Shown piece after piece: positions 1 to 64,000 of a DNA stretch of 64,000 nt. The DNA is taken from the NCBI RefSeq assembly GCF_037963835.1, contig NZ_CP150145.1:7316001-7380000 (forward strand), given 5' to 3'. The notes under the pieces are model-generated. The model made no database searches. It was not told the DNA's origin and saw only the letters and a program-made list of their open reading frames with translations. Source of the stretch: Paenibacillus sp. FSL H8-0332 (GTDB lineage: Bacteria > Bacillota > Bacilli > Paenibacillales > Paenibacillaceae). Each line of letters begins with the position of its first letter. Positions within the stretch are counted from its first letter, which is position 1. The translations under genes and the position numbers were made by a program.

Positions 1-1
1 C

Positions 2-535
2 TTTATCGTAAATCAAATGTACATAGGGGATGCTTTTCACCATCCGACCTTCCTGTACGAATCCCTCTGGAGTCTGCTGGGCATTCTGCTCCTCATGGTA
101 CTGCGCCGCCAGAAATTCGTACGTGCCGGAGAAATCTTCATGTCTTACTTCATCTGGTACTCCATCGGCCGCTTCTTCATTGAAGCTCTGCGTACGGACA
201 GCCTTGCCTTTGACGGCAGCAGCGGTGTGGCAGCCTTCATTAACGGGCTATGGAGTCCGATGAAGTGGATGGGCTTCGAGCAAGGATATCTTGACCCGGC
301 TTACGGGAATATCCGTATCTCTCAGCTGCTGGCGCTATTCATCATTATTGCTGCCGTTGCCTTGATTATTGTACGGCGGGTAAGTGGTCAGCCGAAGGAT
401 CATTATTTGGACCCGATCATCAGCACCAAACAGGCGGCAGCAGATGCAGTGGTTCCAGAGAGTGCTGCTAATACGCCTCAGAAGCCTGTTCAGCCGGTGG
501 AAGATCCCCCTGAAGATAAGGAAACAAAGGAGTAA
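2..535 (+). CDS. lgt: Prolipoprotein diacylglyceryl transferase, 3' part
   Basis: The reading frame is open from the window edge, so the 5' end of the gene lies outside. Lgt is the membrane enzyme that moves diacylglycerol from phosphatidylglycerol to the lipobox cysteine of prolipoproteins. The visible part carries the conserved HPTFLYES stretch, the RFFIEALRTDS stretch and two hydrophobic segments, the last ending in IIVRR. A proline- and acid-rich tail of about 45 residues follows the last membrane segment; it is longer than the usual Lgt end and looks disordered. Next to ppaX and yvoF-like genes, this matches the B. subtilis lgt-ppaX-yvoF order. Confidence 0.95.
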   Translation, partial: FIVNQMYIGDAFHHPTFLYESLWSLLGILLLMVLRRQKFVRAGEIFMSYFIWYSIGRFFIEALRTDSLAFDGSSGVAAFINGLWSPMKWMGFEQGYLDPAYGNIRISQLLALFIIIAAVALIIVRRVSGQPKDHYLDPIISTKQAAADAVVPESAANTPQKPVQPVEDPPEDKETKE

Positions 536-543
536 TTCAATCA

Positions 544-1203
544 ATGATAGAATGCGTGTTATTTGATCTGGACGGAACGATTGTGAATACGAATGAGCTG
601 ATCATTAGCTCGTTTATGCATGCGCTGAAGGAGAATAACCTGCCGGTGCTGACCCGGGAGCAGATCATTCCCATGATGGGAACTACACTTCAGCAGCAGC
701 TAGGTGCGTTCTCCGGCCTGGAGGCGAAGGATATAAGCGTGCTGGAGCGGTCTTACCGTTCGTATAACAATGCCCATCACGATGAGCTGGTCCGCTCTTT
801 TCCCCATGTGAATGAGACGATGGAGGAGCTGCTGCGCCGGGGAATCCGGCTTGGGATTGTGACCACGAAGATCCGGCCTACCACGCTCAAGGCGCTGGAG
901 ATGTTCGATCTGCTGAAATATATGGAGACGATTGTTACAGTGAATGATGTGACTCATCCGAAGCCGCACCCGGAGCCGGTACTCACGGCAGTTGCCAATC
1001 TGGGTGTTGATCCGGCCAAGACACTGATGGTAGGCGACAGCGCTGTCGATATTCAGTCTGCCAAGGCAGCAGGAGTGCGTGTAGCAGCAGTGGCCTGGTC
1101 GCTTAAGGGTGAGGATGTGCTGCGGACCTATGAATCGGATTACATCATCCATGAGATGAAGGATTTATATACTATTGTGGAGCAGGAGATCATGCAGCCG
1201 TGA
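544..1203 (+). CDS. ppaX: Pyrophosphatase PpaX (HAD family)
   Basis: The 219-residue product has the HAD phosphatase motifs in order: DLDGTIVNT near the N terminus (motif I with both Asp), VTTK around residue 105 (motif II), the Lys in HPKPHPEP around residue 140, and MVGDSAVDI around residue 162 (motif III/IV). PpaX hydrolyses the pyrophosphate released when HPr kinase/phosphorylase dephosphorylates P-Ser-HPr. The assignment to PpaX rather than another HAD enzyme rests on length, sequence and its place just after lgt, as in B. subtilis. The stop overlaps the next start in a GTGA motif, so the two genes are probably translationally coupled. Confidence 0.9.
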   Translation: MIECVLFDLDGTIVNTNELIISSFMHALKENNLPVLTREQIIPMMGTTLQQQLGAFSGLEAKDISVLERSYRSYNNAHHDELVRSFPHVNETMEELLRRGIRLGIVTTKIRPTTLKALEMFDLLKYMETIVTVNDVTHPKPHPEPVLTAVANLGVDPAKTLMVGDSAVDIQSAKAAGVRVAAVAWSLKGEDVLRTYESDYIIHEMKDLYTIVEQEIMQP

Positions 1204-1688
1204 GAAAGGTAACCCGTTATCCAATCGAGGGGCATAATTCGCTCTGGCATATTTACCGCACGGTTAGCCCGTGGAAGGGTGTGCGCAATTTTATTTTTAT
1301 CCAGATTGCCCGCTATTGCCCGGTTCTGCCGCTCAAGAACTGGATTTATCGCCGGGTGCTCGGGATGAAGGTAGGCAAGCATACTGCGTTTGGGCTTATG
1401 GCGATGGTAGATGTTTTTTTTCCAGAGAAAATCTCTATCGGAGAGAACACTGTTATCGGCTATAACACCACGATCCTGGCCCATGAATACCTCATCAAGG
1501 AGTACCGGCTGGGTGAAGTCATTATCGGCGAGAATGTAATGATTGGGGCTAACACGACCATTCTTCCCGGGGTTACGATTGGGGATGGGGCTACGGTTGC
1601 GGCGGGGTCGGTGGTTCACAAGGATGTTGCTGCCGGTTCATTCGTCGGTGGGAATCCGCTGCGTGAACTGCGTAAACAGGAGGAATGA
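1200..1688 (+). CDS. yvoF: Hexapeptide-repeat acyltransferase, YvoF-like
   Basis: The 162-residue protein begins at a GTG that overlaps the ppaX stop. Its second half is built of left-handed beta-helix hexapeptide repeats (IGENTVIGYNTTI, IIGENVMIGANTTILPGVTIGDGATVAAGSVV) and ends with the typical GGNPLRELR turn. Such proteins transfer acetyl or other acyl groups, here to an unknown acceptor. Position after ppaX matches B. subtilis yvoF. The neighbouring membrane acyltransferase suggests a joint role in modifying an envelope sugar or polymer, which is inference. Confidence 0.85.
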   Translation: MRKVTRYPIEGHNSLWHIYRTVSPWKGVRNFIFIQIARYCPVLPLKNWIYRRVLGMKVGKHTAFGLMAMVDVFFPEKISIGENTVIGYNTTILAHEYLIKEYRLGEVIIGENVMIGANTTILPGVTIGDGATVAAGSVVHKDVAAGSFVGGNPLRELRKQEE

Positions 1689-1690
1689 TA

Positions 1691-2779
1691 ATGGCTCAAA
1701 AGGAAAGAATCCCGCAGCTTGATATTTTTCGGGCAATTGCTATTTTTGCGGTGATCGCAATTCATGCCACTTCACGCACGTTAGCAGAGACATTGGGCAC
1801 TTCAATGTTCCCCCCGTTTCTGTTCATTAACAAGTTCAGCCAATTTGCGGTGCCTTCCTTTATATTTTTGAGCGGATTCGTCCTGTTCTACAATTATATT
1901 GACCGTCCGCTGGGCGGGAAGGTGCTGGCCAAATTCTACAGCCGCAGGCTGATCTATATCATTGTGCCTTATCTTGTGTTTACGGTGCTGTATTTTGGAC
2001 TCAAAATGACTTCCGGGCATACCTGGGGGCTGCCTCTTCAGGAGCTGGGAGGGAAGTTCTTCAAGTATCTATGGACGGGTACGGCGTATACACATCTATA
2101 CTATATCATCATTATTATCCAGTTCTATCTGCTGTTCCCGCTGATACTCTGGTGTCTGCAGAAAGTCCGGCCTCTCGCGGCTTGGGCTCCGGTGATCGGG
2201 CTTGCGCTACAGTGGGGCTTCGTGCTGCTTAACAAATATATGGTGAACCACGGGTATTGGAAGCTGTCCAAGGGTAGTCTGGCCATTACGTATTTCTCGT
2301 ATTTCCTGCTCGGTGCGGCGATTGCCATCTACTACAGCTCTTTGAAAAAGTGGCTGGTTCCCTCCCGCGAAGGCTGGCGCTCCGGTAAAGGGACAACCTG
2401 GGTGGTACTGTGGCTGTTATGGGCGGCTGCAGGAATTGGGCATGTGGTATTGTGGTATAACAACTATACGAAGAAAACAATAATCAATAGTCTATGGTAC
2501 GAAGGGTTCTCGAATCTGCATGCCTTGCTCTCTTGTCTGGTACTGTTTCAGCTGTCCTTCCTGCTGTACGGGGCAGGACGCAGCGTGTTGAGCAGACTGC
2601 TGCTCTCGGCCGGGGCCTGCTCCTTCGGTATCTACCTGCTCCATCCGCTGCTGCTGTTCATGTACCGGAAGCTGCCGTTCCACGGCGGATCGCTGGCCTA
2701 TACGGCGGCAATAGCGGGCGGCTGGCTGGTGGCCCTCCTGGGCTCTGGCTGGTGGTTGCGCTTGCCTTCCGTTATGTGA
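1691..2779 (+). CDS. Acyltransferase 3 family membrane protein, C terminus apparently frameshifted
   Basis: The start chosen is the ATG at 1691, six bases after AGGAGGA; an ATG at 1685 is too close. The protein begins RIPQLDIFRAIAIFAVIAIHATS, the signature of acyltransferase 3 (OafA/WecH-like) proteins, and has about ten hydrophobic segments. These integral membrane enzymes acylate sugars or polymers at the cell surface. In the last segment the frame ends at 2779 with an odd GWWLRLPSVM end. One frame back, the sequence continues as LWLVVALAFRYVKPAWMVFG and stays open to 2847, which looks like the expected last helix and basic tail. A one-base loss near 2735-2750, real or from assembly, would explain this. 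Confidence 0.8.
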   Translation: MAQKERIPQLDIFRAIAIFAVIAIHATSRTLAETLGTSMFPPFLFINKFSQFAVPSFIFLSGFVLFYNYIDRPLGGKVLAKFYSRRLIYIIVPYLVFTVLYFGLKMTSGHTWGLPLQELGGKFFKYLWTGTAYTHLYYIIIIIQFYLLFPLILWCLQKVRPLAAWAPVIGLALQWGFVLLNKYMVNHGYWKLSKGSLAITYFSYFLLGAAIAIYYSSLKKWLVPSREGWRSGKGTTWVVLWLLWAAAGIGHVVLWYNNYTKKTIINSLWYEGFSNLHALLSCLVLFQLSFLLYGAGRSVLSRLLLSAGACSFGIYLLHPLLLFMYRKLPFHGGSLAYTAAIAGGWLVALLGSGWWLRLPSVM

Positions 2780-2878
2780 AGCCGGCTTGGATGGTGTTTG
2801 GTTCTGCACCGCAGAAGCCGGCAGCAGCGTCTAAGGCGACAGTGTAGAATTAGCGATAGGTCATCTTAAGATAAATTG

Positions 2879-2918
2879 AAAGCGCCGGCTGGCCGCATCT
2901 GCGGCCAGCCGGCGCTTT
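2879..2918. terminator. Bidirectional intrinsic terminator
   Basis: A perfect 19-bp inverted repeat (AAAGCGCCGGCTGGCCGCA and its complement) separated by two bases lies between the convergent acyltransferase and gluconokinase genes. A/T bases on both flanks allow it to work in both directions. Confidence 0.85.
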
Positions 2919-2951
2919 GTTGTTGTAAACGGGTGATTCTGAAGATCACGG

Positions 2952-4505
2952 TTAGCCGGGCTGTTCCCCCGCCTGCTCGCGCTGGAAGTCGGCGATAGCC
3001 TGATATTGGTCCTCCAGGCTGCGGGTTACTGAGATGAAGATGGGCAGCAGCTGTTTGTAGGCTTTGGCGTGGGCTGTAACCGGCACATGCCGGTGAGTAG
3101 AGCCAATCATGCTGAAGACAGCATCGAAGGAATCGATCCGCCGGATGGCGTATAATCCGAGTACGACTGCGCCGAGGCATGAGCTCTCGAAGCTCTCAGG
3201 GACGACCACCTCCTGATCGAAAATATCCGCCATCATCTGCCTCCATAGAGCTGAGCGGGCGAAGCCGCCGGTAGCAAGAATTCTAACGGGCTCGCCGATA
3301 CATTCCTCCATAGCAAGCAACACGGTGTACATGTTGAAGATGACCCCTTCCAGCACCGCACGGATCATATGCTCCTTGCGGTGATTCATGCTTAACCCGA
3401 AGAAGGAGCCGCGGGCATCGGGATTCCACAGCGGCGCACGTTCGCCGGTCAGATACGGATGGAAGAGCAGTCCGTTACTGCCGGGCGGGACCTGCTCGGC
3501 AATCCGGGTTAATACTTCGTAGGGATCAATGCCGAGGCGCTTCGCGGTCTCCACTTCAGAAGCGGCGAATTCATCACGTACCCAGCGGAAGAGCATCCCC
3601 CCGTTATTCACTGGGCCGCCAATCACCCAATGCTTGTCTGTCAGGGCGTAGCAGAAGATCCGTCCTTTGGGATCAGTCAGAGGATGGTCTACTACAGTAC
3701 GGATGGCGCCGCTTGTGCCTATAGTTGCAGCGATAACTCCCGGCTCTATTGCACCTACCCCAAGGTTAGACAGGACGCCGTCACTGGCGCCCACTACAAA
3801 CGGGGTGTCCGTGAGCAGACCTAGCTTCCCGGTAAGCTCTGGAAGCAGTCCCAGCAGGATATGGGTGGTCGGAACCGGACGGGATAGCCGCTGCGGGGTA
3901 ACACCGGCAATCCGCAGCGCCTCCTCGTCCCAATCGAGCTTCTCCAGATTGAACATGCCGGTGGCCGAGGCGATGGAATGGTCGATCACATATTCACCGA
4001 ACAATCTGAAGAAAATATATTCTTTGATGGAGATGAACTTGTAGGTCTGGCGGAACAGCTCGGGCTGCTCCTCGCCCAGCCACATCAGCTTGGTGATGGG
4101 AGACATGGGATGTATAGGCGTTCCTGTCCGCAGATACAGCTCATGTCCGTTCAGTTCATCCTTCAACCGCCGGGCACAGCGGCTGCTCCGGTTATCGGCC
4201 CAGGTGATGCAGGCGGTCAGCGGCTTGCCCGAAGCATCTACAGCGATGACGCTATGCATAGCGGAGCTGAAGGAGACCAGCAGAATGGCTTCAGGTGCGG
4301 CAAGGCTCTCCTGCATGACCGAGGCTATAGTATGAATTACGGCTTCCAGAATCTGCTCCGGGTCCTGTTCTGCGACAGAGGGGTAGGGCTGATGCAGCGG
4401 ATAGCCCTGATTGCTCTGAGCGACAATTGTTCCATTCTCCTCAAAGAGGACAGCCTTAGTGCTGGTGGTTCCAATATCAACGCCAATCATATAGGATGTA
4501 CTCAA
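2952..4505 (-). CDS. gntK: Gluconokinase (FGGY family)
   Basis: The product is a FGGY carbohydrate kinase with the N-terminal phosphate-binding motif MIGVDIGTTSTKAVLF and the adenosine motif GTSGAIRTV in the middle. The run FCYALTDKHWVIGGPVNNGG closely resembles gluconokinases, which phosphorylate D-gluconate for the pentose phosphate route. The frame is open upstream to 4577, but the best start is the TTG at 4503-4505: AGAAGGA sits eight bases before it, and it gives 517 residues, the usual GntK length. The gene stands alone and convergent to its neighbours, with no gntR, gntP or gntZ beside it. Another FGGY substrate such as xylulose is less likely. Confidence 0.8.
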   Translation of the reverse strand: MSTSYMIGVDIGTTSTKAVLFEENGTIVAQSNQGYPLHQPYPSVAEQDPEQILEAVIHTIASVMQESLAAPEAILLVSFSSAMHSVIAVDASGKPLTACITWADNRSSRCARRLKDELNGHELYLRTGTPIHPMSPITKLMWLGEEQPELFRQTYKFISIKEYIFFRLFGEYVIDHSIASATGMFNLEKLDWDEEALRIAGVTPQRLSRPVPTTHILLGLLPELTGKLGLLTDTPFVVGASDGVLSNLGVGAIEPGVIAATIGTSGAIRTVVDHPLTDPKGRIFCYALTDKHWVIGGPVNNGGMLFRWVRDEFAASEVETAKRLGIDPYEVLTRIAEQVPPGSNGLLFHPYLTGERAPLWNPDARGSFFGLSMNHRKEHMIRAVLEGVIFNMYTVLLAMEECIGEPVRILATGGFARSALWRQMMADIFDQEVVVPESFESSCLGAVVLGLYAIRRIDSFDAVFSMIGSTHRHVPVTAHAKAYKQLLPIFISVTRSLEDQYQAIADFQREQAGEQPG

Positions 4506-4641
4506 GCCGTCAGTCCTTCTTTCTGCTTCTGAATTAGATGCCGGGAATACTTCATGGAGGAAATAAAGTACAATCATATTAACCTATTATATTCTCCGCT
4601 TATCCCGGTGGCAAAAGGAACTCTGGAATTCAAGCGAATTG

Positions 4642-4671
4642 TTGACGCAAAAGGATAGTCCGTGATACGAT
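4642..4671 (+). promoter_or_regulatory. Probable sigma-A promoter of the his operon
   Basis: TTGACG and TACGAT are separated by 18 bases, about 85 bases upstream of the hisZ start. Confidence 0.6.
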
Positions 4672-4696
4672 ATTGCCACTACTTTACTTTGCTACC

Positions 4697-4714
4697 ACTT
4701 TACCATGATAAAGT
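4697..4714. promoter_or_regulatory. Operator-like palindrome upstream of hisZ
   Basis: ACTTTACCATGATAAAGT pairs at eight of nine positions and lies just downstream of the predicted his promoter, where a repressor would block transcription. A related half, CCTTTAACAT, follows at 4727-4736. The binding protein is not known from this window. Confidence 0.5.
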
Positions 4715-4753
4715 ATTTAATGATACCCTTTAACATATCCGATGAGGTGAACA

Positions 4754-5977
4754 ATGAAAATGGCCAAACCAAAAGGATTTGAAAAGCCTGCCGGCGTAAG
4801 GGATTATCTCCCGCGTGCGGTAACGAAGCTGCGCAAGATTGAGAAGGATGTACTTCACTGTATGAGCCGCTGGGGCTACCGGCAGATGATTACGCCTACT
4901 CTTGAATATTACGATACGGTCGGTGTAGCCAGCTCTACATCCGATCAGAAGCTGTATAAATTACTTAACAACCGTGGGCAGGCGCTGGTGCTGCGTTCGG
5001 AAATGACAGCACCTGTAGCCCGTGTGGTCTCCTCTCTATTGAAGGATGAGCCGCTGCCGCTGCGTCTGTCCTACCATGCCAACGTCTTTCGGGCGATTGA
5101 AGAAGAGGCCGGGCGGGAGGCGGAGTTCTTTCAGACCGGTGTAGAGCTTGTCGGTGATGATTCGCCGGAGGCTGACGCTGAGGTAGTTGCGCTGGCGATT
5201 GCTTCACTGCAGGCCGCGGGCGTAAAGTCTTTTAAAATAGCAATCGGACATGTCGGCTTCCTCGATGGTCTCTTCCAGGAGGCAGTATCGGGCCTGCCGC
5301 AGGCTCAGGAGGAGCTGAAGAGCCATCTGCTCAGCCGCGATTATGTCGCCTTCCGTGAGACCCTGCGGCGTCTTGAGCTACCTACTGCCCAGAAGCAGGA
5401 GCTGGACGGACTGCTGCGGCTGCGCGGTGGCAAGGAGATCTGCGGACAAGCGTTGGAGCTGAGCAACCACCCGCTGGCGCGCGCGTCGATTGAGCATCTG
5501 TGCAAGGTATGGGAGGTGCTGGTTGCGTACGGTGTCTCGCAGCATGTGCTGATTGATCTGACGATGATCGGTGATTTCTCTTACTATACCGGCATGACCT
5601 TCGAGGGGTATGCTTCCGAGCTGGGCTTCCCGGTATGCAGCGGCGGCCGGTATGACAATCTGCTGCAGCAATTCGGGCGTCCGATTCCTTCCACCGGCTT
5701 CTCCCTGAAGACCAACCGTATTCTGGATGGAGTCTCCGGGCTGCTGGAAGAGGAAGAACTGCCGATTCTGGTCCAGTACGATGTACTCCGGCGCCAGGAG
5801 GGCCTTGCGGAAGCCGCGAGGCTGCGGTCGGAAGGGCATGTTGTGGTCACACGGCTGGCGGCCGGCCCGGAGGAGCTGAAGACTGTGAAGCGGCTGGATG
5901 CGGATACTATTCAGGCAGAGGGCGAGCTGTACGGCGAGATATACACGTTCGTGTCGTTTGTCAGCGAGCATGGGTGA
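4754..5977 (+). CDS. hisZ: ATP phosphoribosyltransferase regulatory subunit HisZ
   Basis: HisZ is a catalytically dead relative of histidyl-tRNA synthetase that forms a complex with short HisG and lets it respond to histidine. The 407-residue product has the class II synthetase core: KPAGVRDYLP at the start, a motif 2-like VLRSEMTAPVARV stretch, and SGGRYDNLLQQFGRPIPSTGFSLK late in the catalytic domain. It lacks the anticodon-binding domain of a true HisRS. GAGGTG lies five bases before the ATG. It opens an eight-gene his operon directly followed by a short-form hisG, which confirms the assignment. Confidence 0.93.
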   Translation: MKMAKPKGFEKPAGVRDYLPRAVTKLRKIEKDVLHCMSRWGYRQMITPTLEYYDTVGVASSTSDQKLYKLLNNRGQALVLRSEMTAPVARVVSSLLKDEPLPLRLSYHANVFRAIEEEAGREAEFFQTGVELVGDDSPEADAEVVALAIASLQAAGVKSFKIAIGHVGFLDGLFQEAVSGLPQAQEELKSHLLSRDYVAFRETLRRLELPTAQKQELDGLLRLRGGKEICGQALELSNHPLARASIEHLCKVWEVLVAYGVSQHVLIDLTMIGDFSYYTGMTFEGYASELGFPVCSGGRYDNLLQQFGRPIPSTGFSLKTNRILDGVSGLLEEEELPILVQYDVLRRQEGLAEAARLRSEGHVVVTRLAAGPEELKTVKRLDADTIQAEGELYGEIYTFVSFVSEHG

Positions 5978-6046
5978 GCGGAGCTGGTGCGTGTAATTTT
6001 TGATATGATGAAGAGAAGCTGAAATACGAAACGGGGGCGGGTATTG

Positions 6047-6691
6047 ATGGCACAGATTCTTAAGGTAGCCATGCCGAAAGGCCGGATTTATAATAAAGCG
6101 GCAGAGCTGTTCCGCCAGGCGGGACTGCCGATTCCTCCGGACGGAGAAGAGTCGCGCAAGCTGGTGATATCATTGCCGGAGGCCGGAATGGAGTTCATTC
6201 TTGCCAAGCCGGTGGATGTGCCCACTTATGTAGAATATGGAGTGGCGGATATCGGGATTGTCGGCAAAGATGTATTGCTGGAGGAGAGCCGCGATGTGTA
6301 CGAGCTGCTTGATCTCGGGATCGCCCGCTGCCGGATGTCGATCATCGGGCTTCCAAACTGGCAGCCGGGCATTCAGCAGCGGGTCGCCACCAAGTACCCG
6401 AACGTGGCTTCGCGGTATTTCCGTGAGCAAGGCCAGCAGGTGGAGGTTGTGAAGCTGAACGGCTCTATCGAGCTGGCACCGCTGATCGGGCTGGCTGACC
6501 GGATCGTGGATATGGTGGAGACCGGCCAGACGCTGAAGGATAACGGGCTGGTGGAGATGACGAGCATCTTCGAGATCACCAGCCGCCTGGTGGCGAACCG
6601 GGTGAGCTACCGGATGAAGAATGAGGAGATTCAACAGCTATGCGACCGGCTGCAGGCTGTTATTGCAGGACCGGGGCTGCAGGTGAAATAA
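6047..6691 (+). CDS. hisG: ATP phosphoribosyltransferase catalytic subunit (short form)
   Basis: HisG makes the first committed step of histidine synthesis, joining PRPP to ATP. At 214 residues it is the short form that needs HisZ, whose gene lies just upstream. [18 protein letters not shown] opens the protein, and [17 protein letters not shown] near residue 160 holds the phosphate-binding part of the PRPP site. A GGGGGCGGG purine run precedes the start; a TTG at 6044 directly before the ATG is a possible alternative. Confidence 0.95.
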
Positions 6692-6728
6692 GCTAAGCAC
6701 AATTATAGAGTTCAAGGGGGAAGCGGCG

Positions 6729-8039
6729 GTGAAGGTCCAGTCCAGTAAGGAATTTAAGCTGCAGCGTGAAGTGGAATACGGCACGCCGGAGCAGAATAAG
6801 GCCGTACGTGAAATCGTGGCCGATATCAAGCAGGAAGGCGATGCGGCGCTGCTCCGGTATACGGAGCGCTTCGACGGCGCCGCACTGACGCCAGCGCAGC
6901 TGCGCGTCAAGCCGGAGGAGCTTGAGGCCGCCTATGGCCGGGTAGAGGAGTCCTTCGTGACGGCGATCCGCGCGGCAGCCGTGAACATTCGTGCGTTCCA
7001 TGCGCGGCAGAAACGCAATTCCTGGATGGATCTGCAGCCGGACGGCACGATCCTCGGCCAGATCATCCGCCCGCTGAAGCGTGTGGGCGTCTATGTTCCC
7101 GGCGGCAAGGCGGCATACCCGTCCTCGGTGCTGATGAACGTGATTCCGGCACAGATTGCCGGGGTGCCGGAGATTGTAATGGTGACGCCGCCTTCGACGG
7201 GCGGCTCCGAAGGCATTGATCCTTATATTCTCGTGGCCGCCGCTGAAGCGGGCGTACACGAGATCTACCGCGTAGGCGGCGCGCAGGCCATCGCCGCCCT
7301 CGCCTTCGGCACGGAGTCCATCGTGCCGGTCGATAAGATCTGCGGGCCAGGGAACATCTACGTGGCCCTGGCCAAGCGCGAGGTCTACGGCGCTGTCGAC
7401 ATCGACAGCATCGCCGGACCGAGCGAGATCGTCGTGCTCGCCGACGATACCGCCGAGGCCGCCTACATCGCGGCCGACCTGCTCTCGCAGGCCGAGCACG
7501 ACGAGATGGCGTCGGCGATCCTCGTGACGCCGTCGCAGCGTCTCGCGGAGGCAGTGGCTGCCGAGGTCGAGCGGCAGCTGCAGACGTTGCCGCGCGAAGC
7601 CATCGCGCGGGCCTCGGTAGAGAACTACGGCGCGATTATCGTCGTAGACTCGCTTGAGGAGGGCATCTCCGTGGTCAACCGGCTGGCGCCGGAGCATCTG
7701 GAGATTGTCGTGAACGACCCGATGGGGCTGACCGGCGCAATTGAGAACGCCGGGGCCATCTTCCTCGGGCCGTACAGCTCGGAGCCGGTCGGCGACTACT
7801 TCGCCGGACCGAACCATATTATACCGACGAATGGCACAGCGCGGTTCTCCTCGCCTGTAGATGTGGACGACTTCATCAAGAAGTCCAGTCTGATCTATTA
7901 CAGCAAGGAAGCGCTGCTGCGGGACGGGGCGGCAATTATGGAGCTTGCCCGGCGTGAGGGGCTGGAGGGCCATGCACGTGCAATTGAAATCCGGCTGGAG
8001 AAGGAAGCGAGAGGTGGAGACGGAAATGGAGAACAATAA
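6729..8039 (+). CDS. hisD: Histidinol dehydrogenase
   Basis: HisD oxidises L-histidinol to histidine in two NAD-dependent steps using a bound zinc. The 436-residue product includes [53 protein letters not shown] and [21 protein letters not shown], all hallmarks of the family, with the zinc-binding Gln-His pair in SQAEHD. It starts at a GTG behind AAGGGGGAA. The 3' end overlaps hisB by 14 bases. The middle of this gene is markedly GC-rich, which creates long antisense open frames. Confidence 0.97.
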
Positions 8040-8637
8040 TAACGAACAGGCGCTGCGAAAGGCCGGACTTAGCCGTACAACCAACGAAACGGACATCAAG
8101 TTAACCTTTGCCGTAGACGGCAGCGGGGTCTCGGAACTGGAGACCGATGTGCCTTTCTTGAATCATATGCTGGATCTGTTCACGAAGCATGGACAGTTTG
8201 ACCTGAACGTGCAGGCCCGGGGCGATATTGATATTGATGACCACCACACGGTAGAGGACATCGGCATCTGTCTGGGACAGGCTCTGCGCGAAGCGCTGGG
8301 CGACAAAAAAGGGATTAAACGTTATGCAAGTGTCTTCGTCCCTATGGATGAAGCGCTGGCTCAGGTAGTGATTGATATCAGCAACCGGCCGCATTTTGAA
8401 TACCGGGCGGAGTATCCTTCACAGCAGGTGGGCAGCTTCTCTACGGAGCTCGTTCATGAATTTCTCTGGAAATTCGCGCTGGAAGCCAGAATTACGCTGC
8501 ATGTCATCGTACATTACGGCTCCAACACCCACCACATGATTGAAGCGGTCTTCAAGGCGCTGGGACGGGCGCTGGATGAGGCGACATTGGTTGATCCCCG
8601 GGTGAAGGGCGTACCTTCGACGAAGGGAGTGCTGTAG
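8026..8637 (+). CDS. hisB: Imidazoleglycerol-phosphate dehydratase
   Basis: HisB removes water from imidazole glycerol phosphate with two manganese ions. The 203-residue single-domain form has the metal motifs [41 protein letters not shown] and [18 protein letters not shown]. The open frame extends upstream to 7945 inside hisD, but the ATG at 8026 has GAGGTGGAGA in front and gives the usual family length, so the longer start is rejected. Confidence 0.95.
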
Positions 8638-8638
8638 C

Positions 8639-9259
8639 ATGGCTGTTGCAATCGTCGATTATGGCATGGGCAATCTGCACAGTGTCAGTAAGGCGGTAGA
8701 GCGGCTGGGCTATACGAGTCTTGTAACGGCCGATGCCGCTGCCATTCTGGCCGCAGACAGCGTGATTCTGCCCGGTGTCGGTGCCTTTGGCGATGCGATG
8801 GAGCACTTACGGGAGAGCGGAATGGACGATGTCGTCCGGGCTGCAGCAGAAGCGGGACAGCCGGTGCTGGGCATCTGCCTCGGGATGCAGCTGCTGTTCA
8901 GCAGCAGCGAGGAGCACGGCGAGCATAAGGGGCTGGAGCTTTTGCCTGGCGCAGTGGTACGCTTCGCCCCCCGGGACGGATACAAGGTGCCGCATATGGG
9001 CTGGAACAAGCTGAGCTTCCGCCAGCCGGAGAGTCCGCTGCTGGCCGGCCTGACGGAGGGCCATGTGTACTTCGTGCACTCCTATCATGCACTCGCGGCG
9101 GACGGCGATCTGCTGGCCGTCACAGACTATGGACATCCGGTAACGGCTATCGTGGGGCGCGATAATGTATACGGGATGCAGTTCCACCCGGAGAAGAGCG
9201 GGGAGCTTGGCATCAAGCTGCTGGGTAATTTCCTGCAGCTCCAGGCACAGCAGGCTTAG
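8639..9259 (+). CDS. hisH: Imidazole glycerol phosphate synthase, glutaminase subunit
   Basis: HisH releases ammonia from glutamine and channels it to HisF. The 206-residue class I amidotransferase shows the nucleophile motif LGICLGMQLLF (Cys near residue 80) and the late FHPEKSG motif with the catalytic His and Glu. It starts one base after the hisB stop, so translation is probably coupled. Confidence 0.95.
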   Translation: MAVAIVDYGMGNLHSVSKAVERLGYTSLVTADAAAILAADSVILPGVGAFGDAMEHLRESGMDDVVRAAAEAGQPVLGICLGMQLLFSSSEEHGEHKGLELLPGAVVRFAPRDGYKVPHMGWNKLSFRQPESPLLAGLTEGHVYFVHSYHALAADGDLLAVTDYGHPVTAIVGRDNVYGMQFHPEKSGELGIKLLGNFLQLQAQQA

Positions 9260-9301
9260 CCTGCCTGAATCACTAATTTGCAATGAAAGCGGGGAGTATT
9301 C

Positions 9302-10051
9302 ATGTCTACTTTTATCCTATATCCGGCGATTGATATCCGGGACGGCAAGTGTGTCCGGCTACAGCAGGGCGATTATGCCCAAGAGACGATCTATAACGAC
9401 AGTCCGGTAGAGGTGGCTAAGTCATGGGAAGAGCAGGGCGGACAGTATATCCATCTGGTGGATCTGGACGGAGCCAAAGCAGGCTGCCCCGTAAATGATG
9501 CCATCATTGGATCCATTGCCAAGCACGCGAATGTTCCTGTACAGGTCGGCGGCGGTCTCCGTACACTTGCCGATGTGGAGAAGCTGCTGGGTCTTGGTAT
9601 CAGCCGTGTAATTATCGGAACGGCAGCCATTAATGATCAGGCGTTTACAGAAGCGGTTCTTGCCAAATACGGCGACAAAGTAGCCATCGGCATCGATGCG
9701 CGCAACGGCTATGTGGCTACGCACGGCTGGCTTAATACGTCGGAGGTTCGCGCGGAAGACCTGGCCAGGGAGCTGGCCGCCAAAGGCGCAGAGACCTTCA
9801 TCTATACCGATATCTCCCGCGACGGGATGATGCAGGGGCCGAACGTGGAAGGTATTCTCTCTATGGCCAAGGCAAGCGGCCGCAGCGTAATCGCCTCCGG
9901 CGGCGTGACCAGCCTTAATGATCTGCAGCGCCTGAACGTACATAGCGGCAGCGGAATCGGCGGGGCGATTGTGGGCAAGGCGCTGTATACCGGTAATATT
10001 GATCTGGCTGAAGCGCTACAGGCCCTGGGCCAGTCCTCCGGATTGCGGTAA
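9302..10051 (+). CDS. hisA: ProFAR isomerase
   Basis: HisA is a TIM-barrel enzyme that converts ProFAR to PRFAR by an Amadori rearrangement. The 249-residue product begins [16 protein letters not shown] with the catalytic Asp, then has [10 protein letters not shown] and a phosphate-binding [12 protein letters not shown] late in the barrel; [14 protein letters not shown] carries the second catalytic Asp. It is separated from hisH by 42 bases, the largest gap within the operon, with GCGGGGAG before the ATG. Confidence 0.95.
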
Positions 10052-10077
10052 GTCTTATACTAGGGAGGGGTCTTGGA

Positions 10078-10836
10078 ATGTTGGCGAAACGGATTATTCC
10101 CTGTCTGGATGTGAAGGACGGGCGTGTGGTAAAAGGCGTGAATTTTGTGAATCTGCGCGATGCCGGAGATCCGGTGGAGCTTGCGGCGCTGTACGACCGC
10201 GAGGGCGCGGATGAGCTGGTATTCCTGGATATTTCCGCTTCTGTGGAAGGCAGAGCGACCATGATAGAAGTGGTGCGGCAGACGGCGGGAGAGATTGCCA
10301 TTCCTTTCACGGTGGGCGGGGGTATTTCGACCCCGGAAGACATGAAGCGGATTCTGCGTGCCGGAGCGGACAAAATCGGCATCAACACGGCCGCTGTCAA
10401 TAACCCCCAACTTATCCTGGAAGGGGCCCGTCACTTCGGCTCCCAGTGCATTGTAGTGGCGATGGATGCCAAATATAATGAGGCTTGGGGCGAATGGGAA
10501 GTGTATACGCACGGCGGACGTACGCCTACGGGCATCCGGGCTTTGAACTGGGCCAAGGAAGCCGAGCGGCTGGGCGCGGGTGAGATTCTGCTTACGAGTA
10601 TGGACGCGGACGGGACCAAGGACGGCTTCGACCTGAAGCTGACAGCGGCGGTCAGCGACCTGCTGAGTATTCCTGTCATTGCTTCTGGCGGGGCCGGGAA
10701 AATCGAGCATTTCTATGATGTATTTACGGAAGGCCGGGCAGATGCCGGACTTGCGGCAACCATTTTTCACTATAAAGAGATTGCTATTCATGATCTGAAG
10801 GCTGATCTGAAGCAAAGAGGAGTAGAGATCCGATGA
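10078..10836 (+). CDS. hisF: Imidazole glycerol phosphate synthase, cyclase subunit
   Basis: HisF uses ammonia from HisH to close the imidazole ring, releasing AICAR. The 252-residue TIM barrel begins [22 protein letters not shown] and carries [15 protein letters not shown] and [12 protein letters not shown] phosphate-binding loops, plus [15 protein letters not shown] with the catalytic Asp. GGAGGGG precedes the ATG. Its TGA overlaps the hisI start as ATGA. Confidence 0.96.
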
Positions 10837-11552
10837 GCGAGGACAAGAAGGATATCGCACTAAGCCAGCAGGAGGCAGTGTCAGGCATCCGCTGGAATGA
10901 ATCTGGCCTGCTGCCTGCTGTCATTCAGGATGCGCGCACCCTGGAGGTATTAATGTTCGCCTATATGAATCCTGAGTCGCTGCAGCGCTCACTTACGAGC
11001 GGCCAGACCTGGTTCTGGAGCCGTTCACGCAGCGAGCTGTGGCATAAGGGGGGGACGTCCGGCAATACGCAGGCAATCACCTCGATCCATTACGATTGTG
11101 ACAGCGATACGCTGCTGGTGAAGGTAGTGCCGGAGGGTCCGGCCTGCCATACCGGGGAGAACAGCTGCTTCTTCCGCGAGATTCCGCTCGATTCATCGGC
11201 AACCGTAGCTGACACTGCCGGGGCTGCCGTGAATACTGCTGACACAGAGAGCGGCCGGTTTGCGGTACTCGGTGAGCTGGAGCGTGTCATTGCCGAGCGT
11301 GAGGTGAACCGTCCTGAGGGGGCTTACACCACTTATCTGTTCGATAAGGGTGTGGATAAGATCCTGAAGAAGGTCGGTGAGGAAGCCTCCGAGACGATCA
11401 TTGCCGCCAAAAACAAAGATAATGCTGAGCTGCGCCTGGAGGTCAGCGATCTGATCTATCACCTGCTGGTGCTGCTTCAGGAGCGCAAGCTTCCGCTGGA
11501 TGAGATTCTGGAAGAGCTGAGCGCCCGCCATGAACGGCCGCGGCGGGATTAG
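10833..11552 (+). CDS. hisI: Bifunctional phosphoribosyl-AMP cyclohydrolase / phosphoribosyl-ATP pyrophosphatase
   Basis: The 239-residue fusion performs the second and third steps of the pathway. The N-terminal cyclohydrolase half has [33 protein letters not shown] and the metal-binding DCDSD and [10 protein letters not shown]. The C-terminal half is an all-helical MazG-like pyrophosphohydrolase with [16 protein letters not shown] and [13 protein letters not shown]. An Ala/Thr-rich linker near residues 120-140 joins them. It overlaps hisF by four bases. Confidence 0.95.
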
Positions 11553-11566
11553 GAGGACACTTCAGC

Positions 11567-12394
11567 ATGCACATCGATTATCATACCCATCATGAACGCT
11601 GCGGCCATGCCGTCGGGAAGCTGGAGGAGTATGTGCAGCGGGGCATCGCTCTGGGTCTGGATCAGCTCGGGCTGTCGGATCATCTGCCGCTTATCCATGT
11701 CGACCCGGACCACTACTATCCCGAGATGGCTATGCCTCTTGCGGAGCTTCCGCGTTATGTGGAGGAATGCCTTACGCTGAAGGAGCGTTACCGTGGAACG
11801 ATTGAGCTGCGTGTAGGGCTTGAAGCGGATTATATCGAAGGATATGAGGATCAGATCCGCGAGCTTTTGGCACCGTATCCGTGGGATTATCTGATCGGGT
11901 CTGTACATTTCCTTGGGGAATGGGATATTACGGACCACCGGCAGACCCATGGCTGGGAAGGTCAGGATGTAATGGACGTATACCGCCGCTATTATGATGC
12001 TGTACAGAAGTCGGCGTTATCGGGATTATATGATATTATAGGACATATGGATGTCATCAAAAGGTTCGGTTACGGACCCCGGACGCCGGAGGACCTGGCG
12101 GAGGCCAGAGCGCTTGAGCTGGATACGCTGAAGATCATCGCCCGCAGCGGAATCGCCATGGAGCTGAATGCTTCCGGGCTGACCAAGCCGTGTGCCGAGA
12201 TGTTCCCGGCAGAGCATGTGCTCGTCCAGGCGCTGGAGCTAGGCATTCCGCTCACGGTTGGCTCTGATGCGCATGATCCCATGAAGCTGGGAGACGGCTT
12301 AACAGAGGCCCGGGACATGCTCTGGCGCACCGGCTTCCGCGAACTGGCCGTCTTTGAAGGACGCCGCCGTACATCTGTTCCGTTCAACGTATAA
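11567..12394 (+). CDS. hisK: PHP-family histidinol-phosphatase
   Basis: The 275-residue product belongs to the PHP metal-dependent phosphatases: DYHTHHERCGHA at the N terminus, GLEADYIEGYE near residue 85, DYLIGSVHFLG near residue 110, IGHMDVIKRFG near residue 160 and SDAHDP near the end supply the metal ligands. As the next-to-last gene of the his operon it most likely dephosphorylates histidinol phosphate, the step before HisD. An AGGAGGA lies upstream of the ATG. The aminotransferase HisC is missing from the operon and must be encoded elsewhere. Confidence 0.85.
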   Translation: MHIDYHTHHERCGHAVGKLEEYVQRGIALGLDQLGLSDHLPLIHVDPDHYYPEMAMPLAELPRYVEECLTLKERYRGTIELRVGLEADYIEGYEDQIRELLAPYPWDYLIGSVHFLGEWDITDHRQTHGWEGQDVMDVYRRYYDAVQKSALSGLYDIIGHMDVIKRFGYGPRTPEDLAEARALELDTLKIIARSGIAMELNASGLTKPCAEMFPAEHVLVQALELGIPLTVGSDAHDPMKLGDGLTEARDMLWRTGFRELAVFEGRRRTSVPFNV

Positions 12395-12417
12395 ATTTAT
12401 AATCCCAGGAGGGTACT

Positions 12418-13365
12418 ATGCATCATCAATTACGGATTTTTTCCGGTTCGTCGAATCCGAAGCTTGCCGCTGATATTGCGGAGCGCCTTGGTGCGCCGCT
12501 TGGTCTGATCAAGCTGACACGTTTCAAAAGCGGCGAGATTTATGTGCATTATGAAGAGAGCATCCGGAACTGCGACGTATTTTTGGTGCAATCCCTGGCT
12601 CATCCGATTAACGAGCTGTTTGTAGAGCTGCTGGTCATGATTGATGCAGCCAAACGTGCATCGGCCAGAACGGTGAACATTATCGTCCCTTATTACGGGT
12701 ATGCCCGGCAGGAGCGCAAATCTGCACCACGTGAGCCGATCTCGGCCAAAATGGTTGCTGATGTGCTGACCACCGCCGGCGCAACGCGGGTAATTACGAT
12801 TGATCTGCATGCCGCAGCCATACAGGGATTCTTCAATATTCCGGTCGACCATCTGACAGCGCTCGATCTGATCAGCGGTTACTTGAAGGTGAAGGGTCTT
12901 ACCGATCTGGTCGTAGTATCGCCGGATGCGGGACGCGCCTCCATGGCGGAGAAGCTGGCCAGCCGGCTGGATTCGCCGTTCGCCATCATGATCAAGAAAC
13001 GTCCGGCCCATAATGAATCGGTAATTACGCATGTTATCGGGGATGTTGAAGGCAGAACGCCGATCATTATAGAGGATCTCATTGATACCGGAACGACCAT
13101 CGTCAATGTGGTGGAGGGTCTGAAGGAGCGGGGCGCCCGGAACAGCATCGTCTGTGCTACGCACGGCCTGTTCTCCGGAGACGCGCTTGAGCGGATGGAC
13201 CATCCCAATATTGACGAGATTGTCGTCACAGATTCGATAGCCCTGCCGGATGAGCATTCCAGCAGGTTCGCAGTGCTCTCGGTAGCCCCCATGCTGGCTG
13301 AGGCCACACGAATTATTATCGAGGGCGGTTCCATAGATAAGCTATTCAGAGACGCAGGGATTTAA
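12418..13365 (+). CDS. Ribose-phosphate pyrophosphokinase paralogue
   Basis: The 315-residue product aligns over its full length with PRPP synthetases: FSGSSNPKLAADIAERLG, FKSGEIYVHYEESIR, NIIVPYYGYARQERKSAPREPISAK with the ATP-binding region, DLHAAAIQGFF with the metal His, the flexible-loop KKRPAHNES, and the PRPP loop IIEDLIDTGTT. Several signatures differ from housekeeping Prs, for example PDAGRA where PDxGGV is usual. It is co-oriented at the end of the his operon 23 bases after hisK, so it may supply PRPP to HisG. The main prs gene is expected elsewhere, so no symbol is assigned. Confidence 0.85.
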   Translation: MHHQLRIFSGSSNPKLAADIAERLGAPLGLIKLTRFKSGEIYVHYEESIRNCDVFLVQSLAHPINELFVELLVMIDAAKRASARTVNIIVPYYGYARQERKSAPREPISAKMVADVLTTAGATRVITIDLHAAAIQGFFNIPVDHLTALDLISGYLKVKGLTDLVVVSPDAGRASMAEKLASRLDSPFAIMIKKRPAHNESVITHVIGDVEGRTPIIIEDLIDTGTTIVNVVEGLKERGARNSIVCATHGLFSGDALERMDHPNIDEIVVTDSIALPDEHSSRFAVLSVAPMLAEATRIIIEGGSIDKLFRDAGI

Positions 13366-13382
13366 CGCCTGCGTCTTTTTTT
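13350..13382 (+). terminator. Intrinsic terminator of the his operon
   Basis: AGACGCAGG and CCTGCGTCT form a nine-base-pair stem followed by a run of T. The stem includes the last codons of the PRPP synthetase paralogue and the stop codon lies in its loop. Confidence 0.9.
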
Positions 13383-13479
13383 TGTGAATGAGCCATGAAG
13401 CAGGCCCTGAGGCTGTATTTTCCCAAGCTTTCCCCTCCCCTTAGCTCTCTCTGGAGATTGAGAATCTGATTGCCACATG

Positions 13480-13488
13480 TGGTATACT
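13480..13488 (+). promoter_or_regulatory. Extended -10 promoter upstream of the TPR gene
   Basis: TGGTATACT fits an extended -10 element. A weak TTGAGA lies 19 bases before TATACT. The element is about 85 bases upstream of the chosen start. Confidence 0.4.
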
Positions 13489-13571
13489 GTGTGAAGAAGA
13501 CAGCCGAGACCATAAATGGAAACGAACAGGTAAGGCTAGGGAAGCTGAAACAAGGGAGGTGCCTTGCTTCC

Positions 13572-15329
13572 ATGATAGAGAGAACTTCAGAGAATGTCGC
13601 GGAGAACAGTAATATCATTCCGGTCACTCTGGATGCCAATTTTTTCTTTGAAAGAGCCGTACGGTCGCTGGACCGCTTTCAATATGATAAGGCATTAAAG
13701 AATTTTCGCAAAGCTGTTGAATATGAGCCGGATAATCCGGTGAATCATTGCAATATGGCGGGTATATTATCTGAGATGGGCAATTACACCGCCTCTAACG
13801 AGATTCTCATCCATGTCCTGGAGAAGATTGACCCTGCTATGACGGAATGCCATTTCTATATGGCTAATAACTTCGCTAATATGGAAAGCTTTGAAGAGGC
13901 GGAGCGTTCGCTGGTCACCTATCTGGAGGAGGACGCCAGCGGTGAGTTCATGGCCGAATCCGAAGAACTGATGGAGCTGCTGCAATATGAGCTGAACCGG
14001 CCTGCTCCGCTGGTGCGTATCCGCAGCCGTGAGGGAGTCGTAGAACATGACCGGGCGCGGAGTCTGCTGGAGGAGGGCAAGTTCCCTCAGGCTGTAGAGC
14101 TGCTGGAGGAGATAACTGCCAATACTCCGGATTTTTTGGCTGCGCATAATAATCTGGCGCTCGCCCATTTCTATATGGGCCGGTTCGCCAAGGCGAAGGC
14201 ATGTCTGAATGAAGTGCTGAGGCAGGACCCCGGCAATTTGCACGCCCTGTGTAATATGGCTATCTTCTTACAGTATGCAGGGGACAAGGAGCAGCTTGAG
14301 AGGTTGCTGGGTATGCTTGAAGCGACTGTGCCATTCCATCAGGAGCATGTGTTCAAAATGGCCACAACGATGGGAATCCTGGGCCGGCACACCGCCGCTT
14401 ACAGCCATTTCCGCCGTCTGCTGAAGGACGAGGAGGTGGCCGGAGACGCTGGCCTGTATCATTACTGTGCGGCGGCGGCAAGCAATAGCGGCCTGTACAG
14501 TGAAGCTCTGCGCTGCTGGAGACAGGCCGCCAAGCTGGACCCTGATTCTGCGGTCCCGGCGTTCTTCCTGTCCCAGCTCCAGCATGCCCGGACAGAAGGG
14601 CGCCCTATGCCTGCTGTCAGCTATAACTATCAGCTGCCCTTCCAGGAGCAGCTGAAGCAGTGGAAGGGCAATACGGGCAGGTTCACTGAAGAAGTGCGGA
14701 ATAATCCGCTGCTGCGCGCCTCGTTCTTCTGGGCGCTGCGCTATGGCGATTCCGCTACGAAGCTTCAGGTGACCGAGGCTCTGCGCTGGATTGAGGATGA
14801 GGACATGTCCGAGGTGCTGCGCAAAGTGCTGGAGCAAGAGCCGCTCCAGGAGGACCGGCTGCAGGAGGCGGCATTGTTCAGCCTTCAGCGGCTGATCGGA
14901 GAGAACCTGAATGAAGCTGTCAGCTCGCCCGGCGAAGAGCAGGAGCCTGCGGCTGCTCCCGCCTCCAAGGGGACGCTGCCGGAATGGAGAGAAGACTGGC
15001 AGCGGATTATGGATCATGCAGCGGCCATGATGGACCGCAGATATGATGCGGTCCAGAAGAAGGATGCGGAGCACATCTGGAAGCAGTTCATCGGCAGCCT
15101 GTACCCGGATGTACCGCTGTTCCGCAATGACGGCGGCTGGTGCGCTGCACTGGAGTATCTGACGGCCCGGCTGCATGGGCAGCCGGTTACGTTCCGTGAG
15201 GCTGCCCAGCGTTATGGTGTGTCGGTCTCGATGGTAAGCCGTTATGCACGGCGGATTGACAGCGAATGTGATATCCGGGCCATGCTGCCCGGAACCGGCG
15301 GCTTATCGCCGTCCACCACCCGTATTTAA
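13572..15329 (+). CDS. yvcD: Tetratricopeptide-repeat protein, YvcD-like
   Basis: The frame is open from 13470, but GGGAGGTG ten bases before the ATG at 13572 marks the likely start, giving 585 residues. The N-terminal two thirds are TPR-type helical repeats, for example KALKNFRKAVEYEPDNPVNHCNMA and GRFAKAKACLNEVLRQDPGNLHALCNMA, which mediate protein contacts. The last 80 residues contain a possible helix-turn-helix, TFREAAQRYGVSVSMVSRYARRI. Its place before trxB matches B. subtilis yvcD. The partner and role are unknown. Confidence 0.8.
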   Translation: MIERTSENVAENSNIIPVTLDANFFFERAVRSLDRFQYDKALKNFRKAVEYEPDNPVNHCNMAGILSEMGNYTASNEILIHVLEKIDPAMTECHFYMANNFANMESFEEAERSLVTYLEEDASGEFMAESEELMELLQYELNRPAPLVRIRSREGVVEHDRARSLLEEGKFPQAVELLEEITANTPDFLAAHNNLALAHFYMGRFAKAKACLNEVLRQDPGNLHALCNMAIFLQYAGDKEQLERLLGMLEATVPFHQEHVFKMATTMGILGRHTAAYSHFRRLLKDEEVAGDAGLYHYCAAAASNSGLYSEALRCWRQAAKLDPDSAVPAFFLSQLQHARTEGRPMPAVSYNYQLPFQEQLKQWKGNTGRFTEEVRNNPLLRASFFWALRYGDSATKLQVTEALRWIEDEDMSEVLRKVLEQEPLQEDRLQEAALFSLQRLIGENLNEAVSSPGEEQEPAAAPASKGTLPEWREDWQRIMDHAAAMMDRRYDAVQKKDAEHIWKQFIGSLYPDVPLFRNDGGWCAALEYLTARLHGQPVTFREAAQRYGVSVSMVSRYARRIDSECDIRAMLPGTGGLSPSTTRI

Positions 15330-15374
15330 GCATTACTGCTGTAAGACAAACCTACTTGTAAGGAGGCCAATGTA

Positions 15375-16328
15375 ATGTACAAAACGATTGTAATCGGAAC
15401 AGGCCCGGCCGGGCTGACTGCCGCGATTTATCTGGCGCGTGCGAACCTGAGCCCGCTGGTAATTGAAGGCTTGCAGCCGGGGGGACAACTGACAACGACG
15501 ACAGAAGTGGAGAACTTTCCAGGCTTCCCCGAAGGGATTCTGGGTCCGGACCTGATGGACAATATGCGCAAGCAGGCAGAACGCTTCGGCGCTGAATTCA
15601 AGAATGGCTGGGTGGAGTCCGTGGACTTCTCACAGCGTCCGTTCAAGGTAACAGTGGACGGAATGGGTGTATTGGAAGCGGAGTCGGTCATTATTTCAAC
15701 CGGGGCCTCTGCAAGATATCTGGGTATCCCGGGCGAGCAGGAGAATGTGGGACGCGGGGTCAGCACCTGTGCGACCTGTGACGGCTTCTTTTTCCGTAAT
15801 AAAAAGATTGTCGTCGTCGGCGGCGGGGACTCCGCTATGGAGGAAGCCAGCTTCCTGACCCGCTTTGCGTCCAGCGTAACGCTGGTTCACCGCCGTCCCG
15901 AGCTGCGTGCCTCGAAGATTATGCAGGACCGGGCGCGTGACAACAGCAAGGTCACCTGGGCCTTGAACCGCACACCGGTTGAAGTAACGGTAGGAGAGAC
16001 CGGAGTGAAGGGCCTTACGGTGCTTAATAATGAGACAGGTCTGACAGAGCTGGTAGAGGCAGACGGCGTGTTCGTAGCGATTGGACACACACCGAATACA
16101 GCCTTCTTGGGCGGGCAGATCAACACGGATGCCAATGGCTATATTGTGGTGAACCCAGGTACCACCGAGACCAACATCCCCGGTGTATTTGCCTGCGGCG
16201 ATGTGCAGGATACACGTTACCGTCAAGCGATATCGGCAGCGGGAACCGGCTGTATGGCCGCCATGGATGCTGAGAAGTTCCTGGAAGGCACGATGGTGCA
16301 CGACTGGAGCGAATCGCTGGACAAATAA
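15375..16328 (+). CDS. trxB: Thioredoxin reductase
   Basis: TrxB moves electrons from NADPH through FAD and a redox disulfide to thioredoxin. The 317-residue product has the FAD motif [16 protein letters not shown] at the start, the redox-active CATC in [11 protein letters not shown] near residue 135, the NADPH-binding [13 protein letters not shown] and the late [17 protein letters not shown] strong AAGGAGG lies before the ATG. Position between the TPR gene and the yvcJKL region matches B. subtilis. Confidence 0.96.
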
Positions 16329-16382
16329 CGGGTTTACAAGAATTACCCACACAGTTAAAATGTATTTAATTAGATAAGATAC

Positions 16383-16472
16383 CCACTAGGGGAGTCTGAA
16401 TAGGCTGAGACGGGAAAATTGAATTTCCGGACCCTTGAACCTGATCTGGATCATACCAGCGTAGGAAAGTGG
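16383..16472 (+). ncRNA. TPP riboswitch
   Basis: The leader contains the conserved THI-box elements: GGGGAGTCTGAATAGGCTGAGA, split around the CTGAGA core, then GACCCTTGAACCTGATCTGG and TACCAGCGTAGGAAAGTGG. The outer CCACT and AGTGG ends pair as P1. It binds thiamine pyrophosphate and controls the downstream thiC through the terminator at 16521-16548. Confidence 0.95.
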
Positions 16473-16520
16473 AGTCGGACCTTTTTTGAATACAGTCTTA
16501 TTTGGCTGTTCCTTTAATAA

Positions 16521-16548
16521 AGCCGCTCCAGGTGGAGCGGCTTTTTGA
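16521..16548 (+). terminator. Riboswitch-controlled terminator upstream of thiC
   Basis: AGCCGCTCCA and TGGAGCGGCT pair and are followed by five T. It lies between the TPP aptamer and thiC, the expected expression platform. Confidence 0.85.
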
Positions 16549-18330
<1,782 letters not shown>

Positions 18331-18366
18331 CATAGCTGCTAATACAGCGGAATCGTAACATTCTCA

Positions 18367-18408
18367 GACTATCTCCCAAGCTGAAAGGCTTGCGGGGATA
18401 GTCTTTTT
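18367..18408 (+). terminator. Intrinsic terminator after thiC
   Basis: GACTATCTCCCAAGC pairs with GCTTGCGGGGATAGTC around a six-base loop, followed by five T. Confidence 0.85.
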
Positions 18409-18414
18409 ATAGTT

Positions 18415-18430
18415 AGTGATTACAATCACA
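18415..18430. promoter_or_regulatory. Crp/Fnr-type operator
   Basis: AGTGATTACAATCACA contains the perfect palindrome GTGATT-AC-AATCAC and fits the TGTGA-N6-TCACA consensus of Fnr/Crp regulators with one mismatch. It lies about 75 bases before a DUF1858/hemerythrin gene pair, with TATGCTAAGCT about 25-35 bases further on as a possible -10 region, close to the spacing of an Fnr-activated promoter. Confidence 0.6.
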
Positions 18431-18497
18431 ATTCACCACTGTACCCTATGCTAAGCTGTTGTTGAGAAGAATTCTCATTAGTGAGGTGTGCAAGAGA

Positions 18498-18725
18498 ATG
18501 AGCAAAGCGTTGAAGCTGGATGAATCCATCTTTGAGCTGGTAACCCGGCACCCGGAAGTGGTTGAGATCATGGTGGAGCTGGGTTTCCGTGATATTGCGA
18601 AGCCTGGAATGCTGCAGACTGCAGGACGATTCATGACCCTGTCCAAAGGAATGAAATTAAAAAAAATAGAGCTGGAAACCGTTCGGCTGGCCTTTCAGCA
18701 GCATGGTTTCGAGATTATAGAATAG
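18498..18725 (+). CDS. DUF1858 domain protein
   Basis: GTGAGGTG nine bases before the ATG at 18498 sets the start and gives 75 residues. The protein MSKALKLDESIFELVTRHPEVVEIMVELGF with the later GRFMTLSKGMKLKK matches the small DUF1858 family, often found with or fused to hemerythrin-like DUF438 proteins and thought to work in anaerobic or nitrosative stress. It lies 14 bases before such a gene. The biochemical role is not known. Confidence 0.85.
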   Translation: MSKALKLDESIFELVTRHPEVVEIMVELGFRDIAKPGMLQTAGRFMTLSKGMKLKKIELETVRLAFQQHGFEIIE

Positions 18726-18739
18726 AAGGAGAGATTACG

Positions 18740-20002
18740 ATGAGCGAACTGATTAATAACCGCGAGGTCGATGTGCAGGAACAGACACGCCGCCAGGCTA
18801 TGCTGAGAGAGATCATCAAGGAGCTGCATGCGGGCAAAAGCGTGGAGGAGGTTAAGGCGCGTTTTGAAGAAGCGGTAGGCGATGTTACGGTGGAGGAAAT
18901 CTCCGCCATGGAGCACTCCCTGATGACCGAGGAAGGCATTCCGGTAGAGGAAGTACAGCGCCTCTGCTCCGTGCATACGGCAATCTTCAAGGGCTCGATT
19001 GAACAGATTCACCGTTCTTCTAAGCCTGAGGAGCAGCCGGGTCATCCCGTGCATACGTTCAAGCTGGAGAACCGGGAGATCGAACGTCTGGTCAACTTCC
19101 GGCTGGAGCTGCATGCGGATAAGTTCAAGAAGAACGCCAGCGATGAGATTATTTTCAAGCTGCTGGAGGACCTGAGTCTGCTGCTCGATCTTGACAAGCA
19201 CTACAGCCGCAAGGAGAATCTGCTCTTCCCTTACCTGGAGAAGTACGGCATATACGGTCCTACGAAGGTAATGTGGGGAGTGGATGACGGAATCCGCAAT
19301 ATGATCAAGGAAGCCAAGAAGGCGCTTAGCGCCTATGGCGGGGATAGTGGGCAGATTACAGCCGCACTGGAAGAGATCATTAAGGAAGTCAATGAGATGA
19401 TCTTCAAGGAAGAGAATATTCTGCTCCCGATGGCGCTGGATAAGCTGACTGAGGATGAGTGGGTCAAAATCGCCCGCGAAAGCGATGAAATCGGCTTCTG
19501 CCTGACAGCGCCGGACCAAGAATGGATACCGGAACGTGCGGCGGAGCCTGAGGGCGCCGGTGTTCCGGCGGAAGAAGGGGAAGGTCTGTCCCCGCAGGGC
19601 TTCATCCGGTTCGAGACCGGGCTGCTGTCGCTCCACCAGCTTGAGACGCTGATGAATCATCTGCCGGTCGACCTCACCTTTATCGACGAGAACGATGTCG
19701 TCCGCTACTTCTCGCATGGCAAGGAACGAATCTTCGCCCGGACGAAGGCCGTCATCGGCCGCACCGTGCAGAACTGCCATCCGCCGCAAAGCGTGCATGT
19801 TGTTGAGAAGCTGTTGGCTGATTTCAAGGCCGGAGTGAAGGATGCCGAGGATTTCTGGATTAACATCAAGGATAAATTCATCTATATCCGTTATTTCGCT
19901 GTGCGGGATGCAGACGGCCGTTATATGGGGACGCTGGAATTCACCCAGAATATCGCACCAATCCGGGCCCTTGAGGGCCAGAAGCGGATTTTGTCCGAAT
20001 AG
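18740..20002 (+). CDS. DUF438 / hemerythrin-like / PAS domain protein
   Basis: The 420-residue protein has an N-terminal DUF438 helical domain (about 1-70), a hemerythrin-like four-helix region (about 85-240) with possible metal ligands in LELHADKF, LDKHYSRKENLLFPYLEKYG and FKEENILLPMA, then a C-terminal PAS domain (about 290-410). Such proteins are proposed to sense or bind O2 or NO, or to repair iron centres. The upstream Fnr-type palindrome supports oxygen-responsive expression together with the DUF1858 gene. The ligand is inferred, not seen. Confidence 0.85.
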   Translation: MSELINNREVDVQEQTRRQAMLREIIKELHAGKSVEEVKARFEEAVGDVTVEEISAMEHSLMTEEGIPVEEVQRLCSVHTAIFKGSIEQIHRSSKPEEQPGHPVHTFKLENREIERLVNFRLELHADKFKKNASDEIIFKLLEDLSLLLDLDKHYSRKENLLFPYLEKYGIYGPTKVMWGVDDGIRNMIKEAKKALSAYGGDSGQITAALEEIIKEVNEMIFKEENILLPMALDKLTEDEWVKIARESDEIGFCLTAPDQEWIPERAAEPEGAGVPAEEGEGLSPQGFIRFETGLLSLHQLETLMNHLPVDLTFIDENDVVRYFSHGKERIFARTKAVIGRTVQNCHPPQSVHVVEKLLADFKAGVKDAEDFWINIKDKFIYIRYFAVRDADGRYMGTLEFTQNIAPIRALEGQKRILSE

Positions 20003-20043
20003 CATTAAGGTATCTGGCACCCTACAATAGAAGAGAATGAACG

Positions 20044-20077
20044 GACTTTCTTGCCTGCCTGGTGAGAAAGTCTTTTT
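20044..20077 (+). terminator. Intrinsic terminator
   Basis: GACTTTCTTGCC pairs imperfectly with GGTGAGAAAGTC and is followed by five T. Confidence 0.8.
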
Positions 20078-20126
20078 GTTAACAAATAAGAACTGAAGTC
20101 CATTGCCCCGGGTGTATCGCCTTTCC

Positions 20127-20155
20127 TTGACCGCAGGGGAGCCTTCTATTATAGT
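20127..20155 (+). promoter_or_regulatory. Sigma-A promoter of glcK
   Basis: TTGACC and TATAGT are separated by exactly 17 bases, about 50 bases before the glcK start. Confidence 0.7.
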
Positions 20156-20203
20156 GGGTACGTAGGATTAACTATTTTAGCATAGAAAAAGGTGGCTTGT
20201 AAC

Positions 20204-21154
20204 ATGTCTGAACTTATCTACGTTGGCGTGGATTTAGGTGGTACCACGATTAAGGTTGGAATCTGTAATGCCGAGGGAAGCCTGCTGCACACTTACGAGG
20301 GTCCGACAGGGACTGCGGATGGCGCTGAGGCTGTCATCGACAATATCGAGAAGTATGTACGCCAGATTGTTGAAGACTCTCCGTATTCCTGGGACCAGCT
20401 GGCCGGTGTGGGAGCCGGACTCGCCGGATTTACGAATATTCGTGAAGGCATCATCATCCTTGCGCCCAACATAGGATTTAGAGATGTGCCGATCCGTTCC
20501 ATTCTGGAGGGTCGTCTGAACAAGCCAGTCAAAATAGACAATGACGCCAACGTGGCTGCACTGGGCGAAGCCTGGAGCGGTGCCGGACGCGGCATTGAGA
20601 ATTGTGTCTGCTATACGCTCGGCACAGGTGTCGGCGGCGGTATTATTATTAATGGTAAGGTGTATCAAGGCTTTGCCGGTCTGGCCGGAGAGCTGGGTCA
20701 TATCTCAGTCGTTCCTGATCTGGAAGCGATCCAGTGCGGCTGCGGGAACATGGGCTGTTTGGAAACCGTTTCCTCAGCTACAGGCATTATCCGCATGGCG
20801 AACGATGCTGTAGCACGCGGGGACCGTACCTCCTTGTCCACCGTTGAAAGAATCGCCGCGAAGGAAGTATTCGATGCCGCCAAGGCAGGCGATGAGGCTG
20901 CGCTGCGGATTGTGAACCGGGCGGCCTTCTACCTGGGCAAATCGATGGCTTCCGTTGCTGCTGTTCTGAACCCGGAAGTATTCATCGTCGGCGGAGGGGT
21001 CTCCAAGGCAGGCGATATTCTCTTTGATGAAGTCCGCCGGGTGTTCGCTAAGCTGGCGCCTGCACCGCTGCAGACCGGAGTTACTATTGTGCCTGCAGCA
21101 CTTGGCAATGATGCGGGTATTATTGGAGCGGCTGGTCTGCTGCTGCGTTCTTAA
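20204..21154 (+). CDS. glcK: Glucokinase (ROK family)
   Basis: GlcK phosphorylates glucose with ATP. The 316-residue product has the ATP motif VGVDLGGTTIKVGI, the sugar-binding DNDANVAALGEAWSGAG with the catalytic Asp, GELGHISVVPD, and the ROK zinc motif [18 protein letters not shown] before the ATG at 20204 supports this start over a GTG at 20192. It lies upstream of rapZ-yvcK-whiA with its own promoter. Confidence 0.93.
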   Translation: MSELIYVGVDLGGTTIKVGICNAEGSLLHTYEGPTGTADGAEAVIDNIEKYVRQIVEDSPYSWDQLAGVGAGLAGFTNIREGIIILAPNIGFRDVPIRSILEGRLNKPVKIDNDANVAALGEAWSGAGRGIENCVCYTLGTGVGGGIIINGKVYQGFAGLAGELGHISVVPDLEAIQCGCGNMGCLETVSSATGIIRMANDAVARGDRTSLSTVERIAAKEVFDAAKAGDEAALRIVNRAAFYLGKSMASVAAVLNPEVFIVGGGVSKAGDILFDEVRRVFAKLAPAPLQTGVTIVPAALGNDAGIIGAAGLLLRS

Positions 21155-21199
21155 AAGACTGGAATTATTCATATACTAATCTTAGGGAGGGATGCTGTA

Positions 21200-22099
21200 A
21201 TGACCGACCTCGAGCATACCTTGCCTGCTCATGCCACCCTAATTATCATTACAGGCATGTCGGGTGCGGGCAAGACGATTGCAGTGCAGAGCCTGGAGGA
21301 TCTGGGGTTCTTCTGCGTGGATAATCTTCCGCCTGTGCTAATCCCGAAATTCGCTGAACTGATTGAGCAGTCCAAGGGTAAAATCGCCAAGGTGGCGCTG
21401 GTCATCGACCTTAGAGGCCGGGAATTCTTCACCGCCCTGTCGGAATCTCTGGCCTACATCAAGGACGAGTCAACGATCGGGTGTGAGATCCTTTTCCTGG
21501 ACGCCACAGATTCAGTGCTTGTACAGCGATACAAGGAGAGCCGGAGGCATCATCCGCTTGCTCCCAAAGGCATGCCGCTGGATGGCATCCGCATGGAGCG
21601 CCAGATGCTGGAGGAGCTGAAGAATTCAGCTACCCTGTGCCTGGATACCAGCAGCATGAAGCCTGCCCAGCTCAAAGAAAAAATAGTGTCACGCTTCTCC
21701 CACCTCGGGAAAAGCACCCTCTCGGTTAACATTACTTCGTTTGGATTCAAGTATGGGATTCCGATTGATGCCGATCTGGTGTTCGACGTCCGCTTCCTGC
21801 CTAATCCGCATTATGTGGATCAGCTGCGGCCCAAGACAGGCCAAGACAACGAGGTGTACGACTATGTGATGAAATGGCCTGAAACGCAGACCTTTCTGAC
21901 CAAGCTGCTAGACATGCTTCAATTCCTTATTCCGCAATACCGCAAGGAAGGCAAATCGCAGATTATTATCGGTATCGGCTGTACCGGCGGCAAACATCGT
22001 TCGGTAGCGATAGCTGAATATCTGGGCAAAATGCTGGGGGTTAGCGAGACGGAAACGGTAGCAGTCAGCCACCGGGATTCTGAACGCGACCGGCATTGA
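21200..22099 (+). CDS. rapZ: RNase adapter / nucleotide-binding protein RapZ (YvcJ)
   Basis: The 299-residue product has the Walker A motif [19 protein letters not shown] and the family stretches [33 protein letters not shown] and [19 protein letters not shown]. subtilis YvcJ binds and hydrolyses GTP/ATP and affects competence; the E. coli homologue is an RNA-binding adapter controlling GlmZ decay. It begins the conserved yvcJ-yvcK-whiA cluster, each gene within about 20 bases of the next. Confidence 0.94.
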
Positions 22100-22117
22100 T
22101 GAGAGAAGGGATGAATA

Positions 22118-23098
22118 GTGGCTGAAGAACAAGGAGAGCGTCCGAAGATTGTCGTGATGGGCGGCGGTACCGGACTCTCCGTAATGCTCCGGGGGCTGAA
22201 GGAGAAGCCGCTGGATATTACAGCGATCGTAACTGTCGCAGATGACGGGGGAAGCTCCGGAATTCTGCGCAGTGAGCTGCAGATGCCGCCGCCCGGGGAT
22301 ATCCGCAACGTACTTACGGCTATGGCTGACGTTGAGCCTTTGATGGCGCAGATTATGAAGTATCGCTTCAGCAGCGGAGAAGGCTTAGCAGGACACAGCC
22401 TGGGCAATCTGATTCTGGCTGCGTTAACCGACATATCCGGGGATTTCGTTACGGCAGTCCGGGAACTCAGCCGGCTCTTCGCTGTTCGCGGCCGGGTGCT
22501 GCCTGCGGCTGGAGAGGCTGTAATTCTGCATGCCGAGATGGCGGATGGCACGCTGATTACCGGCGAATCCAAAATCCCGGAGGCGGGCGGCGTCATCAAG
22601 CGCGTGTTCCTGGAGCCTGTGGATGTAGAGCCGCTGCCGGAGGCACTGGAGGCTATCCGCAACGCAGACGCTATTCTGCTCGGTCCGGGCAGTCTGTATA
22701 CCAGCATTCTGCCGAATCTGCTGGTGCCGAAGCTGGCAGAGGCCGTAGTGGCTTCAGAGGCGATTAAGATTTTTGTATGCAATGTGATGACTCAGCCGGG
22801 CGAAACGGATAATTATACAGTTAATGACCATCTTCAGGCCGTATATGACCACATTGGGCTGCATCTGTTCGATTATGTGATCGTGAATGACGGAGAGATC
22901 CCGGAGCAGGTTCAGCTCAAATATGCTGAGAAGGGCGCCCGTCCGGTGCAGCTCGACCGCGAGGCCGTGGACGGCAACGGTTATAAGGTGATTGCCGATA
23001 AACTGGTATTATTCAAAACCTATTTGCGGCATGATACAGATAAGCTGAGTCATCATATTTTCCAGCTGGTGCAGGATTGGATTAACAGAAAGAGTTAA
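22118..23098 (+). CDS. yvcK: Gluconeogenesis factor YvcK
   Basis: YvcK (CofD-like family) binds UDP-sugars and is needed for growth on gluconeogenic carbon and for cell shape in B. subtilis. The 326-residue product has [43 protein letters not shown] and [15 protein letters not shown]. It starts at GTG behind AGAAGGGAT, 18 bases after rapZ, and ends one base before the whiA leader. Confidence 0.95.
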
Positions 23099-23117
23099 CA
23101 TGAAAGAGGTGAGCCCC

Positions 23118-24047
23118 TTGTCTTTTGCGGCCCTTACCAAAAAAGAGCTGACGATGGTCGAGAGCCCGCCCTGCTGCGAGAAAGCAGAAATGTCAGCGCT
23201 GATCCGAATGAATGGTACGGTGCAGCTTTCGAGCAAAAAGGTGGTTCTCGACATTTCGACGGAGAACGCCGCGATTGCAAGGCGGGTATATTCTTTGCTT
23301 AAGAAATATTACCAGGTCCATATCGAGCTGCTCGTGCGTAAAAAAATGCGTTTGAAGAAGAATAACGTCTATATTGTAAGAATCCCGAACCAGGTCCAGG
23401 AGATCCTGAAGGATCTGCGGATTGTCTCTGAGGGCTTTATTTTCACGGACGGGATTGATGAGGAGATTGTCGGCAAGAATTGCTGCAAGCGTGCCTATCT
23501 GCGCGGGGCCTTCATGGCCGGCGGTTCGGTGAATAACCCGGAGGGCTCTTCGTATCACTTGGAAATCGCTTCCATGTATGAGGAGCACTGCAAAGCGCTC
23601 GTTGAGCTGGCTGGTGAATTTCACCTGAATGCCCGCTGCATAGAACGCAAAAAAGGCTTCATCCTATACATCAAGGAAGGCGAGAAGATCATCGAGTTCC
23701 TCAGTCTGATCGGCGCTCATCAGGCGCTGTTCAAATTCGAGGATGTGCGGATCATGCGCGATATGCGCAACTCGGTTAACCGGATTGTGAACTGCGAAAC
23801 GGCTAATCTGAACAAGACGATCAGTGCGGCGGTACGCCAGATTGAGAACATCAAGCTGCTGCAGCGCGAGGTGGGTCTGGAAAGCTTGCCGGATAAGCTG
23901 CGGGAGGTTGCCGAAATTAGACTGGCTCACCCGGATATTAACCTCAAGGAAGTCGGGGATATGCTGGGCGGGACAGTCAGTAAATCGGGTGTGAACCACC
24001 GTTTGCGCAAAATCGATGAGCTGGCGGACAAGGTCCGCGGCGGCTGA
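23118..24047 (+). CDS. whiA: DNA-binding protein WhiA
   Basis: WhiA fuses a degenerate LAGLIDADG homing-endonuclease fold to a C-terminal helix-turn-helix and influences cell division and chromosome segregation. Visible parts are [23 protein letters not shown] in the endonuclease-like half and [25 protein letters not shown] plus [11 protein letters not shown] in the HTH. The TTG at 23118 is preferred: GAGGTGAG precedes it and the product then begins [11 protein letters not shown] like B. subtilis WhiA. The upstream ATG at 23100 has no ribosome site of its own. Confidence 0.93.
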
Positions 24048-24144
24048 TTATTTTTTTTCTAGTGCGGTATGCGTTATAATGATATAATATTATAAAATTA
24101 ATGTGAAATTTTTGGGCAGATCTCAAATAGGGGGTAAGCGTTTC

Positions 24145-24414
24145 ATGACAAAGCACCCGGTAGTTGTTCGGTTGAAGACGGGGCTCCATGCTCGGCCGGC
24201 AGCATTGTTTGTGCAAGAAGCTAATAAGTTTTCGTCGGAGATTTTCGTGGAAAAAGACGATAAAAAAGTGAACGCCAAGAGTATCATGGGCATTATGAGC
24301 CTTGCGATCAGTTCCGGTACGGAGATTCATATCAGCGCAGACGGTGCAGACGCGGAACAGGCTGTAACCGCTTTGACCAGTCTGGTAAGCAAGGAAGAGC
24401 TCGAGAATCAATAA
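24145..24414 (+). CDS. crh: Crh-like HPr-family phosphocarrier retaining His15
   Basis: The 89-residue product sits where crh lies in B. subtilis, after whiA, and reads like Crh: VRLKTGLHARPAALFVQEAN and KKVNAKSIMGIMSLAISSG. Crh works as a CcpA corepressor when phosphorylated at Ser46, which is present here. B. subtilis Crh has Gln at position 15, whereas this protein keeps the His15 used in PTS phosphotransfer. It could therefore act in both regulation and sugar transport. GGGGGTAAG lies before the ATG at 24145, and an AT-rich promoter region with TATAAT precedes it. Confidence 0.88.
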   Translation: MTKHPVVVRLKTGLHARPAALFVQEANKFSSEIFVEKDDKKVNAKSIMGIMSLAISSGTEIHISADGADAEQAVTALTSLVSKEELENQ

Positions 24415-24433
24415 ATGTTACACTGTTTTACCG

Positions 24434-24455
24434 AAAGCCCTTAGGGGCTTTTTTT
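24434..24455 (+). terminator. Intrinsic terminator after crh
   Basis: AAAGCCC-TTAG-GGGCTTT is followed by a run of T. Confidence 0.9.
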
Positions 24456-24487
24456 CATATCAGCTTAGTGGTGAGGAGAGGTATGGG

Positions 24488-25030
24488 ATGCAGCTGCAAG
24501 ACAGTGGAGTAATATTAATGGAGCCTGCTGAGGCGCTCAGAGAGCCGTATTTAGCCTTTTATGAGGAGTGGAGGGCCAGCGGTGAGCCGTTTGTGCCCTG
24601 GGTGACGGAGATGGACCCGGCTGACTTTGAGGGTATGGTTCAGTCTCTGCGCGGGCATGCCAGTGGTGTGAATATCCCGGACGGGTGGGTGAGCAGTTCA
24701 ACCTTCTGGCTGGTGACCACGGACAAGCGGGTGGTAGGGGCTGTGAACATCAGGCACCGGCTGACGGAAAGGCTGCTCTATTCTGGCGGGCATATCGGTT
24801 ATGGCATCGTCCCCTCTGCACGCAGACAAGGCTATGGCAGTGAGCTTTTGAAGCAGGCTCTCCTGAAGGCCGGTGAACTGGGTATTGAGCAGGCACTCGT
24901 AGTCTGTGACGCCATCAACACCGCATCGGAACGGACAATCCGCAGGAATGGCGGTATCGAGGATAGCGAATATATAGAGGAGGACGGAAATGTCATCCGG
25001 CGGTTCTGGATCGGAACGGGGAAGAAATAA
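24488..25030 (+). CDS. GNAT family N-acetyltransferase
   Basis: The 180-residue protein has the GNAT acetyl-CoA motif IGYGIVPSARRQGYGSELLKQAL near residue 100 and the strand VVGAVNIRHRL before it. The N-terminal region FYEEWRASGEPFVPW is shared with a group of uncharacterised Bacillota acetyltransferases. GAGGAGAGGTATGGG lies upstream of the ATG. The substrate is unknown. Confidence 0.85.
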   Translation: MQLQDSGVILMEPAEALREPYLAFYEEWRASGEPFVPWVTEMDPADFEGMVQSLRGHASGVNIPDGWVSSSTFWLVTTDKRVVGAVNIRHRLTERLLYSGGHIGYGIVPSARRQGYGSELLKQALLKAGELGIEQALVVCDAINTASERTIRRNGGIEDSEYIEEDGNVIRRFWIGTGKK

Positions 25031-25124
25031 AAAATAAATATCGTACATCGCTCATGCAACTTTTACCATGCTGTCCCGTCTAGAGGGTAATAACACTTAA
25101 ACGAATCGAAAGGGGATGGCAAGC

Positions 25125-25880
25125 ATGAGAAAATGGGGTAAATCGATTGGGTCGGTACTGTTGGCAGCGAGCTTGATGATTGGAGGAATGGGGTTGAGCG
25201 GAGTGGTGAAGGGTCCTGAAAAGGCTTACGCCGACGAGGTGCAGAAGAATATTGTGAACGTGGTAGGCAAGGGCGAGCTGTCGATCAAGCCGGATATCGC
25301 GTATCTCTCCATCGGGGTGAGCACCACTGCCGATACCGCGCAAGAAGCGCAGAAAGGCACAGCGGCGAAGATCACCAAGCTGAACGCCCTCTTCAAGACC
25401 ACTTGGGGCATTGCGGACAAGGACATTCAGAGCACCCAGTTCTACGTACAGCCTAACTACACTTACAGTGAGAAGGACGGCCAGAAGGTAAAAGGCTATA
25501 ACGCCCAGCACACCCTGGAGGTATCCTACCGGGATCTGACGAAGGTCGGACAGTTGCTGGATGCTGCTTCTGCAGCTGGGGCCAACAACATCGGCAATGT
25601 GCGGTTTGCCATTGAAGATCCATCGGCTTTTGAAGCCCAGGCGATCGAGAAGGCTATGCAGAATGCAGATGTCAAAGCATCTGCTATCGCCAAAGCATCC
25701 AAGCGCGGACTGGGTCAGGTAGTCACTGTTGTGCAGAGCGATGACGGGAACCATCCGGTAGTCTATGCTGAAGCGGCCTCTGTACAAAAGATGTCCATGG
25801 ATAACAATGCCGGCAGCTCTGTTGAGCCCGGGCAGGTTAAGGTCACTACCCAATTGAGTGTAACGTATGAACTGAAATAA
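25125..25880 (+). CDS. Secreted SIMPL domain (DUF541) protein
   Basis: AAGGGGA nine bases before the ATG at 25125 sets the start and gives 251 residues. A signal peptide is clear: basic MRKWGKS, a hydrophobic stretch, and a likely cut after KAYA. The mature part has the SIMPL pattern VVGKGELSIKPDIAYLSIGVST, QSTQFYVQPNYTY, GYNAQHTLEVSYRDL and late KVTTQLSVTYEL. Members are periplasmic or extracellular proteins of unknown activity, linked to oxidative stress in some bacteria. Confidence 0.85.
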   Translation: MRKWGKSIGSVLLAASLMIGGMGLSGVVKGPEKAYADEVQKNIVNVVGKGELSIKPDIAYLSIGVSTTADTAQEAQKGTAAKITKLNALFKTTWGIADKDIQSTQFYVQPNYTYSEKDGQKVKGYNAQHTLEVSYRDLTKVGQLLDAASAAGANNIGNVRFAIEDPSAFEAQAIEKAMQNADVKASAIAKASKRGLGQVVTVVQSDDGNHPVVYAEAASVQKMSMDNNAGSSVEPGQVKVTTQLSVTYELK

Positions 25881-25888
25881 AATGTTTC

Positions 25889-25935
25889 TAAGAGGCGCTT
25901 GCTCTGCTTATATAGTGGGGCAGGCGCTTTTATAT
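25889..25935 (+). terminator. Weak intrinsic terminator
   Basis: GGCGCTTGCTC pairs imperfectly with GGGGCAGGCGC and TTTTATATA follows. Confidence 0.5.
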
Positions 25936-26153
25936 AATTATATGAATGTATATATATACACATATGCGCTATGTAAAGCTCTCAATTTGTTTAAATTGAG
26001 GTAACAGGATCTTTAGATAATCACGGCAAACCTTAAGAAACTGTAAGGCGGATTGTAACATCCCCTGAGCGTTCTTTTACTATAATAGGAACAGTGATAC
26101 GAAGGAATACACATCATGACTAATCATACCACCAGGTGGAAGGGGAAATAACA

Positions 26154-27257
26154 ATGAATTCGAACTCAAAGAAATACATGCGCAGATGGGGCGCGGGGAT
26201 GCTCGCAGCAGGAATTCTGCTAGGAGGCACAGGAGTACTTCAGGCAGGCATTACGGAAGCTGCTCCGGCAGCCGCTCAGGTCAAGGCTAAATCCTCTTCA
26301 GTAGTATTGAAGGTGAACGGTAAGGCCGTAACGCAGACCGGGATTGTTCAAGAGGGAAAAGTATGGGTGCCGGTAACTTTCCTGCGCGATGCGCTGGGGA
26401 TGCCGCTCTCTTATGATAAAGCGGAGAAGACCTACTCCATAGGAACAGGTATTGCGCAAATGAAGCTGGCGAACATGGATTACGGCATTATGATCAGTGT
26501 GAACAACTATTATATCGGCGAATATCAGGGCAAACAACTGAATAACCGGCTCTATGTACCATTCGAACTGTTAAGTGATTACATGGGCTATAAAGGGGAC
26601 TGGAGCGCAGCTACAGGACGGCTGAATGTGATGAAAAAAACGCAGAATGCCATAACGATCAAGACAGCGAGCTATGTGAAGGATCATAAGGATGCGCCAA
26701 TCAAGCTGGATTATCCGCAGGTCAGTGGTCTGGCAAGTGCAGAAGCAGAGAAGGCAATCAATGATCTGATCAAGCAGACCGTTCTGAGCTATGCGAAGGA
26801 TGCTGAGGATCAAATCTCCAAGCGGTCGAAGGATGACCGTCCGTATGAATTCGAAGGCGGTTATGTGGTCACGTATAACCAGGATGGCGTGCTCAGCCTG
26901 ATCACTAATCAATACGGGTATACCGGCGGTGCTCATGGGATGACTTACCGCAATGCCTTCACCTTCTCGCTCAAAGACGGTAAACGCCTGCTGCTGGGCG
27001 ACCTGTTCGGGGCCAACCCTAATTACAAGAAACAGCTTAATGCCAAGCTGGCCACCGAGATCAAAGCTAACGGAGGATATCTGGGCGGGTTCAACGGCCT
27101 GAATACCGAGAAGTACTTCTATCTAAAAGACGGCAAAGCTGTTCTCTTCTTCCAGTTATACGAATACACTGCATATGCCGCAGGCTTCCCGGAATTCACC
27201 TTCGGCTTCAAGGAATTGTTGCCGGATGGAAGCAGTCCGTTTGCAGCGCTGAAATAA
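26154..27257 (+). CDS. Secreted protein with copper-amine-oxidase-like N domain and DUF3298
   Basis: AAGGGGAAA before the ATG at 26154 sets the start; the product has 367 residues. A signal peptide ends near ITEAAPAAA. Residues about 45-165 form the copper amine oxidase N-terminal-like domain common in Paenibacillus envelope proteins (VVLKVNGKAV, KVWVPVTFLRDALG, RLYVPFELLSDYMGYKGDW). The rest resembles DUF4163/DUF3298 (GGYVVTYNQDGVLSLITNQYGYTGGAHGMT), also found in RsiV-type proteins. Here there is no membrane anchor or sigma gene nearby, so an anti-sigma role is not supported. Confidence 0.8.
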   Translation: MNSNSKKYMRRWGAGMLAAGILLGGTGVLQAGITEAAPAAAQVKAKSSSVVLKVNGKAVTQTGIVQEGKVWVPVTFLRDALGMPLSYDKAEKTYSIGTGIAQMKLANMDYGIMISVNNYYIGEYQGKQLNNRLYVPFELLSDYMGYKGDWSAATGRLNVMKKTQNAITIKTASYVKDHKDAPIKLDYPQVSGLASAEAEKAINDLIKQTVLSYAKDAEDQISKRSKDDRPYEFEGGYVVTYNQDGVLSLITNQYGYTGGAHGMTYRNAFTFSLKDGKRLLLGDLFGANPNYKKQLNAKLATEIKANGGYLGGFNGLNTEKYFYLKDGKAVLFFQLYEYTAYAAGFPEFTFGFKELLPDGSSPFAALK

Positions 27258-27275
27258 TAAATTCGATTATCCAGG

Positions 27276-27311
27276 ATGCCCTTGCATCTCCTCCGGGAGA
27301 AGCAGGGGCAT
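27276..27311 (+). terminator. Long hairpin after the DUF3298 gene
   Basis: ATGCCCTTGCATCTCC pairs with GGGAGAAGCAGGGGCAT with a small internal mismatch. There is no clean T run, so termination is only probable. Confidence 0.4.
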
Positions 27312-27413
27312 ACTTCATGTGCAGGGCCTATTCAGCCTGCCCTGCCGTTACCACTTCACCCGGTTGTTCATAAGCTATAGGAGGCAAGCAGCTTATAACG
27401 GGGAGGGAAGGTT

Positions 27414-28052
27414 ATGGTCTATGCCTATACGGCTATCGGAGATTCACTCACAACCGGCTTCGGGGCGCTGCCCGGGAATGGTTTTGTCCCCATCTACCGC
27501 CGGATGGCGGAAGTGAGGCTGGGCACGCCGGTGGTGCCGGCGAATCTTGGCGTTAACGGTCTGACTACCGGGGGACTGAAGCAGCGGCTGAGGACCTCTA
27601 ATGTCTACCGGGCAGCAGTGAAGGATGCGCAGATCATTACGATGTCCATTGGCGGCAATGACTTGATTAAGGCAGCCCGGGCAGCGGGGCCCAGGCCCGG
27701 TGAATTCCAGGGCTTGCTGCAGCAGGCGCTCCGGGATTGCAAGCGCAATTACAGCGACATCATGGGCACCCTTACACAGCTCAAAGCAGGTACACGCAGC
27801 CCCTATATCATCCGGTTGGTAGGCCTCTACAATCCATACCCTCAGGTGGACGAAGCAACAGAATGGGTACGGCAATTTAACCGCTATGCGTCAGGCTACA
27901 ACAGTAATAACGTAGGTTTTGCTTCGATATATCATGAATTTGCCGGTAATGAGCGGGGGCTGCTGTTCCTGGACCATATTCACCCGAACGGGAGAGGCTA
28001 CCGCGTAATCGCAGGCAAGCTGGATGCCCTGGGGTACGGGGGCTTGAGGTAG
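27414..28052 (+). CDS. SGNH/GDSL hydrolase
   Basis: The 212-residue protein carries the four SGNH blocks: GDSLTTGFG with the nucleophile Ser near residue 10, the Gly in LGVNGLTT, GGNDL near residue 77 and DHIHPNGRGY with the catalytic Asp and His near residue 193. Such enzymes hydrolyse esters, often lipids or acetylated sugars. There is no signal peptide. A GGGGAGGGAAGG run lies before the ATG. The substrate cannot be read from sequence. Confidence 0.88.
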   Translation: MVYAYTAIGDSLTTGFGALPGNGFVPIYRRMAEVRLGTPVVPANLGVNGLTTGGLKQRLRTSNVYRAAVKDAQIITMSIGGNDLIKAARAAGPRPGEFQGLLQQALRDCKRNYSDIMGTLTQLKAGTRSPYIIRLVGLYNPYPQVDEATEWVRQFNRYASGYNSNNVGFASIYHEFAGNERGLLFLDHIHPNGRGYRVIAGKLDALGYGGLR

Positions 28053-28070
28053 CTCATGTATAGGCATAAC

Positions 28071-28114
28071 AAAAAGGCTGCAACGGGACCTGACCGGTCT
28101 GTTGCAGCCTTTTT
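28071..28114. terminator. Bidirectional terminator between the SGNH hydrolase gene and clpP
   Basis: AAAAAGGCTGCAAC and GTTGCAGCCTTTTT form a 14-bp stem with A and T runs on the two sides, ending two convergent genes. Confidence 0.92.
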
Positions 28115-28136
28115 GTGTATTCATTGGAGCGGGTAC

Positions 28137-28733
28137 TTATACGCCTGTTGGCAGGGTCTTCTCAATTACCTTGTCCACGATGCCGTATTCAGCAGCGTCT
28201 GCCGCGCTCATGAAGTAATCGCGGTCGGTATCCTTCTCGATCTTCTCAATCGGCTGGCCCGTACGTTCGGACAGAATACGATTCAGCTTCTCACGCAGCT
28301 TGATGATGCGGCGGGCACGGATTTCGATATCCGAAGCCTGGCCCTGAGCACCGCCGAGTGGCTGGTGAATCATGATTTCGCTGTTCGGGAGGGCGAAGCG
28401 CTTGCCCTTGGCGCCGGCGTTCAGCAGGAACGCTCCCATGGAAGCGGCCATACCTACACAGATGGTGGAGACATCCGGCTTAATGTACTGCATTGTATCA
28501 AATATAGCCATACCCGCTGTGATGGAACCGCCGGGGCTGTTCACATACAGGTGAATATCCTTATCCGGGTCCTCGGCAGCCAGGAAGAGCATTTGTGCGA
28601 TGATGGAATTGGCTACCACGTCATTAACCTCCGTTCCAAGGAAAATGATGCGGTCCTTCAGCAGGCGGGAATAGATGTCATAAGCGCGCTCACCGCGGTT
28701 GCTCTGTTCTACTACCATAGGAATATAACTCAC
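28137..28733 (-). CDS. clpP: ATP-dependent Clp protease proteolytic subunit
   Basis: ClpP forms the two-ring chamber that degrades proteins fed by ClpC, ClpX or ClpE. The 198-residue product shows the catalytic Ser in [11 protein letters not shown], the His in [13 protein letters not shown] and the Asp in [10 protein letters not shown], and starts at GTG behind a strong AAGGAGG. The promoter at 28799-28827 overlaps a CtsR-type repeat, so heat and stress control is expected. Confidence 0.97.
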
Positions 28734-28798
28734 GTGGAAAACCTCCTTGAAATTGGTGCTTCGAATGTGTTCATTTTTACTGTTACCGTATTAACCAC

Positions 28799-28827
28799 AT
28801 GATAAACAAATTCAAACAAAAAGTCAA
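28799..28827 (-). promoter_or_regulatory. clpP promoter
   Basis: Read on the minus strand, TTGACT and TATCAT are 17 bases apart. The -35 box is part of one CtsR heptad. Confidence 0.75.
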
Positions 28828-28838
28828 AGAAAGTCAAA
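28822..28838. promoter_or_regulatory. CtsR operator
   Basis: AGTCAAA-GAA-AGTCAAA matches the CtsR heptad direct repeat (RGTCAAANANRGTCAAA) and overlaps the clpP -35 box, as expected for repression of clpP until stress inactivates CtsR. Confidence 0.85.
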
Positions 28839-28847
28839 CTTACTTTC

Positions 28848-28873
28848 AAAAAAAAGAGCCCTTAAGTGGGCTC
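28848..28873 (-). terminator. Terminator of the tRNA-Arg gene
   Basis: On the minus strand GAGCCC-ACTTAA-GGGCTC is followed by eight T, just after the tRNA. Confidence 0.85.
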
Positions 28874-28926
28874 ATTGGTTAAATATAATATAATCGTTAC
28901 TAAATTATGTACAAACTTGAAAATAA

Positions 28927-29001
28927 TGGCGCGCCCGCCAAGAATCGAACTTGGATCTCAGGCTTCGGAGGCCTACGTCATATCCATTGGACCACGGGCG
29001 C
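28927..29001 (-). tRNA. tRNA-Arg (anticodon CCG)
   Basis: On the minus strand the acceptor arms GCGCCCG and CGGGCGC pair. The anticodon arm reads GGCCT-CCG-AAGCC, giving anticodon CCG for the CGG codon. The T arm contains GTTCGATTC, and an encoded CCA follows the discriminator G. Confidence 0.93.
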
Positions 29002-29188
29002 AACAGAAATTATTATAATACACATCCCGGATAAAAGCAATGTGTATTAAGCATCCAGCAGGAAATAGTTTTTCTCTATTTCATAAAGATAGGTGAAAGA
29101 CATGGAGAAGAGCGCCTCCAGCCTGTAGATCGCCGGACAAGCCCATGTATAAGATGAAAGCGGGCTGAGAATTATAGTCTCGGAACAC
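29002..29188. other. Intergenic region between tRNA-Arg and the cggR promoter
   Basis: No convincing gene is seen. A 67-codon minus-strand frame at 29047-29250 overlaps the cggR promoter, has no good ribosome site and resembles nothing known. Confidence 0.5.
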
Positions 29189-29217
29189 TTGCACTCGGCG
29201 TCAGTTTTGGGTAGAAT
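29189..29217 (+). promoter_or_regulatory. cggR-gapA promoter
   Basis: TTGCAC and TAGAAT are separated by 17 bases. The expected start of transcription falls at the left edge of the CggR operator. Confidence 0.75.
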
Positions 29218-29222
29218 AAGGG

Positions 29223-29258
29223 TGGGACTTAAAAAGTTAACCCGGGACATTTTGAGAC
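29223..29258. promoter_or_regulatory. CggR operator
   Basis: Two direct repeats, TGGGAC-N6-AGTT and CGGGAC-N6-AGAC, are separated by four bases. This is the exact layout of the B. subtilis CggR operator (CGGGAC-N6-TGTC twice, four bases apart). It lies downstream of the cggR -10 box, where bound CggR blocks elongation until fructose-1,6-bisphosphate is present. Confidence 0.85.
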
Positions 29259-29303
29259 CATGAACAAGGGATAAGAGAAAGACGAAGTTGCAGGAGTGAA
29301 AGC

Positions 29304-30356
29304 ATGCGTAATCTATTGGAAATCCAAAAGCAGCTTCTGCCTGATCTCATGGAAACCCTTAAGAGACGGTATACGATTCTACATCAGATCATGCTGTCCG
29401 ATATTATTGGGCGCAGAACGTTAGCCGCATCGCTTGATATGACCGAGCGGGTGCTGCGTGCCGAGACGGATCTTCTGAAATCGCAGGGGCTCATTGAGAT
29501 CGAGAGCGTCGGTATGCGCATTAGCGATGCCGGTCGCGGACTGCTTGACCTGCTGGAGCCGGTCGCCAAGAGCCTATTCGGCCTGGATGATCTGGAAGAG
29601 AAAATTCGTACTACGTACGGTCTCACCAAAGTAATTGTGGTACCTGGCGATTGCGAGACATCGCCGTTCACCAAGCGTGAACTGGGGCGTGCAGGCTCCA
29701 AGGCACTGCTCAGCGTACTGCGCAGTGACGACACGATTGCCGTCACCGGCGGATCAACCCTGGCCGAGATGGCCGATCAGTTGAGCCCGCCACTCCCCCT
29801 TTCCTATAAGAACGCCTGGGTCGTTCCGGCGCGTGGAGGACTGGGAGAGAGCATGGAGATACAGGCCAACACCATTGCTTCAACCATAGCCAAGCGGATT
29901 GGCGCCAATTACCGTCTGCTGCATGTGCCCGATCTGCTTAGCGGAGACGCTTATCAGTCGCTTGCGCAGGACTCCAATATTGGAGAGATTGTACAAATTA
30001 TCCGCAGATCGCGTATTATTGTACATGGAATAGGTGATGCCATTGAAATGACCCACCGCCGCAAGCTGGACTCCGGGACGATCTCAGAGATTCAGGGCGA
30101 GGGCGCTGTAGCCGAATCCTTCGGATACTATTTCAATGAGGACGGCGAAGTGGTTCACACTATGCTGACCATGGGGCTGCGCCTGGAAGACATTATCCGT
30201 ACAGAAGTCGTTATCGGTATTGCCGGAGGTAAACGCAAGGCGAAGGCCATTCATGCGATGCTGCGGTTCGGGCAAGAGGATATTCTCGTCATCGACGAGG
30301 CGGCTGCTGTCGAAATCGGTAAGGAAATCGACACACAGTTGCAAAAGGTCCTATAG
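29304..30356 (+). CDS. cggR: Central glycolytic genes regulator
   Basis: CggR is a SorC-family repressor of the lower glycolysis genes, released by fructose-1,6-bisphosphate. The 350-residue product has an N-terminal winged helix (about residues 15-75, with DIIGRRTLAASLDMTERVLRAETDLLKSQGLIEIE) and a sugar-binding domain from about residue 85 with VTGGSTLAEMADQL and VVIGIAGGKRKAKAIHAML. It is the first gene of the gapA cluster, preceded by its own operator. Confidence 0.94.
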   Translation: MRNLLEIQKQLLPDLMETLKRRYTILHQIMLSDIIGRRTLAASLDMTERVLRAETDLLKSQGLIEIESVGMRISDAGRGLLDLLEPVAKSLFGLDDLEEKIRTTYGLTKVIVVPGDCETSPFTKRELGRAGSKALLSVLRSDDTIAVTGGSTLAEMADQLSPPLPLSYKNAWVVPARGGLGESMEIQANTIASTIAKRIGANYRLLHVPDLLSGDAYQSLAQDSNIGEIVQIIRRSRIIVHGIGDAIEMTHRRKLDSGTISEIQGEGAVAESFGYYFNEDGEVVHTMLTMGLRLEDIIRTEVVIGIAGGKRKAKAIHAMLRFGQEDILVIDEAAAVEIGKEIDTQLQKVL

Positions 30357-30472
30357 ATTCCATTAAATGGGGCGCGCGCAAAGGGTTTATGCATTATACT
30401 TAACATTGTTGTCTTGACGAGCCTTACGGCCTGTCTTGAATAAATAAAACGAAATCTAGGAGGAACTATTCA

Positions 30473-31483
30473 ATGAGTGTAAAAGTTGGTATTAACGGTT
30501 TTGGACGTATTGGACGCCTTGCATTCCGCCGTATTCAAAATGTAGAAGGTATCGAAGTGGTAGCAATCAATGACTTGACTGACGCTAAGATGCTTGCTCA
30601 TTTGCTTAAATATGATACAACTCAAGGTAAATTCCAAGGCGATGTTGAAGTGCATGACGGCTTCTTCAAAGTTAACGGTAAAGATGTTAAGGTTCTGGCG
30701 AACCGCAACCCTGAAGAACTTCCTTGGGGCGAGCTTGGCGTTGATATCGTTCTGGAATGTACTGGTTTCTTCACAACTAAAGAAGCCGCTGAGAAGCACC
30801 TGAAAGGCGGAGCTAAGAAAGTAGTTATTTCCGCTCCAGCTACAGGCGACATGAAGACAGTTGTGTACAACGTTAACGATGACATCCTTGACGGTTCCGA
30901 AACTGTAATCTCCGGCGCATCTTGCACAACGAACTGCCTGGCTCCTATGGCCAAAGTTCTGAACGACAAATTCGGTATCATCGAAGGCCTGATGACTACT
31001 ATCCACGCTTACACAGGTGACCAGAATACTCTTGATGCTCCACACGCAAAAGGCGACTTCAGACGCGCCCGCGCTGCTGCTGAGAACATCATCCCTAACA
31101 CTACCGGTGCTGCTAAAGCCATCGGCCTGGTTATTCCAGCCCTGAAGGGCAAACTTGACGGTGCAGCACAACGTGTGCCTGTAGCTACAGGTTCCCTGAC
31201 TGAACTGGTTACTGTTCTGGATAAGAGCGTAACCGTTGAAGAAATCAATGCAGCCATGAAGGAAGCTTCTGACCCAGAAACTTACGGCTACACTGAAGAT
31301 GAAATCGTATCTTCCGACATCAAGGGTATGACTTTCGGTTCCCTGTTCGATGCAACTCAGACTAAAGTACTGACTGTTGGCGACAAACAGCTGGTTAAAA
31401 CTGTTGCTTGGTATGACAATGAAATGTCCTACACTGCACAGCTGGTTCGTACTTTGGAGAAATTCGCTAAGCTTGCTAAATAA
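30473..31483 (+). CDS. gapA: Glyceraldehyde-3-phosphate dehydrogenase
   Basis: GapA oxidises glyceraldehyde 3-phosphate with NAD and phosphate. The 336-residue product has the Rossmann start [16 protein letters not shown], the catalytic Cys in [12 protein letters not shown] and the closing [13 protein letters not shown]. The codon choice is less GC-rich than nearby genes, typical for very highly expressed genes. AGGAGGA precedes the ATG. A strong hairpin follows at 31511, so much gapA transcript may end before pgk. Confidence 0.97.
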
Positions 31484-31510
31484 GACCGATTTCATATAAG
31501 CAGTACAATA

Positions 31511-31545
31511 GAGCGGAAACAAGGAAAGTCTGTTTCCGCTCTTTC
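31511..31545 (+). terminator. Terminator between gapA and pgk
   Basis: GAGCGGAAACA and TGTTTCCGCTC form an 11-bp stem followed by TTTCT. It probably ends a share of transcripts or protects the cggR-gapA 3' end. Confidence 0.7.
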
Positions 31546-31615
31546 TAAATCAAATGGATTCGTGTGAAATGGCTTCGTGAAGGAACCAATTTTGGGTGTG
31601 GAGGAAATGTTAATC

Positions 31616-32797
31616 ATGAACAAAAAAAGTGTCCGTGATGTAGAAGTAAAAGGCAAACGCGTATTCGTGCGTGTAGATTTCAATGTGCCAGTGGAAGACG
31701 GCAAGATCACTGATGATACCCGTATCCGCGAAACCCTTCCAACAATTAAATACCTGATTGAGAACGGTGCAAAGGTCATTCTGGCCAGCCATATGGGTCG
31801 TCCTAAAGGCGAATTCGTTGATTCCATGCGTTTGACATCCGCTGCAGTCCGTTTGTCTGAATTGCTCGGCAAACCGGTAGCTAAAGCTGATGAGGCGATT
31901 GGCGAAACGGTAAAAGCGAAAATCGCTGAACTGAATGATGGCGATGTGCTTGTACTTGAGAATGTCCGTTTCTACAAAGGCGAAGAGAAGAATGATCCTG
32001 AACTGGCTAAGCAGTTCGCTGAACTGGCTGACCTGTTCGTCAATGACGCATTCGGCGCAGCTCACCGTGCCCATGCTTCGACAGAAGGAATCGCTCACTT
32101 CCTGCCTGCAGTATCCGGTCTTCTGATGGAGAAGGAATTGTCCGTTCTCGGCAAGGCGCTTTCTAACCCGGAACGTCCTTTCACTGCCATCATCGGCGGT
32201 TCCAAGGTTAAAGACAAGATTGACGTTATCGACCACCTGCTGACTCTGGCTGACAATGTACTGATTGGCGGCGGCCTTTCTTACACGTTCACCAAGGCTC
32301 AAGGTTACGAAATCGGCAAATCTTTGGTAGACAACGACAAGATTGATGCAGCGCTTGGATTCATCGAGAAAGCTAAGAAGCTGGGCAAGAACTTCGTGCT
32401 TCCGGTTGACGTTGTTGTCGCTGACAAGTTCGGTGCAGATGCCAACACCAAGATTGTAGATGTAACAGAGATTCCTGCAGACTGGGAAGGTCTGGACATC
32501 GGTCCTAAGACTCGTGAAATCTATGCCGATATTATCAAAAACTCCAAGCTGGTTGTATGGAATGGACCTATGGGCGTATTTGAAATCGATAAATTTGCTG
32601 AAGGTACTATTGCCGTAGCTCAGGCTTGCGCAACTACTGAAGGCTACACAGTTATCGGCGGCGGAGATTCCGCAGCAGCTGCTGAGAAATTCCACCTCGC
32701 AGACCAGATGGATCACATCTCCACTGGCGGCGGCGCATCGCTCGAGTTCATGGAAGGCAAGGCTCTTCCAGGTGTAGAAGCACTGAACGACAAGTAA
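31616..32797 (+). CDS. pgk: Phosphoglycerate kinase
   Basis: Pgk transfers phosphate from 1,3-bisphosphoglycerate to ADP. The ATG at 31616 is chosen because GGAGGAAA lies ten bases before it and the product then begins [25 protein letters not shown] like other Pgk proteins, with 393 residues. [10 protein letters not shown], the hinge region [10 protein letters not shown] and the nucleotide-binding [12 protein letters not shown] are present. It is followed closely by tpiA and pgm. Confidence 0.97.
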
Positions 32798-33580
<783 letters not shown>

Positions 33581-33582
33581 GG

Positions 33583-35127
33583 ATGTCAGCTCCAAGACCT
33601 GTAGCACTGATTATCATGGACGGCTTTGGATTGCGTAACACGGATGAGGGCAACGCCGTTGCCCAAGCCAACAAGCCGAACTACGACCGTTACCTGAAGC
33701 AATATCCGAATACTACGCTAACCGCTTGCGGCGAAGCTGTAGGTCTGCCGGAAGGCCAAATGGGTAACTCTGAAGTAGGGCACCTTAACATTGGAGCCGG
33801 CCGAATTGTATACCAGGACCTGACCCGTATCGACAAGTCGATACGTGATGGAGAATTCTTCGATAACGAGACGCTGGTGGCTGCCGTAAGAAGCGCTAAG
33901 TCAACCGGCAAAAAGCTTCACCTCTATGCGCTGGTATCCGATGGCGGTGTACACAGCCACATCAATCACCTGTTCGCCATGCTCGATCTGGCCAAAAAAG
34001 AAGATCTGCATGAAGTTTATATTCATGCCTTCATGGATGGCCGTGACGTAGCACCTGACAGTGGACAGAAGTTCATTCAGGATCTGGTCGGCAAGATTGA
34101 AGAGGTTGGCGTAGGTACGATTGCTACGGTATCCGGACGTTACTTCGCGATGGACCGTGACAAACGCTGGGAACGTGTAGAGAAGGCTTACCGTGCAATG
34201 GTATATGGCGAAGGCCCTAAATATACCGATGCCCTTCAGGCCATTACTGCATCCTACCAGAATTCTGTGTTCGATGAATTCGTGGAACCAAGTGTGATTG
34301 TGGACAGCCAGAATAACCCGGTAGCGACAGTGGAGAGCGGCGATTCCGTCATTTTCCTTAACTTCCGTCCTGACCGTGCGATTCAGCTGTCACAAGTGTT
34401 CACGAACTCGGATTTCCGCGGCTTCGACCGCGGTCCTAAGTTCCCGCAAGGCCTGCACTTCGTATGCCTGACTACCTTCAGTGAGACCGTTCAAGGCTTC
34501 GTGGCTTACTCCCCGAAGAACCTGGACAACACGCTCGGTGAAGTACTGGTTCAGCAGAACAAGAAGCAGCTGCGTATTGCGGAAACCGAGAAGTATCCGC
34601 ATGTGACCTTCTTCTTCAGCGGTGGACGCGATGAGGAGCTTCCTGGTGAGACCCGTATCCTGATCAACTCGCCCAAAGTGGCAACCTATGATCTGCAGCC
34701 TGAGATGAGCGCATACGAAGTGGCGGCGGCCTGCGTAGCGGAGATCGAAGCAGACAGACAGGATGCCATTATCCTGAACTTTGCTAACCCTGATATGGTA
34801 GGACACTCCGGCATGCTGGAGCCTACAATCAAGGCAGTTGAAGTAACGGACGAATGCGTAGGCAAAGTTGTGGATGCTGTGGTTGCCAAGGGCGGCGTAG
34901 CTATTATCATTGCCGACCACGGGAATGCGGATATGGTATTTGATGAGAACGGACGTCCGTTCACAGCCCATACCACCAACCCGGTTCCGTTCATCGTTAC
35001 CACCGAAAATGTAGTTCTGCGTGAAGCTGGTATTCTGGCAGATGTGGCACCGACAATCCTAGATCTGATGGGACTTCCGCAGCCTGCGGAAATGACCGGA
35101 CAATCCATGATTGCCAGCCGCAAATAA
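33583..35127 (+). CDS. gpmI: Phosphoglycerate mutase, cofactor-independent
   Basis: This manganese-dependent enzyme swaps 3- and 2-phosphoglycerate. The 514-residue product begins [13 protein letters not shown] with a metal Asp, carries the phosphoserine nucleophile in [15 protein letters not shown], and has [11 protein letters not shown] and [10 protein letters not shown] metal motifs near the end. It lies in the fixed order tpiA-pgm-eno. Confidence 0.96.
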
Positions 35128-35196
35128 GCAAGACTCATAGTTCCGTTCCAATAAAGTTCCACTGCAACACCAAACCCAAAGTTAAAAGGAGATTAA

Positions 35197-36489
<1,293 letters not shown>

Positions 36490-36513
36490 TTCCTTTTGAA
36501 TATAGGTACAATG

Positions 36514-36541
36514 AGCCTGCCGGTTTCCGGCAGGCTTTTTT
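36514..36541 (+). terminator. Intrinsic terminator after eno
   Basis: AGCCTGCCGG-TTT-CCGGCAGGCT followed by six T ends the glycolytic cluster. Confidence 0.93.
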
Positions 36542-36615
36542 GAAGCTGATATCCGCGATAGAAGGCAAACTTGAGATTTTCATAGTGAGATAAGGCTAGA
36601 ATGCAGTCTGGAAGG

Positions 36616-36644
36616 TTGTATTCAATCTATGGCTATGATAAAAT
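36616..36644 (+). promoter_or_regulatory. secG promoter
   Basis: TTGTAT and TAAAAT are 17 bases apart, about 75 bases before secG. Confidence 0.55.
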
Positions 36645-36718
36645 GAGAATGCTGTTTATGAAACGGAAATTCTAATTTAGCATAGATAGTGATGCTTGGA
36701 CGTAGGAGGTGGAAGTGA

Positions 36719-36952
36719 ATGGATATCTTTTTGAAAGTGGTGCTTCTGATTTTTGCCGTAGGTCTGATTGCGGTCGTTCTTCTGCAAAAAGGGAAAAGTG
36801 CAGGTCTTTCCGGTGCCATCTCCGGCGGTGCTGAGCATCTCTTCGGTAAAACAAAGGCACGCGGTATGGAGCTAGTGCTGCAGCGTGTAACAGTTGGTCT
36901 GGCGGCTGGATTCTTCATCATGTCAATTGTTGTTGCCATTGTTGTTGAATAA
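36719..36952 (+). CDS. secG: Preprotein translocase subunit SecG
   Basis: SecG is the small third subunit of the SecYEG channel. The 77-residue protein has two membrane helices (about 3-22 and 55-75) joined by the conserved cytoplasmic loop [40 protein letters not shown] lies before the ATG. Position before rnr and smpB matches B. subtilis. Confidence 0.95.
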
Positions 36953-36963
36953 TTGGTCTACAG

Positions 36964-37006
36964 TAAGCCTTCGCTCTGTTCTGAATGGAATAGACGGGGG
37001 CTTTTT
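36964..37006 (+). terminator. Terminator after secG
   Basis: AAGCCTTCGCTCT pairs imperfectly with AGACGGGGGCTT, followed by TTTTTT. Confidence 0.65.
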
Positions 37007-37183
37007 TGTATGCGGATTTAATATTGTGAACATCATAACAGGGATGCCCGGGATTAATTTCGTGTATACTAGGGTATGAAGTATATAAAGGTAAATTTTA
37101 CTTGAAATGATTACCGTGCAATAGGACAAGGCATACATATATGCCAGTGCATAGGAATGCTGCAGGAGGCTGAGGTGACGAAC

Positions 37184-40129
37184 ATGATAACACAAGAAAT
37201 CTTGCTTGATTTCATGCGGGAGACCGCTTATAAACCACTAACTTATGAAGAACTGGTGAGCCATTTCGCCATTCAGGATAGTGCCGATTTCAAAGCCTTC
37301 GAAGCTTTATTGGTGGAACTTGAGAAGGACGGCCGGATCATATTGACCCGCAGCAGCCGCTATGGTGTGCCCGAGCGGATGGATTTGCTGCGCGGACGGC
37401 TACAGGTCCATGCGAAGGGTTTTGCTTTTCTGATTCCCGATAACCGGGAGCACCCGGATGTGTATATTCACGCGAACGATCTGAAGGGTGCAATGAACGG
37501 CGATATTGTCTTGATCCGTGTTACCTCGAAGAGCCCGTCCGGCGGGCGGATGGAAGGCGAAGTGGAACGGATTCTGATTAGAGGCGTGTCGCAGACGGTG
37601 GGTGTCTTCCAGAGCCTGGAGTCCTATGGCTTCGTGCTGCCTGACGATAAGCGGATTAACCGGGATATTTTCATCCCCAAGGAGTCTTTCAAGGGTGCGG
37701 TTGACGGGGAAAAGGTGGTTGTCCGCATTGTAAGTTATCCGGAGGGCCGTGCTGCGGCTGAGGGCGAGATCATTGAAATCCTTGGCCATAAGGATGATCC
37801 GGGCGTGGATATTCTGTCGGTAATCCGTAAGCATCAGCTTCCGGAGGCTTTCCCGGCTGAGGTGATGACGGAAGCGGAGCAGGCGCCGGATTCCATCACG
37901 GATGAAGAGATTATCGAGCAGGGGCGGCGTGATCTGCGCGGGCTCAATATCGTAACGATTGACGGCGCAGATGCCAAGGATCTGGATGATGCGGTCAACG
38001 TGGAGCGTCTGGAGAATGGCCATTATAAGCTGGGCGTTCATATTGCTGACGTAGGTTATTATGTGCGCGAAGGCTCTGAGCTGGACAAGGAAGCCTATGA
38101 CCGCGGGTGCAGTGTGTACCTGGTGGACCGTGTCATTCCGATGCTTCCGCACCGGCTGTCGAACGGCATTTGCAGCTTGAATCCGCAGGTTGACCGTCTG
38201 ACGATGTCCTGTGAAATGGAATTCGACGAGCAGATGAAGGTTGTGAACCACGATGTCTTCACCAGTGTGATCCGCACGAAGGAGAGAATGACCTACTCCG
38301 ACGTACGGAAGATTGTGGAGGATAAAGATCCGGAGCTGCTGGAGCGTTATGCTCCGCTGATCGGGGATTTCCGGCTGATGAAGGAGATCGCGATGAAGCT
38401 GCGCGATGCCCGGATGCGGCGCGGGGCGGTGGATTTTGATTTTGAAGAGAGCAAGATTATTGTAGATGAGGCCGGTAAGGCTATCGATATTGTAAAACGT
38501 GAGCGCTCTGTGGCGGAGCAGATTATTGAGGAATTCATGCTGGCGGCAAATGAGACGGTGGCGGAGCACTTCCACTGGCTGAAGGTTCCGTTCCTGTACC
38601 GGATTCATGAGGACCCGGACCCGGAGAAGCTGCAGAACTTCATGGCTTTTGCGGCTAACTTCGGCCATCACGTGAAGGGCCGGGGGAATTCGGTTCACCC
38701 GCGCGCCCTCCAGGATCTGCTGGAGCAGATTCAGGGAACGAAGGAGCAGACGGTGATCAGCACGATGATGCTGCGCTCCATGAAGCAGGCGAAGTATGAT
38801 GCTGAGAGCACGGGGCACTTCGGGCTGGCAGCGGAATTCTATTCCCACTTCACCTCACCGATCCGCCGTTATCCCGATCTGGTCATTCACCGCGTCATGC
38901 GTGAGGTGCTTGAGAATGGCGGAGCGCTGAACGAGAAGCGCCATGAATATATGGCTTCCCGGATGCCGGATATTGCCCAGCAGTCCTCGGAACGTGAGCG
39001 TGTGGCTGTCGAGGCCGAGCGCGATACCGAGCAGCTGAAGAAAGCGGAGTTCATGCAGGACAAGGTTGGCGAGGAATTCGACGCCATGATCAGCAGCGTG
39101 ACCAGCTTCGGGATGTTCATTGAGCTGGACAATACGGTCGAAGGTCTTATTCGCCTCAGTGCGCTGACAGATGATTACTACCACTTCGATGAAGCTCATA
39201 TGGCGCTGATCGGTGAGCGCACCTCCAAGGTCTTCCGCATCGGTGATGAAGTGAAGATCCGCGTCGCCAAGGTCAACATGGATGACCATACCATCGACTT
39301 CGAGTTGTTGGATATGAAGCCGCGCTCGGCTGGCGATCACCGGAATTACGGTGGTCGCGGCGGCAAAGGCGGCCGTCCGGGCGCCGGAGGCCTCAGCAAG
39401 CCGTTCGCCGGCAAGGCTGGAGGCGGCAAGGGCCGTGGCGGTAAAGGCAAGCCCGGCAGTGCTGCTGCCGGAGGCAAGAACGGCGCCGCCAAGAAGAAGG
39501 GCGGCGCGGGTACGGGCGGCAGCTTCGGCGCTGCCGGGAAGAACGGTGCCCCTGCTGCAGCAGGCGGAAGCCTCGGCGCCGTTACTGCAGGCGCCGGGAA
39601 CGGGCCGCGCGCAGACGGAGCGGCGGCGTGGGACATCGCCGGCGCAGCAGGCAGCGGCCGCAAGCGCGGCCGCGGGCCGGAAGCGGCAGCGCGGCGCGGG
39701 CTTGCCGCCGCAGGCGCAGCGGGCGGCGGCAAGGCGGACCGCCGGGGCGAAGCCGGCGGGTCTGGCGCTCCGCGCGAGGGCGGCAGAGGCCGCGGCGCGG
39801 AGGCCGGTGGCGGTGCCGGGGGACGCGGCATCGCTTTCGGCTTTGGCTCGGGCAAGGGCGGCTACGGCGCGCCGAGCGGTGGCGGGTCTGAGCAGGCGGG
39901 CGGTGACCTGCGCGGCGTAGACGCGAGCACACGGTTCCGCAGCCGCGAGGATCTCGGGGCTGACGGCCGCGGCGCGGCGCCGGAAGGCAAGGGCAGCCGC
40001 AAGAAGAAAGGCGGCGTGTTCATTAGCCCCTCCGTGACGCCAGGCAACGTGGGGTCCGCAGGCCAGGCCGGAGCTGACACTGGCGAGATGAGCGGGCGCC
40101 GTAAGCGTAAGAAGAAACCTAAGGCGTAG
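37184..40129 (+). CDS. rnr: Ribonuclease R with long Gly/Ala/Arg/Lys-rich C-terminal tail
   Basis: RNase R is a processive 3'-5' exonuclease that clears structured RNA and helps tmRNA quality control. GAGGTGA before the ATG at 37184 gives 981 residues. Order: N-terminal helix-turn-helix, cold-shock-like domains, the RNB catalytic domain with [15 protein letters not shown] (metal Asp near residue 260) and [12 protein letters not shown], and an S1 domain at about 630-711. From about residue 711 to the end the protein is a low-complexity tail rich in Gly, Ala, Arg and Lys, ending [12 protein letters not shown]. subtilis RNase R is about 780 residues, so the tail adds roughly 200. It is followed by smpB and ssrA. 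Confidence 0.95.
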
Positions 40130-40143
40130 GCTGAATGATATGA

Positions 40144-40176
40144 GGCACTGTTTCCTTTAGGGGAACAGTGCTTTTT
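40144..40176 (+). terminator. Intrinsic terminator after rnr
   Basis: GGCACTGTTTCC pairs with GGGGAACAGTGC, followed by five T. Confidence 0.85.
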
Positions 40177-40307
40177 AATAAGAATTAGGCTTCACACGAC
40201 CACAGCATAGAGCGATCCTTCCTTGCGCTGGCAGCTCCGCTTTTGATACAATATAGACCTGGTGTCCATGAAGGATTGCCGGGAATTCGATTCAAGGAGT
40301 GACGCTC

Positions 40308-40787
40308 ATGGGTAAAAAAGCAGACGGGAAAGTGCTCGCCCAGAACAAAAAAGCTTCCCATGACTATTTTATTGAGGACACCTACGAAGCTGGTTTGGTT
40401 CTTACAGGTACAGAGATCAAATCGCTGCGTAATGGCCGCGCCAACATAGGGGATGCGTTCGCTACGATCCGTAATGGTGAGATTCATATCCACAACATGC
40501 ATATCAGTCCTTTTGAACAGGGAAACCGCGCCAATCCTACCGACCCTACGCGTACACGTAAGCTGCTTATGCATAAGGAGCAGATACACAAGCTGCTGGG
40601 CTCATCCAAACGGGATGGCTTCACCATTGTGCCGCTTAAGATATATGTGCGTAATGGCTATGCCAAGCTGCTGATTGGTCTGGGTAAAGGTAAGAAGGAA
40701 TACGACAAACGGGATTCCGCCGCGAAGCGAGACGCTCAGCGTGATATCCAGCGTGTGTTGCGCGACAAACAGAAGGTGGCCAGATAG
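40308..40787 (+). CDS. smpB: SsrA-binding protein SmpB
   Basis: SmpB binds tmRNA and brings it to stalled ribosomes. The 159-residue beta-barrel protein has [50 protein letters not shown] and a basic C-terminal tail [23 protein letters not shown] before the ATG at 40308 decides against the in-frame GTG at 40299. The tmRNA gene lies 200 bases downstream. Confidence 0.97.
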
Positions 40788-40836
40788 ACTGACTTCTGCA
40801 CCAGCGCCAAATGGTTCCAGATTCAACCTTCAATTC

Positions 40837-40856
40837 CTTTAACCCACGTGTTAAAG
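40837..40856. promoter_or_regulatory. Palindrome upstream of the ssrA promoter
   Basis: CTTTAACCCACGTGTTAAAG has perfect seven-base arms around a six-base centre and would cover the -35 region of the ssrA promoter. The binding factor is unknown. Confidence 0.4.
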
Positions 40857-40868
40857 TGTTGATAAATG

Positions 40869-40877
40869 TGCTATACT
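40869..40877 (+). promoter_or_regulatory. ssrA extended -10 promoter element
   Basis: TGCTATACT, about 110 bases before the mature tmRNA 5' end. The -35 region is weak. Confidence 0.5.
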
Positions 40878-40989
40878 GGGTAAGTAGATTTTTTGCTTCT
40901 GAACAGCCATCTTAAGTCAGATCGCTGTGTACCGGATCAGCATTTGTGCTTGTGATTGATCCGTTAATCCGAAGCGCCCTTTCTAATAA

Positions 40990-41350
40990 GGGGCCGTTCT
41001 TGGATTCGACGGGGATAGTTCGAGCATGAGTAGCGAGTAGTGGGGACGCGTCCGCTTCATCAACGCTAAAGCCTATTAAACGGCAAACAACAAAACAACT
41101 ACGCTTTCGCAGCCTAAGAAACTGTGTGCGTGCTTCTACTCTGCATCGTCCATGTGACAGGGCTAGGGGCTAACAAATAGTGGAATACGCTGTCTCATCT
41201 CCGCCTGGGGTGAGCTGAAGAAGATAATCAGGCTGACCCGAAGGGGACCCGGTTACGGGGGCTTCTAGGGTGACATCAAAACTGTAACTACACTCGTAGA
41301 AGCTTATGTGCCGTTATCTTCGGACAGGGGTTCGACTCCCCTCGGCTCCA
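40990..41350 (+). ncRNA. ssrA: tmRNA (10Sa RNA)
   Basis: The tRNA-like ends GGGGCCG and CGGCTCC pair with one G-U, followed by a discriminator A. The CCA is not encoded. The T arm GGGGTTCGACTCCCC is perfect. The tag frame runs from GGC at 41082 to TAA at 41115-41117 and encodes GKQQNNYAFAA, ending in the Ala-Ala degron. The gene follows smpB. Its 3' 200 bases are repeated downstream at 43464-43664. Confidence 0.96.
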
Positions 41351-41367
41351 TATGGAGTATCAGTGAA

Positions 41368-41392
41368 AGACACCTTAAGGGGTGTCTTTTTT
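41368..41392 (+). terminator. ssrA terminator
   Basis: AGACACC and GGTGTCT pair and are followed by six T. The hairpin recurs at 43680-43706 and 45192-45218. Confidence 0.88.
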
Positions 41393-41772
41393 CATTTCAG
41401 AGGCTGTTTGGACTATATGTGGTGGTTAAAAAGCTTGCTATGCCACTGTTTCTGGGGCTTGCTGTTAATGGGTACAGTGAGTTTCACTGAGGCTATACGG
41501 AGACAGGAGGTTTTGGCCGCCACGTAACCAGTGATAAAAAAACCCTTCGGTGTGTGTTTTCGCCTTCCATACCCATCATCCGCACCTCGATTCTTTAATA
41601 CTACTTCTCAAAGTACCTCTCTAAAGCCTCCAAAGCTTCTCTGTTATTCAATTACTCTAATTTGCACATATCTGTACCTAAAATATTTCAAACGACAACC
41701 TGAGTCAATCTGAGCGCTTTTACGTATCTTTGCAAGGTTCAGAACCCTTGAAAAATGATATAATAATAATGA
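41393..41772. other. Non-coding start of the ssrA-linked accessory region
   Basis: No gene is recognised. Short open frames here have no ribosome sites and no recognisable domains. An inverted repeat CAAGGTTCAGAACCCTTG at 41735-41752 is followed by the AT-rich TATAATAATAATG before the Rpn-like fragment. Confidence 0.5.
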
Positions 41773-42012
41773 ATGGAACTGATACCGATGGATTTGCTGG
41801 ACCTGCGTGTGGATTTTGTATTTAAACGGATATTTGGCGGCGAGAACAATAAGGATGTGCTGCTGGCGTTTTTTAACCGAATTTTCACCGAAGCTGGCGA
41901 GCCGCGGCTGACTGAGATCATCCTGATGAACCCTTATACGGATAAAGACGATCCGCTCGACAAACAATCCATTTTTGATGTGTTTATGCCAAGACCTCTG
42001 GAGGTAATTTGA
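41773..42012 (+). pseudogene. Rpn-family nuclease/transposase, N-terminal fragment
   Basis: The 79-residue fragment DLLDLRVDFVFKRIFGGENNKDVLLAFFNRIF and LMNPYTDKDDPLDKQSIFDV is the N-terminal start of Rpn (PD-(D/E)XK family transposase) proteins. After SIFDV, where the family continues into its nuclease core, the similarity stops and the frame closes within eleven residues. The family's C-terminal part is found at 43070. The middle of about 100 residues, including the catalytic core, is missing. The minus-strand P-loop gene at 42047-42898 sits in the gap. Confidence 0.8.
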
Positions 42013-42046
42013 TTGATATAGAGATGTACGAGTGTAGTTAGGTCAA

Positions 42047-42898
42047 TCATAGCTTGCTGTATATGTATTCATTTTCTTCATCATAATCCATACGGTCCAC
42101 ATAAATTTTTTCTTTATTTGACAGTAACTTTCCGAAACATTTTTCTTCTATTGATGTTCTTTTTTCAAAATAGATCATAAGATCCTCTCGACCAGATACC
42201 TGATGTATCCTTCCGTATACCGAATTCTTTAAATATTCCACCATCCAGTCAATCCAGTCAGGATATAATTCATTATTGTCGGACACTCGCTCTAATGCTA
42301 CTTTGTTGATTTGTTCTTTTAGGTCATCGGGATATAGGTAGAAAATCAATGGATTAAGGGGCCTCAATATCTGCTCAACCTCTAAAATATAATCCATCAT
42401 TTGTTGTTCATCGCAATCCATTGTTCGCATAAGTTCATTTAAGATTTGCTGGAAAATAACGTTTTCGAACACATATACTTGATCAGAAGTAAGGGCTTGT
42501 TCAACAAATGCGGTTATTCTACTTATTAATGCCAGCATAAAACGGTCGGTCTCTAAATTTCCATTATCGGCTACATACTGCCCCAATAGAGCTTTAATTA
42601 TCGGAAATTCTTTGACATCAGGAAGAAAAATGCAATACCAACCATTATAGATTTTTACTTTATTTCTAAGTACTTCTTCATAAATAGAATAATTCTGTAT
42701 AACAGCTTCGAATTCTTTCTCTGTCATTACTGCGGTCATTCTTACGTCACAGGGGTTCTCAATAGTGGAGTCCATATGATATTCGAAAAAAACCACAGCG
42801 TTTATATTATTCATATTCAAGTTGTTGTATAGATTCCATGCACATGCTGATTTTCCGCTACCATGAATTCCTTCAAAGTTGATAAATCTTGTATTCAT
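42047..42898 (-). CDS. P-loop NTPase, kinase-like, unknown function
   Basis: GGGGTG six bases before the ATG at 42896-42898 sets the start, giving 283 residues. The Walker A motif FEGIHGSGKSACAWNL is at residues 6-21, in a setting like thymidylate or deoxynucleoside kinases. The rest does not match a family I can name. The gene is clearly AT-richer than the core genome and lies inside the broken Rpn-like gene, which points to acquisition. A phosphotransferase or phage-defence nucleotide kinase role would be guesswork. Confidence 0.6.
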   Translation of the reverse strand: MNTRFINFEGIHGSGKSACAWNLYNNLNMNNINAVVFFEYHMDSTIENPCDVRMTAVMTEKEFEAVIQNYSIYEEVLRNKVKIYNGWYCIFLPDVKEFPIIKALLGQYVADNGNLETDRFMLALISRITAFVEQALTSDQVYVFENVIFQQILNELMRTMDCDEQQMMDYILEVEQILRPLNPLIFYLYPDDLKEQINKVALERVSDNNELYPDWIDWMVEYLKNSVYGRIHQVSGREDLMIYFEKRTSIEEKCFGKLLSNKEKIYVDRMDYDEENEYIYSKL

Positions 42899-43069
42899 GT
42901 TAACACCCCATTCCAATTTTGTGTTTTTCGAAGCGAGCTGCATATCAATTTAATTTATCTATCCGAAAATAAGTGCAACGGTCTAAAATTTTGCCGGCTG
43001 CTTATAATTATATATTTTGGAAGATTGTGGTGCAAGGGGAAGAAAAACTGATAGTTATTCATTCCCTAG

Positions 43070-43441
43070 GTGCATTACCTGGAGTTGCCGATGCTAGAAC
43101 GTAGTATTCCGTCTGAAGGCGGACTGATCAATTGGTTACTGTTTCTGAAGGGTGCTGATACATCACAATGGGAGGTGCTGAAGATGAATGAGCCAGGATT
43201 GGAAAAGGCCATGGATACTCTGCAATATCTAAGTCAGGATTCGGATGCTAGACGGTTGTATGAGGCCAGACAGAAGTATTTGCATGATGAGGCTTCTATG
43301 CTGGGAAGTGCAGAAATGGCGGGTATAAAAAAAGGTAAAATAGAAGTTGCCCAGAATTTGTTGGCTATGGGAATGGATCATGCTGCTGTCGCTAAAGCAA
43401 CTGGTCTAAGTGAGGATGAAGTTCGGTCTATAAGGTTTTAA
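43070..43441 (+). pseudogene. Rpn-family nuclease/transposase, C-terminal fragment
   Basis: The frame has the Rpn C-terminal pattern: LELPMLE, WLLFLKGAD, EVLKMNEPGLEKAMDTLQYLSQDSDARRLYEARQKYLHDEASML, then the tail IEVAQNLLAMGMDHAAVAKATGLSEDEVRSI. A stop codon lies just upstream at 43067-43069, and the catalytic middle is missing, so this is the other half of the relic at 41773-42012. Confidence 0.8.
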
Positions 43442-43463
43442 TATCCCTATTCTTTCAGCTGAT

Positions 43464-43664
43464 CATGTGACAGGGCTAGGAGCTAACAAATAGTGGAATA
43501 CGCTGTCTCATCTCCGCCTGGGGTGAGCTGAAGAAGATAATCAGGCTGACCCGAAGGGGACCCGGTTACGGGGGGCTTCTAGGGTGACATCAAAACTGTA
43601 ACTACACTCGTAGAAGCTTATGTGCCGTTATCTTCGGACAGGGGTTCGACTCCCCTCGACTCCA
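43464..43664 (+). repeat. Second copy of the ssrA 3' end
   Basis: The 201 bases match 41151-41350 of ssrA with three differences: G to A in GGGCTAGGAGC, one extra G in the ACGGGGGGC run, and G to A in CTCGACTCCA. It lacks the ssrA 5' end and tag frame, so it cannot form tmRNA. It is followed by the same CTCCATATGGAG palindrome and terminator. Confidence 0.95.
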
Positions 43665-43679
43665 TATGGAGTAAAGTAG

Positions 43680-43706
43680 AAGACACCTTTAGGGGTGTCT
43701 TTTTTC
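43680..43706 (+). terminator. Terminator copy downstream of ssrA repeat 2
   Basis: AAGACACC-TTTA-GGGGTGTCTT with a T run, nearly identical to the ssrA terminator. Confidence 0.85.
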
Positions 43707-44120
43707 ACTTCTGTGGCTGTTTATAATTATCGTTTTCAGTCAGCCCAAATGTGGGGTTACACAGGTATCCACTATTACTTTTACTTAAAAAGACTTATTC
43801 CAACAGTAACTCTTTAACCCTGAATATGCTGAGCTTTGTCCAGACTTGCTCCAATATGCAGAAAGTACCTTTGCTGGTACAGATGAGAACGGGAATACGT
43901 ATTTAAACAGTGCCTTGCTTATTTTTCCGATGTCCCCGTCTTTAAAAGTTCGAAAAGTTATCCCCATGAGTATTCTCCTTGTTAGATATAATTAAGTTGT
44001 TATATATATTCAATTTTATATTTTGGGTGTCCGTAGTGCGAGAGAAAGAATGAATAATATCCTTTTTTTAGGTTCTCCCCTCACTAACAAGTTATTAACC
44101 CAACTATACCAAATATCCCT
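43707..44120. other. Decayed region between ssrA repeats 2 and 3
   Basis: The only candidate gene is a 60-codon minus-strand frame, 43785-43967, beginning MGITFRTFKDGDIGKISKAL behind AAGGAG. Its second half matches nothing I know. The plus strand over 43815-43930 also reads protein-like (NPEYAELCPDLLQYAESTF) without a start. It is probably a gene relic. Confidence 0.45.
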
Positions 44121-44151
44121 TTACGGGGGGCTTCTAGGTGACATCAAAACT
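44121..44151 (+). repeat. Third ssrA copy, left fragment
   Basis: TTACGGGGGGCTTCTAGG followed by TGACATCAAAACT matches the ssrA stretch starting near 41254 with one G missing. Similarity ends sharply at 44151, and the ssrA 3' core resumes 1 kb later at 45168. Confidence 0.85.
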
Positions 44152-44310
44152 TGATTTTTAGATGGAACTAAACTAACTGGCAGTTATCTATAACACGATT
44201 GATTCATTCGGGGGATTGCGGGAATTTCAAAAGTGGAATATTATTATTTATGATTAATGTATTGGCTTACTAATTAATGTTTATATTAATTTAATTGGAG
44301 TGGATGTATT

Positions 44311-45096
44311 ATGTATCCCCATCATCAAGCTGCCATTGATGCCATCACCAACAAGCTTAAAGCCAGACCCGACGTACAAGGGATCATCATCGGGGGTTCC
44401 GTGGCGCATGGCTTTGCCAACGAAACCTCTGATATCGACATTATGATCGTCCTTTCTGAAGAGGATTACAAGAAAGCTTGTTCCATCCATAATCTTGGGT
44501 ATTTCGAAACGGAATCTTGTTCTTATGAAGGCGGTTACGTGGACGGGAAAGTTGTATCCGCTTCCTACATCAAGCAAGTGGCCGAATCCGGCAGCGATCC
44601 TGCTAAGTTCGCATTCCAGGATGCGTTCGTCACCTATTCCAATATTGAGGGGTTGGAACAGTTGGTCCAAGACGCTCCCCGATATCCGGTGGAGAAAAAG
44701 GCAGAGAACATGCAGAAGTTCTATGCACAATTCGAAACCTGGAAATGGTATTATTACGAAGGACTGAAACGCAACAATCGTTTATTAATCGACTACTGTT
44801 TGACCCACTATGCCTTTTTCGCAGGTAGGTTGATTTTGGTACACAACGAAACGCTGTTCCCTTCTTATAAGTGGTTCTTAAAGGTTCTGGAAGGGGCCCA
44901 AAAGAAGCCGGAGAATTTGTTGGCGGACATCCATCGGGTACTGGAAGAACGAACGCCGGAAGCCGTCGAGAATCTGTACGAGAGTATTGTGGAATTTAAT
45001 AACTGGTATCAGGCAGAGCATCATTGGACGGTTCAGTTCATGATGGATAGCCAGCTGAACTGGATGGACGGACCGGTTCCGGTTCTCGATTTATAA
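44311..45096 (+). CDS. Nucleotidyltransferase-fold protein
   Basis: The 261-residue product has the pol-beta superfamily motif IIIGGSVAHGFANETSDIDIMIVL, with the two metal Asp of SDID near residue 47. A helical C-terminal half follows with ETWKWYYYEGLKRNNRLLIDYCL. Related proteins include aminoglycoside or lincosamide nucleotidyltransferases and many uncharacterised ones, so antibiotic modification is only one option. GGAGTGG lies before the ATG. The gene is bracketed by the two pieces of the third ssrA repeat and is richer in GC than the AT-rich sequence just before it. Confidence 0.75.
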   Translation: MYPHHQAAIDAITNKLKARPDVQGIIIGGSVAHGFANETSDIDIMIVLSEEDYKKACSIHNLGYFETESCSYEGGYVDGKVVSASYIKQVAESGSDPAKFAFQDAFVTYSNIEGLEQLVQDAPRYPVEKKAENMQKFYAQFETWKWYYYEGLKRNNRLLIDYCLTHYAFFAGRLILVHNETLFPSYKWFLKVLEGAQKKPENLLADIHRVLEERTPEAVENLYESIVEFNNWYQAEHHWTVQFMMDSQLNWMDGPVPVLDL

Positions 45097-45167
45097 ACTG
45101 TTCCGCCACCTCACCAAAAATCCTGATCATCATGCCGCGGCGAATTGTGGATCTGCCAAGCCATGGT

Positions 45168-45185
45168 TCGGCTCCATATGGAGTA
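45168..45185 (+). repeat. Third ssrA copy, 3' core
   Basis: TCGGCTCCATATGGAGTA is identical to the ssrA 3' end and its flank near 41342-41359. The terminator repeat follows at once. Confidence 0.85.
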
Positions 45186-45191
45186 CAAGCA

Positions 45192-45218
45192 GAAGACACC
45201 TTATCGGGTGTCTTTTTT
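45192..45218. terminator. Terminator copy downstream of ssrA repeat 3
   Basis: AGACACC-TTATC-GGGTGTCTTTTTT. The last codons and stop of the minus-strand SDR-hydrolase gene fall inside this hairpin. Confidence 0.8.
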
Positions 45219-47072
45219 CATTTCTGTGGATGTATTACCTAGTACATAAGAAGCCGTTTCCCGTGGATGGTTAAGAGGAAAATGATGACCATAGGGAACA
45301 ACATCAATCTTACCAAGCTGTACTGGAGCAGAATAGCGCCGATCTTGATCGCCCCAAATAATATGAAGATTAGACCCCGGTACTTTGGTGAAATCCCCCT
45401 GATAATTTTTCGACAGGAAACGGTTGAGCTGAAGAGTTGTATTTACAATTCTAGGCGAAGTGAAGCTACTGCGTACTTTGGCAATATAATGTTTCGGAAT
45501 GCTCTCTGTGGTTTCAAACAGACCATGACCAATTAAATAACGTTCTAATGAATTAGCCGTTGCTAATTTCAATGCCCACTTGTTCAACAATTGAGGAGCA
45601 TTGAACGATTTGGAATTTTTTTTGGCAACAGGTGGCTGAAGTAAAGTAATAGTATTCTTCGTATCTAGGTACTCTCGCGCTAACGCTTCCAGCAGAATAA
45701 CCGCTCCGAAGGAATGGCCAATCCAATGTGCGCCATGAGCAGCTTTTCCTGATAACTCCTTAACTACATTCAAATAGAGATCTATAAGATTTATCTCATG
45801 CTTAAAAGGGGAACGTCCTAAACCCGGGAGATCCGGAATCCATACAGGTTGACCCGTTTGTTCATGAAGCTCTAGCCCTAAAGGAAATAAATCCTCTCCA
45901 TCACTCAACAAACCATGGAATAAAATAAATGGCCGACCCTCTCCTTGTATTTGATGAATCACAGTGTTTCCGGTTAATGTTCGTTCATATGCATGATTAT
46001 GCTGGTCATTTGGGTACATCAAGCGATAATCCAAATCTGCGACTACGGCCGGGAAAAAATTCATAACACTCGTCTTAGTAAACCAATCTGCTCCCATGAC
46101 TTTTTTCGGTAAATCATTTGAAAACTTTCGATTTGTAATAAAGTTCAGTCCATCCGATGGAATTTGTGTGATTTTACTGAGCCCGCTGTTCATAAGTGCC
46201 TTCATGAAGCGAAGGGGCACAGAGATTGTAGGTGCGGCCATATTCATACTTTCTGACATCACGCCTAATAATTCAGATATATCCGGGTCCAGCGGTTGAT
46301 CTGGAACAAGTGTATAGGTTTGAATAGACGATGGCACCAGCTTAACAACCTGAACAATAAACTTCGCCAGCGCATCGTTTGAAATAAGCGGTAATTTATA
46401 CCCTTTGCCTCCAGGAATAACTGGCATCAGCCCTCTTCGCATACTCTCCACAAGCAAGCCTAAGCCGGCTACTTGCTCCGTACTCCCTGTTGTACTGCTG
46501 CCGACTACAGTTGGTGGATTAATCACAGACAGCGGATAGCCTACTGAGGATGCCTGCTGGCGAATATACAGATCTGCTAGAAATTTTGTTCTTTCATACG
46601 GATTTTTTATTTTCAAATAGTCGTGCCCTTCTTGGAACACATCAATCGCAACCTTGCTATTACTATCATCAAAAGGGGTCATATATCCAACTACATGAAT
46701 AAACTGCTGCAAACCCTTCAATTGATGAATACGTTTAGCGAATTCACTGATATGCTTGGCACCGTTTAAAAATACAGAGGTTGCCTCTTGCGTTGTCGCT
46801 TGAATATCCATTTGTCCGCCTGCGTGAATAATAACATCTGTGTTCAATACCTTATCCTTATCTTCATCGCTTAAACCTAAATCTGTTTTGGTCAAATCAC
46901 CTTCAATAAAGTGCATGGCTACCTCGTTTAAAAACCCTTTTTTCTGAAAAACACGTGTTGCTTTACTTTTCGACCTCACTAAAAGAAAAATCATAACATC
47001 TTCTTTAAGAAGCTCCTCTACAAGTTGCCTCCCGATAAAACCTGTTCCGCCTGTCAAAAATATGGTTCTCAT
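45201..47072 (-). CDS. Fusion of NAD(P)-dependent SDR (fatty acyl reductase-like) and alpha/beta hydrolase
   Basis: The 623-residue protein has an N-terminal extended SDR domain (about 1-350) with FLTGGTGFIGRQLVEEL, a DVIIHAGG strand and the catalytic NPYERTK. A C-terminal alpha/beta hydrolase (about 375-610) shows the nucleophile motif WIGHSFGAVILLEALA near residue 451, PFILFHGLLSDG and the catalytic His in YGHHFPLNHP. The pairing suggests reduction and hydrolysis of related acyl esters or thioesters, which is inference. The stop codon and the last residues KKDTR lie within the ssrA-type terminator, so the gene's 3' end was shaped by the repeat. An AGGAGC site precedes the ATG, and a TetR operator lies just upstream. 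Confidence 0.85.
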   Translation of the reverse strand: MRTIFLTGGTGFIGRQLVEELLKEDVMIFLLVRSKSKATRVFQKKGFLNEVAMHFIEGDLTKTDLGLSDEDKDKVLNTDVIIHAGGQMDIQATTQEATSVFLNGAKHISEFAKRIHQLKGLQQFIHVVGYMTPFDDSNSKVAIDVFQEGHDYLKIKNPYERTKFLADLYIRQQASSVGYPLSVINPPTVVGSSTTGSTEQVAGLGLLVESMRRGLMPVIPGGKGYKLPLISNDALAKFIVQVVKLVPSSIQTYTLVPDQPLDPDISELLGVMSESMNMAAPTISVPLRFMKALMNSGLSKITQIPSDGLNFITNRKFSNDLPKKVMGADWFTKTSVMNFFPAVVADLDYRLMYPNDQHNHAYERTLTGNTVIHQIQGEGRPFILFHGLLSDGEDLFPLGLELHEQTGQPVWIPDLPGLGRSPFKHEINLIDLYLNVVKELSGKAAHGAHWIGHSFGAVILLEALAREYLDTKNTITLLQPPVAKKNSKSFNAPQLLNKWALKLATANSLERYLIGHGLFETTESIPKHYIAKVRSSFTSPRIVNTTLQLNRFLSKNYQGDFTKVPGSNLHIIWGDQDRRYSAPVQLGKIDVVPYGHHFPLNHPRETASYVLGNTSTEMKKDTR

Positions 47073-47090
47073 ATCATCCGCGCTCCTTTT

Positions 47091-47110
47091 TTAGTACTGA
47101 TTGGTACTAA
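47091..47110. promoter_or_regulatory. TetR-type operator 1
   Basis: TTAGTACTGATTGGTACTAA has perfect TTAGTAC/GTACTAA arms and lies just before the SDR-hydrolase start. A near copy lies before the tetR gene at 47722-47741. Confidence 0.75.
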
Positions 47111-47134
47111 TTTTGTGTAAAAAAAATGCTTCGC

Positions 47135-47719
47135 TTATCGAAGCAAGTTGAAAAAGTGGCTGGCTGTTCTCGTGATCACCGTTGCATCCTTCAATGTCTC
47201 TGAAAGAAACAGCGCTCCTTCAAGATTCGTTATAAAAAGTGCTGCTACCTCGTCTATATGAATCGTTTCTCTAAACTCGCCTTTTTCTGCTCCTTGTTGT
47301 AGCAATAGAGAGATTTTCGTTTGTAATCCTGTGAAAAAGAGACCTATTTTTTCCTTGATGTGCGTAGCTTGTGCAGGACTTTGAATATAAAGAGTAATAA
47401 ATGGACAGCTCCCCTTATACTCTCTTGACTGAACTCCCTCCGATAATTGCTTTAAAAACATCTGGACACGATCTTCAACAGATAACTGGTTCTGAGAAAG
47501 GATTTGATCTATTGCCCGCTCATACGTTTCAATCCAATAATCAACGACTCCTGCTAACAATTCTTCCTTATCAGTGAAGTGATAATACACATTAGATTTG
47601 GATACTTTGCTTACACGTACTAATTCATCCATACTTGTATAAGCAAATCCCTTTTCTAAAAATAAGGCTGCCGCTACTTCAATCACACGTTTTTGATTCA
47701 ATACTTTTACCTTTGTCAT
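47135..47719 (-). CDS. TetR family transcriptional regulator
   Basis: The 194-residue protein has the TetR helix-turn-helix at residues 10-55: EVAAALFLEKGFAYTSMDELVRVSKVSKSNVYYHFTDKEELL. The remainder is a helical ligand-binding domain similar to the AcrR/YxaF type. It lies upstream of the SDR-hydrolase gene on the same strand, and matching palindromes precede both genes. It therefore probably represses itself and the fusion gene until a small hydrophobic ligand binds. Confidence 0.9.
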   Translation of the reverse strand: MTKVKVLNQKRVIEVAAALFLEKGFAYTSMDELVRVSKVSKSNVYYHFTDKEELLAGVVDYWIETYERAIDQILSQNQLSVEDRVQMFLKQLSEGVQSREYKGSCPFITLYIQSPAQATHIKEKIGLFFTGLQTKISLLLQQGAEKGEFRETIHIDEVAALFITNLEGALFLSETLKDATVITRTASHFFNLLR

Positions 47720-47721
47720 GA

Positions 47722-47741
47722 CTAGAACTATACAGTACTAA
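47722..47741. promoter_or_regulatory. TetR-type operator 2
   Basis: Read on the minus strand, TTAGTACTGTATAGTTCTAG matches operator 1 at 14 of 20 positions, including the shared TTAGTACTG. It lies immediately before the tetR start. Confidence 0.7.
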
Positions 47742-47830
47742 ATTATGTGTTGCAAGTATTTTTATTTTTGCATAGCACCTAACAATCCTCTATAATTGTA
47801 GGCTACTATGCACCCAGTCAGGAGGAAATG

Positions 47831-49084
47831 ATGAACTTTATACAAGAACACCTTGCAGGATATGGCGTGAGCGAGCAGATGGTTGTTTATCTCTCGAACA
47901 TCATTATGGTTTTATGTATTGCTTTACTCTCTATAGTGGCTAATCTTGTTGCCAAAAAAATCGTACTGAAGATCATCATCCATATCATTAATAACAACCG
48001 GTATACGTGGGATAATTTCTTTTTGGAGAAAAAAGTGTTTCACAAGCTGTCGCATCTCGCTCCGGCCTTTATCATCTATTACGCTGCACCAATTTTTCCG
48101 CTGTATCAGTCTTTCATTGTAAAGTTCGCCTTAGCTTATATGATTATTGTAACGATCACGGTGTTTAATGCCCTGCTTGATGCCATCGATGCTATTTATC
48201 GTACGTATGAGGTGTCCAAGTTGAGGCCGATCAGGGGCTACATTCAGGTTGCGAAGATTATACTGTATATTATTGGTGCGATTGTGGTGATTTCTAACCT
48301 TATGGGTCAGAATCCGCTGATTCTGCTTAGTGGACTGGGCGCGTTATCCGCTGTTCTTATGTTAGTGTTCAAAGATTCGATATTGGGCCTCGTGGCAGGT
48401 ATTCAATTATCTTCTAACGATATGGTTCGTGTAGGCGACTGGATTGAAATGCCTAAATATAATGCCGACGGTAATGTAATTGACATTACGCTGAATACGG
48501 TAAAGGTGATGAATTTCGATAAAACCATTACTATGATTCCGAGCTATGCCCTGATCTCAGACTCTTTTAAAAATTGGCGGGGGATGGAGGCCTCCGGGGG
48601 CAGAAGGATTAAACGTAGTGTCTGTATTGATACAAGCAGCATATGTTTTTGTACCAAAGAAATGATTGAGGAGTTCCAAAAGGTTCACTATCTTAGCGAT
48701 TATGTCCTGACAAGATTAGATGAAATTAACACCTATAATATCGAACATCATATCAATAGGGAGAGCAAAGTGAACGGGCGACAACTAACGAATATCGGGG
48801 TGTTCCGGGAATATGTCCAAGAATATCTTCGCAATCATCCCAAAATTCATAAGGATATGACGCTCATTGTCAGGCAGTTAGCACCAGGAGACAGCGGACT
48901 GCCTTTAGAAATTTATGCGTTCAGCAATGAGACTACCTGGGGTGTGTATGAGTCCGTCCAGTCGGATATCTTTGATCACATTTTTGCGATTATCCCTCTG
49001 TTTGGACTTCGCGTTTTCCAGAACCCTACGGGCCAGGATATTGTTAATTTAAAAGAGAGAAAAGAGTATTCGGCGGGATATTGA
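47831..49084 (+). CDS. MscS-family mechanosensitive channel, YbdG-like
   Basis: The 417-residue protein has an N-terminal membrane region of five or so helices, the MscS pore helix LSGLGALSAVLMLVFKDSILGLVAGIQL around residues 165-195, and the beta domain NDMVRVGDWIEMPKYNADGNVIDITLNTVKVMNFDKTITMIPSYALI. These channels open under membrane tension to release solutes. The extended cytoplasmic end, with QLAPGDSGLPLEIYAF, resembles the YbdG branch. AGGAGG lies before the start; an ATG one codon earlier is possible. Confidence 0.9.
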   Translation: MNFIQEHLAGYGVSEQMVVYLSNIIMVLCIALLSIVANLVAKKIVLKIIIHIINNNRYTWDNFFLEKKVFHKLSHLAPAFIIYYAAPIFPLYQSFIVKFALAYMIIVTITVFNALLDAIDAIYRTYEVSKLRPIRGYIQVAKIILYIIGAIVVISNLMGQNPLILLSGLGALSAVLMLVFKDSILGLVAGIQLSSNDMVRVGDWIEMPKYNADGNVIDITLNTVKVMNFDKTITMIPSYALISDSFKNWRGMEASGGRRIKRSVCIDTSSICFCTKEMIEEFQKVHYLSDYVLTRLDEINTYNIEHHINRESKVNGRQLTNIGVFREYVQEYLRNHPKIHKDMTLIVRQLAPGDSGLPLEIYAFSNETTWGVYESVQSDIFDHIFAIIPLFGLRVFQNPTGQDIVNLKERKEYSAGY

Positions 49085-49111
49085 GGACATGACATATGGA
49101 AAATTACAAAC

Positions 49112-49133
49112 AGGCCCTTTGGGGTCTTTTTTT
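49112..49133 (+). terminator. Terminator after the mechanosensitive channel gene
   Basis: AGGCCC-TTT-GGGGTCT followed by a T run; the stem is short. Confidence 0.6.
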
Positions 49134-49174
49134 ATTTAAAACTTTTATTGATTGCAGTTGTTTATATGCTAATC

Positions 49175-49280
49175 CGTATACTCATAATGTTAATGGCATA
49201 GATAAACTTATCATAAATGGTTAGCGATAATCATAAATTAATAATTAGTGATATTGATAAATCGTAAATTTAGCGTTAGA
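49175..49280. promoter_or_regulatory. AT-rich repeated leader of the HTH gene
   Basis: The stretch holds several related words such as CTTATCATAAA, TTAGCGATAATCATAAATTA, TTAGTGATATTGATAAAT and TAAATTTAGCG in direct and inverted order. Such arrays are typical of autoregulated toxin-antitoxin operators. No clear promoter can be fixed within it. Confidence 0.35.
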
Positions 49281-49306
49281 ATGGGGGAATAAAGGAGATG
49301 AACCTT

Positions 49307-50068
49307 ATGAGTAAAGTTCTTTTCGATCTTACCCAACAACAAATTAATATAGGCTATAAAGAACAGAATGAAGGGATTCTTGAAAAGGAAACTGAATTTC
49401 TCTTCAATATGATTTATAAAACGTTCTTGGTTGCTTTTTCAGACAAGGTTGCTGCAATTAAAATGGATATGCAAACTTTGAGTTTAACGCCCAGCTATCT
49501 CTTTTCTGAAGAACATAAAGGCAATTTAATTAAGTGGCTTAGTCGCTTCTCACAAATGGAATTTCCTGCATCTGATTTGGAGTTTGGGAAATTGAAAATA
49601 GATTTTGAACATTGGTATATGCAACTAGGCGGAGAAAAGATTGAATTTGTTTTTGTTGAACACTATCTTTTGACACCATCTGAAGCAGCTGCTGCTTTAA
49701 ATATTTCTACGGTCACATTGCAAAAATATATTAAACAAGGACTAGACTGTATTGATACGGAAAAGCATCGTAAAATTCCAAAGTATGCTATAGAACTTCT
49801 TAAAGATCCTATCTATGGTATACGTATGCAGATCCTTGCGCAGGAAAAGAAAAAAGGTAAGCAGTCAAAAGAGGAGCGGGCTAAAGAAATTGCTCTGGAG
49901 CTGATGGAGCTTCGACTAAAATATAAAGGTAAAACGTTTAAGGAAGCATTTGCAGACTACAATGGTGATGAAATGGATGATCCAACGGATTACCATCGGT
50001 GGTTAGACCTCGAAGAGGAATTAGCTGAAATTATGAAGCTCAGCGGAGGTGCAAATGACGCAAAGTAA
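49307..50068 (+). CDS. Helix-turn-helix protein, candidate antitoxin
   Basis: AAAGGAG nine bases before the ATG at 49307 gives 253 residues. Residues 125-165 (LLTPSEAAAALNISTVTLQKYIKQGLDCIDTEKHRKIPKYAIELL) form an excisionase- or MerR-like helix-turn-helix. The N-terminal part is not recognised, and the C-terminal part is charged and helical (KSKEERAKEIALELMELRLKYKGKTFKEAF). It overlaps the next frame by 14 bases, the spacing common in toxin-antitoxin pairs, and the next frame resembles a TumE toxin. Codon use is AT-rich. Confidence 0.65.
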   Translation: MSKVLFDLTQQQINIGYKEQNEGILEKETEFLFNMIYKTFLVAFSDKVAAIKMDMQTLSLTPSYLFSEEHKGNLIKWLSRFSQMEFPASDLEFGKLKIDFEHWYMQLGGEKIEFVFVEHYLLTPSEAAAALNISTVTLQKYIKQGLDCIDTEKHRKIPKYAIELLKDPIYGIRMQILAQEKKKGKQSKEERAKEIALELMELRLKYKGKTFKEAFADYNGDEMDDPTDYHRWLDLEEELAEIMKLSGGANDAK

Positions 50069-50563
50069 GATTGAGCAATTAGCTAACAAAAAACTCTTAC
50101 CCGCAAATCTATTTAATATTACAGCTCAATTCGGTCATTTGCTGGAGACTTATCCTAATGTTCCAGGGATTCAGGTATATATGGTAATTTCAAAAGGAAT
50201 ACAAATAAGTTAGATGTACTTTTTCCTTTAAAAGAACATCCTGTACACGGCATTACTGATTTACATGCGTTAGAATCATACGACGATGCTGGTTATGTTC
50301 GAAGATACACTTATAGCTGGAAAATTATCATTCCAAAGATGGGCATCAGTCTGCATCATATATCAGCTTGGGGCAACGACCCTCATGATTTGCCGGATAC
50401 ACCTGAAGAGTTCAAGGTAATTACCGAACCTCATCACCATCATCATATTCCTGGCAACCGGAGGCACAGAAAAGAGAATTGGGATGTGCATACTCTGGAA
50501 GAAGCGTTTAATTATATAGAGCCTTATATAGTTAATGGCATCGAATATATAGGCGATAATTAG
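50055..50563 (+). pseudogene. TumE/DUF6516-like toxin, frameshifted
   Basis: The ATG at 50055 behind GCGGAGG opens MTQSKIEQLANKKL and stays open to the TAG at 50211-50213 (52 residues). From about 50180 another frame continues as YGNFKRNTNKLDVLFPLKEH to the stop at 50563. It carries YSWKII, HHISAWGNDPH, a PHHHHHIPG run and LEEAFNYIEPYI, a C terminus like DUF6516/TumE toxins. The switch lies in GTATATATGG, where removing one AT restores one frame of about 168 residues. The family link is by memory of its pattern and is moderate. Confidence 0.65.
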
Positions 50564-50565
50564 AG

Positions 50566-50611
50566 AGACTGCTCTAAGTGAGGATGAAATCCGTACTATA
50601 AAGTTGTTATA
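50566..50611 (+). pseudogene. C-terminal relic of a second Rpn-family gene
   Basis: The frame RETALSEDEIRTIKLL followed by a stop closely parallels the end of the Rpn fragment at 43400-43441 (KATGLSEDEVRSIRF), also at DNA level (CTAAGTGAGGATGAA is shared). No more of the gene is visible upstream. Confidence 0.6.
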
Positions 50612-50645
50612 GTATACCTTGAAAGCCATAGAGAGGAGTGTTTCA

Positions 50646-51191
50646 GTGCCGAAGCTAAGAAAAACAACACTCAAAAAGCATCTGAACCAATTTACGAAGG
50701 AAGAGCTTGTTGAAGAAATTATGAATCTGGTGAAGCAGCAACCGATGCTTGAGGAATATTACATATCATTGTTAACTCCAAATGAGGAAGAGATTCTGAA
50801 TAAATACAAGAAAATAATTGAGAAGCAATTTGGCGACAGAGGAGAGGTTCTGCGTTACCCTGTTATCAAGCAGGCGATCAAGGACTTCAGTAAAGTCTCC
50901 ACCAATAAGGAGCAAATTGCGGAGATCATGGTGTTCACAGTGGAGTGTGGGGTGGACTTCACCCGGGCTTACGGAGATATCGATGAGCGGTTCTATCTGA
51001 CGGTGTCCAGTATTTATAGACAAGCGTTGGAATACATTGTGAAAAATGATTTGGAAGAAATATTCGTAGGCCGTTGCAGAAGGTTGGTGGAACGTAGTCA
51101 GGGCATTGGCTGGGGCTTTGGAGATGCAATGGTCGAATTCTATTACGACTATTTAGGGCACATGGAGGAAGAGGAAGAGACAGAGGATTAG
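50646..51191 (+). CDS. DUF6155-like protein
   Basis: GTG at 50646 is chosen for the AGAGAGGAG seven bases before it; the product has 181 residues. It opens PKLRKTTLKKHLNQFTKEELVEEIMNLVKQ and is helical throughout, ending in a run of Glu (EEEEETED). The start and length fit the uncharacterised DUF6155 family. Gln/Lys-rich composition and AT-richness place it with the accessory genes. No function can be stated. Confidence 0.7.
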   Translation: MPKLRKTTLKKHLNQFTKEELVEEIMNLVKQQPMLEEYYISLLTPNEEEILNKYKKIIEKQFGDRGEVLRYPVIKQAIKDFSKVSTNKEQIAEIMVFTVECGVDFTRAYGDIDERFYLTVSSIYRQALEYIVKNDLEEIFVGRCRRLVERSQGIGWGFGDAMVEFYYDYLGHMEEEEETED

Positions 51192-51328
51192 ACTGTGCGA
51201 GCTAGGCCGGAGGCCCTGCAACGTTTTCCAATATAAAGAATAAAGGAGCCTCTCCGTAGTGTATAATAAAGCAAATTAAAGCCCCTATCCCTGGTTCGGA
51301 ACGGACAGGAAACTGAGGAGGAATCGTT

Positions 51329-52246
51329 GTGGCCAGCATCAGACAGAGAATTGTCCTGCATCTATGGTATGACAAGGAGGCGGCAGAAGCCGCCCGCTTT
51401 TACGCTTCTGTGTTCCCGGAGTCCAAGGTAACGAGTGTGACCACCATTCAGGATACGCCGTCCGGCGATGCGGATCAGGTCTCTTTTGAGGTCTGGGGGC
51501 AGCCGTTCATGGCGATCAGCGGAGGTCCTTATTTCAAGCTGAATCCGTCGGTGTCTTTCTTTGTGAATTTTGATCCCTCCCGCGACCAGGATGCAGCAGG
51601 CAGACTGGATGAGGTGTGGGACAAGCTGTCTGAGGGCGGTACTGCCTTGATGCCGCTCGGCAAGTATCCGTTCAGTGAGCGGTACGGCTGGATTCAGGAT
51701 AAGTTCGGAGTGTCCTGGCAGCTGATTCTAACGAATCCGGAGGGTGAGGAGCGGCCTGCGATTATTCCTTCCTTGTTGTTCGTCGGGGATCAATGCGGGA
51801 AGGCGGAGGAAGCAATGTCCTTCTATCTGTCCGTATTCAAGGAGTCGCGCCAAGGGCTTATTGCCCGCTACCCGGCAGGCTCTGCGCCGGATCAGGAAGG
51901 AACGGTGATGTTCGCGGACTTCATGCTGGAGAACCTGTGGTTCACGGTCATGGACAGTGCGCATAATCATCAGTTCAGCTTCAATGAAGCCGTCTCCTTC
52001 ATGGTATCCTGCGATTCTCAGGAAGAGATTGACTACTACTGGGACAAGCTGTCCGCAGTTCCTGAAGCCGAGCAATGCGGCTGGCTGAAGGATGCCTTCG
52101 GCATCTCCTGGCAGATTGTTCCCTCAGAGATGAATGAGATGATGAAGAAGGGCACGCCGGAGCAGCTGGCGCGTGTGACGAAGGCTTTTTTGCAGATGAA
52201 GAAGTTCGAGCTTGCGGAGCTGCGTAAGGCCTATAAGGGAGAATAA
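51329..52246 (+). CDS. Two-domain VOC (PhnB-like) protein
   Basis: The product of 305 residues starts at GTG behind AGGAGGA. It contains two copies of the PhnB-like vicinal oxygen chelate fold: residues about 1-140 (LHLWYDKEAAEAARFYASVFPESKV ... RYGWIQDKFGVSWQLI) and about 145-285 (LFVGDQCGKAEEAMSFYLSVFKES ... QCGWLKDAFGISWQIVP). The family was once annotated as 3-demethylubiquinone methyltransferase, but no methyltransferase activity is expected. The substrate is unknown. Confidence 0.85.
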   Translation: MASIRQRIVLHLWYDKEAAEAARFYASVFPESKVTSVTTIQDTPSGDADQVSFEVWGQPFMAISGGPYFKLNPSVSFFVNFDPSRDQDAAGRLDEVWDKLSEGGTALMPLGKYPFSERYGWIQDKFGVSWQLILTNPEGEERPAIIPSLLFVGDQCGKAEEAMSFYLSVFKESRQGLIARYPAGSAPDQEGTVMFADFMLENLWFTVMDSAHNHQFSFNEAVSFMVSCDSQEEIDYYWDKLSAVPEAEQCGWLKDAFGISWQIVPSEMNEMMKKGTPEQLARVTKAFLQMKKFELAELRKAYKGE

Positions 52247-52274
52247 GAGCGACAACTTGCTGGAATACCAACAC

Positions 52275-52307
52275 AAGCGATAAGGAACATATCCTTATCG
52301 CTTTTTT
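52275..52307. terminator. Terminator between the VOC gene and the AraC-type regulator
   Basis: AAGCGATAAGGA and TCCTTATCGCTT form a 12-bp stem with a T run after it. Confidence 0.88.
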
Positions 52308-52316
52308 CCACTTGCC

Positions 52317-54647
52317 TCACACCTTCCCCCCGCCATCCCCCGCCCGGTACTTCTTCCGGTACTGGGCCGGGGTCATGCCGTACACCTTTTTGAAGCTGGA
52401 ATAGAAGGTGTTCAGGGACGAGAAGCCGAAATGCTGCACGATAGGCTCGATCGGGGAGTCGGAGGCAATGAGCTCCTGGCAGATGAAGGTTAGCCGCTTC
52501 TCGGATATTTTGTCGGTGATGGACTGGGTGGTCTCTGCTTTGTACAGACTGCGGAAGTAATTGACCGACAAGCCCAGGTGATCGGCCAGAATGGTGGCCG
52601 ACAGATTCGGGTCGGTGAGATGACTCTCGATGAACTGGTCCACCTGGCCGATCAGGGCGATATTCTTGGATTGGCTGCGGGCCGCCGTAATGTCTGCGAG
52701 TGTTCGGGTAATCAGGGCTTCCATCCATGGCATGACGTTATCCATTGTTTCCTGCTGAATGATCTGTTTCTCGATGGACGTCAGTCCCCACGAGCTGGGC
52801 AGCGGCTGGGAGGAATGCTCCTGGATGAGCCGGCGGATGTCCATGAACAAGGTAATCAGAGACATTTTACATTCAAAATAAGGCAGTTCCCGCAGCTTCA
52901 CTACCGCTGAGCGTAAGACCTCCAGAATGACGGCGGCGTCCCCCTTGAGTATGGCCTGGGCGATCTGCCGCTCCTGGCTCACAGGCAAATGATATAATTC
53001 CCCGGGCGCAGCGGGCAGCCATTCCTTCACAATGAGCGACCGGTGTCCGAACCGGAACCGCTCCTGCGTCAGATCATACGTCTCCAGATACACCTCATGC
53101 ATGTCGGTTAAGCCAGGCAATGTCCGGCCCCAGGCCACGGTGGTTCCCACGGACAAATACTGCTGGATCAGCTGCCCTGCAACTTGCAGCTCCTTCGCGA
53201 ATTCCTCTGACAAGGGAGCCGATAAGACTACAGCCACGTGGTCGTCCCCCATATCTACCGTCTGCAGTTTGTGTCTGGATGATTGCAGCGACTCCTGAAT
53301 GATATTGGACATGGCGAACCGGAGCAGGCGCCGGTCCTTCTCCGGGTATACTCCCGAGAATTCTGCGAAGTGGTCGATCCGGAAGATGGCTACGGACAAC
53401 TCATCGCTCGGCAGATCAATCCCCCATTCCACGAATTGAGCGCGGATCTCCGCTGCCGAATGGTAGGTCTCCCCCAGGAAATCCCTTAAGAATCGCTCTC
53501 TGCCCAGAAATTTATTATGCCGCCATTGCTCGGTAAGCTCGTGAATCTGATTATGCTGCGAGGTAAAAACGCTCGATAAGTATTCGAGTTCATTGGCGTT
53601 CACTCCAAGGCCGGGCTTCTCCGCCTGATGCTGCCGCATGACCCGGCTGATCAGCTCCTGAATGGGTGAGTACACCCGTTTGGAGATTAGAATAATCACC
53701 GCCAGGGAGGCCGCGAACAAGGCGAGGAACAGGATCAGACTGGTGTCGCGCAGGACCGTGATTTTATTCAGGATGGCGGACTTCGGGATCATCTCAATGA
53801 AGGTCCAGTCCTGAATGCCCTTAACGGAGGAGTCGGCATAGACCACTAGCTTTTCCCCCTGATCCTGGGGCTGGAACAGCTTCCAGCCGCTGGCTCCCTT
53901 CATTCCGTGGCTTCTGAGCTCGGCAATCTGTTGCGGATTCATTGGTGTGCTGCTAAAAATCGTCTCGTCCCGGTCATTCAGCACGGTGATCGACCGGCTC
54001 GCGAAGTTTGAATTGTTCTGAAGCAGGGTCATCAGATTCTGAGTATCCACATTCATGACGAACGCGGAGATAGAGCTGCCTTTTTCATAAAATCTTACAA
54101 TAGTCATCACTTCTTTGGGTGTGTTCCCGGTAAGAGGGAGGGACAAAGTTCTCGGAATAAGCACGCTATGGTTCGCTGTTTCCGGGTCACGTAAGCGCTT
54201 AATAATGTCCTGATCGTAAAAAGTTGCGGTATCATTTAACCCAAGTCTGGAGTCAATGACCGTACTCGTATAATCGTTAATGAGGTAGACAGAATCAATC
54301 GAGGGGTTGGCGTTCTTAATGTCCGTCAGCTGGCTCCATACCTCATAGGTCTCGAAATCGCTGTAATGGTCCGAAAGGGCATACACCTTAAGCGCGCTGT
54401 CATTACTGGAGGAGAAGCTGAAATCAAGCGCCCATTCCATCAGCCTTGACGTATTCCGGGCCCCATTCACGAGGAGGGATTCCGAATGATCGCCGATTTC
54501 CTCCAGCAGTGTCTTGGAAGATTGCCCATAGAGCAGTACGAAGGATATCCCTAAGACCAGAACGTTCGCACTGACAAAGTAAAAAATAAGCTTCATGTAG
54601 GTAGGGTGCCGCTTCAGCGAGGCGAAGAACGGTTGTCTGAATTTCAT
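52317..54647 (-). CDS. Membrane-anchored AraC family regulator
   Basis: GGAGG ten bases before the ATG at 54645-54647 gives 776 residues; the longer open frame to 54902 is rejected. Layout: a membrane helix at about 18-40, an extracellular sensor (Cache-like) to about 295, a second helix (LILFLALFAASLAVIILI), a linker region and a C-terminal AraC helix-turn-helix pair (about 670-765: LSATILADHLGLSVNYFRSLYKAE ... IVQHFGFSSLNTFYSSFKKVYGMTPAQYRKKY). Such proteins sense a sugar outside the cell and switch on the neighbouring importer, here the divergent ABC genes. Confidence 0.9.
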   Translation of the reverse strand: MKFRQPFFASLKRHPTYMKLIFYFVSANVLVLGISFVLLYGQSSKTLLEEIGDHSESLLVNGARNTSRLMEWALDFSFSSSNDSALKVYALSDHYSDFETYEVWSQLTDIKNANPSIDSVYLINDYTSTVIDSRLGLNDTATFYDQDIIKRLRDPETANHSVLIPRTLSLPLTGNTPKEVMTIVRFYEKGSSISAFVMNVDTQNLMTLLQNNSNFASRSITVLNDRDETIFSSTPMNPQQIAELRSHGMKGASGWKLFQPQDQGEKLVVYADSSVKGIQDWTFIEMIPKSAILNKITVLRDTSLILFLALFAASLAVIILISKRVYSPIQELISRVMRQHQAEKPGLGVNANELEYLSSVFTSQHNQIHELTEQWRHNKFLGRERFLRDFLGETYHSAAEIRAQFVEWGIDLPSDELSVAIFRIDHFAEFSGVYPEKDRRLLRFAMSNIIQESLQSSRHKLQTVDMGDDHVAVVLSAPLSEEFAKELQVAGQLIQQYLSVGTTVAWGRTLPGLTDMHEVYLETYDLTQERFRFGHRSLIVKEWLPAAPGELYHLPVSQERQIAQAILKGDAAVILEVLRSAVVKLRELPYFECKMSLITLFMDIRRLIQEHSSQPLPSSWGLTSIEKQIIQQETMDNVMPWMEALITRTLADITAARSQSKNIALIGQVDQFIESHLTDPNLSATILADHLGLSVNYFRSLYKAETTQSITDKISEKRLTFICQELIASDSPIEPIVQHFGFSSLNTFYSSFKKVYGMTPAQYRKKYRAGDGGGKV

Positions 54648-54683
54648 GGCTCTGGAACCTCCGTAATCATAACTGTCCGGCTC

Positions 54684-54712
54684 ATTATAAGTAGATTTAT
54701 TATAGCACACAG
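54684..54712 (-). promoter_or_regulatory. Possible promoter of the AraC-type gene
   Basis: On the minus strand TATAAT lies 17 bases after CTGTGT, about 37 bases before the start codon. The -35 box is weak. Confidence 0.4.
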
Positions 54713-54902
54713 GGTATTTTCGTCTGCCGAATCGTATGTTTTGGGAAGAGTGTTGTTTTTGGGAAGGCGGTAAATCTGCACTTGCGGGAAGGATCGGCGT
54801 TTCTCGGAATTGCTCAGGGCGCAAGGGCTTGATAAGGTGACGGCATAGATAACGGGACGCTCTTGGGGCGATTACCGGTCTTGAGGAAGGGGGGGTGTAC
54901 AA

Positions 54903-55841
54903 ATGAACTACCAGCTTAACGCAGGTAAACGTTCAAAATGGAGGCATATCACGCAGAATCCTTTTCTGTATGTGATGGCTGTACCGGGGCTGTTGTTTTT
55001 TCTCGTGTTCAGTTATTTTCCCATATACGGGATTATGATTGCCTTCAAAGATTATGATTTTGCCAAGGGGATCACGGGGAGTGACTGGGTAGGCTTTCGG
55101 AATTTTGATTACTTTTTTACATCAGATGATTTCTGGAATATTCTGCGGAACACACTGCTGCTTAATGTGCTGTTTATTGTGTTCACGACAGTAGCGGCCG
55201 TTCTGATTGCGCTCATGTTCAATGAGATCCGCAATAAGTATTTCAAACGGATATCGCAGTCGCTTATTTTCCTGCCTTATTTCATGTCCTGGATTGTGAT
55301 CGGGATGATTGTCCAGTCCTTATTCGGCGGGGAAGAGCCCATGATTAATGTCTGGCTGCAAAATATCGGCATGGAACCGGTCAACTGGATGTTTGAGTCG
55401 AGTCTTTGGCCTTATATTCTGACGGTGATCCGGGTGTGGCAAGGGGCCGGTTATCTCTCGATTATTTTCCTGGCCGCCATTACGGGCATATCGGAGGACC
55501 TGTATGAGGCTGCCCGGATTGACGGGGCTTCTAAACTGCAGATTGTGACGCGCATTACGCTGCCGCTGCTGGTTCCGACGATTATGATCATGACGCTGCT
55601 GGCCGTGGGCAAAATTTTCAACGGGGACTTTGCGATGATCTATGCCATCATTGGCGACAACTCGATGCTGTATCCGACTACCGACGTTATTGATACCTTT
55701 GTCTTCCGCTCCATGCGGCAGCTGCACGATTTCGGCATGTCTTCGGCAGTGGGTTTGTTCCAGTCCATTATGGGTCTGATCTTCGTCATTGCTGCCAACT
55801 GGGTAACCCGGAGGGTATCTAAAGAATCTGCTTTATTCTAG
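54903..55841 (+). CDS. Sugar ABC transporter permease, LplB-like
   Basis: The 312-residue protein has six membrane helices and the ABC coupling motif EAARIDGASKLQIVTRITLPLL near residue 200. The N terminus FLYVMAVPGLLFFLVFSYFPIYGIMIAFKDYDF is the pattern of LplB/UgpA-type permeases for oligosaccharides. AGGAAGGGGGGG lies before the ATG. It opens an operon with a second permease, a binding protein and a GH130 enzyme. Confidence 0.93.
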   Translation: MNYQLNAGKRSKWRHITQNPFLYVMAVPGLLFFLVFSYFPIYGIMIAFKDYDFAKGITGSDWVGFRNFDYFFTSDDFWNILRNTLLLNVLFIVFTTVAAVLIALMFNEIRNKYFKRISQSLIFLPYFMSWIVIGMIVQSLFGGEEPMINVWLQNIGMEPVNWMFESSLWPYILTVIRVWQGAGYLSIIFLAAITGISEDLYEAARIDGASKLQIVTRITLPLLVPTIMIMTLLAVGKIFNGDFAMIYAIIGDNSMLYPTTDVIDTFVFRSMRQLHDFGMSSAVGLFQSIMGLIFVIAANWVTRRVSKESALF

Positions 55842-55851
55842 GAGAGTAACT

Positions 55852-56736
55852 ATGAGACAGAAACATAGCGCTGCGGATCGCACCTTTACGGCATTCGCCC
55901 ATACGTTCATTTTGCTGTTTACTTTATTTTGTCTGTTTCCTTTTCTGCTGATGATTGCCGGTTCTTTTACGGATGAGGAGGAGCTGATTGCACACGGCTA
56001 TACCTTATTCCCGTCTAAATTATCGCTGGCCGCGTATAAGGCGGTCCTGCAATCAGATGTACTGTTCAATGGCTATGGCGTTACCTTGTTCATCACGGTT
56101 GTCGGGGCCTTAAGCGCCCTGTGCATTTCCGCCATGCTCGGCTATTCACTGGCGAATAAACGGAATGTTCTGCAAACGCCCTTTCTGTTTTTTTGCTACT
56201 TGCCTATGCTCTTCTCGGGAGGTATCATTCCGTTCTATATTGTAGTCAGCCAGTGGCTGCATTTGCAGAATACGATCTGGGTGCTCATACTGACGATGTT
56301 ATGCCAGCCGTTCCTCGTCTTCCTGCTGGTCAGCTTCTTCCGCACCATACCTGAGGAGCTGGAGGAAGCCGCCAGAATTGACGGAGCGAATGAGATGAGA
56401 GTGTTCTTCCAGATTATGATTCCGATTTCCAAGCCGATTCTGGCTTCTGTGGGTCTCTTCTATGCGCTGAGCTTCTGGAATGACTGGTTCATGGGACTGA
56501 TGTTCATCGATAACGAGAAGTTATTCCCGCTGCAGTTAATCCTGCGCCGGATGGTCTCCAATATGGAAGCGGCCAGGAATCTGATCCCTTCCGGTGCAGC
56601 GATTGCAGTGACTCCACCGACGTACGGGGTGCGGATGGCGACCACGGTACTCACCATCGGCCCGATTGTGCTGCTGTATCCGATGCTTCAGAAATATTTT
56701 GTCAAAGGTCTAACGGTTGGTGCTGTCAAAGGGTAA
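55852..56736 (+). CDS. Sugar ABC transporter permease, LplC/YtcP-like
   Basis: The 294-residue partner permease has six helices and the coupling motif ELEEAARIDGANEMRVFFQIMIPISKP near residue 180. FLMIAGSFTDEEELIAHGYTLFP near the N terminus is typical of the YtcP/LplC group. It starts ten bases after the first permease gene behind AGGAGAG. No ATPase gene is nearby, so a shared MsmX-type ATPase is expected to drive the pair. Confidence 0.93.
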   Translation: MRQKHSAADRTFTAFAHTFILLFTLFCLFPFLLMIAGSFTDEEELIAHGYTLFPSKLSLAAYKAVLQSDVLFNGYGVTLFITVVGALSALCISAMLGYSLANKRNVLQTPFLFFCYLPMLFSGGIIPFYIVVSQWLHLQNTIWVLILTMLCQPFLVFLLVSFFRTIPEELEEAARIDGANEMRVFFQIMIPISKPILASVGLFYALSFWNDWFMGLMFIDNEKLFPLQLILRRMVSNMEAARNLIPSGAAIAVTPPTYGVRMATTVLTIGPIVLLYPMLQKYFVKGLTVGAVKG

Positions 56737-56774
56737 GCCATTCAGATTGTCCATAGATACAGGAGGGTAACGAG

Positions 56775-58316
56775 ATGAGGTTAAAAAAATGGTTCGGCAC
56801 GGCAACAACAGCGGTATTGGTGTCGTCACTGGTGCTGGCAGGCTGCGGGGGAAATGCGAAGAATGAAGGCAATACGGCGAATTCTACGAATTCCCCGTCC
56901 AGTTCAGAGGGTGCAGCGCCTGCTGCCAAAGAAGTAGTGACGCTGAAGGCTTATTTCCCGGGAGATAAACCTGCGGGGTTCGATGCTGTGCTGCAGGCAG
57001 TCAACGACAAGCTGAAAAAGGATAATATCGGAGCCGCGCTGAATATCAACTTCATGCCTTGGACCGATTACGGGAATGCGGTATCCGTGAAGATGTCTGC
57101 CGGGGAAGAGTTCGATATGTATTTGGATGCCCCTTGGATATCTATGAACCAGATGATCGAGAGTAAATCGTTAACGGAGCTGGATGCGGCAGTGGCTGCA
57201 CGGCCTGAGCTGAAGGCGTCTATTCCTGAGGAAATGTGGGAGTATAACAAATTCGGCGGCAAAATTATGGGGATTCCGCTCGGCACCACCCAAGGCCAGC
57301 TGTATGGCGTACTGATCCGGAAGGATTTACGCGAGAAATACGGGCTTCCCGAGCTGAAGACTCTCGATGATCTGGAGAAATTCCTGTATGCGGTTAAGGA
57401 AAATGAGAAAGACATCAAGCCTTTTGTCATTAACGGAATTAAGGCGGATAAGCTGCCATTCTTCCTGAGTAACTCTGCCAATCTGGCGCAGGATGAAGTG
57501 CTGGAGATTGGGGTCAACATGTTCTCGTATTCGATCAAGGATAAGAAAGTCATTGGCCAATGGGCCAGCCCGACGATTGCCGATGCTTATGAACGCGTTA
57601 CCAAATACTACAAGGATGGGATTATCTCCAAAAATATTGCCCAGGAGCAAAATGCTGAGACGCTGTTCAAGCAAGGTAAATATGCGGCGACCTACTATGC
57701 AGCCGATGGGGTCGAGGGGCTGAAGTATTCGGAAATGCTGAAGGATGGCAGCGACAAGCTTGAGATTTTCATACCGAACGGGGAGCAGGCTAAGCCTTAT
57801 ACGGCTTATCAGCAATGGAACTTCCTGTGTATCCCGACGACCTCCAAGCATTCCGATGTCACTATGGATGTAGTGAATTGGCTGTCGATTAAGGAGAACC
57901 ATGATCTGATGGAATACGGCATTCAAGGGAAGGACTGGGAGCCTGTCGGCGATTCGAGCTATAAGGCGTTGTCCGGCTATACCTTCCCTGGTTATGTGCT
58001 GACCTGGCGTCCGACACTGAACCGTACGCCTGACACTATGATGCAAGATGACAAGAAGTGGTTCGACTTCTCGACCAAGACGTCCAATTTCACGCTGAGT
58101 CCGATTGCAGGCTTCAACTTCAACGCTGAGAAGGTAAAGACAGAATACGCCAAAATCACGCCGCTGCACGATTCGATCTTCCTGCCGCTAAGCCAAGGCC
58201 TGATCCCTGCGGAGGAAGGAAAGAAAACGATGGAGGATAAAATGGCCAGTCTCGGCGGGCAAAAAGTAATTGATGAAATCCAGGCCCAGATTGATGCCGT
58301 TACTTCCGGGAAATAA
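56775..58316 (+). CDS. Sugar-binding lipoprotein, LplA-like with DUF3502
   Basis: The 513-residue product has a lipoprotein signal peptide with lipobox LVLAGCGG (Cys near residue 24), then a Ser/Asn-rich linker. The binding-protein core contains LKAYFPGDKPAGFDAVLQAVNDKL and DYGNAVSVKMSAGEEFDMYLDAPW. The C-terminal end LSPIAGFNFNAEKVKTEYAKI ... EIQAQIDAV matches DUF3502, which marks LplA-type proteins that bind complex oligosaccharides. A GGAGGG site precedes the ATG. Confidence 0.93.
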   Translation: MRLKKWFGTATTAVLVSSLVLAGCGGNAKNEGNTANSTNSPSSSEGAAPAAKEVVTLKAYFPGDKPAGFDAVLQAVNDKLKKDNIGAALNINFMPWTDYGNAVSVKMSAGEEFDMYLDAPWISMNQMIESKSLTELDAAVAARPELKASIPEEMWEYNKFGGKIMGIPLGTTQGQLYGVLIRKDLREKYGLPELKTLDDLEKFLYAVKENEKDIKPFVINGIKADKLPFFLSNSANLAQDEVLEIGVNMFSYSIKDKKVIGQWASPTIADAYERVTKYYKDGIISKNIAQEQNAETLFKQGKYAATYYAADGVEGLKYSEMLKDGSDKLEIFIPNGEQAKPYTAYQQWNFLCIPTTSKHSDVTMDVVNWLSIKENHDLMEYGIQGKDWEPVGDSSYKALSGYTFPGYVLTWRPTLNRTPDTMMQDDKKWFDFSTKTSNFTLSPIAGFNFNAEKVKTEYAKITPLHDSIFLPLSQGLIPAEEGKKTMEDKMASLGGQKVIDEIQAQIDAVTSGK

Positions 58317-58348
58317 CCGTACTTCAAACACAGAAAGAGGTCACTCTA

Positions 58349-59395
58349 ATGAAAATAATACGCAGCGCGCATAATCCTCTGATTGAAGCCGGGGATGTTG
58401 CCCCTTCCCGTCCCGATTTCCAGGTGCTGGGCGCGTTCAATGCAGGCGTAGCGCAGTTACAGGAGGAGACGATCCTCTTGCTGCGCGTTGCCGAAGCGCC
58501 AATATCAGACCGGACGGATGAGGTGCTTGTTCCCCGGTTGAATGAAGCAGGGACGGAGGTGCAGGTCGAACGGTACGACAGGAATGATCCGGGCTATGAT
58601 TTCTCCGATTCACGCTTCGTAGCCAAGGACGGACAGACCGTGATGCTCACCTCCTTATCCCATCTGCGTGTAGCGCGAAGCCAAGAGGGCGTTCATTTCG
58701 AGGTCGAGCCGCAGCCGGCCCTGTTCCCGGAGCATCCTCTGGAAGCGTGGGGGATCGAAGATCCGCGTGTGACCCAGATTGGAGACACCTATTACATCAC
58801 TTACAGCGCGGCCTCTGTCCGCGGTGTCGGCGTCGGGCTGGCGGAGACCCGCGACTTTCAGACCTTCAAGCGGCGGGGGATGATGCTGCCTCCCGAGAAT
58901 AAGGATGTGATGATTTTCCCTGAGAAAATCAACGGCAAATACTACGCTCTGCATCGCCCAGTGCCGAAGTCATTCGGCGCGCCCGAGATGTGGATCGCGG
59001 AATCCCCGGATCTCGACCATTGGGGGAATCACCGCTTCCTGATGGGACTCGGCGAGCAGGGCTGGGACTCGGCCCGCATGGGCGGCGGGGCAGTTCCGAT
59101 CCGCACACCGCAGGGCTGGCTTGCGCTGTATCATGGCGCGGACAGCAGTCACCGCTATTGTATGGGGGCGGTGCTGCTGGATCTGGAGGACCCGTCCCGG
59201 GTGATTGCGAGATCCCGTGTCCCTGTGCTGGAACCGGAAGCCTCCTATGAGGTGAACGGATTCTTCGGCAAGGTCGTGTTCTCGTGCGGTGCGCTGCTGC
59301 TGGACCAGACGGTCCGCATGTATTACGGTGCGGCAGACGAAGTGATGGCTGTAGCGGACATCCCGCTCCAGGATATATTAGATACTCTTGTGTAA
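58349..59395 (+). CDS. GH130 family glycoside phosphorylase/hydrolase
   Basis: The 348-residue protein has the five-bladed propeller pattern of GH130, with YDFSDSRFV, WGIEDPRVTQIGDTYYITYSA, MIFPEKINGKYYALHRP, SPDLDHWG and GWLALYHGAD in order. GH130 members act on beta-mannosides, usually as phosphorylases. Coming directly after the importer genes, it probably processes the imported mannose-containing oligosaccharide in the cytoplasm. Whether it is a phosphorylase or hydrolase cannot be settled from this reading. Confidence 0.88.
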   Translation: MKIIRSAHNPLIEAGDVAPSRPDFQVLGAFNAGVAQLQEETILLLRVAEAPISDRTDEVLVPRLNEAGTEVQVERYDRNDPGYDFSDSRFVAKDGQTVMLTSLSHLRVARSQEGVHFEVEPQPALFPEHPLEAWGIEDPRVTQIGDTYYITYSAASVRGVGVGLAETRDFQTFKRRGMMLPPENKDVMIFPEKINGKYYALHRPVPKSFGAPEMWIAESPDLDHWGNHRFLMGLGEQGWDSARMGGGAVPIRTPQGWLALYHGADSSHRYCMGAVLLDLEDPSRVIARSRVPVLEPEASYEVNGFFGKVVFSCGALLLDQTVRMYYGAADEVMAVADIPLQDILDTLV

Positions 59396-59435
59396 GGGAG
59401 GGGCAGTGCGAGCTGCCTTCTCTAATCTCTAGAAT

Positions 59436-59449
59436 AGAAAGCGCTAACA
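59436..59449. promoter_or_regulatory. CcpA (cre) site
   Basis: AGAAAGCGCTAACA matches the cre consensus TGWAARCGYTWNCA at all but the first position. It lies 32 bases before the lyase start, fitting catabolite repression of the enzyme. Confidence 0.65.
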
Positions 59450-59481
59450 AAAATATGGTAGATAGGCAAAGGAGCGTGTAC

Positions 59482-62400
59482 ATGGCTGACAACATGCAAA
59501 GCAGGATCAAGAGATGGATATGTCTCGTTATGGTTGGATTAATGATCTCGACCCTCGGTTTCCATTACCCTGTATCGGCGGATGCTTCGTCGCAAGAGCT
59601 GGCGGAAATGAAGCTGATGAAGCAGCGGGCGGTGGATTTTTATATCTCCAAAGACATCATCAATGACGGCACGAATGGCCGGGTCGAATGGACTTTTAAA
59701 TCACAGGCCGGAACCTACTTATCGAGTCAAAAAGCGAATGGAAGCTGGGCGGATGTGGATTATGCGAATACCACCTCCAGCGCGAACGGCAGAGGCTGGT
59801 CGCCTTACCTTGCGCTGGACCGGATGCAATCGATGGCCCAGGCCTTCGCTGACCCGAAGAGCCCTTACTATCACGATGAAGCCATGTTAGCCGGTATTCA
59901 GAAAGCGCTGGATCACTGGTTCACGGTTAAGCCGACCTCCACCAACTGGTGGGAAACCGGCATCGGGAAGCAATTGCGGCTGGGCAAAATCGCGCTGCTG
60001 TGTGAAGGCTATCTGACTGCGGAGCAGGCTGCGAGTATTGTTGACACATTAGACAGCAAACCGAATACGGTCGATGGAGCTAACTCCTCCTGGTACAATC
60101 AGAATTATATGATTCGCGGCCTTTTGCTGGAGGATGCCCAGAACGTCCGCATCGCTGTAGAGGCATTTAACGTGCTCTCGGCTGTGACGGTGACGGTAAC
60201 GGGAATTCAGTCCGACATGTCCTTTTTCATGCATGGGAAGACGAATTATACCACGGGCTATGGACGGAGTTTTGCCAGAGATATGTCCTTCTGGGCCTAT
60301 GTAGTCTCGGGCACAAGCTTCGCCTACAGCCAGGCGGCTATTGATTCGTTATCCTCCTACCTGCTGGATGGGACCAGGTATCTGGTGAGAGGTGATGTTG
60401 CCGATCTGGGGATGGGGATGAATGGACCGGAGTGGCCGGATTATGAGAGCTCTGCGCTGACCTTCTACGAAGATCCGCTGGAGTGGATGCAGGCGGCTAA
60501 CCCGAAGCGGGCGGATGAGTTCGCTGTCTTCCTCGATAATATCCGCAACATAGGAACGGTCAAGAGTAATGGACTGGACGCAAATAATATGACGCAATGG
60601 CAGACCCTGGTCTCCTCTCATATGCGGAAGGATTACGGAATTACAGTCAAGATGTCCTCCAGCACGGTCAAAGGCGGCGAATGGAGAACCATTAATCCAA
60701 GCGGATATAACCTGCTCTATTGGACTTCGCAAGGTGCCACGGCCATCCAGAGAACCGGGGATGAGTACAGAACCGTGTACCCGCTGATGGACTGGGCTCA
60801 TGTTCCAGGGACAACAGCTCCCTACGTATTCACGAAGGAGAATAATTTCAACAACCCGAAGACCTTTGTAGGCGGTGTGACCAATGAGCGTTACGGAGCC
60901 ACGGCGTTTGACTTCAATAAGCTGAGTACCAGCGGGAAAAAGGGCTACTTTTTCTTCGATGATGAAATGGTAGCGCTGGGCGCAGGCATCACTTCAACGA
61001 ACGCTGCACCAGTCCATACCACGCTGAACCAGAGTCTGGCAACAGGCGATGTGCTTGTAGACGGCAAAGCCGTTGACGACGGAACCTCGCAGGTTAACGG
61101 GCGCTGGGCGTATAACGATCATACCGGGTATATTTTCCCGGACAAGACGGATTTCCAAGTGAAGCAGGAGACGAAGACCGGGAAATGGAGCGATGTGGTT
61201 ACTGGCAGTTCAACGGAGCCAATCACTAAACCAGTGTTCTCGATGTGGCTGGATCACGGCGTGAAGCCGGTCAATGCCTCCTATCAATACATTGTGCTGC
61301 CGGGTAAAACTGCCGGAGAGGTTGGCAGCTACGCAGAAGCAAGCCCGATAAGTATTCTCGCGAATACAGCTTCCGTGCAGGCAGTCCGGCACCGTTCGCT
61401 GGGTATTTCGGAATTGCTGTTCTATCAGCCGGGTACAGTGACGCTAAGAGAAGGCCTGACCGTCACCGTAGATAAACCGTCGATGGTGATCGTCGATGAA
61501 TCCGCGGACCCTGTCCGCATCTCGGTGGCGAATCCCGAAACGCCGGGGATTACAGTGAATGTAACGCTGAACCGGAACGGAGAACAGACCACAACTACGT
61601 ACAGACTCGGTAAAGATACGTTTACCGGCCGGAGTATGACGCTGAGAGAGGGAGCTTCTATCGACGATAGAGGGTATGATCTGGCTTACAGTAAAGGTGC
61701 GGTGGCTTCCTCCAGCGTGGGCAAGCAATTTGCTTCGAACGCTACCGATTTGTACAGAACCTCCAGTTGGAGTTCGAACGCTTCGGACGATGAATGGATT
61801 TATGTTGATCTGCAGGATCAATATATGATCAATAAGGTTAGACTGCATTGGGAGAAGGCTTACGGAACGAGCTATAAAATCCAAGTATCCGATGATGGGG
61901 CCACCTGGAAGGACGTTTATGCGACCTCGATGGGAGATGGGGGAATCGACGACATTTCTTTCGGTAAGACCAGCGCCAGGTTCGTCCGGATGCAGGGCAT
62001 TCAGCAGGGAACTGGTGAGGGCTACTCGCTTGCTGAATTTAACGTGTATGAAGCGGTTGCCCCCAACCTTGCCGAAGGCATGACGGTAAAAGCAAGCTCG
62101 TCCAAAGCCGCTGATGTATCAGTGGAGAATGCGGTAGACGGCTCATTGACGACCCGTTGGGGGTCCAACTATGCCGATCCGCAGTGGATTTACGTCGATC
62201 TTGGCGCAAGCCAGCCCATTTCCAAGGTTATGCTGCACTGGGAAAGCTCCTATGGGAAGGAATACCGGATCGATGTCTCCGATACGCTGGAGGATTGGAA
62301 GACAGTATATAGTACGTCCAGCGGAGACGGGGATATCGACGAGCTCTCCGTAGGTCCGGTGAATGCCAGATATGTACGGATGTATGGAACTCAAAGAGCA

Positions 62401-64000
62401 AGCAAATACGGATACTCGCTCTGGGAATTCAAAGTATTCGGACCAGAAACGCAGGAAACCGTTCCCGCCCGGGTACAGCTTGCGGCAGCGCCATCTTCGG
62501 TGGTGCCCGGAGGCAAAGTATCCGTTACGGGGGCCGTCTACAGCGATGGCGATCTTCCGGTTCCCGGTGTGGAGGTTGAACTTACAGCAGCCGAGGGAAG
62601 CCTTGGGCCTGCAAAAGTAACTACAGATGTGTACGGCCGGTTCAGTACGGTCTTTACCGCACCTTCCGTTCCCGGCGAGGTATCCATCTCAGCCGTCCTG
62701 CCGGCAAGTCCATCCGTGACAGGGGTGGTCAACGTGTCTGTAGAAGAAGAGGCTGTGCCTGTGTCGGCCCGGATTGAACTGGAGGCCACGCCATCCTCCG
62801 TATCTGCTGGAGGCAGAGTGTCCGTTACCGGAACCGTCTATGACGGTGAAGATCTTCCGCTAGCGGGCACTGGGGTCAGTCTCATGGCAGCATCAGGCAG
62901 CTTTGAGCCTGCGCTTGCTGTAACGGATGAGAACGGCCGGTTCAGCACGGTCTTTACGGCACCGTCTACGGCTGGGGATGTGGTCATTACGGCTGTACTG
63001 ACCGACAATCCTTCCGTGACCAATACGGTAACTGTATCTGTGAGCAAGGCGGTTCCAGTCCCTGTTCTTATTGAACTTCAGGCGGCACCGTCTGCCGTGA
63101 ATACCGGAGATGACGTATCCATCACGGGAATCGTCTCAGGTAGCGACAATCTTCCAGTCTCCGGCCTGGAGGTCGAACTCGCGGCATCATCGGGCAGCCC
63201 GGAGCCTGCTCATGCTGTAACGGATGCAAACGGCCGGTTCAGCGCGGTCTTTACGGCACCCTCCACACCTGGAGAAGTGACGATTACGGCGGTCTTGAGT
63301 GCGTATCCGTCCGTTACGGGAAGAATTAACATCTCGGTTAACGGGCGTTCGGGCGGCGATCCCGGAGGTGAAGCGCCAGTGACTCCGCCAGTAACAGTGC
63401 CGCCGGTTATTGTTGGAACGCCTAATAAGCCGGACGAAAACCCCCAAGTCCCGGCTACTCCGGTGCCCGGTCCATCCTTCGCCGATATTGCCGGACATTG
63501 GGCCGAGGCCAGTATCCGCGAAGCCGTCAAGCAGGGCATCATTACAGGATATCCGAACGGCTCGTTCCAGCCTAACCGTAACGTGACCCGTGCTGAATTC
63601 ACGGTGATGCTGGCAAAGGCACTGAAGCTTCAGAACACAGAAGCAGCATTGTCCTTCAAGGACAGCGACCGGATCGGACCGTGGGCCAAGACAGCCGTTG
63701 CGCAGGCAGTAGCCCTGGGAATCATCCAGGGGGATAACAACAGCAATTTCCGCCCGGATGCACCTGTAACCAGAGCGGAAATGGCTGTCATGCTGGCAAG
63801 AGCACTACACCTGGCTCCTGTTGCCCGCTCCGCAGGATTCACGGATGACCGCGACATCCCTGCCTGGGCGGTTGGAGCGGCAGCCGAGATGAAGGAGTCG
63901 GGACTGATGCAAGGCAAGGGCAACAACAACTTCTTCCCCAAAGATGCCGCAACGCGGGCAGAGACGGTTACGGTTCTGCTGCGGATGCTGGAAGCTAAGT
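59482..64000 (+). CDS. Secreted PL8-type polysaccharide lyase with F5/8C, Ig-like and SLH domains, 3' end outside window
   Basis: The frame is open from the ATG at 59482, behind AAAGGAG, to the window end, giving over 1500 residues. A signal peptide ends near VSADA. Residues about 40-720 match PL8 lyases (xanthan, hyaluronan and chondroitin AC lyases): NWWETGIGKQLRLGKIALL, Asn201 in DGANSSWYNQN, and His251 with Tyr260 in FFMHGKTNYTTGYGRSF at the family's nine-residue spacing. Two F5/8 type C domains follow (about 735-857 and 863-988), then three Ig-like repeats of about 95 residues (1000-1286), a Pro-rich linker and three SLH modules from about 1331 for cell-wall anchoring. The Arg usually found about 55 residues after the Tyr is not evident. 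Confidence 0.88.
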   Translation, partial: MADNMQSRIKRWICLVMVGLMISTLGFHYPVSADASSQELAEMKLMKQRAVDFYISKDIINDGTNGRVEWTFKSQAGTYLSSQKANGSWADVDYANTTSSANGRGWSPYLALDRMQSMAQAFADPKSPYYHDEAMLAGIQKALDHWFTVKPTSTNWWETGIGKQLRLGKIALLCEGYLTAEQAASIVDTLDSKPNTVDGANSSWYNQNYMIRGLLLEDAQNVRIAVEAFNVLSAVTVTVTGIQSDMSFFMHGKTNYTTGYGRSFARDMSFWAYVVSGTSFAYSQAAIDSLSSYLLDGTRYLVRGDVADLGMGMNGPEWPDYESSALTFYEDPLEWMQAANPKRADEFAVFLDNIRNIGTVKSNGLDANNMTQWQTLVSSHMRKDYGITVKMSSSTVKGGEWRTINPSGYNLLYWTSQGATAIQRTGDEYRTVYPLMDWAHVPGTTAPYVFTKENNFNNPKTFVGGVTNERYGATAFDFNKLSTSGKKGYFFFDDEMVALGAGITSTNAAPVHTTLNQSLATGDVLVDGKAVDDGTSQVNGRWAYNDHTGYIFPDKTDFQVKQETKTGKWSDVVTGSSTEPITKPVFSMWLDHGVKPVNASYQYIVLPGKTAGEVGSYAEASPISILANTASVQAVRHRSLGISELLFYQPGTVTLREGLTVTVDKPSMVIVDESADPVRISVANPETPGITVNVTLNRNGEQTTTTYRLGKDTFTGRSMTLREGASIDDRGYDLAYSKGAVASSSVGKQFASNATDLYRTSSWSSNASDDEWIYVDLQDQYMINKVRLHWEKAYGTSYKIQVSDDGATWKDVYATSMGDGGIDDISFGKTSARFVRMQGIQQGTGEGYSLAEFNVYEAVAPNLAEGMTVKASSSKAADVSVENAVDGSLTTRWGSNYADPQWIYVDLGASQPISKVMLHWESSYGKEYRIDVSDTLEDWKTVYSTSSGDGDIDELSVGPVNARYVRMYGTQRASKYGYSLWEFKVFGPETQETVPARVQLAAAPSSVVPGGKVSVTGAVYSDGDLPVPGVEVELTAAEGSLGPAKVTTDVYGRFSTVFTAPSVPGEVSISAVLPASPSVTGVVNVSVEEEAVPVSARIELEATPSSVSAGGRVSVTGTVYDGEDLPLAGTGVSLMAASGSFEPALAVTDENGRFSTVFTAPSTAGDVVITAVLTDNPSVTNTVTVSVSKAVPVPVLIELQAAPSAVNTGDDVSITGIVSGSDNLPVSGLEVELAASSGSPEPAHAVTDANGRFSAVFTAPSTPGEVTITAVLSAYPSVTGRINISVNGRSGGDPGGEAPVTPPVTVPPVIVGTPNKPDENPQVPATPVPGPSFADIAGHWAEASIREAVKQGIITGYPNGSFQPNRNVTRAEFTVMLAKALKLQNTEAALSFKDSDRIGPWAKTAVAQAVALGIIQGDNNSNFRPDAPVTRAEMAVMLARALHLAPVARSAGFTDDRDIPAWAVGAAAEMKESGLMQGKGNNNFFPKDAATRAETVTVLLRMLEAK

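Follow-up and report, generated by a model that had tools for sequence, protein, structure and literature searches.

The interval behind ssrA (tmRNA) in the window, a stretch of 64,000 nt from Paenibacillus sp. FSL H8-0332, is very probably a tandem array of genomic islands, now eroded, at the ssrA 3' end, where mobile elements recombine. The repeated gene ends in this interval are most likely the scars of elements that inserted again and again behind ssrA. This reading is drawn from nucleotide sequence, namely from the repeats, from empty sites, from the scars and from recombinases found at ssrA in relatives (given below as G numbers).

The ssrA locus and its repeats

The features of the locus, in window coordinates, are the following.

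40308..40787, + strand: smpB, a 159-aa frame, upstream neighbour of ssrA; used as query, it was located 5' of ssrA in 71 genomes
40990..41353, + strand: complete ssrA (tmRNA); ARAGORN, Rfam 176.5 bits
41346..41398, + strand: copy 1 of the palindrome CTCCATATGGAG (41346-41357) and the ssrA terminator
41410..43722, edges approximate: inserted unit 1 (Rpn gene and its ssrA copy), from joined-flank comparison and blastn map; missing here in G049 and G083
41773..42012, + strand: N-terminal piece of a broken Rpn-family PD-(D/E)XK nuclease gene; PF12784 E 3e-15, profile 2-60 of 229
42027..43067, - strand: insert replacing about 216 nt of the Rpn gene; edges from blastn against the intact Rpn gene of G076
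43070..43441, + strand: C-terminal piece of the Rpn gene; PF12784 E 4e-12, profile 147-228
43462..43711, + strand: ssrA copy 2, terminator included; genus-profile positions 160-410, nhmmer 262 bits
44113..44151, + strand: ssrA shard; profile positions 256-295, 15 bits; upstream flank common to G049 and G066
44311..45096, + strand: nucleotidyltransferase-domain gene, cargo; PF01909/PF18765; also in the arrays of G049, G083, G082 and G066
45119..45179, + strand: attR-type arm, a putative element half-site running into the TC core and GGCTCCATAT; 58.5 bits against the arm profile, E 2e-17
45168..45224, + strand: ssrA tail copy 3, then the shared distal block; 16 bits
45201..49084: low-GC block common to relatives; family matches, GC 38-41%

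The repeats of the ssrA end reported in the first-pass annotation are real: the 64 kb contain exactly three occurrences of CTCCATATGGAG (41346, 43660 and 45172), against an expectation below 0.01 at equal base frequencies. They had been described as three copies of the 3' end, but four ssrA pieces are present, including ssrA itself and the shard at 44113-44151, which had been missed. Copy 2, taken for a mere 3' end, is much longer; it comprises about 205 nt of the gene plus the terminator, matches copy 1 at 99% in two ungapped blocks and scored 52.4 bits against the Rfam tmRNA. Of the gene, copy 3 retains just the final ~13 nt, together with the terminator, and it is preceded by an arm that is not ssrA. 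Copies 2 and 3 had been treated as alike, and are scars of different kinds, a long ssrA piece and an arm-type attR scar, respectively.

The cargo differs in composition, as had been claimed, with 34-47% GC in the pieces between the ssrA copies versus 51-52% in the flanks. The low GC (38-41%) runs on to 49.1 kb, and therefore the earlier end coordinate of 45218 was too short. The block 45201..49084 carries genes for an NAD-binding/alpha-beta hydrolase (-), a TetR protein (-) and an MscS-like channel (+). It is followed by ssrA pieces in G082 and G058 and by a weak one (12 bits) in G083, and it also stands after an ssrA tail in G084, G086, G066 and G049.

The region was rightly called decayed. 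An Rpn relic and a P-loop gene had been listed as its cargo, which stands with the correction that an insert carrying the P-loop gene has split the Rpn gene. The P-loop gene (42047-42943) resembles the PRK06761 family below the cut-off, and is found elsewhere in the G049 array. The N-terminal Rpn piece stayed below the cut-off of TIGR01784, and a complete PD-(D/E)XK domain (PDDEXK_2) is absent, the gene being split with profile positions 61-146 in neither piece. One edge of the insert (42027-42040) equals 14 nt of ssrA read backwards, as spotted by eye. PADLOC gave weak matches only on the cargo of the window. Across the genus, recurrent cargo was seen to include Rpn nucleases, Fic/Doc proteins, zeta-toxin-like proteins, TOTE helicases and a reverse transcriptase-protease of the PADLOC set, and one or more elements read as prophage.

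Empty sites and ssrA fragments across the genus

In G049 and G083, ssrA leads directly into the sequence found behind copy 2. When ssrA was joined to 43668-43793, the joined sequence was contiguous in both genomes at 98.0% and 97.6%, respectively, over 492 columns, while the unjoined control gave 68.1%. This is the empty site of unit 1, which the first-pass annotation had proposed to seek in relatives, and together with the genus comparison it supports the claim of insertion at the tmRNA 3' end.

For 73 genomes, 7 kb or more of the locus could be compared; a further ssrA fragment (at least 15 bits) was found in 65 of them, at least two in 43 and at least three in 21. The two successive insertions suggested for the window hold as a minimum, but not as a count. 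Downstream of ssrA lay 145 fragments on the same strand; three fragments were on the opposite strand, and none was upstream. The 3' end was reached in 101 of the 145, and the 5' end was missing in every one. The fragment starts were scattered, with 58 of the 145 at 260-300, a distribution not explained by a single crossover site. A tandem duplication of ssrA with subsequent decay and later arrival of cargo is disfavoured and very improbable: other genera of the order do have pairs of full tmRNA genes separated by about 120 nt (e.g., G135, G146 and G167), but none of the 145 genus fragments retains a 5' end, and ssrA is single at the very point of insertion in G049 and G083.

Several fragments are foreign to their genome. 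The fragment m52-410 of G008 is 100% identical to the ssrA type of G084/G086 and 94.1% to its own ssrA, and shorter ones were found in G080 (100 versus 94.7%, 76 nt) and G058 (100 versus 92.3%, 91 nt). A displaced host original was rejected as the general source of the fragments: for 31 of 37 long fragments, copy 1 was nearer to the ssrA of the five closest relatives, although this count alone is no proof of foreign origin, because pseudogene decay would also lower fragment similarity. The other six comprised one tie and five that went the opposite way, including G008.

The Rpn unit and its junction recur in G000, G076 and G091, where the cargo is 93.7-95.7% alike and the ssrA fragments only 87-91%, each fragment being near to the ssrA of its own host (98.0, 97.4 and 94.0%, respectively). 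Because these fragments diverge more than the cargo and are each host-like, copy 2 is not accounted for by a simple site-specific model, and homologous exchange or conversion would be needed for this unit. The long ssrA piece behind the Rpn gene is host-like today, probably by homologous recombination or gene conversion. A crossover at the start of copy 2 was disfavoured, since in G000 the gene part of copy 1 agrees with its own clade except for one G.

That homologous recombination built much of the array is a serious possibility, which we put somewhat below an even chance; it is compatible with the island array, and competes with it for the recombinase-free units with long ssrA pieces. By this route, circles or linear DNA carrying the 3' part of ssrA and cargo would enter by a RecA crossover in ssrA, free of any integrase. 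The Rpn unit and many other mapped units contain no recombinase frame, the long fragments offer hundreds of bases of homology, and three species share the Rpn unit and its junction while both of their ssrA copies are host-like, all of which agrees with such entry. Conversely, the fragments of G008, G080 and G058 are foreign along the gene part, and the arm-type scars have about 10 nt of the ssrA gene and a conserved non-ssrA arm.

Serine recombinases at ssrA in relatives

In seven relatives, a CcrB-like large serine recombinase gene lies immediately behind ssrA, on the opposite strand and convergent with it. It is an open frame in G066, G047, G085, G074 and G071, a full-length match in G054 and a partial one in G068. 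In five aligned proteins the last residues (GAEGSRTPVRR or alike) are antisense ssrA, a warning for annotation. The G085 protein has Resolvase, Recombinase and zinc-ribbon domains. The best NCBIfam match was CcrB, with 132 and 192 bits for two ssrA-side proteins tested and 106-192 bits over four recombinase proteins, far under the cut-off of 900. Adjacent recombinase pairs were present in G008, G093 and G030. Among relatives of the recombinase elsewhere (79 kept out of 513 confirmed loci), a tmRNA is found no more than 250 nt away in 19 and a tRNA in 10, always in convergent orientation; the remaining 50 have neither at that distance, and 8 of these sit at the edge of a contig.

The statement that no integrase is left was confirmed for the source genome, in which neither a Phage_integrase (E 1e-6) nor a Recombinase (E 1e-4) family match was found near ssrA. 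The CcrB-like recombinase overlapping attL, present in relatives, is absent from the window; apart from 11 residues that come from antisense ssrA, the region shows no sizeable similarity to recombinases. A search for integrases in related genomes, as had been proposed, found recombinases at ssrA, of the serine and not the tyrosine type. Ordinary tyrosine-integrase islands that lost their integrases would follow the usual rule for tRNA and tmRNA islands, as given in the Islander paper (PMC4383910). For this locus they are highly unlikely, and tyrosine integrases were rejected as agents: among the matches listed for 10 genomes, including the source genome, no Phage_integrase was near ssrA, whereas serine recombinases were there in six.

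Arm-type scars and rebuilt attP sites

From the left and right ends in relatives, we infer that the ssrA end ...CCCCTC|GGCTCCA is the integration site. An element attP would recombine with it at the TC core (...CCCC-TC-GGCTCCA); the left end of the element would bring GGCTCCA and a terminator, so that ssrA function would be kept, and the right end would remain as an attR scar next to the previous ssrA tail. Each new insertion would move older units farther from ssrA. The copy 3 scar (45119-45179) is of the arm type, closing a conserved arm. The recombinases would be of the CcrB-like large serine type, with genes convergent on and entering ssrA as in the relatives, and would since have been lost from the window; because none is present there, the enzyme proposed for either scar is taken from relatives.

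Arm-type scars share about 10 nt of the gene with ssrA and carry the conserved non-ssrA arm. The arm pattern was found in 49 of 100 genomes, with about 80 occurrences among the matches listed versus 3 for the reversed pattern. The inverted repeats of the rebuilt attP were symmetric about TC in G047 (14/16) and G066 (13/16), both of which beat all 200 shuffles. Of the seven genomes carrying an ssrA-side recombinase, five gave a weak or negative result in this symmetry test, i.e., G068 (p 0.02), G085 (p 0.095), G054 (p 0.54), G074 (p 0.88) and G071 (p 0.98), whose far ends may fall outside the stretch obtained. G028, in which no recombinase was seen, gave p 0.005 (74 genomes tested). A AAATCCACAAC-like left end was present in G013, G016 and G003, yet no recombinase was found there, and G071 and G074 have the recombinase with left ends of other kinds. 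ARAGORN listed no tRNA or tmRNA among its matches at secondary arm loci without ssrA (G068, G060, G036 and G078); at the G068 locus, one tiny frame resembles the ssrA end by eye. In viral contigs, the first attP-type pattern had no match, and the second matched one contig of 39 kb, which carries the G066 recombinase at 100% and is cut within ssrA.

One and the same arm follows varied cargo genes (zeta-toxin-like, aspartyl protease, nucleotidyltransferase), and units reappear at differing array positions. Both would be expected of integron-like cassettes, single genes with a conserved 60-80-nt arm collected on an ssrA platform by a recombinase in trans. We consider such cassettes improbable, since the arm reads as an attR half-site (the P half) and some genomes with an ssrA-side recombinase have the mirror-image left end. 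A broader reading, which we regard as unlikely, is that the genus uses ssrA as a natural platform for cassettes: small units of one or two genes, ending in a common serine-recombinase half-site or a hitch-hiking piece of the previous host's ssrA, would be moved in trans between species by CcrB-like recombinases and RecA, an integron-like gene trading based on an essential RNA gene and free of any integron integrase.

Comparison with known systems

The island array suggests that serine recombinases, too, use tmRNA/tRNA 3' ends as landing sites beyond Dehalococcoides. It also offers candidate attP/attB pairs in G047 and G066. Across the genus, the fragments would form a fossil record of how elements inserted at a single essential gene.

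SCC elements carry ccrA/ccrB and have their attB in rlmH. CcrB is the best named relative of the enzymes described here, and adjacent recombinase pairs likewise occur; however, the proteins of four relatives reach only the low CcrB scores given above, and the target here is ssrA instead of rlmH. In Streptococcus, CIME/ICE accretion at fda also joins decayed and intact elements in tandem at one site, but with a tyrosine integrase and another target gene. The Islander paper deals with tyrosine integrases only, noting that no serine recombinase is known to target genes of this class (PMC4383910). As in the islands described there, the element restores the target gene, a displaced fragment marks the far end and the orientation is the same, whereas the enzymes at ssrA here are serine recombinases.

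The closest known system is the ssrA islands of Dehalococcoides, and the interval is judged to be a decayed representative of a known kind. In that system (McMurdie 2011, PMC3146451), the CcrB-like serine recombinase DsiB has a 3' end that overlaps attL and can enter ssrA, and 15 of 31 islands lack an integration module and are read as possible cis-mobilisable units gained by accretion. Both systems show insertion at the ssrA 3' end with an ssrA repeat at the far end, and tandem accretion that includes recombinase-free units (here at least two extra fragments in 43 of 73 genomes). For Dehalococcoides, the same paper gives a 20-bp repeat for one island and places insertion in the T-loop, whereas the scars here are an arm of about 60 nt, with a core that would lie after the T-stem, or ssrA pieces of up to about 360 nt that are sometimes foreign; the host phylum and the cargo also differ.

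Repeated ssrA ends in the window

The first-pass annotation had described three ssrA 3' ends enclosing cargo of foreign composition. The repetition is correct and beyond chance, as the palindrome CTCCATATGGAG occurs at exactly three places in the 64 kb (41346, 43660 and 45172). The copies are, however, unequal, with a long copy 2, a short copy 3 and an additional shard. Copy 3 follows an arm, a conserved non-ssrA stretch that reads as a half-site of the element.

Features of the ssrA array
40990-41353, + strand: complete ssrA (tmRNA prediction and Rfam), its tail being copy 1
42027-43067: insert with a P-loop gene, separating two Rpn gene pieces
43462-43711, + strand: long ssrA copy 2 (ssrA profile positions 160-410)
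44113-44151, + strand: ssrA shard (profile match)
45119-45179, + strand: arm (arm profile match)
45172 (palindrome), + strand: ssrA copy 3, final ~13 nt of the gene and terminator, preceded by the non-ssrA arm

Between the copies lie an Rpn-family nuclease gene (domain match), split into two pieces, and a nucleotidyltransferase gene. The GC content of the pieces between the copies is 34-47%, against 51-52% outside, in agreement with foreign cargo, but low GC continues through the block 45201-49084 (38-41%). The homologue of the P-loop gene in the relative G049 (90.9%) sits between TetR and MscS genes, and therefore the P-loop gene has moved. At the edge of its insert, 14 nt (42027-42040, noticed by eye) are identical to ssrA read backwards, as if this gene formerly ended in an ssrA piece too. 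A TPP riboswitch is located at 16378-16484 of the window (75.5 bits).

Insertion as seen from relatives

The window's ssrA (40990-41353) was fused to 43668-43793 and compared with relatives. G049 and G083 carry the fused sequence without interruption (98.0% and 97.6% of 492 columns), and the control, the window's own sequence past copy 1, gave 68.1%. Therefore, the unit at ~41410-43722 (the Rpn unit: broken Rpn gene and copy 2) is an insertion in the window, or was cleanly lost from both relatives. In G084, G086, G066 and G049 an ssrA tail precedes the block from 45201, and G052 has ~0.46 kb, with no ssrA copy found in it, between ssrA and this block; thus, the stretch from ssrA to 45.2 kb is additional. 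The insertion proposed in the first-pass annotation, for which an empty-site comparison had been suggested, is supported by the contiguous junction in G049 and G083, with its details altered. Since G082 and G058 have ssrA pieces behind the MscS gene, as does G083 with a weak match (12 bits), the array in the window's clade probably extended formerly to 49.1 kb.

ssrA fragments and arms across the genus

The ssrA 3' sequence was matched in all 100 genus genomes searched. Among the 73 genomes for which 7 kb or more of the locus was available (cut-off 15 bits), 65 had a further ssrA fragment, 43 at least two and 21 at least three. These fractions may be too high, since retrieval of the ssrA region covered 77 of the 100 genomes and gave priority to those with strong or multiple matches. 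The fragments lay downstream on the same strand (145) or on the opposite strand (3), and none was upstream (87 kb upstream versus 1.32 Mb downstream covered). The 5' end is absent from all 145; 101 reach the 3' end and 17 stop before position 345. Within the fetched stretch, neither fragment nor arm was found in five of the 73 (G043, G054, G071, G073 and G085), three of which (G054, G071 and G085) have a recombinase behind ssrA. The array cargo includes Rpn (21 frames, 16 genomes), zeta-toxin-like, TOTE primase-helicase, Fic/Doc, aspartyl protease, HNH and reverse transcriptase-protease genes. In other genera of the order, two complete tmRNA matches stand in tandem ~120 nt apart (G135:C4:21127-21977, G167:C1:3874959-3875810 and G146:C14:22765-23605) or 19 kb apart (G122:C22:76214-96030).

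The scars are of two kinds, arms and long ssrA pieces. The arm consensus, roughly CGGCGAATTGTGG-N10-CCACGGTTCG(G/C)CTCCAT, stands behind differing genes. The pattern was found in 49 of 100 genomes, with ~80 matches listed versus 3 for the reversed pattern; the arm profile gave 96 rows at E 0.01 in 99 sequences, some being a single site counted on both strands. The outer stem covaries, GGCG with C and GCCG with G opposite (11/3/0/9 among 29 readable arms; Fisher p 0.0003, kinship ignored), and tends to match the acceptor type of the host's ssrA (arm sites in L039-L170). Arms at sites where no full ssrA was found, L153 (G068), L154 (G060), L161 (G036) and L164 (G078), are possibly old arrays relocated by rearrangement.

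Serine recombinases behind ssrA

A serine recombinase lies directly behind ssrA in G085, G054, G068, G066, G047, G071 and G074, and open frames were confirmed in five genomes. The C-terminus GAEG(S/I)RTPVRR of five aligned recombinases is antisense ssrA coding. The sequence after ssrA's CCA (left end) differs from genome to genome: it is AAATCCACAA, the mirror of TTGTGGATTT in the arm, in G085, G054 and G068, AAAACCCTG in G066 and G047, and of neither type in G071 and G074. G013, G016 and G003 have a AAATCCACAAC-like left end, and no recombinase was found there.

The attP rebuilt from both ends was symmetric about TC, the putative crossover core, in G047 and G066 (exceeding all 200 shuffles); the test was weak in G068 (p 0.02) and G085 (p 0.095) and gave nothing in G054, G074 and G071, all with a recombinase at ssrA. 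Single scores need care, since G028, where no recombinase was seen, gave p 0.005 (74 genomes tested).

The G066 element reads as a prophage on the strength of its early genes, which encode an integrase, a regulator, a Sak4-like annealing protein, a helicase, a methyltransferase and a primase; no clear structural gene was found among ten proteins tested. Its recombinase is also terminal on a 39-kb IMG/VR contig, which breaks off within ssrA. For the G085 element, Pfam assigned an AAA ATPase and other domains, and no phage family, to nine further proteins. The closest named relative of these recombinases is CcrB, with scores far under the CcrB cut-off.

Scanning genome contigs with the recombinase alignment confirmed at least 513 relatives, of which the best 80 (79 loci, L172-L250) were kept; the nearest loci with a named host belong to Paenibacillus. 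Among these 79, a tmRNA lay no more than 250 nt from the 3' end of the recombinase gene in 19 (including Paenibacillus, Ruminiclostridium, Alicyclobacillus and uncultured Clostridia) and a tRNA in 10, all 29 convergent with the recombinase; the remaining 50, of which 8 were close to a contig edge, had neither. This suggests that serine recombinases are at tRNA 3' ends too. The tRNA neighbours are Ala, Pro, Leu, Ser, Gly and Lys.

Origin of the long ssrA pieces

Long pieces begin at varied positions, from 52 onward, with unit-specific junctions, several common to more than one species. The gene part in G008 is 100% identical to the G084/G086 ssrA type versus 94.1% to its own, and the pieces of G030 (98.7% versus 92.1%), G077 (98.4% versus 91.1%), G080 (76 nt; 100% versus 94.7%) and G058 (91 nt; 100% versus 92.3%) likewise match foreign ssrA better than their own. 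By these identities, the gene part of some long pieces is foreign; the host's own ssrA is the best match for 26 of 88 fragments. Among 37 long fragments, copy 1 was nearer the closest relatives' ssrA than the fragment in 31 (1 tie, 5 reverse), although fragment decay would bias in the same direction. Foreign gene parts and the closeness of copy 1 to relatives point to a crossover that would lie near the 3' end, the ssrA piece being carried along by the element.

The window's Rpn unit contradicts this simple rule. In G000, G076 and G091 its junction is identical and the cargo 93.7-95.7% alike (smpB, 86.0-88.3%), whereas its ssrA fragments are only 87.4-91.4% alike, each host-like. The model would be saved most simply by homologous exchange or gene conversion once the unit had arrived.

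Adjacent serine recombinase pairs occur in G008, G093 and G030. Because these pairs and related copies or remnants are mostly within units ending in long pieces, another type of recombinase may have played a part there. Fragment starts cluster at profile positions 260-300 (58 of 145), with varied flanks and several within a G run; the cluster would mark a place where breaks or crossovers recur, and part of it may be an artefact of where alignments break off.

Comparison with known systems

In the literature searched, one paper was recognised as joining serine recombinases, ssrA and tandem islands, the Dehalococcoides study (McMurdie 2011, PMC3146451); in it, tandem ssrA islands are described, the CcrB-like DsiB overlaps attL, and some members have no integration module. 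Islander (PMC4383910) describes serine recombinases as not known to target tRNA genes, and PMC8092301 reports prophages in a tmRNA gene among tyrosine-integrase sites. No description of such Paenibacillus arrays was found in the openly accessible literature searched, mostly titles and abstract openings. The window array is of a known kind, closest to the Dehalococcoides ssrA islands, and is a decayed, recombinase-less member in another host group; the unusual part of arrays of its type is the long, partly foreign ssrA pieces.
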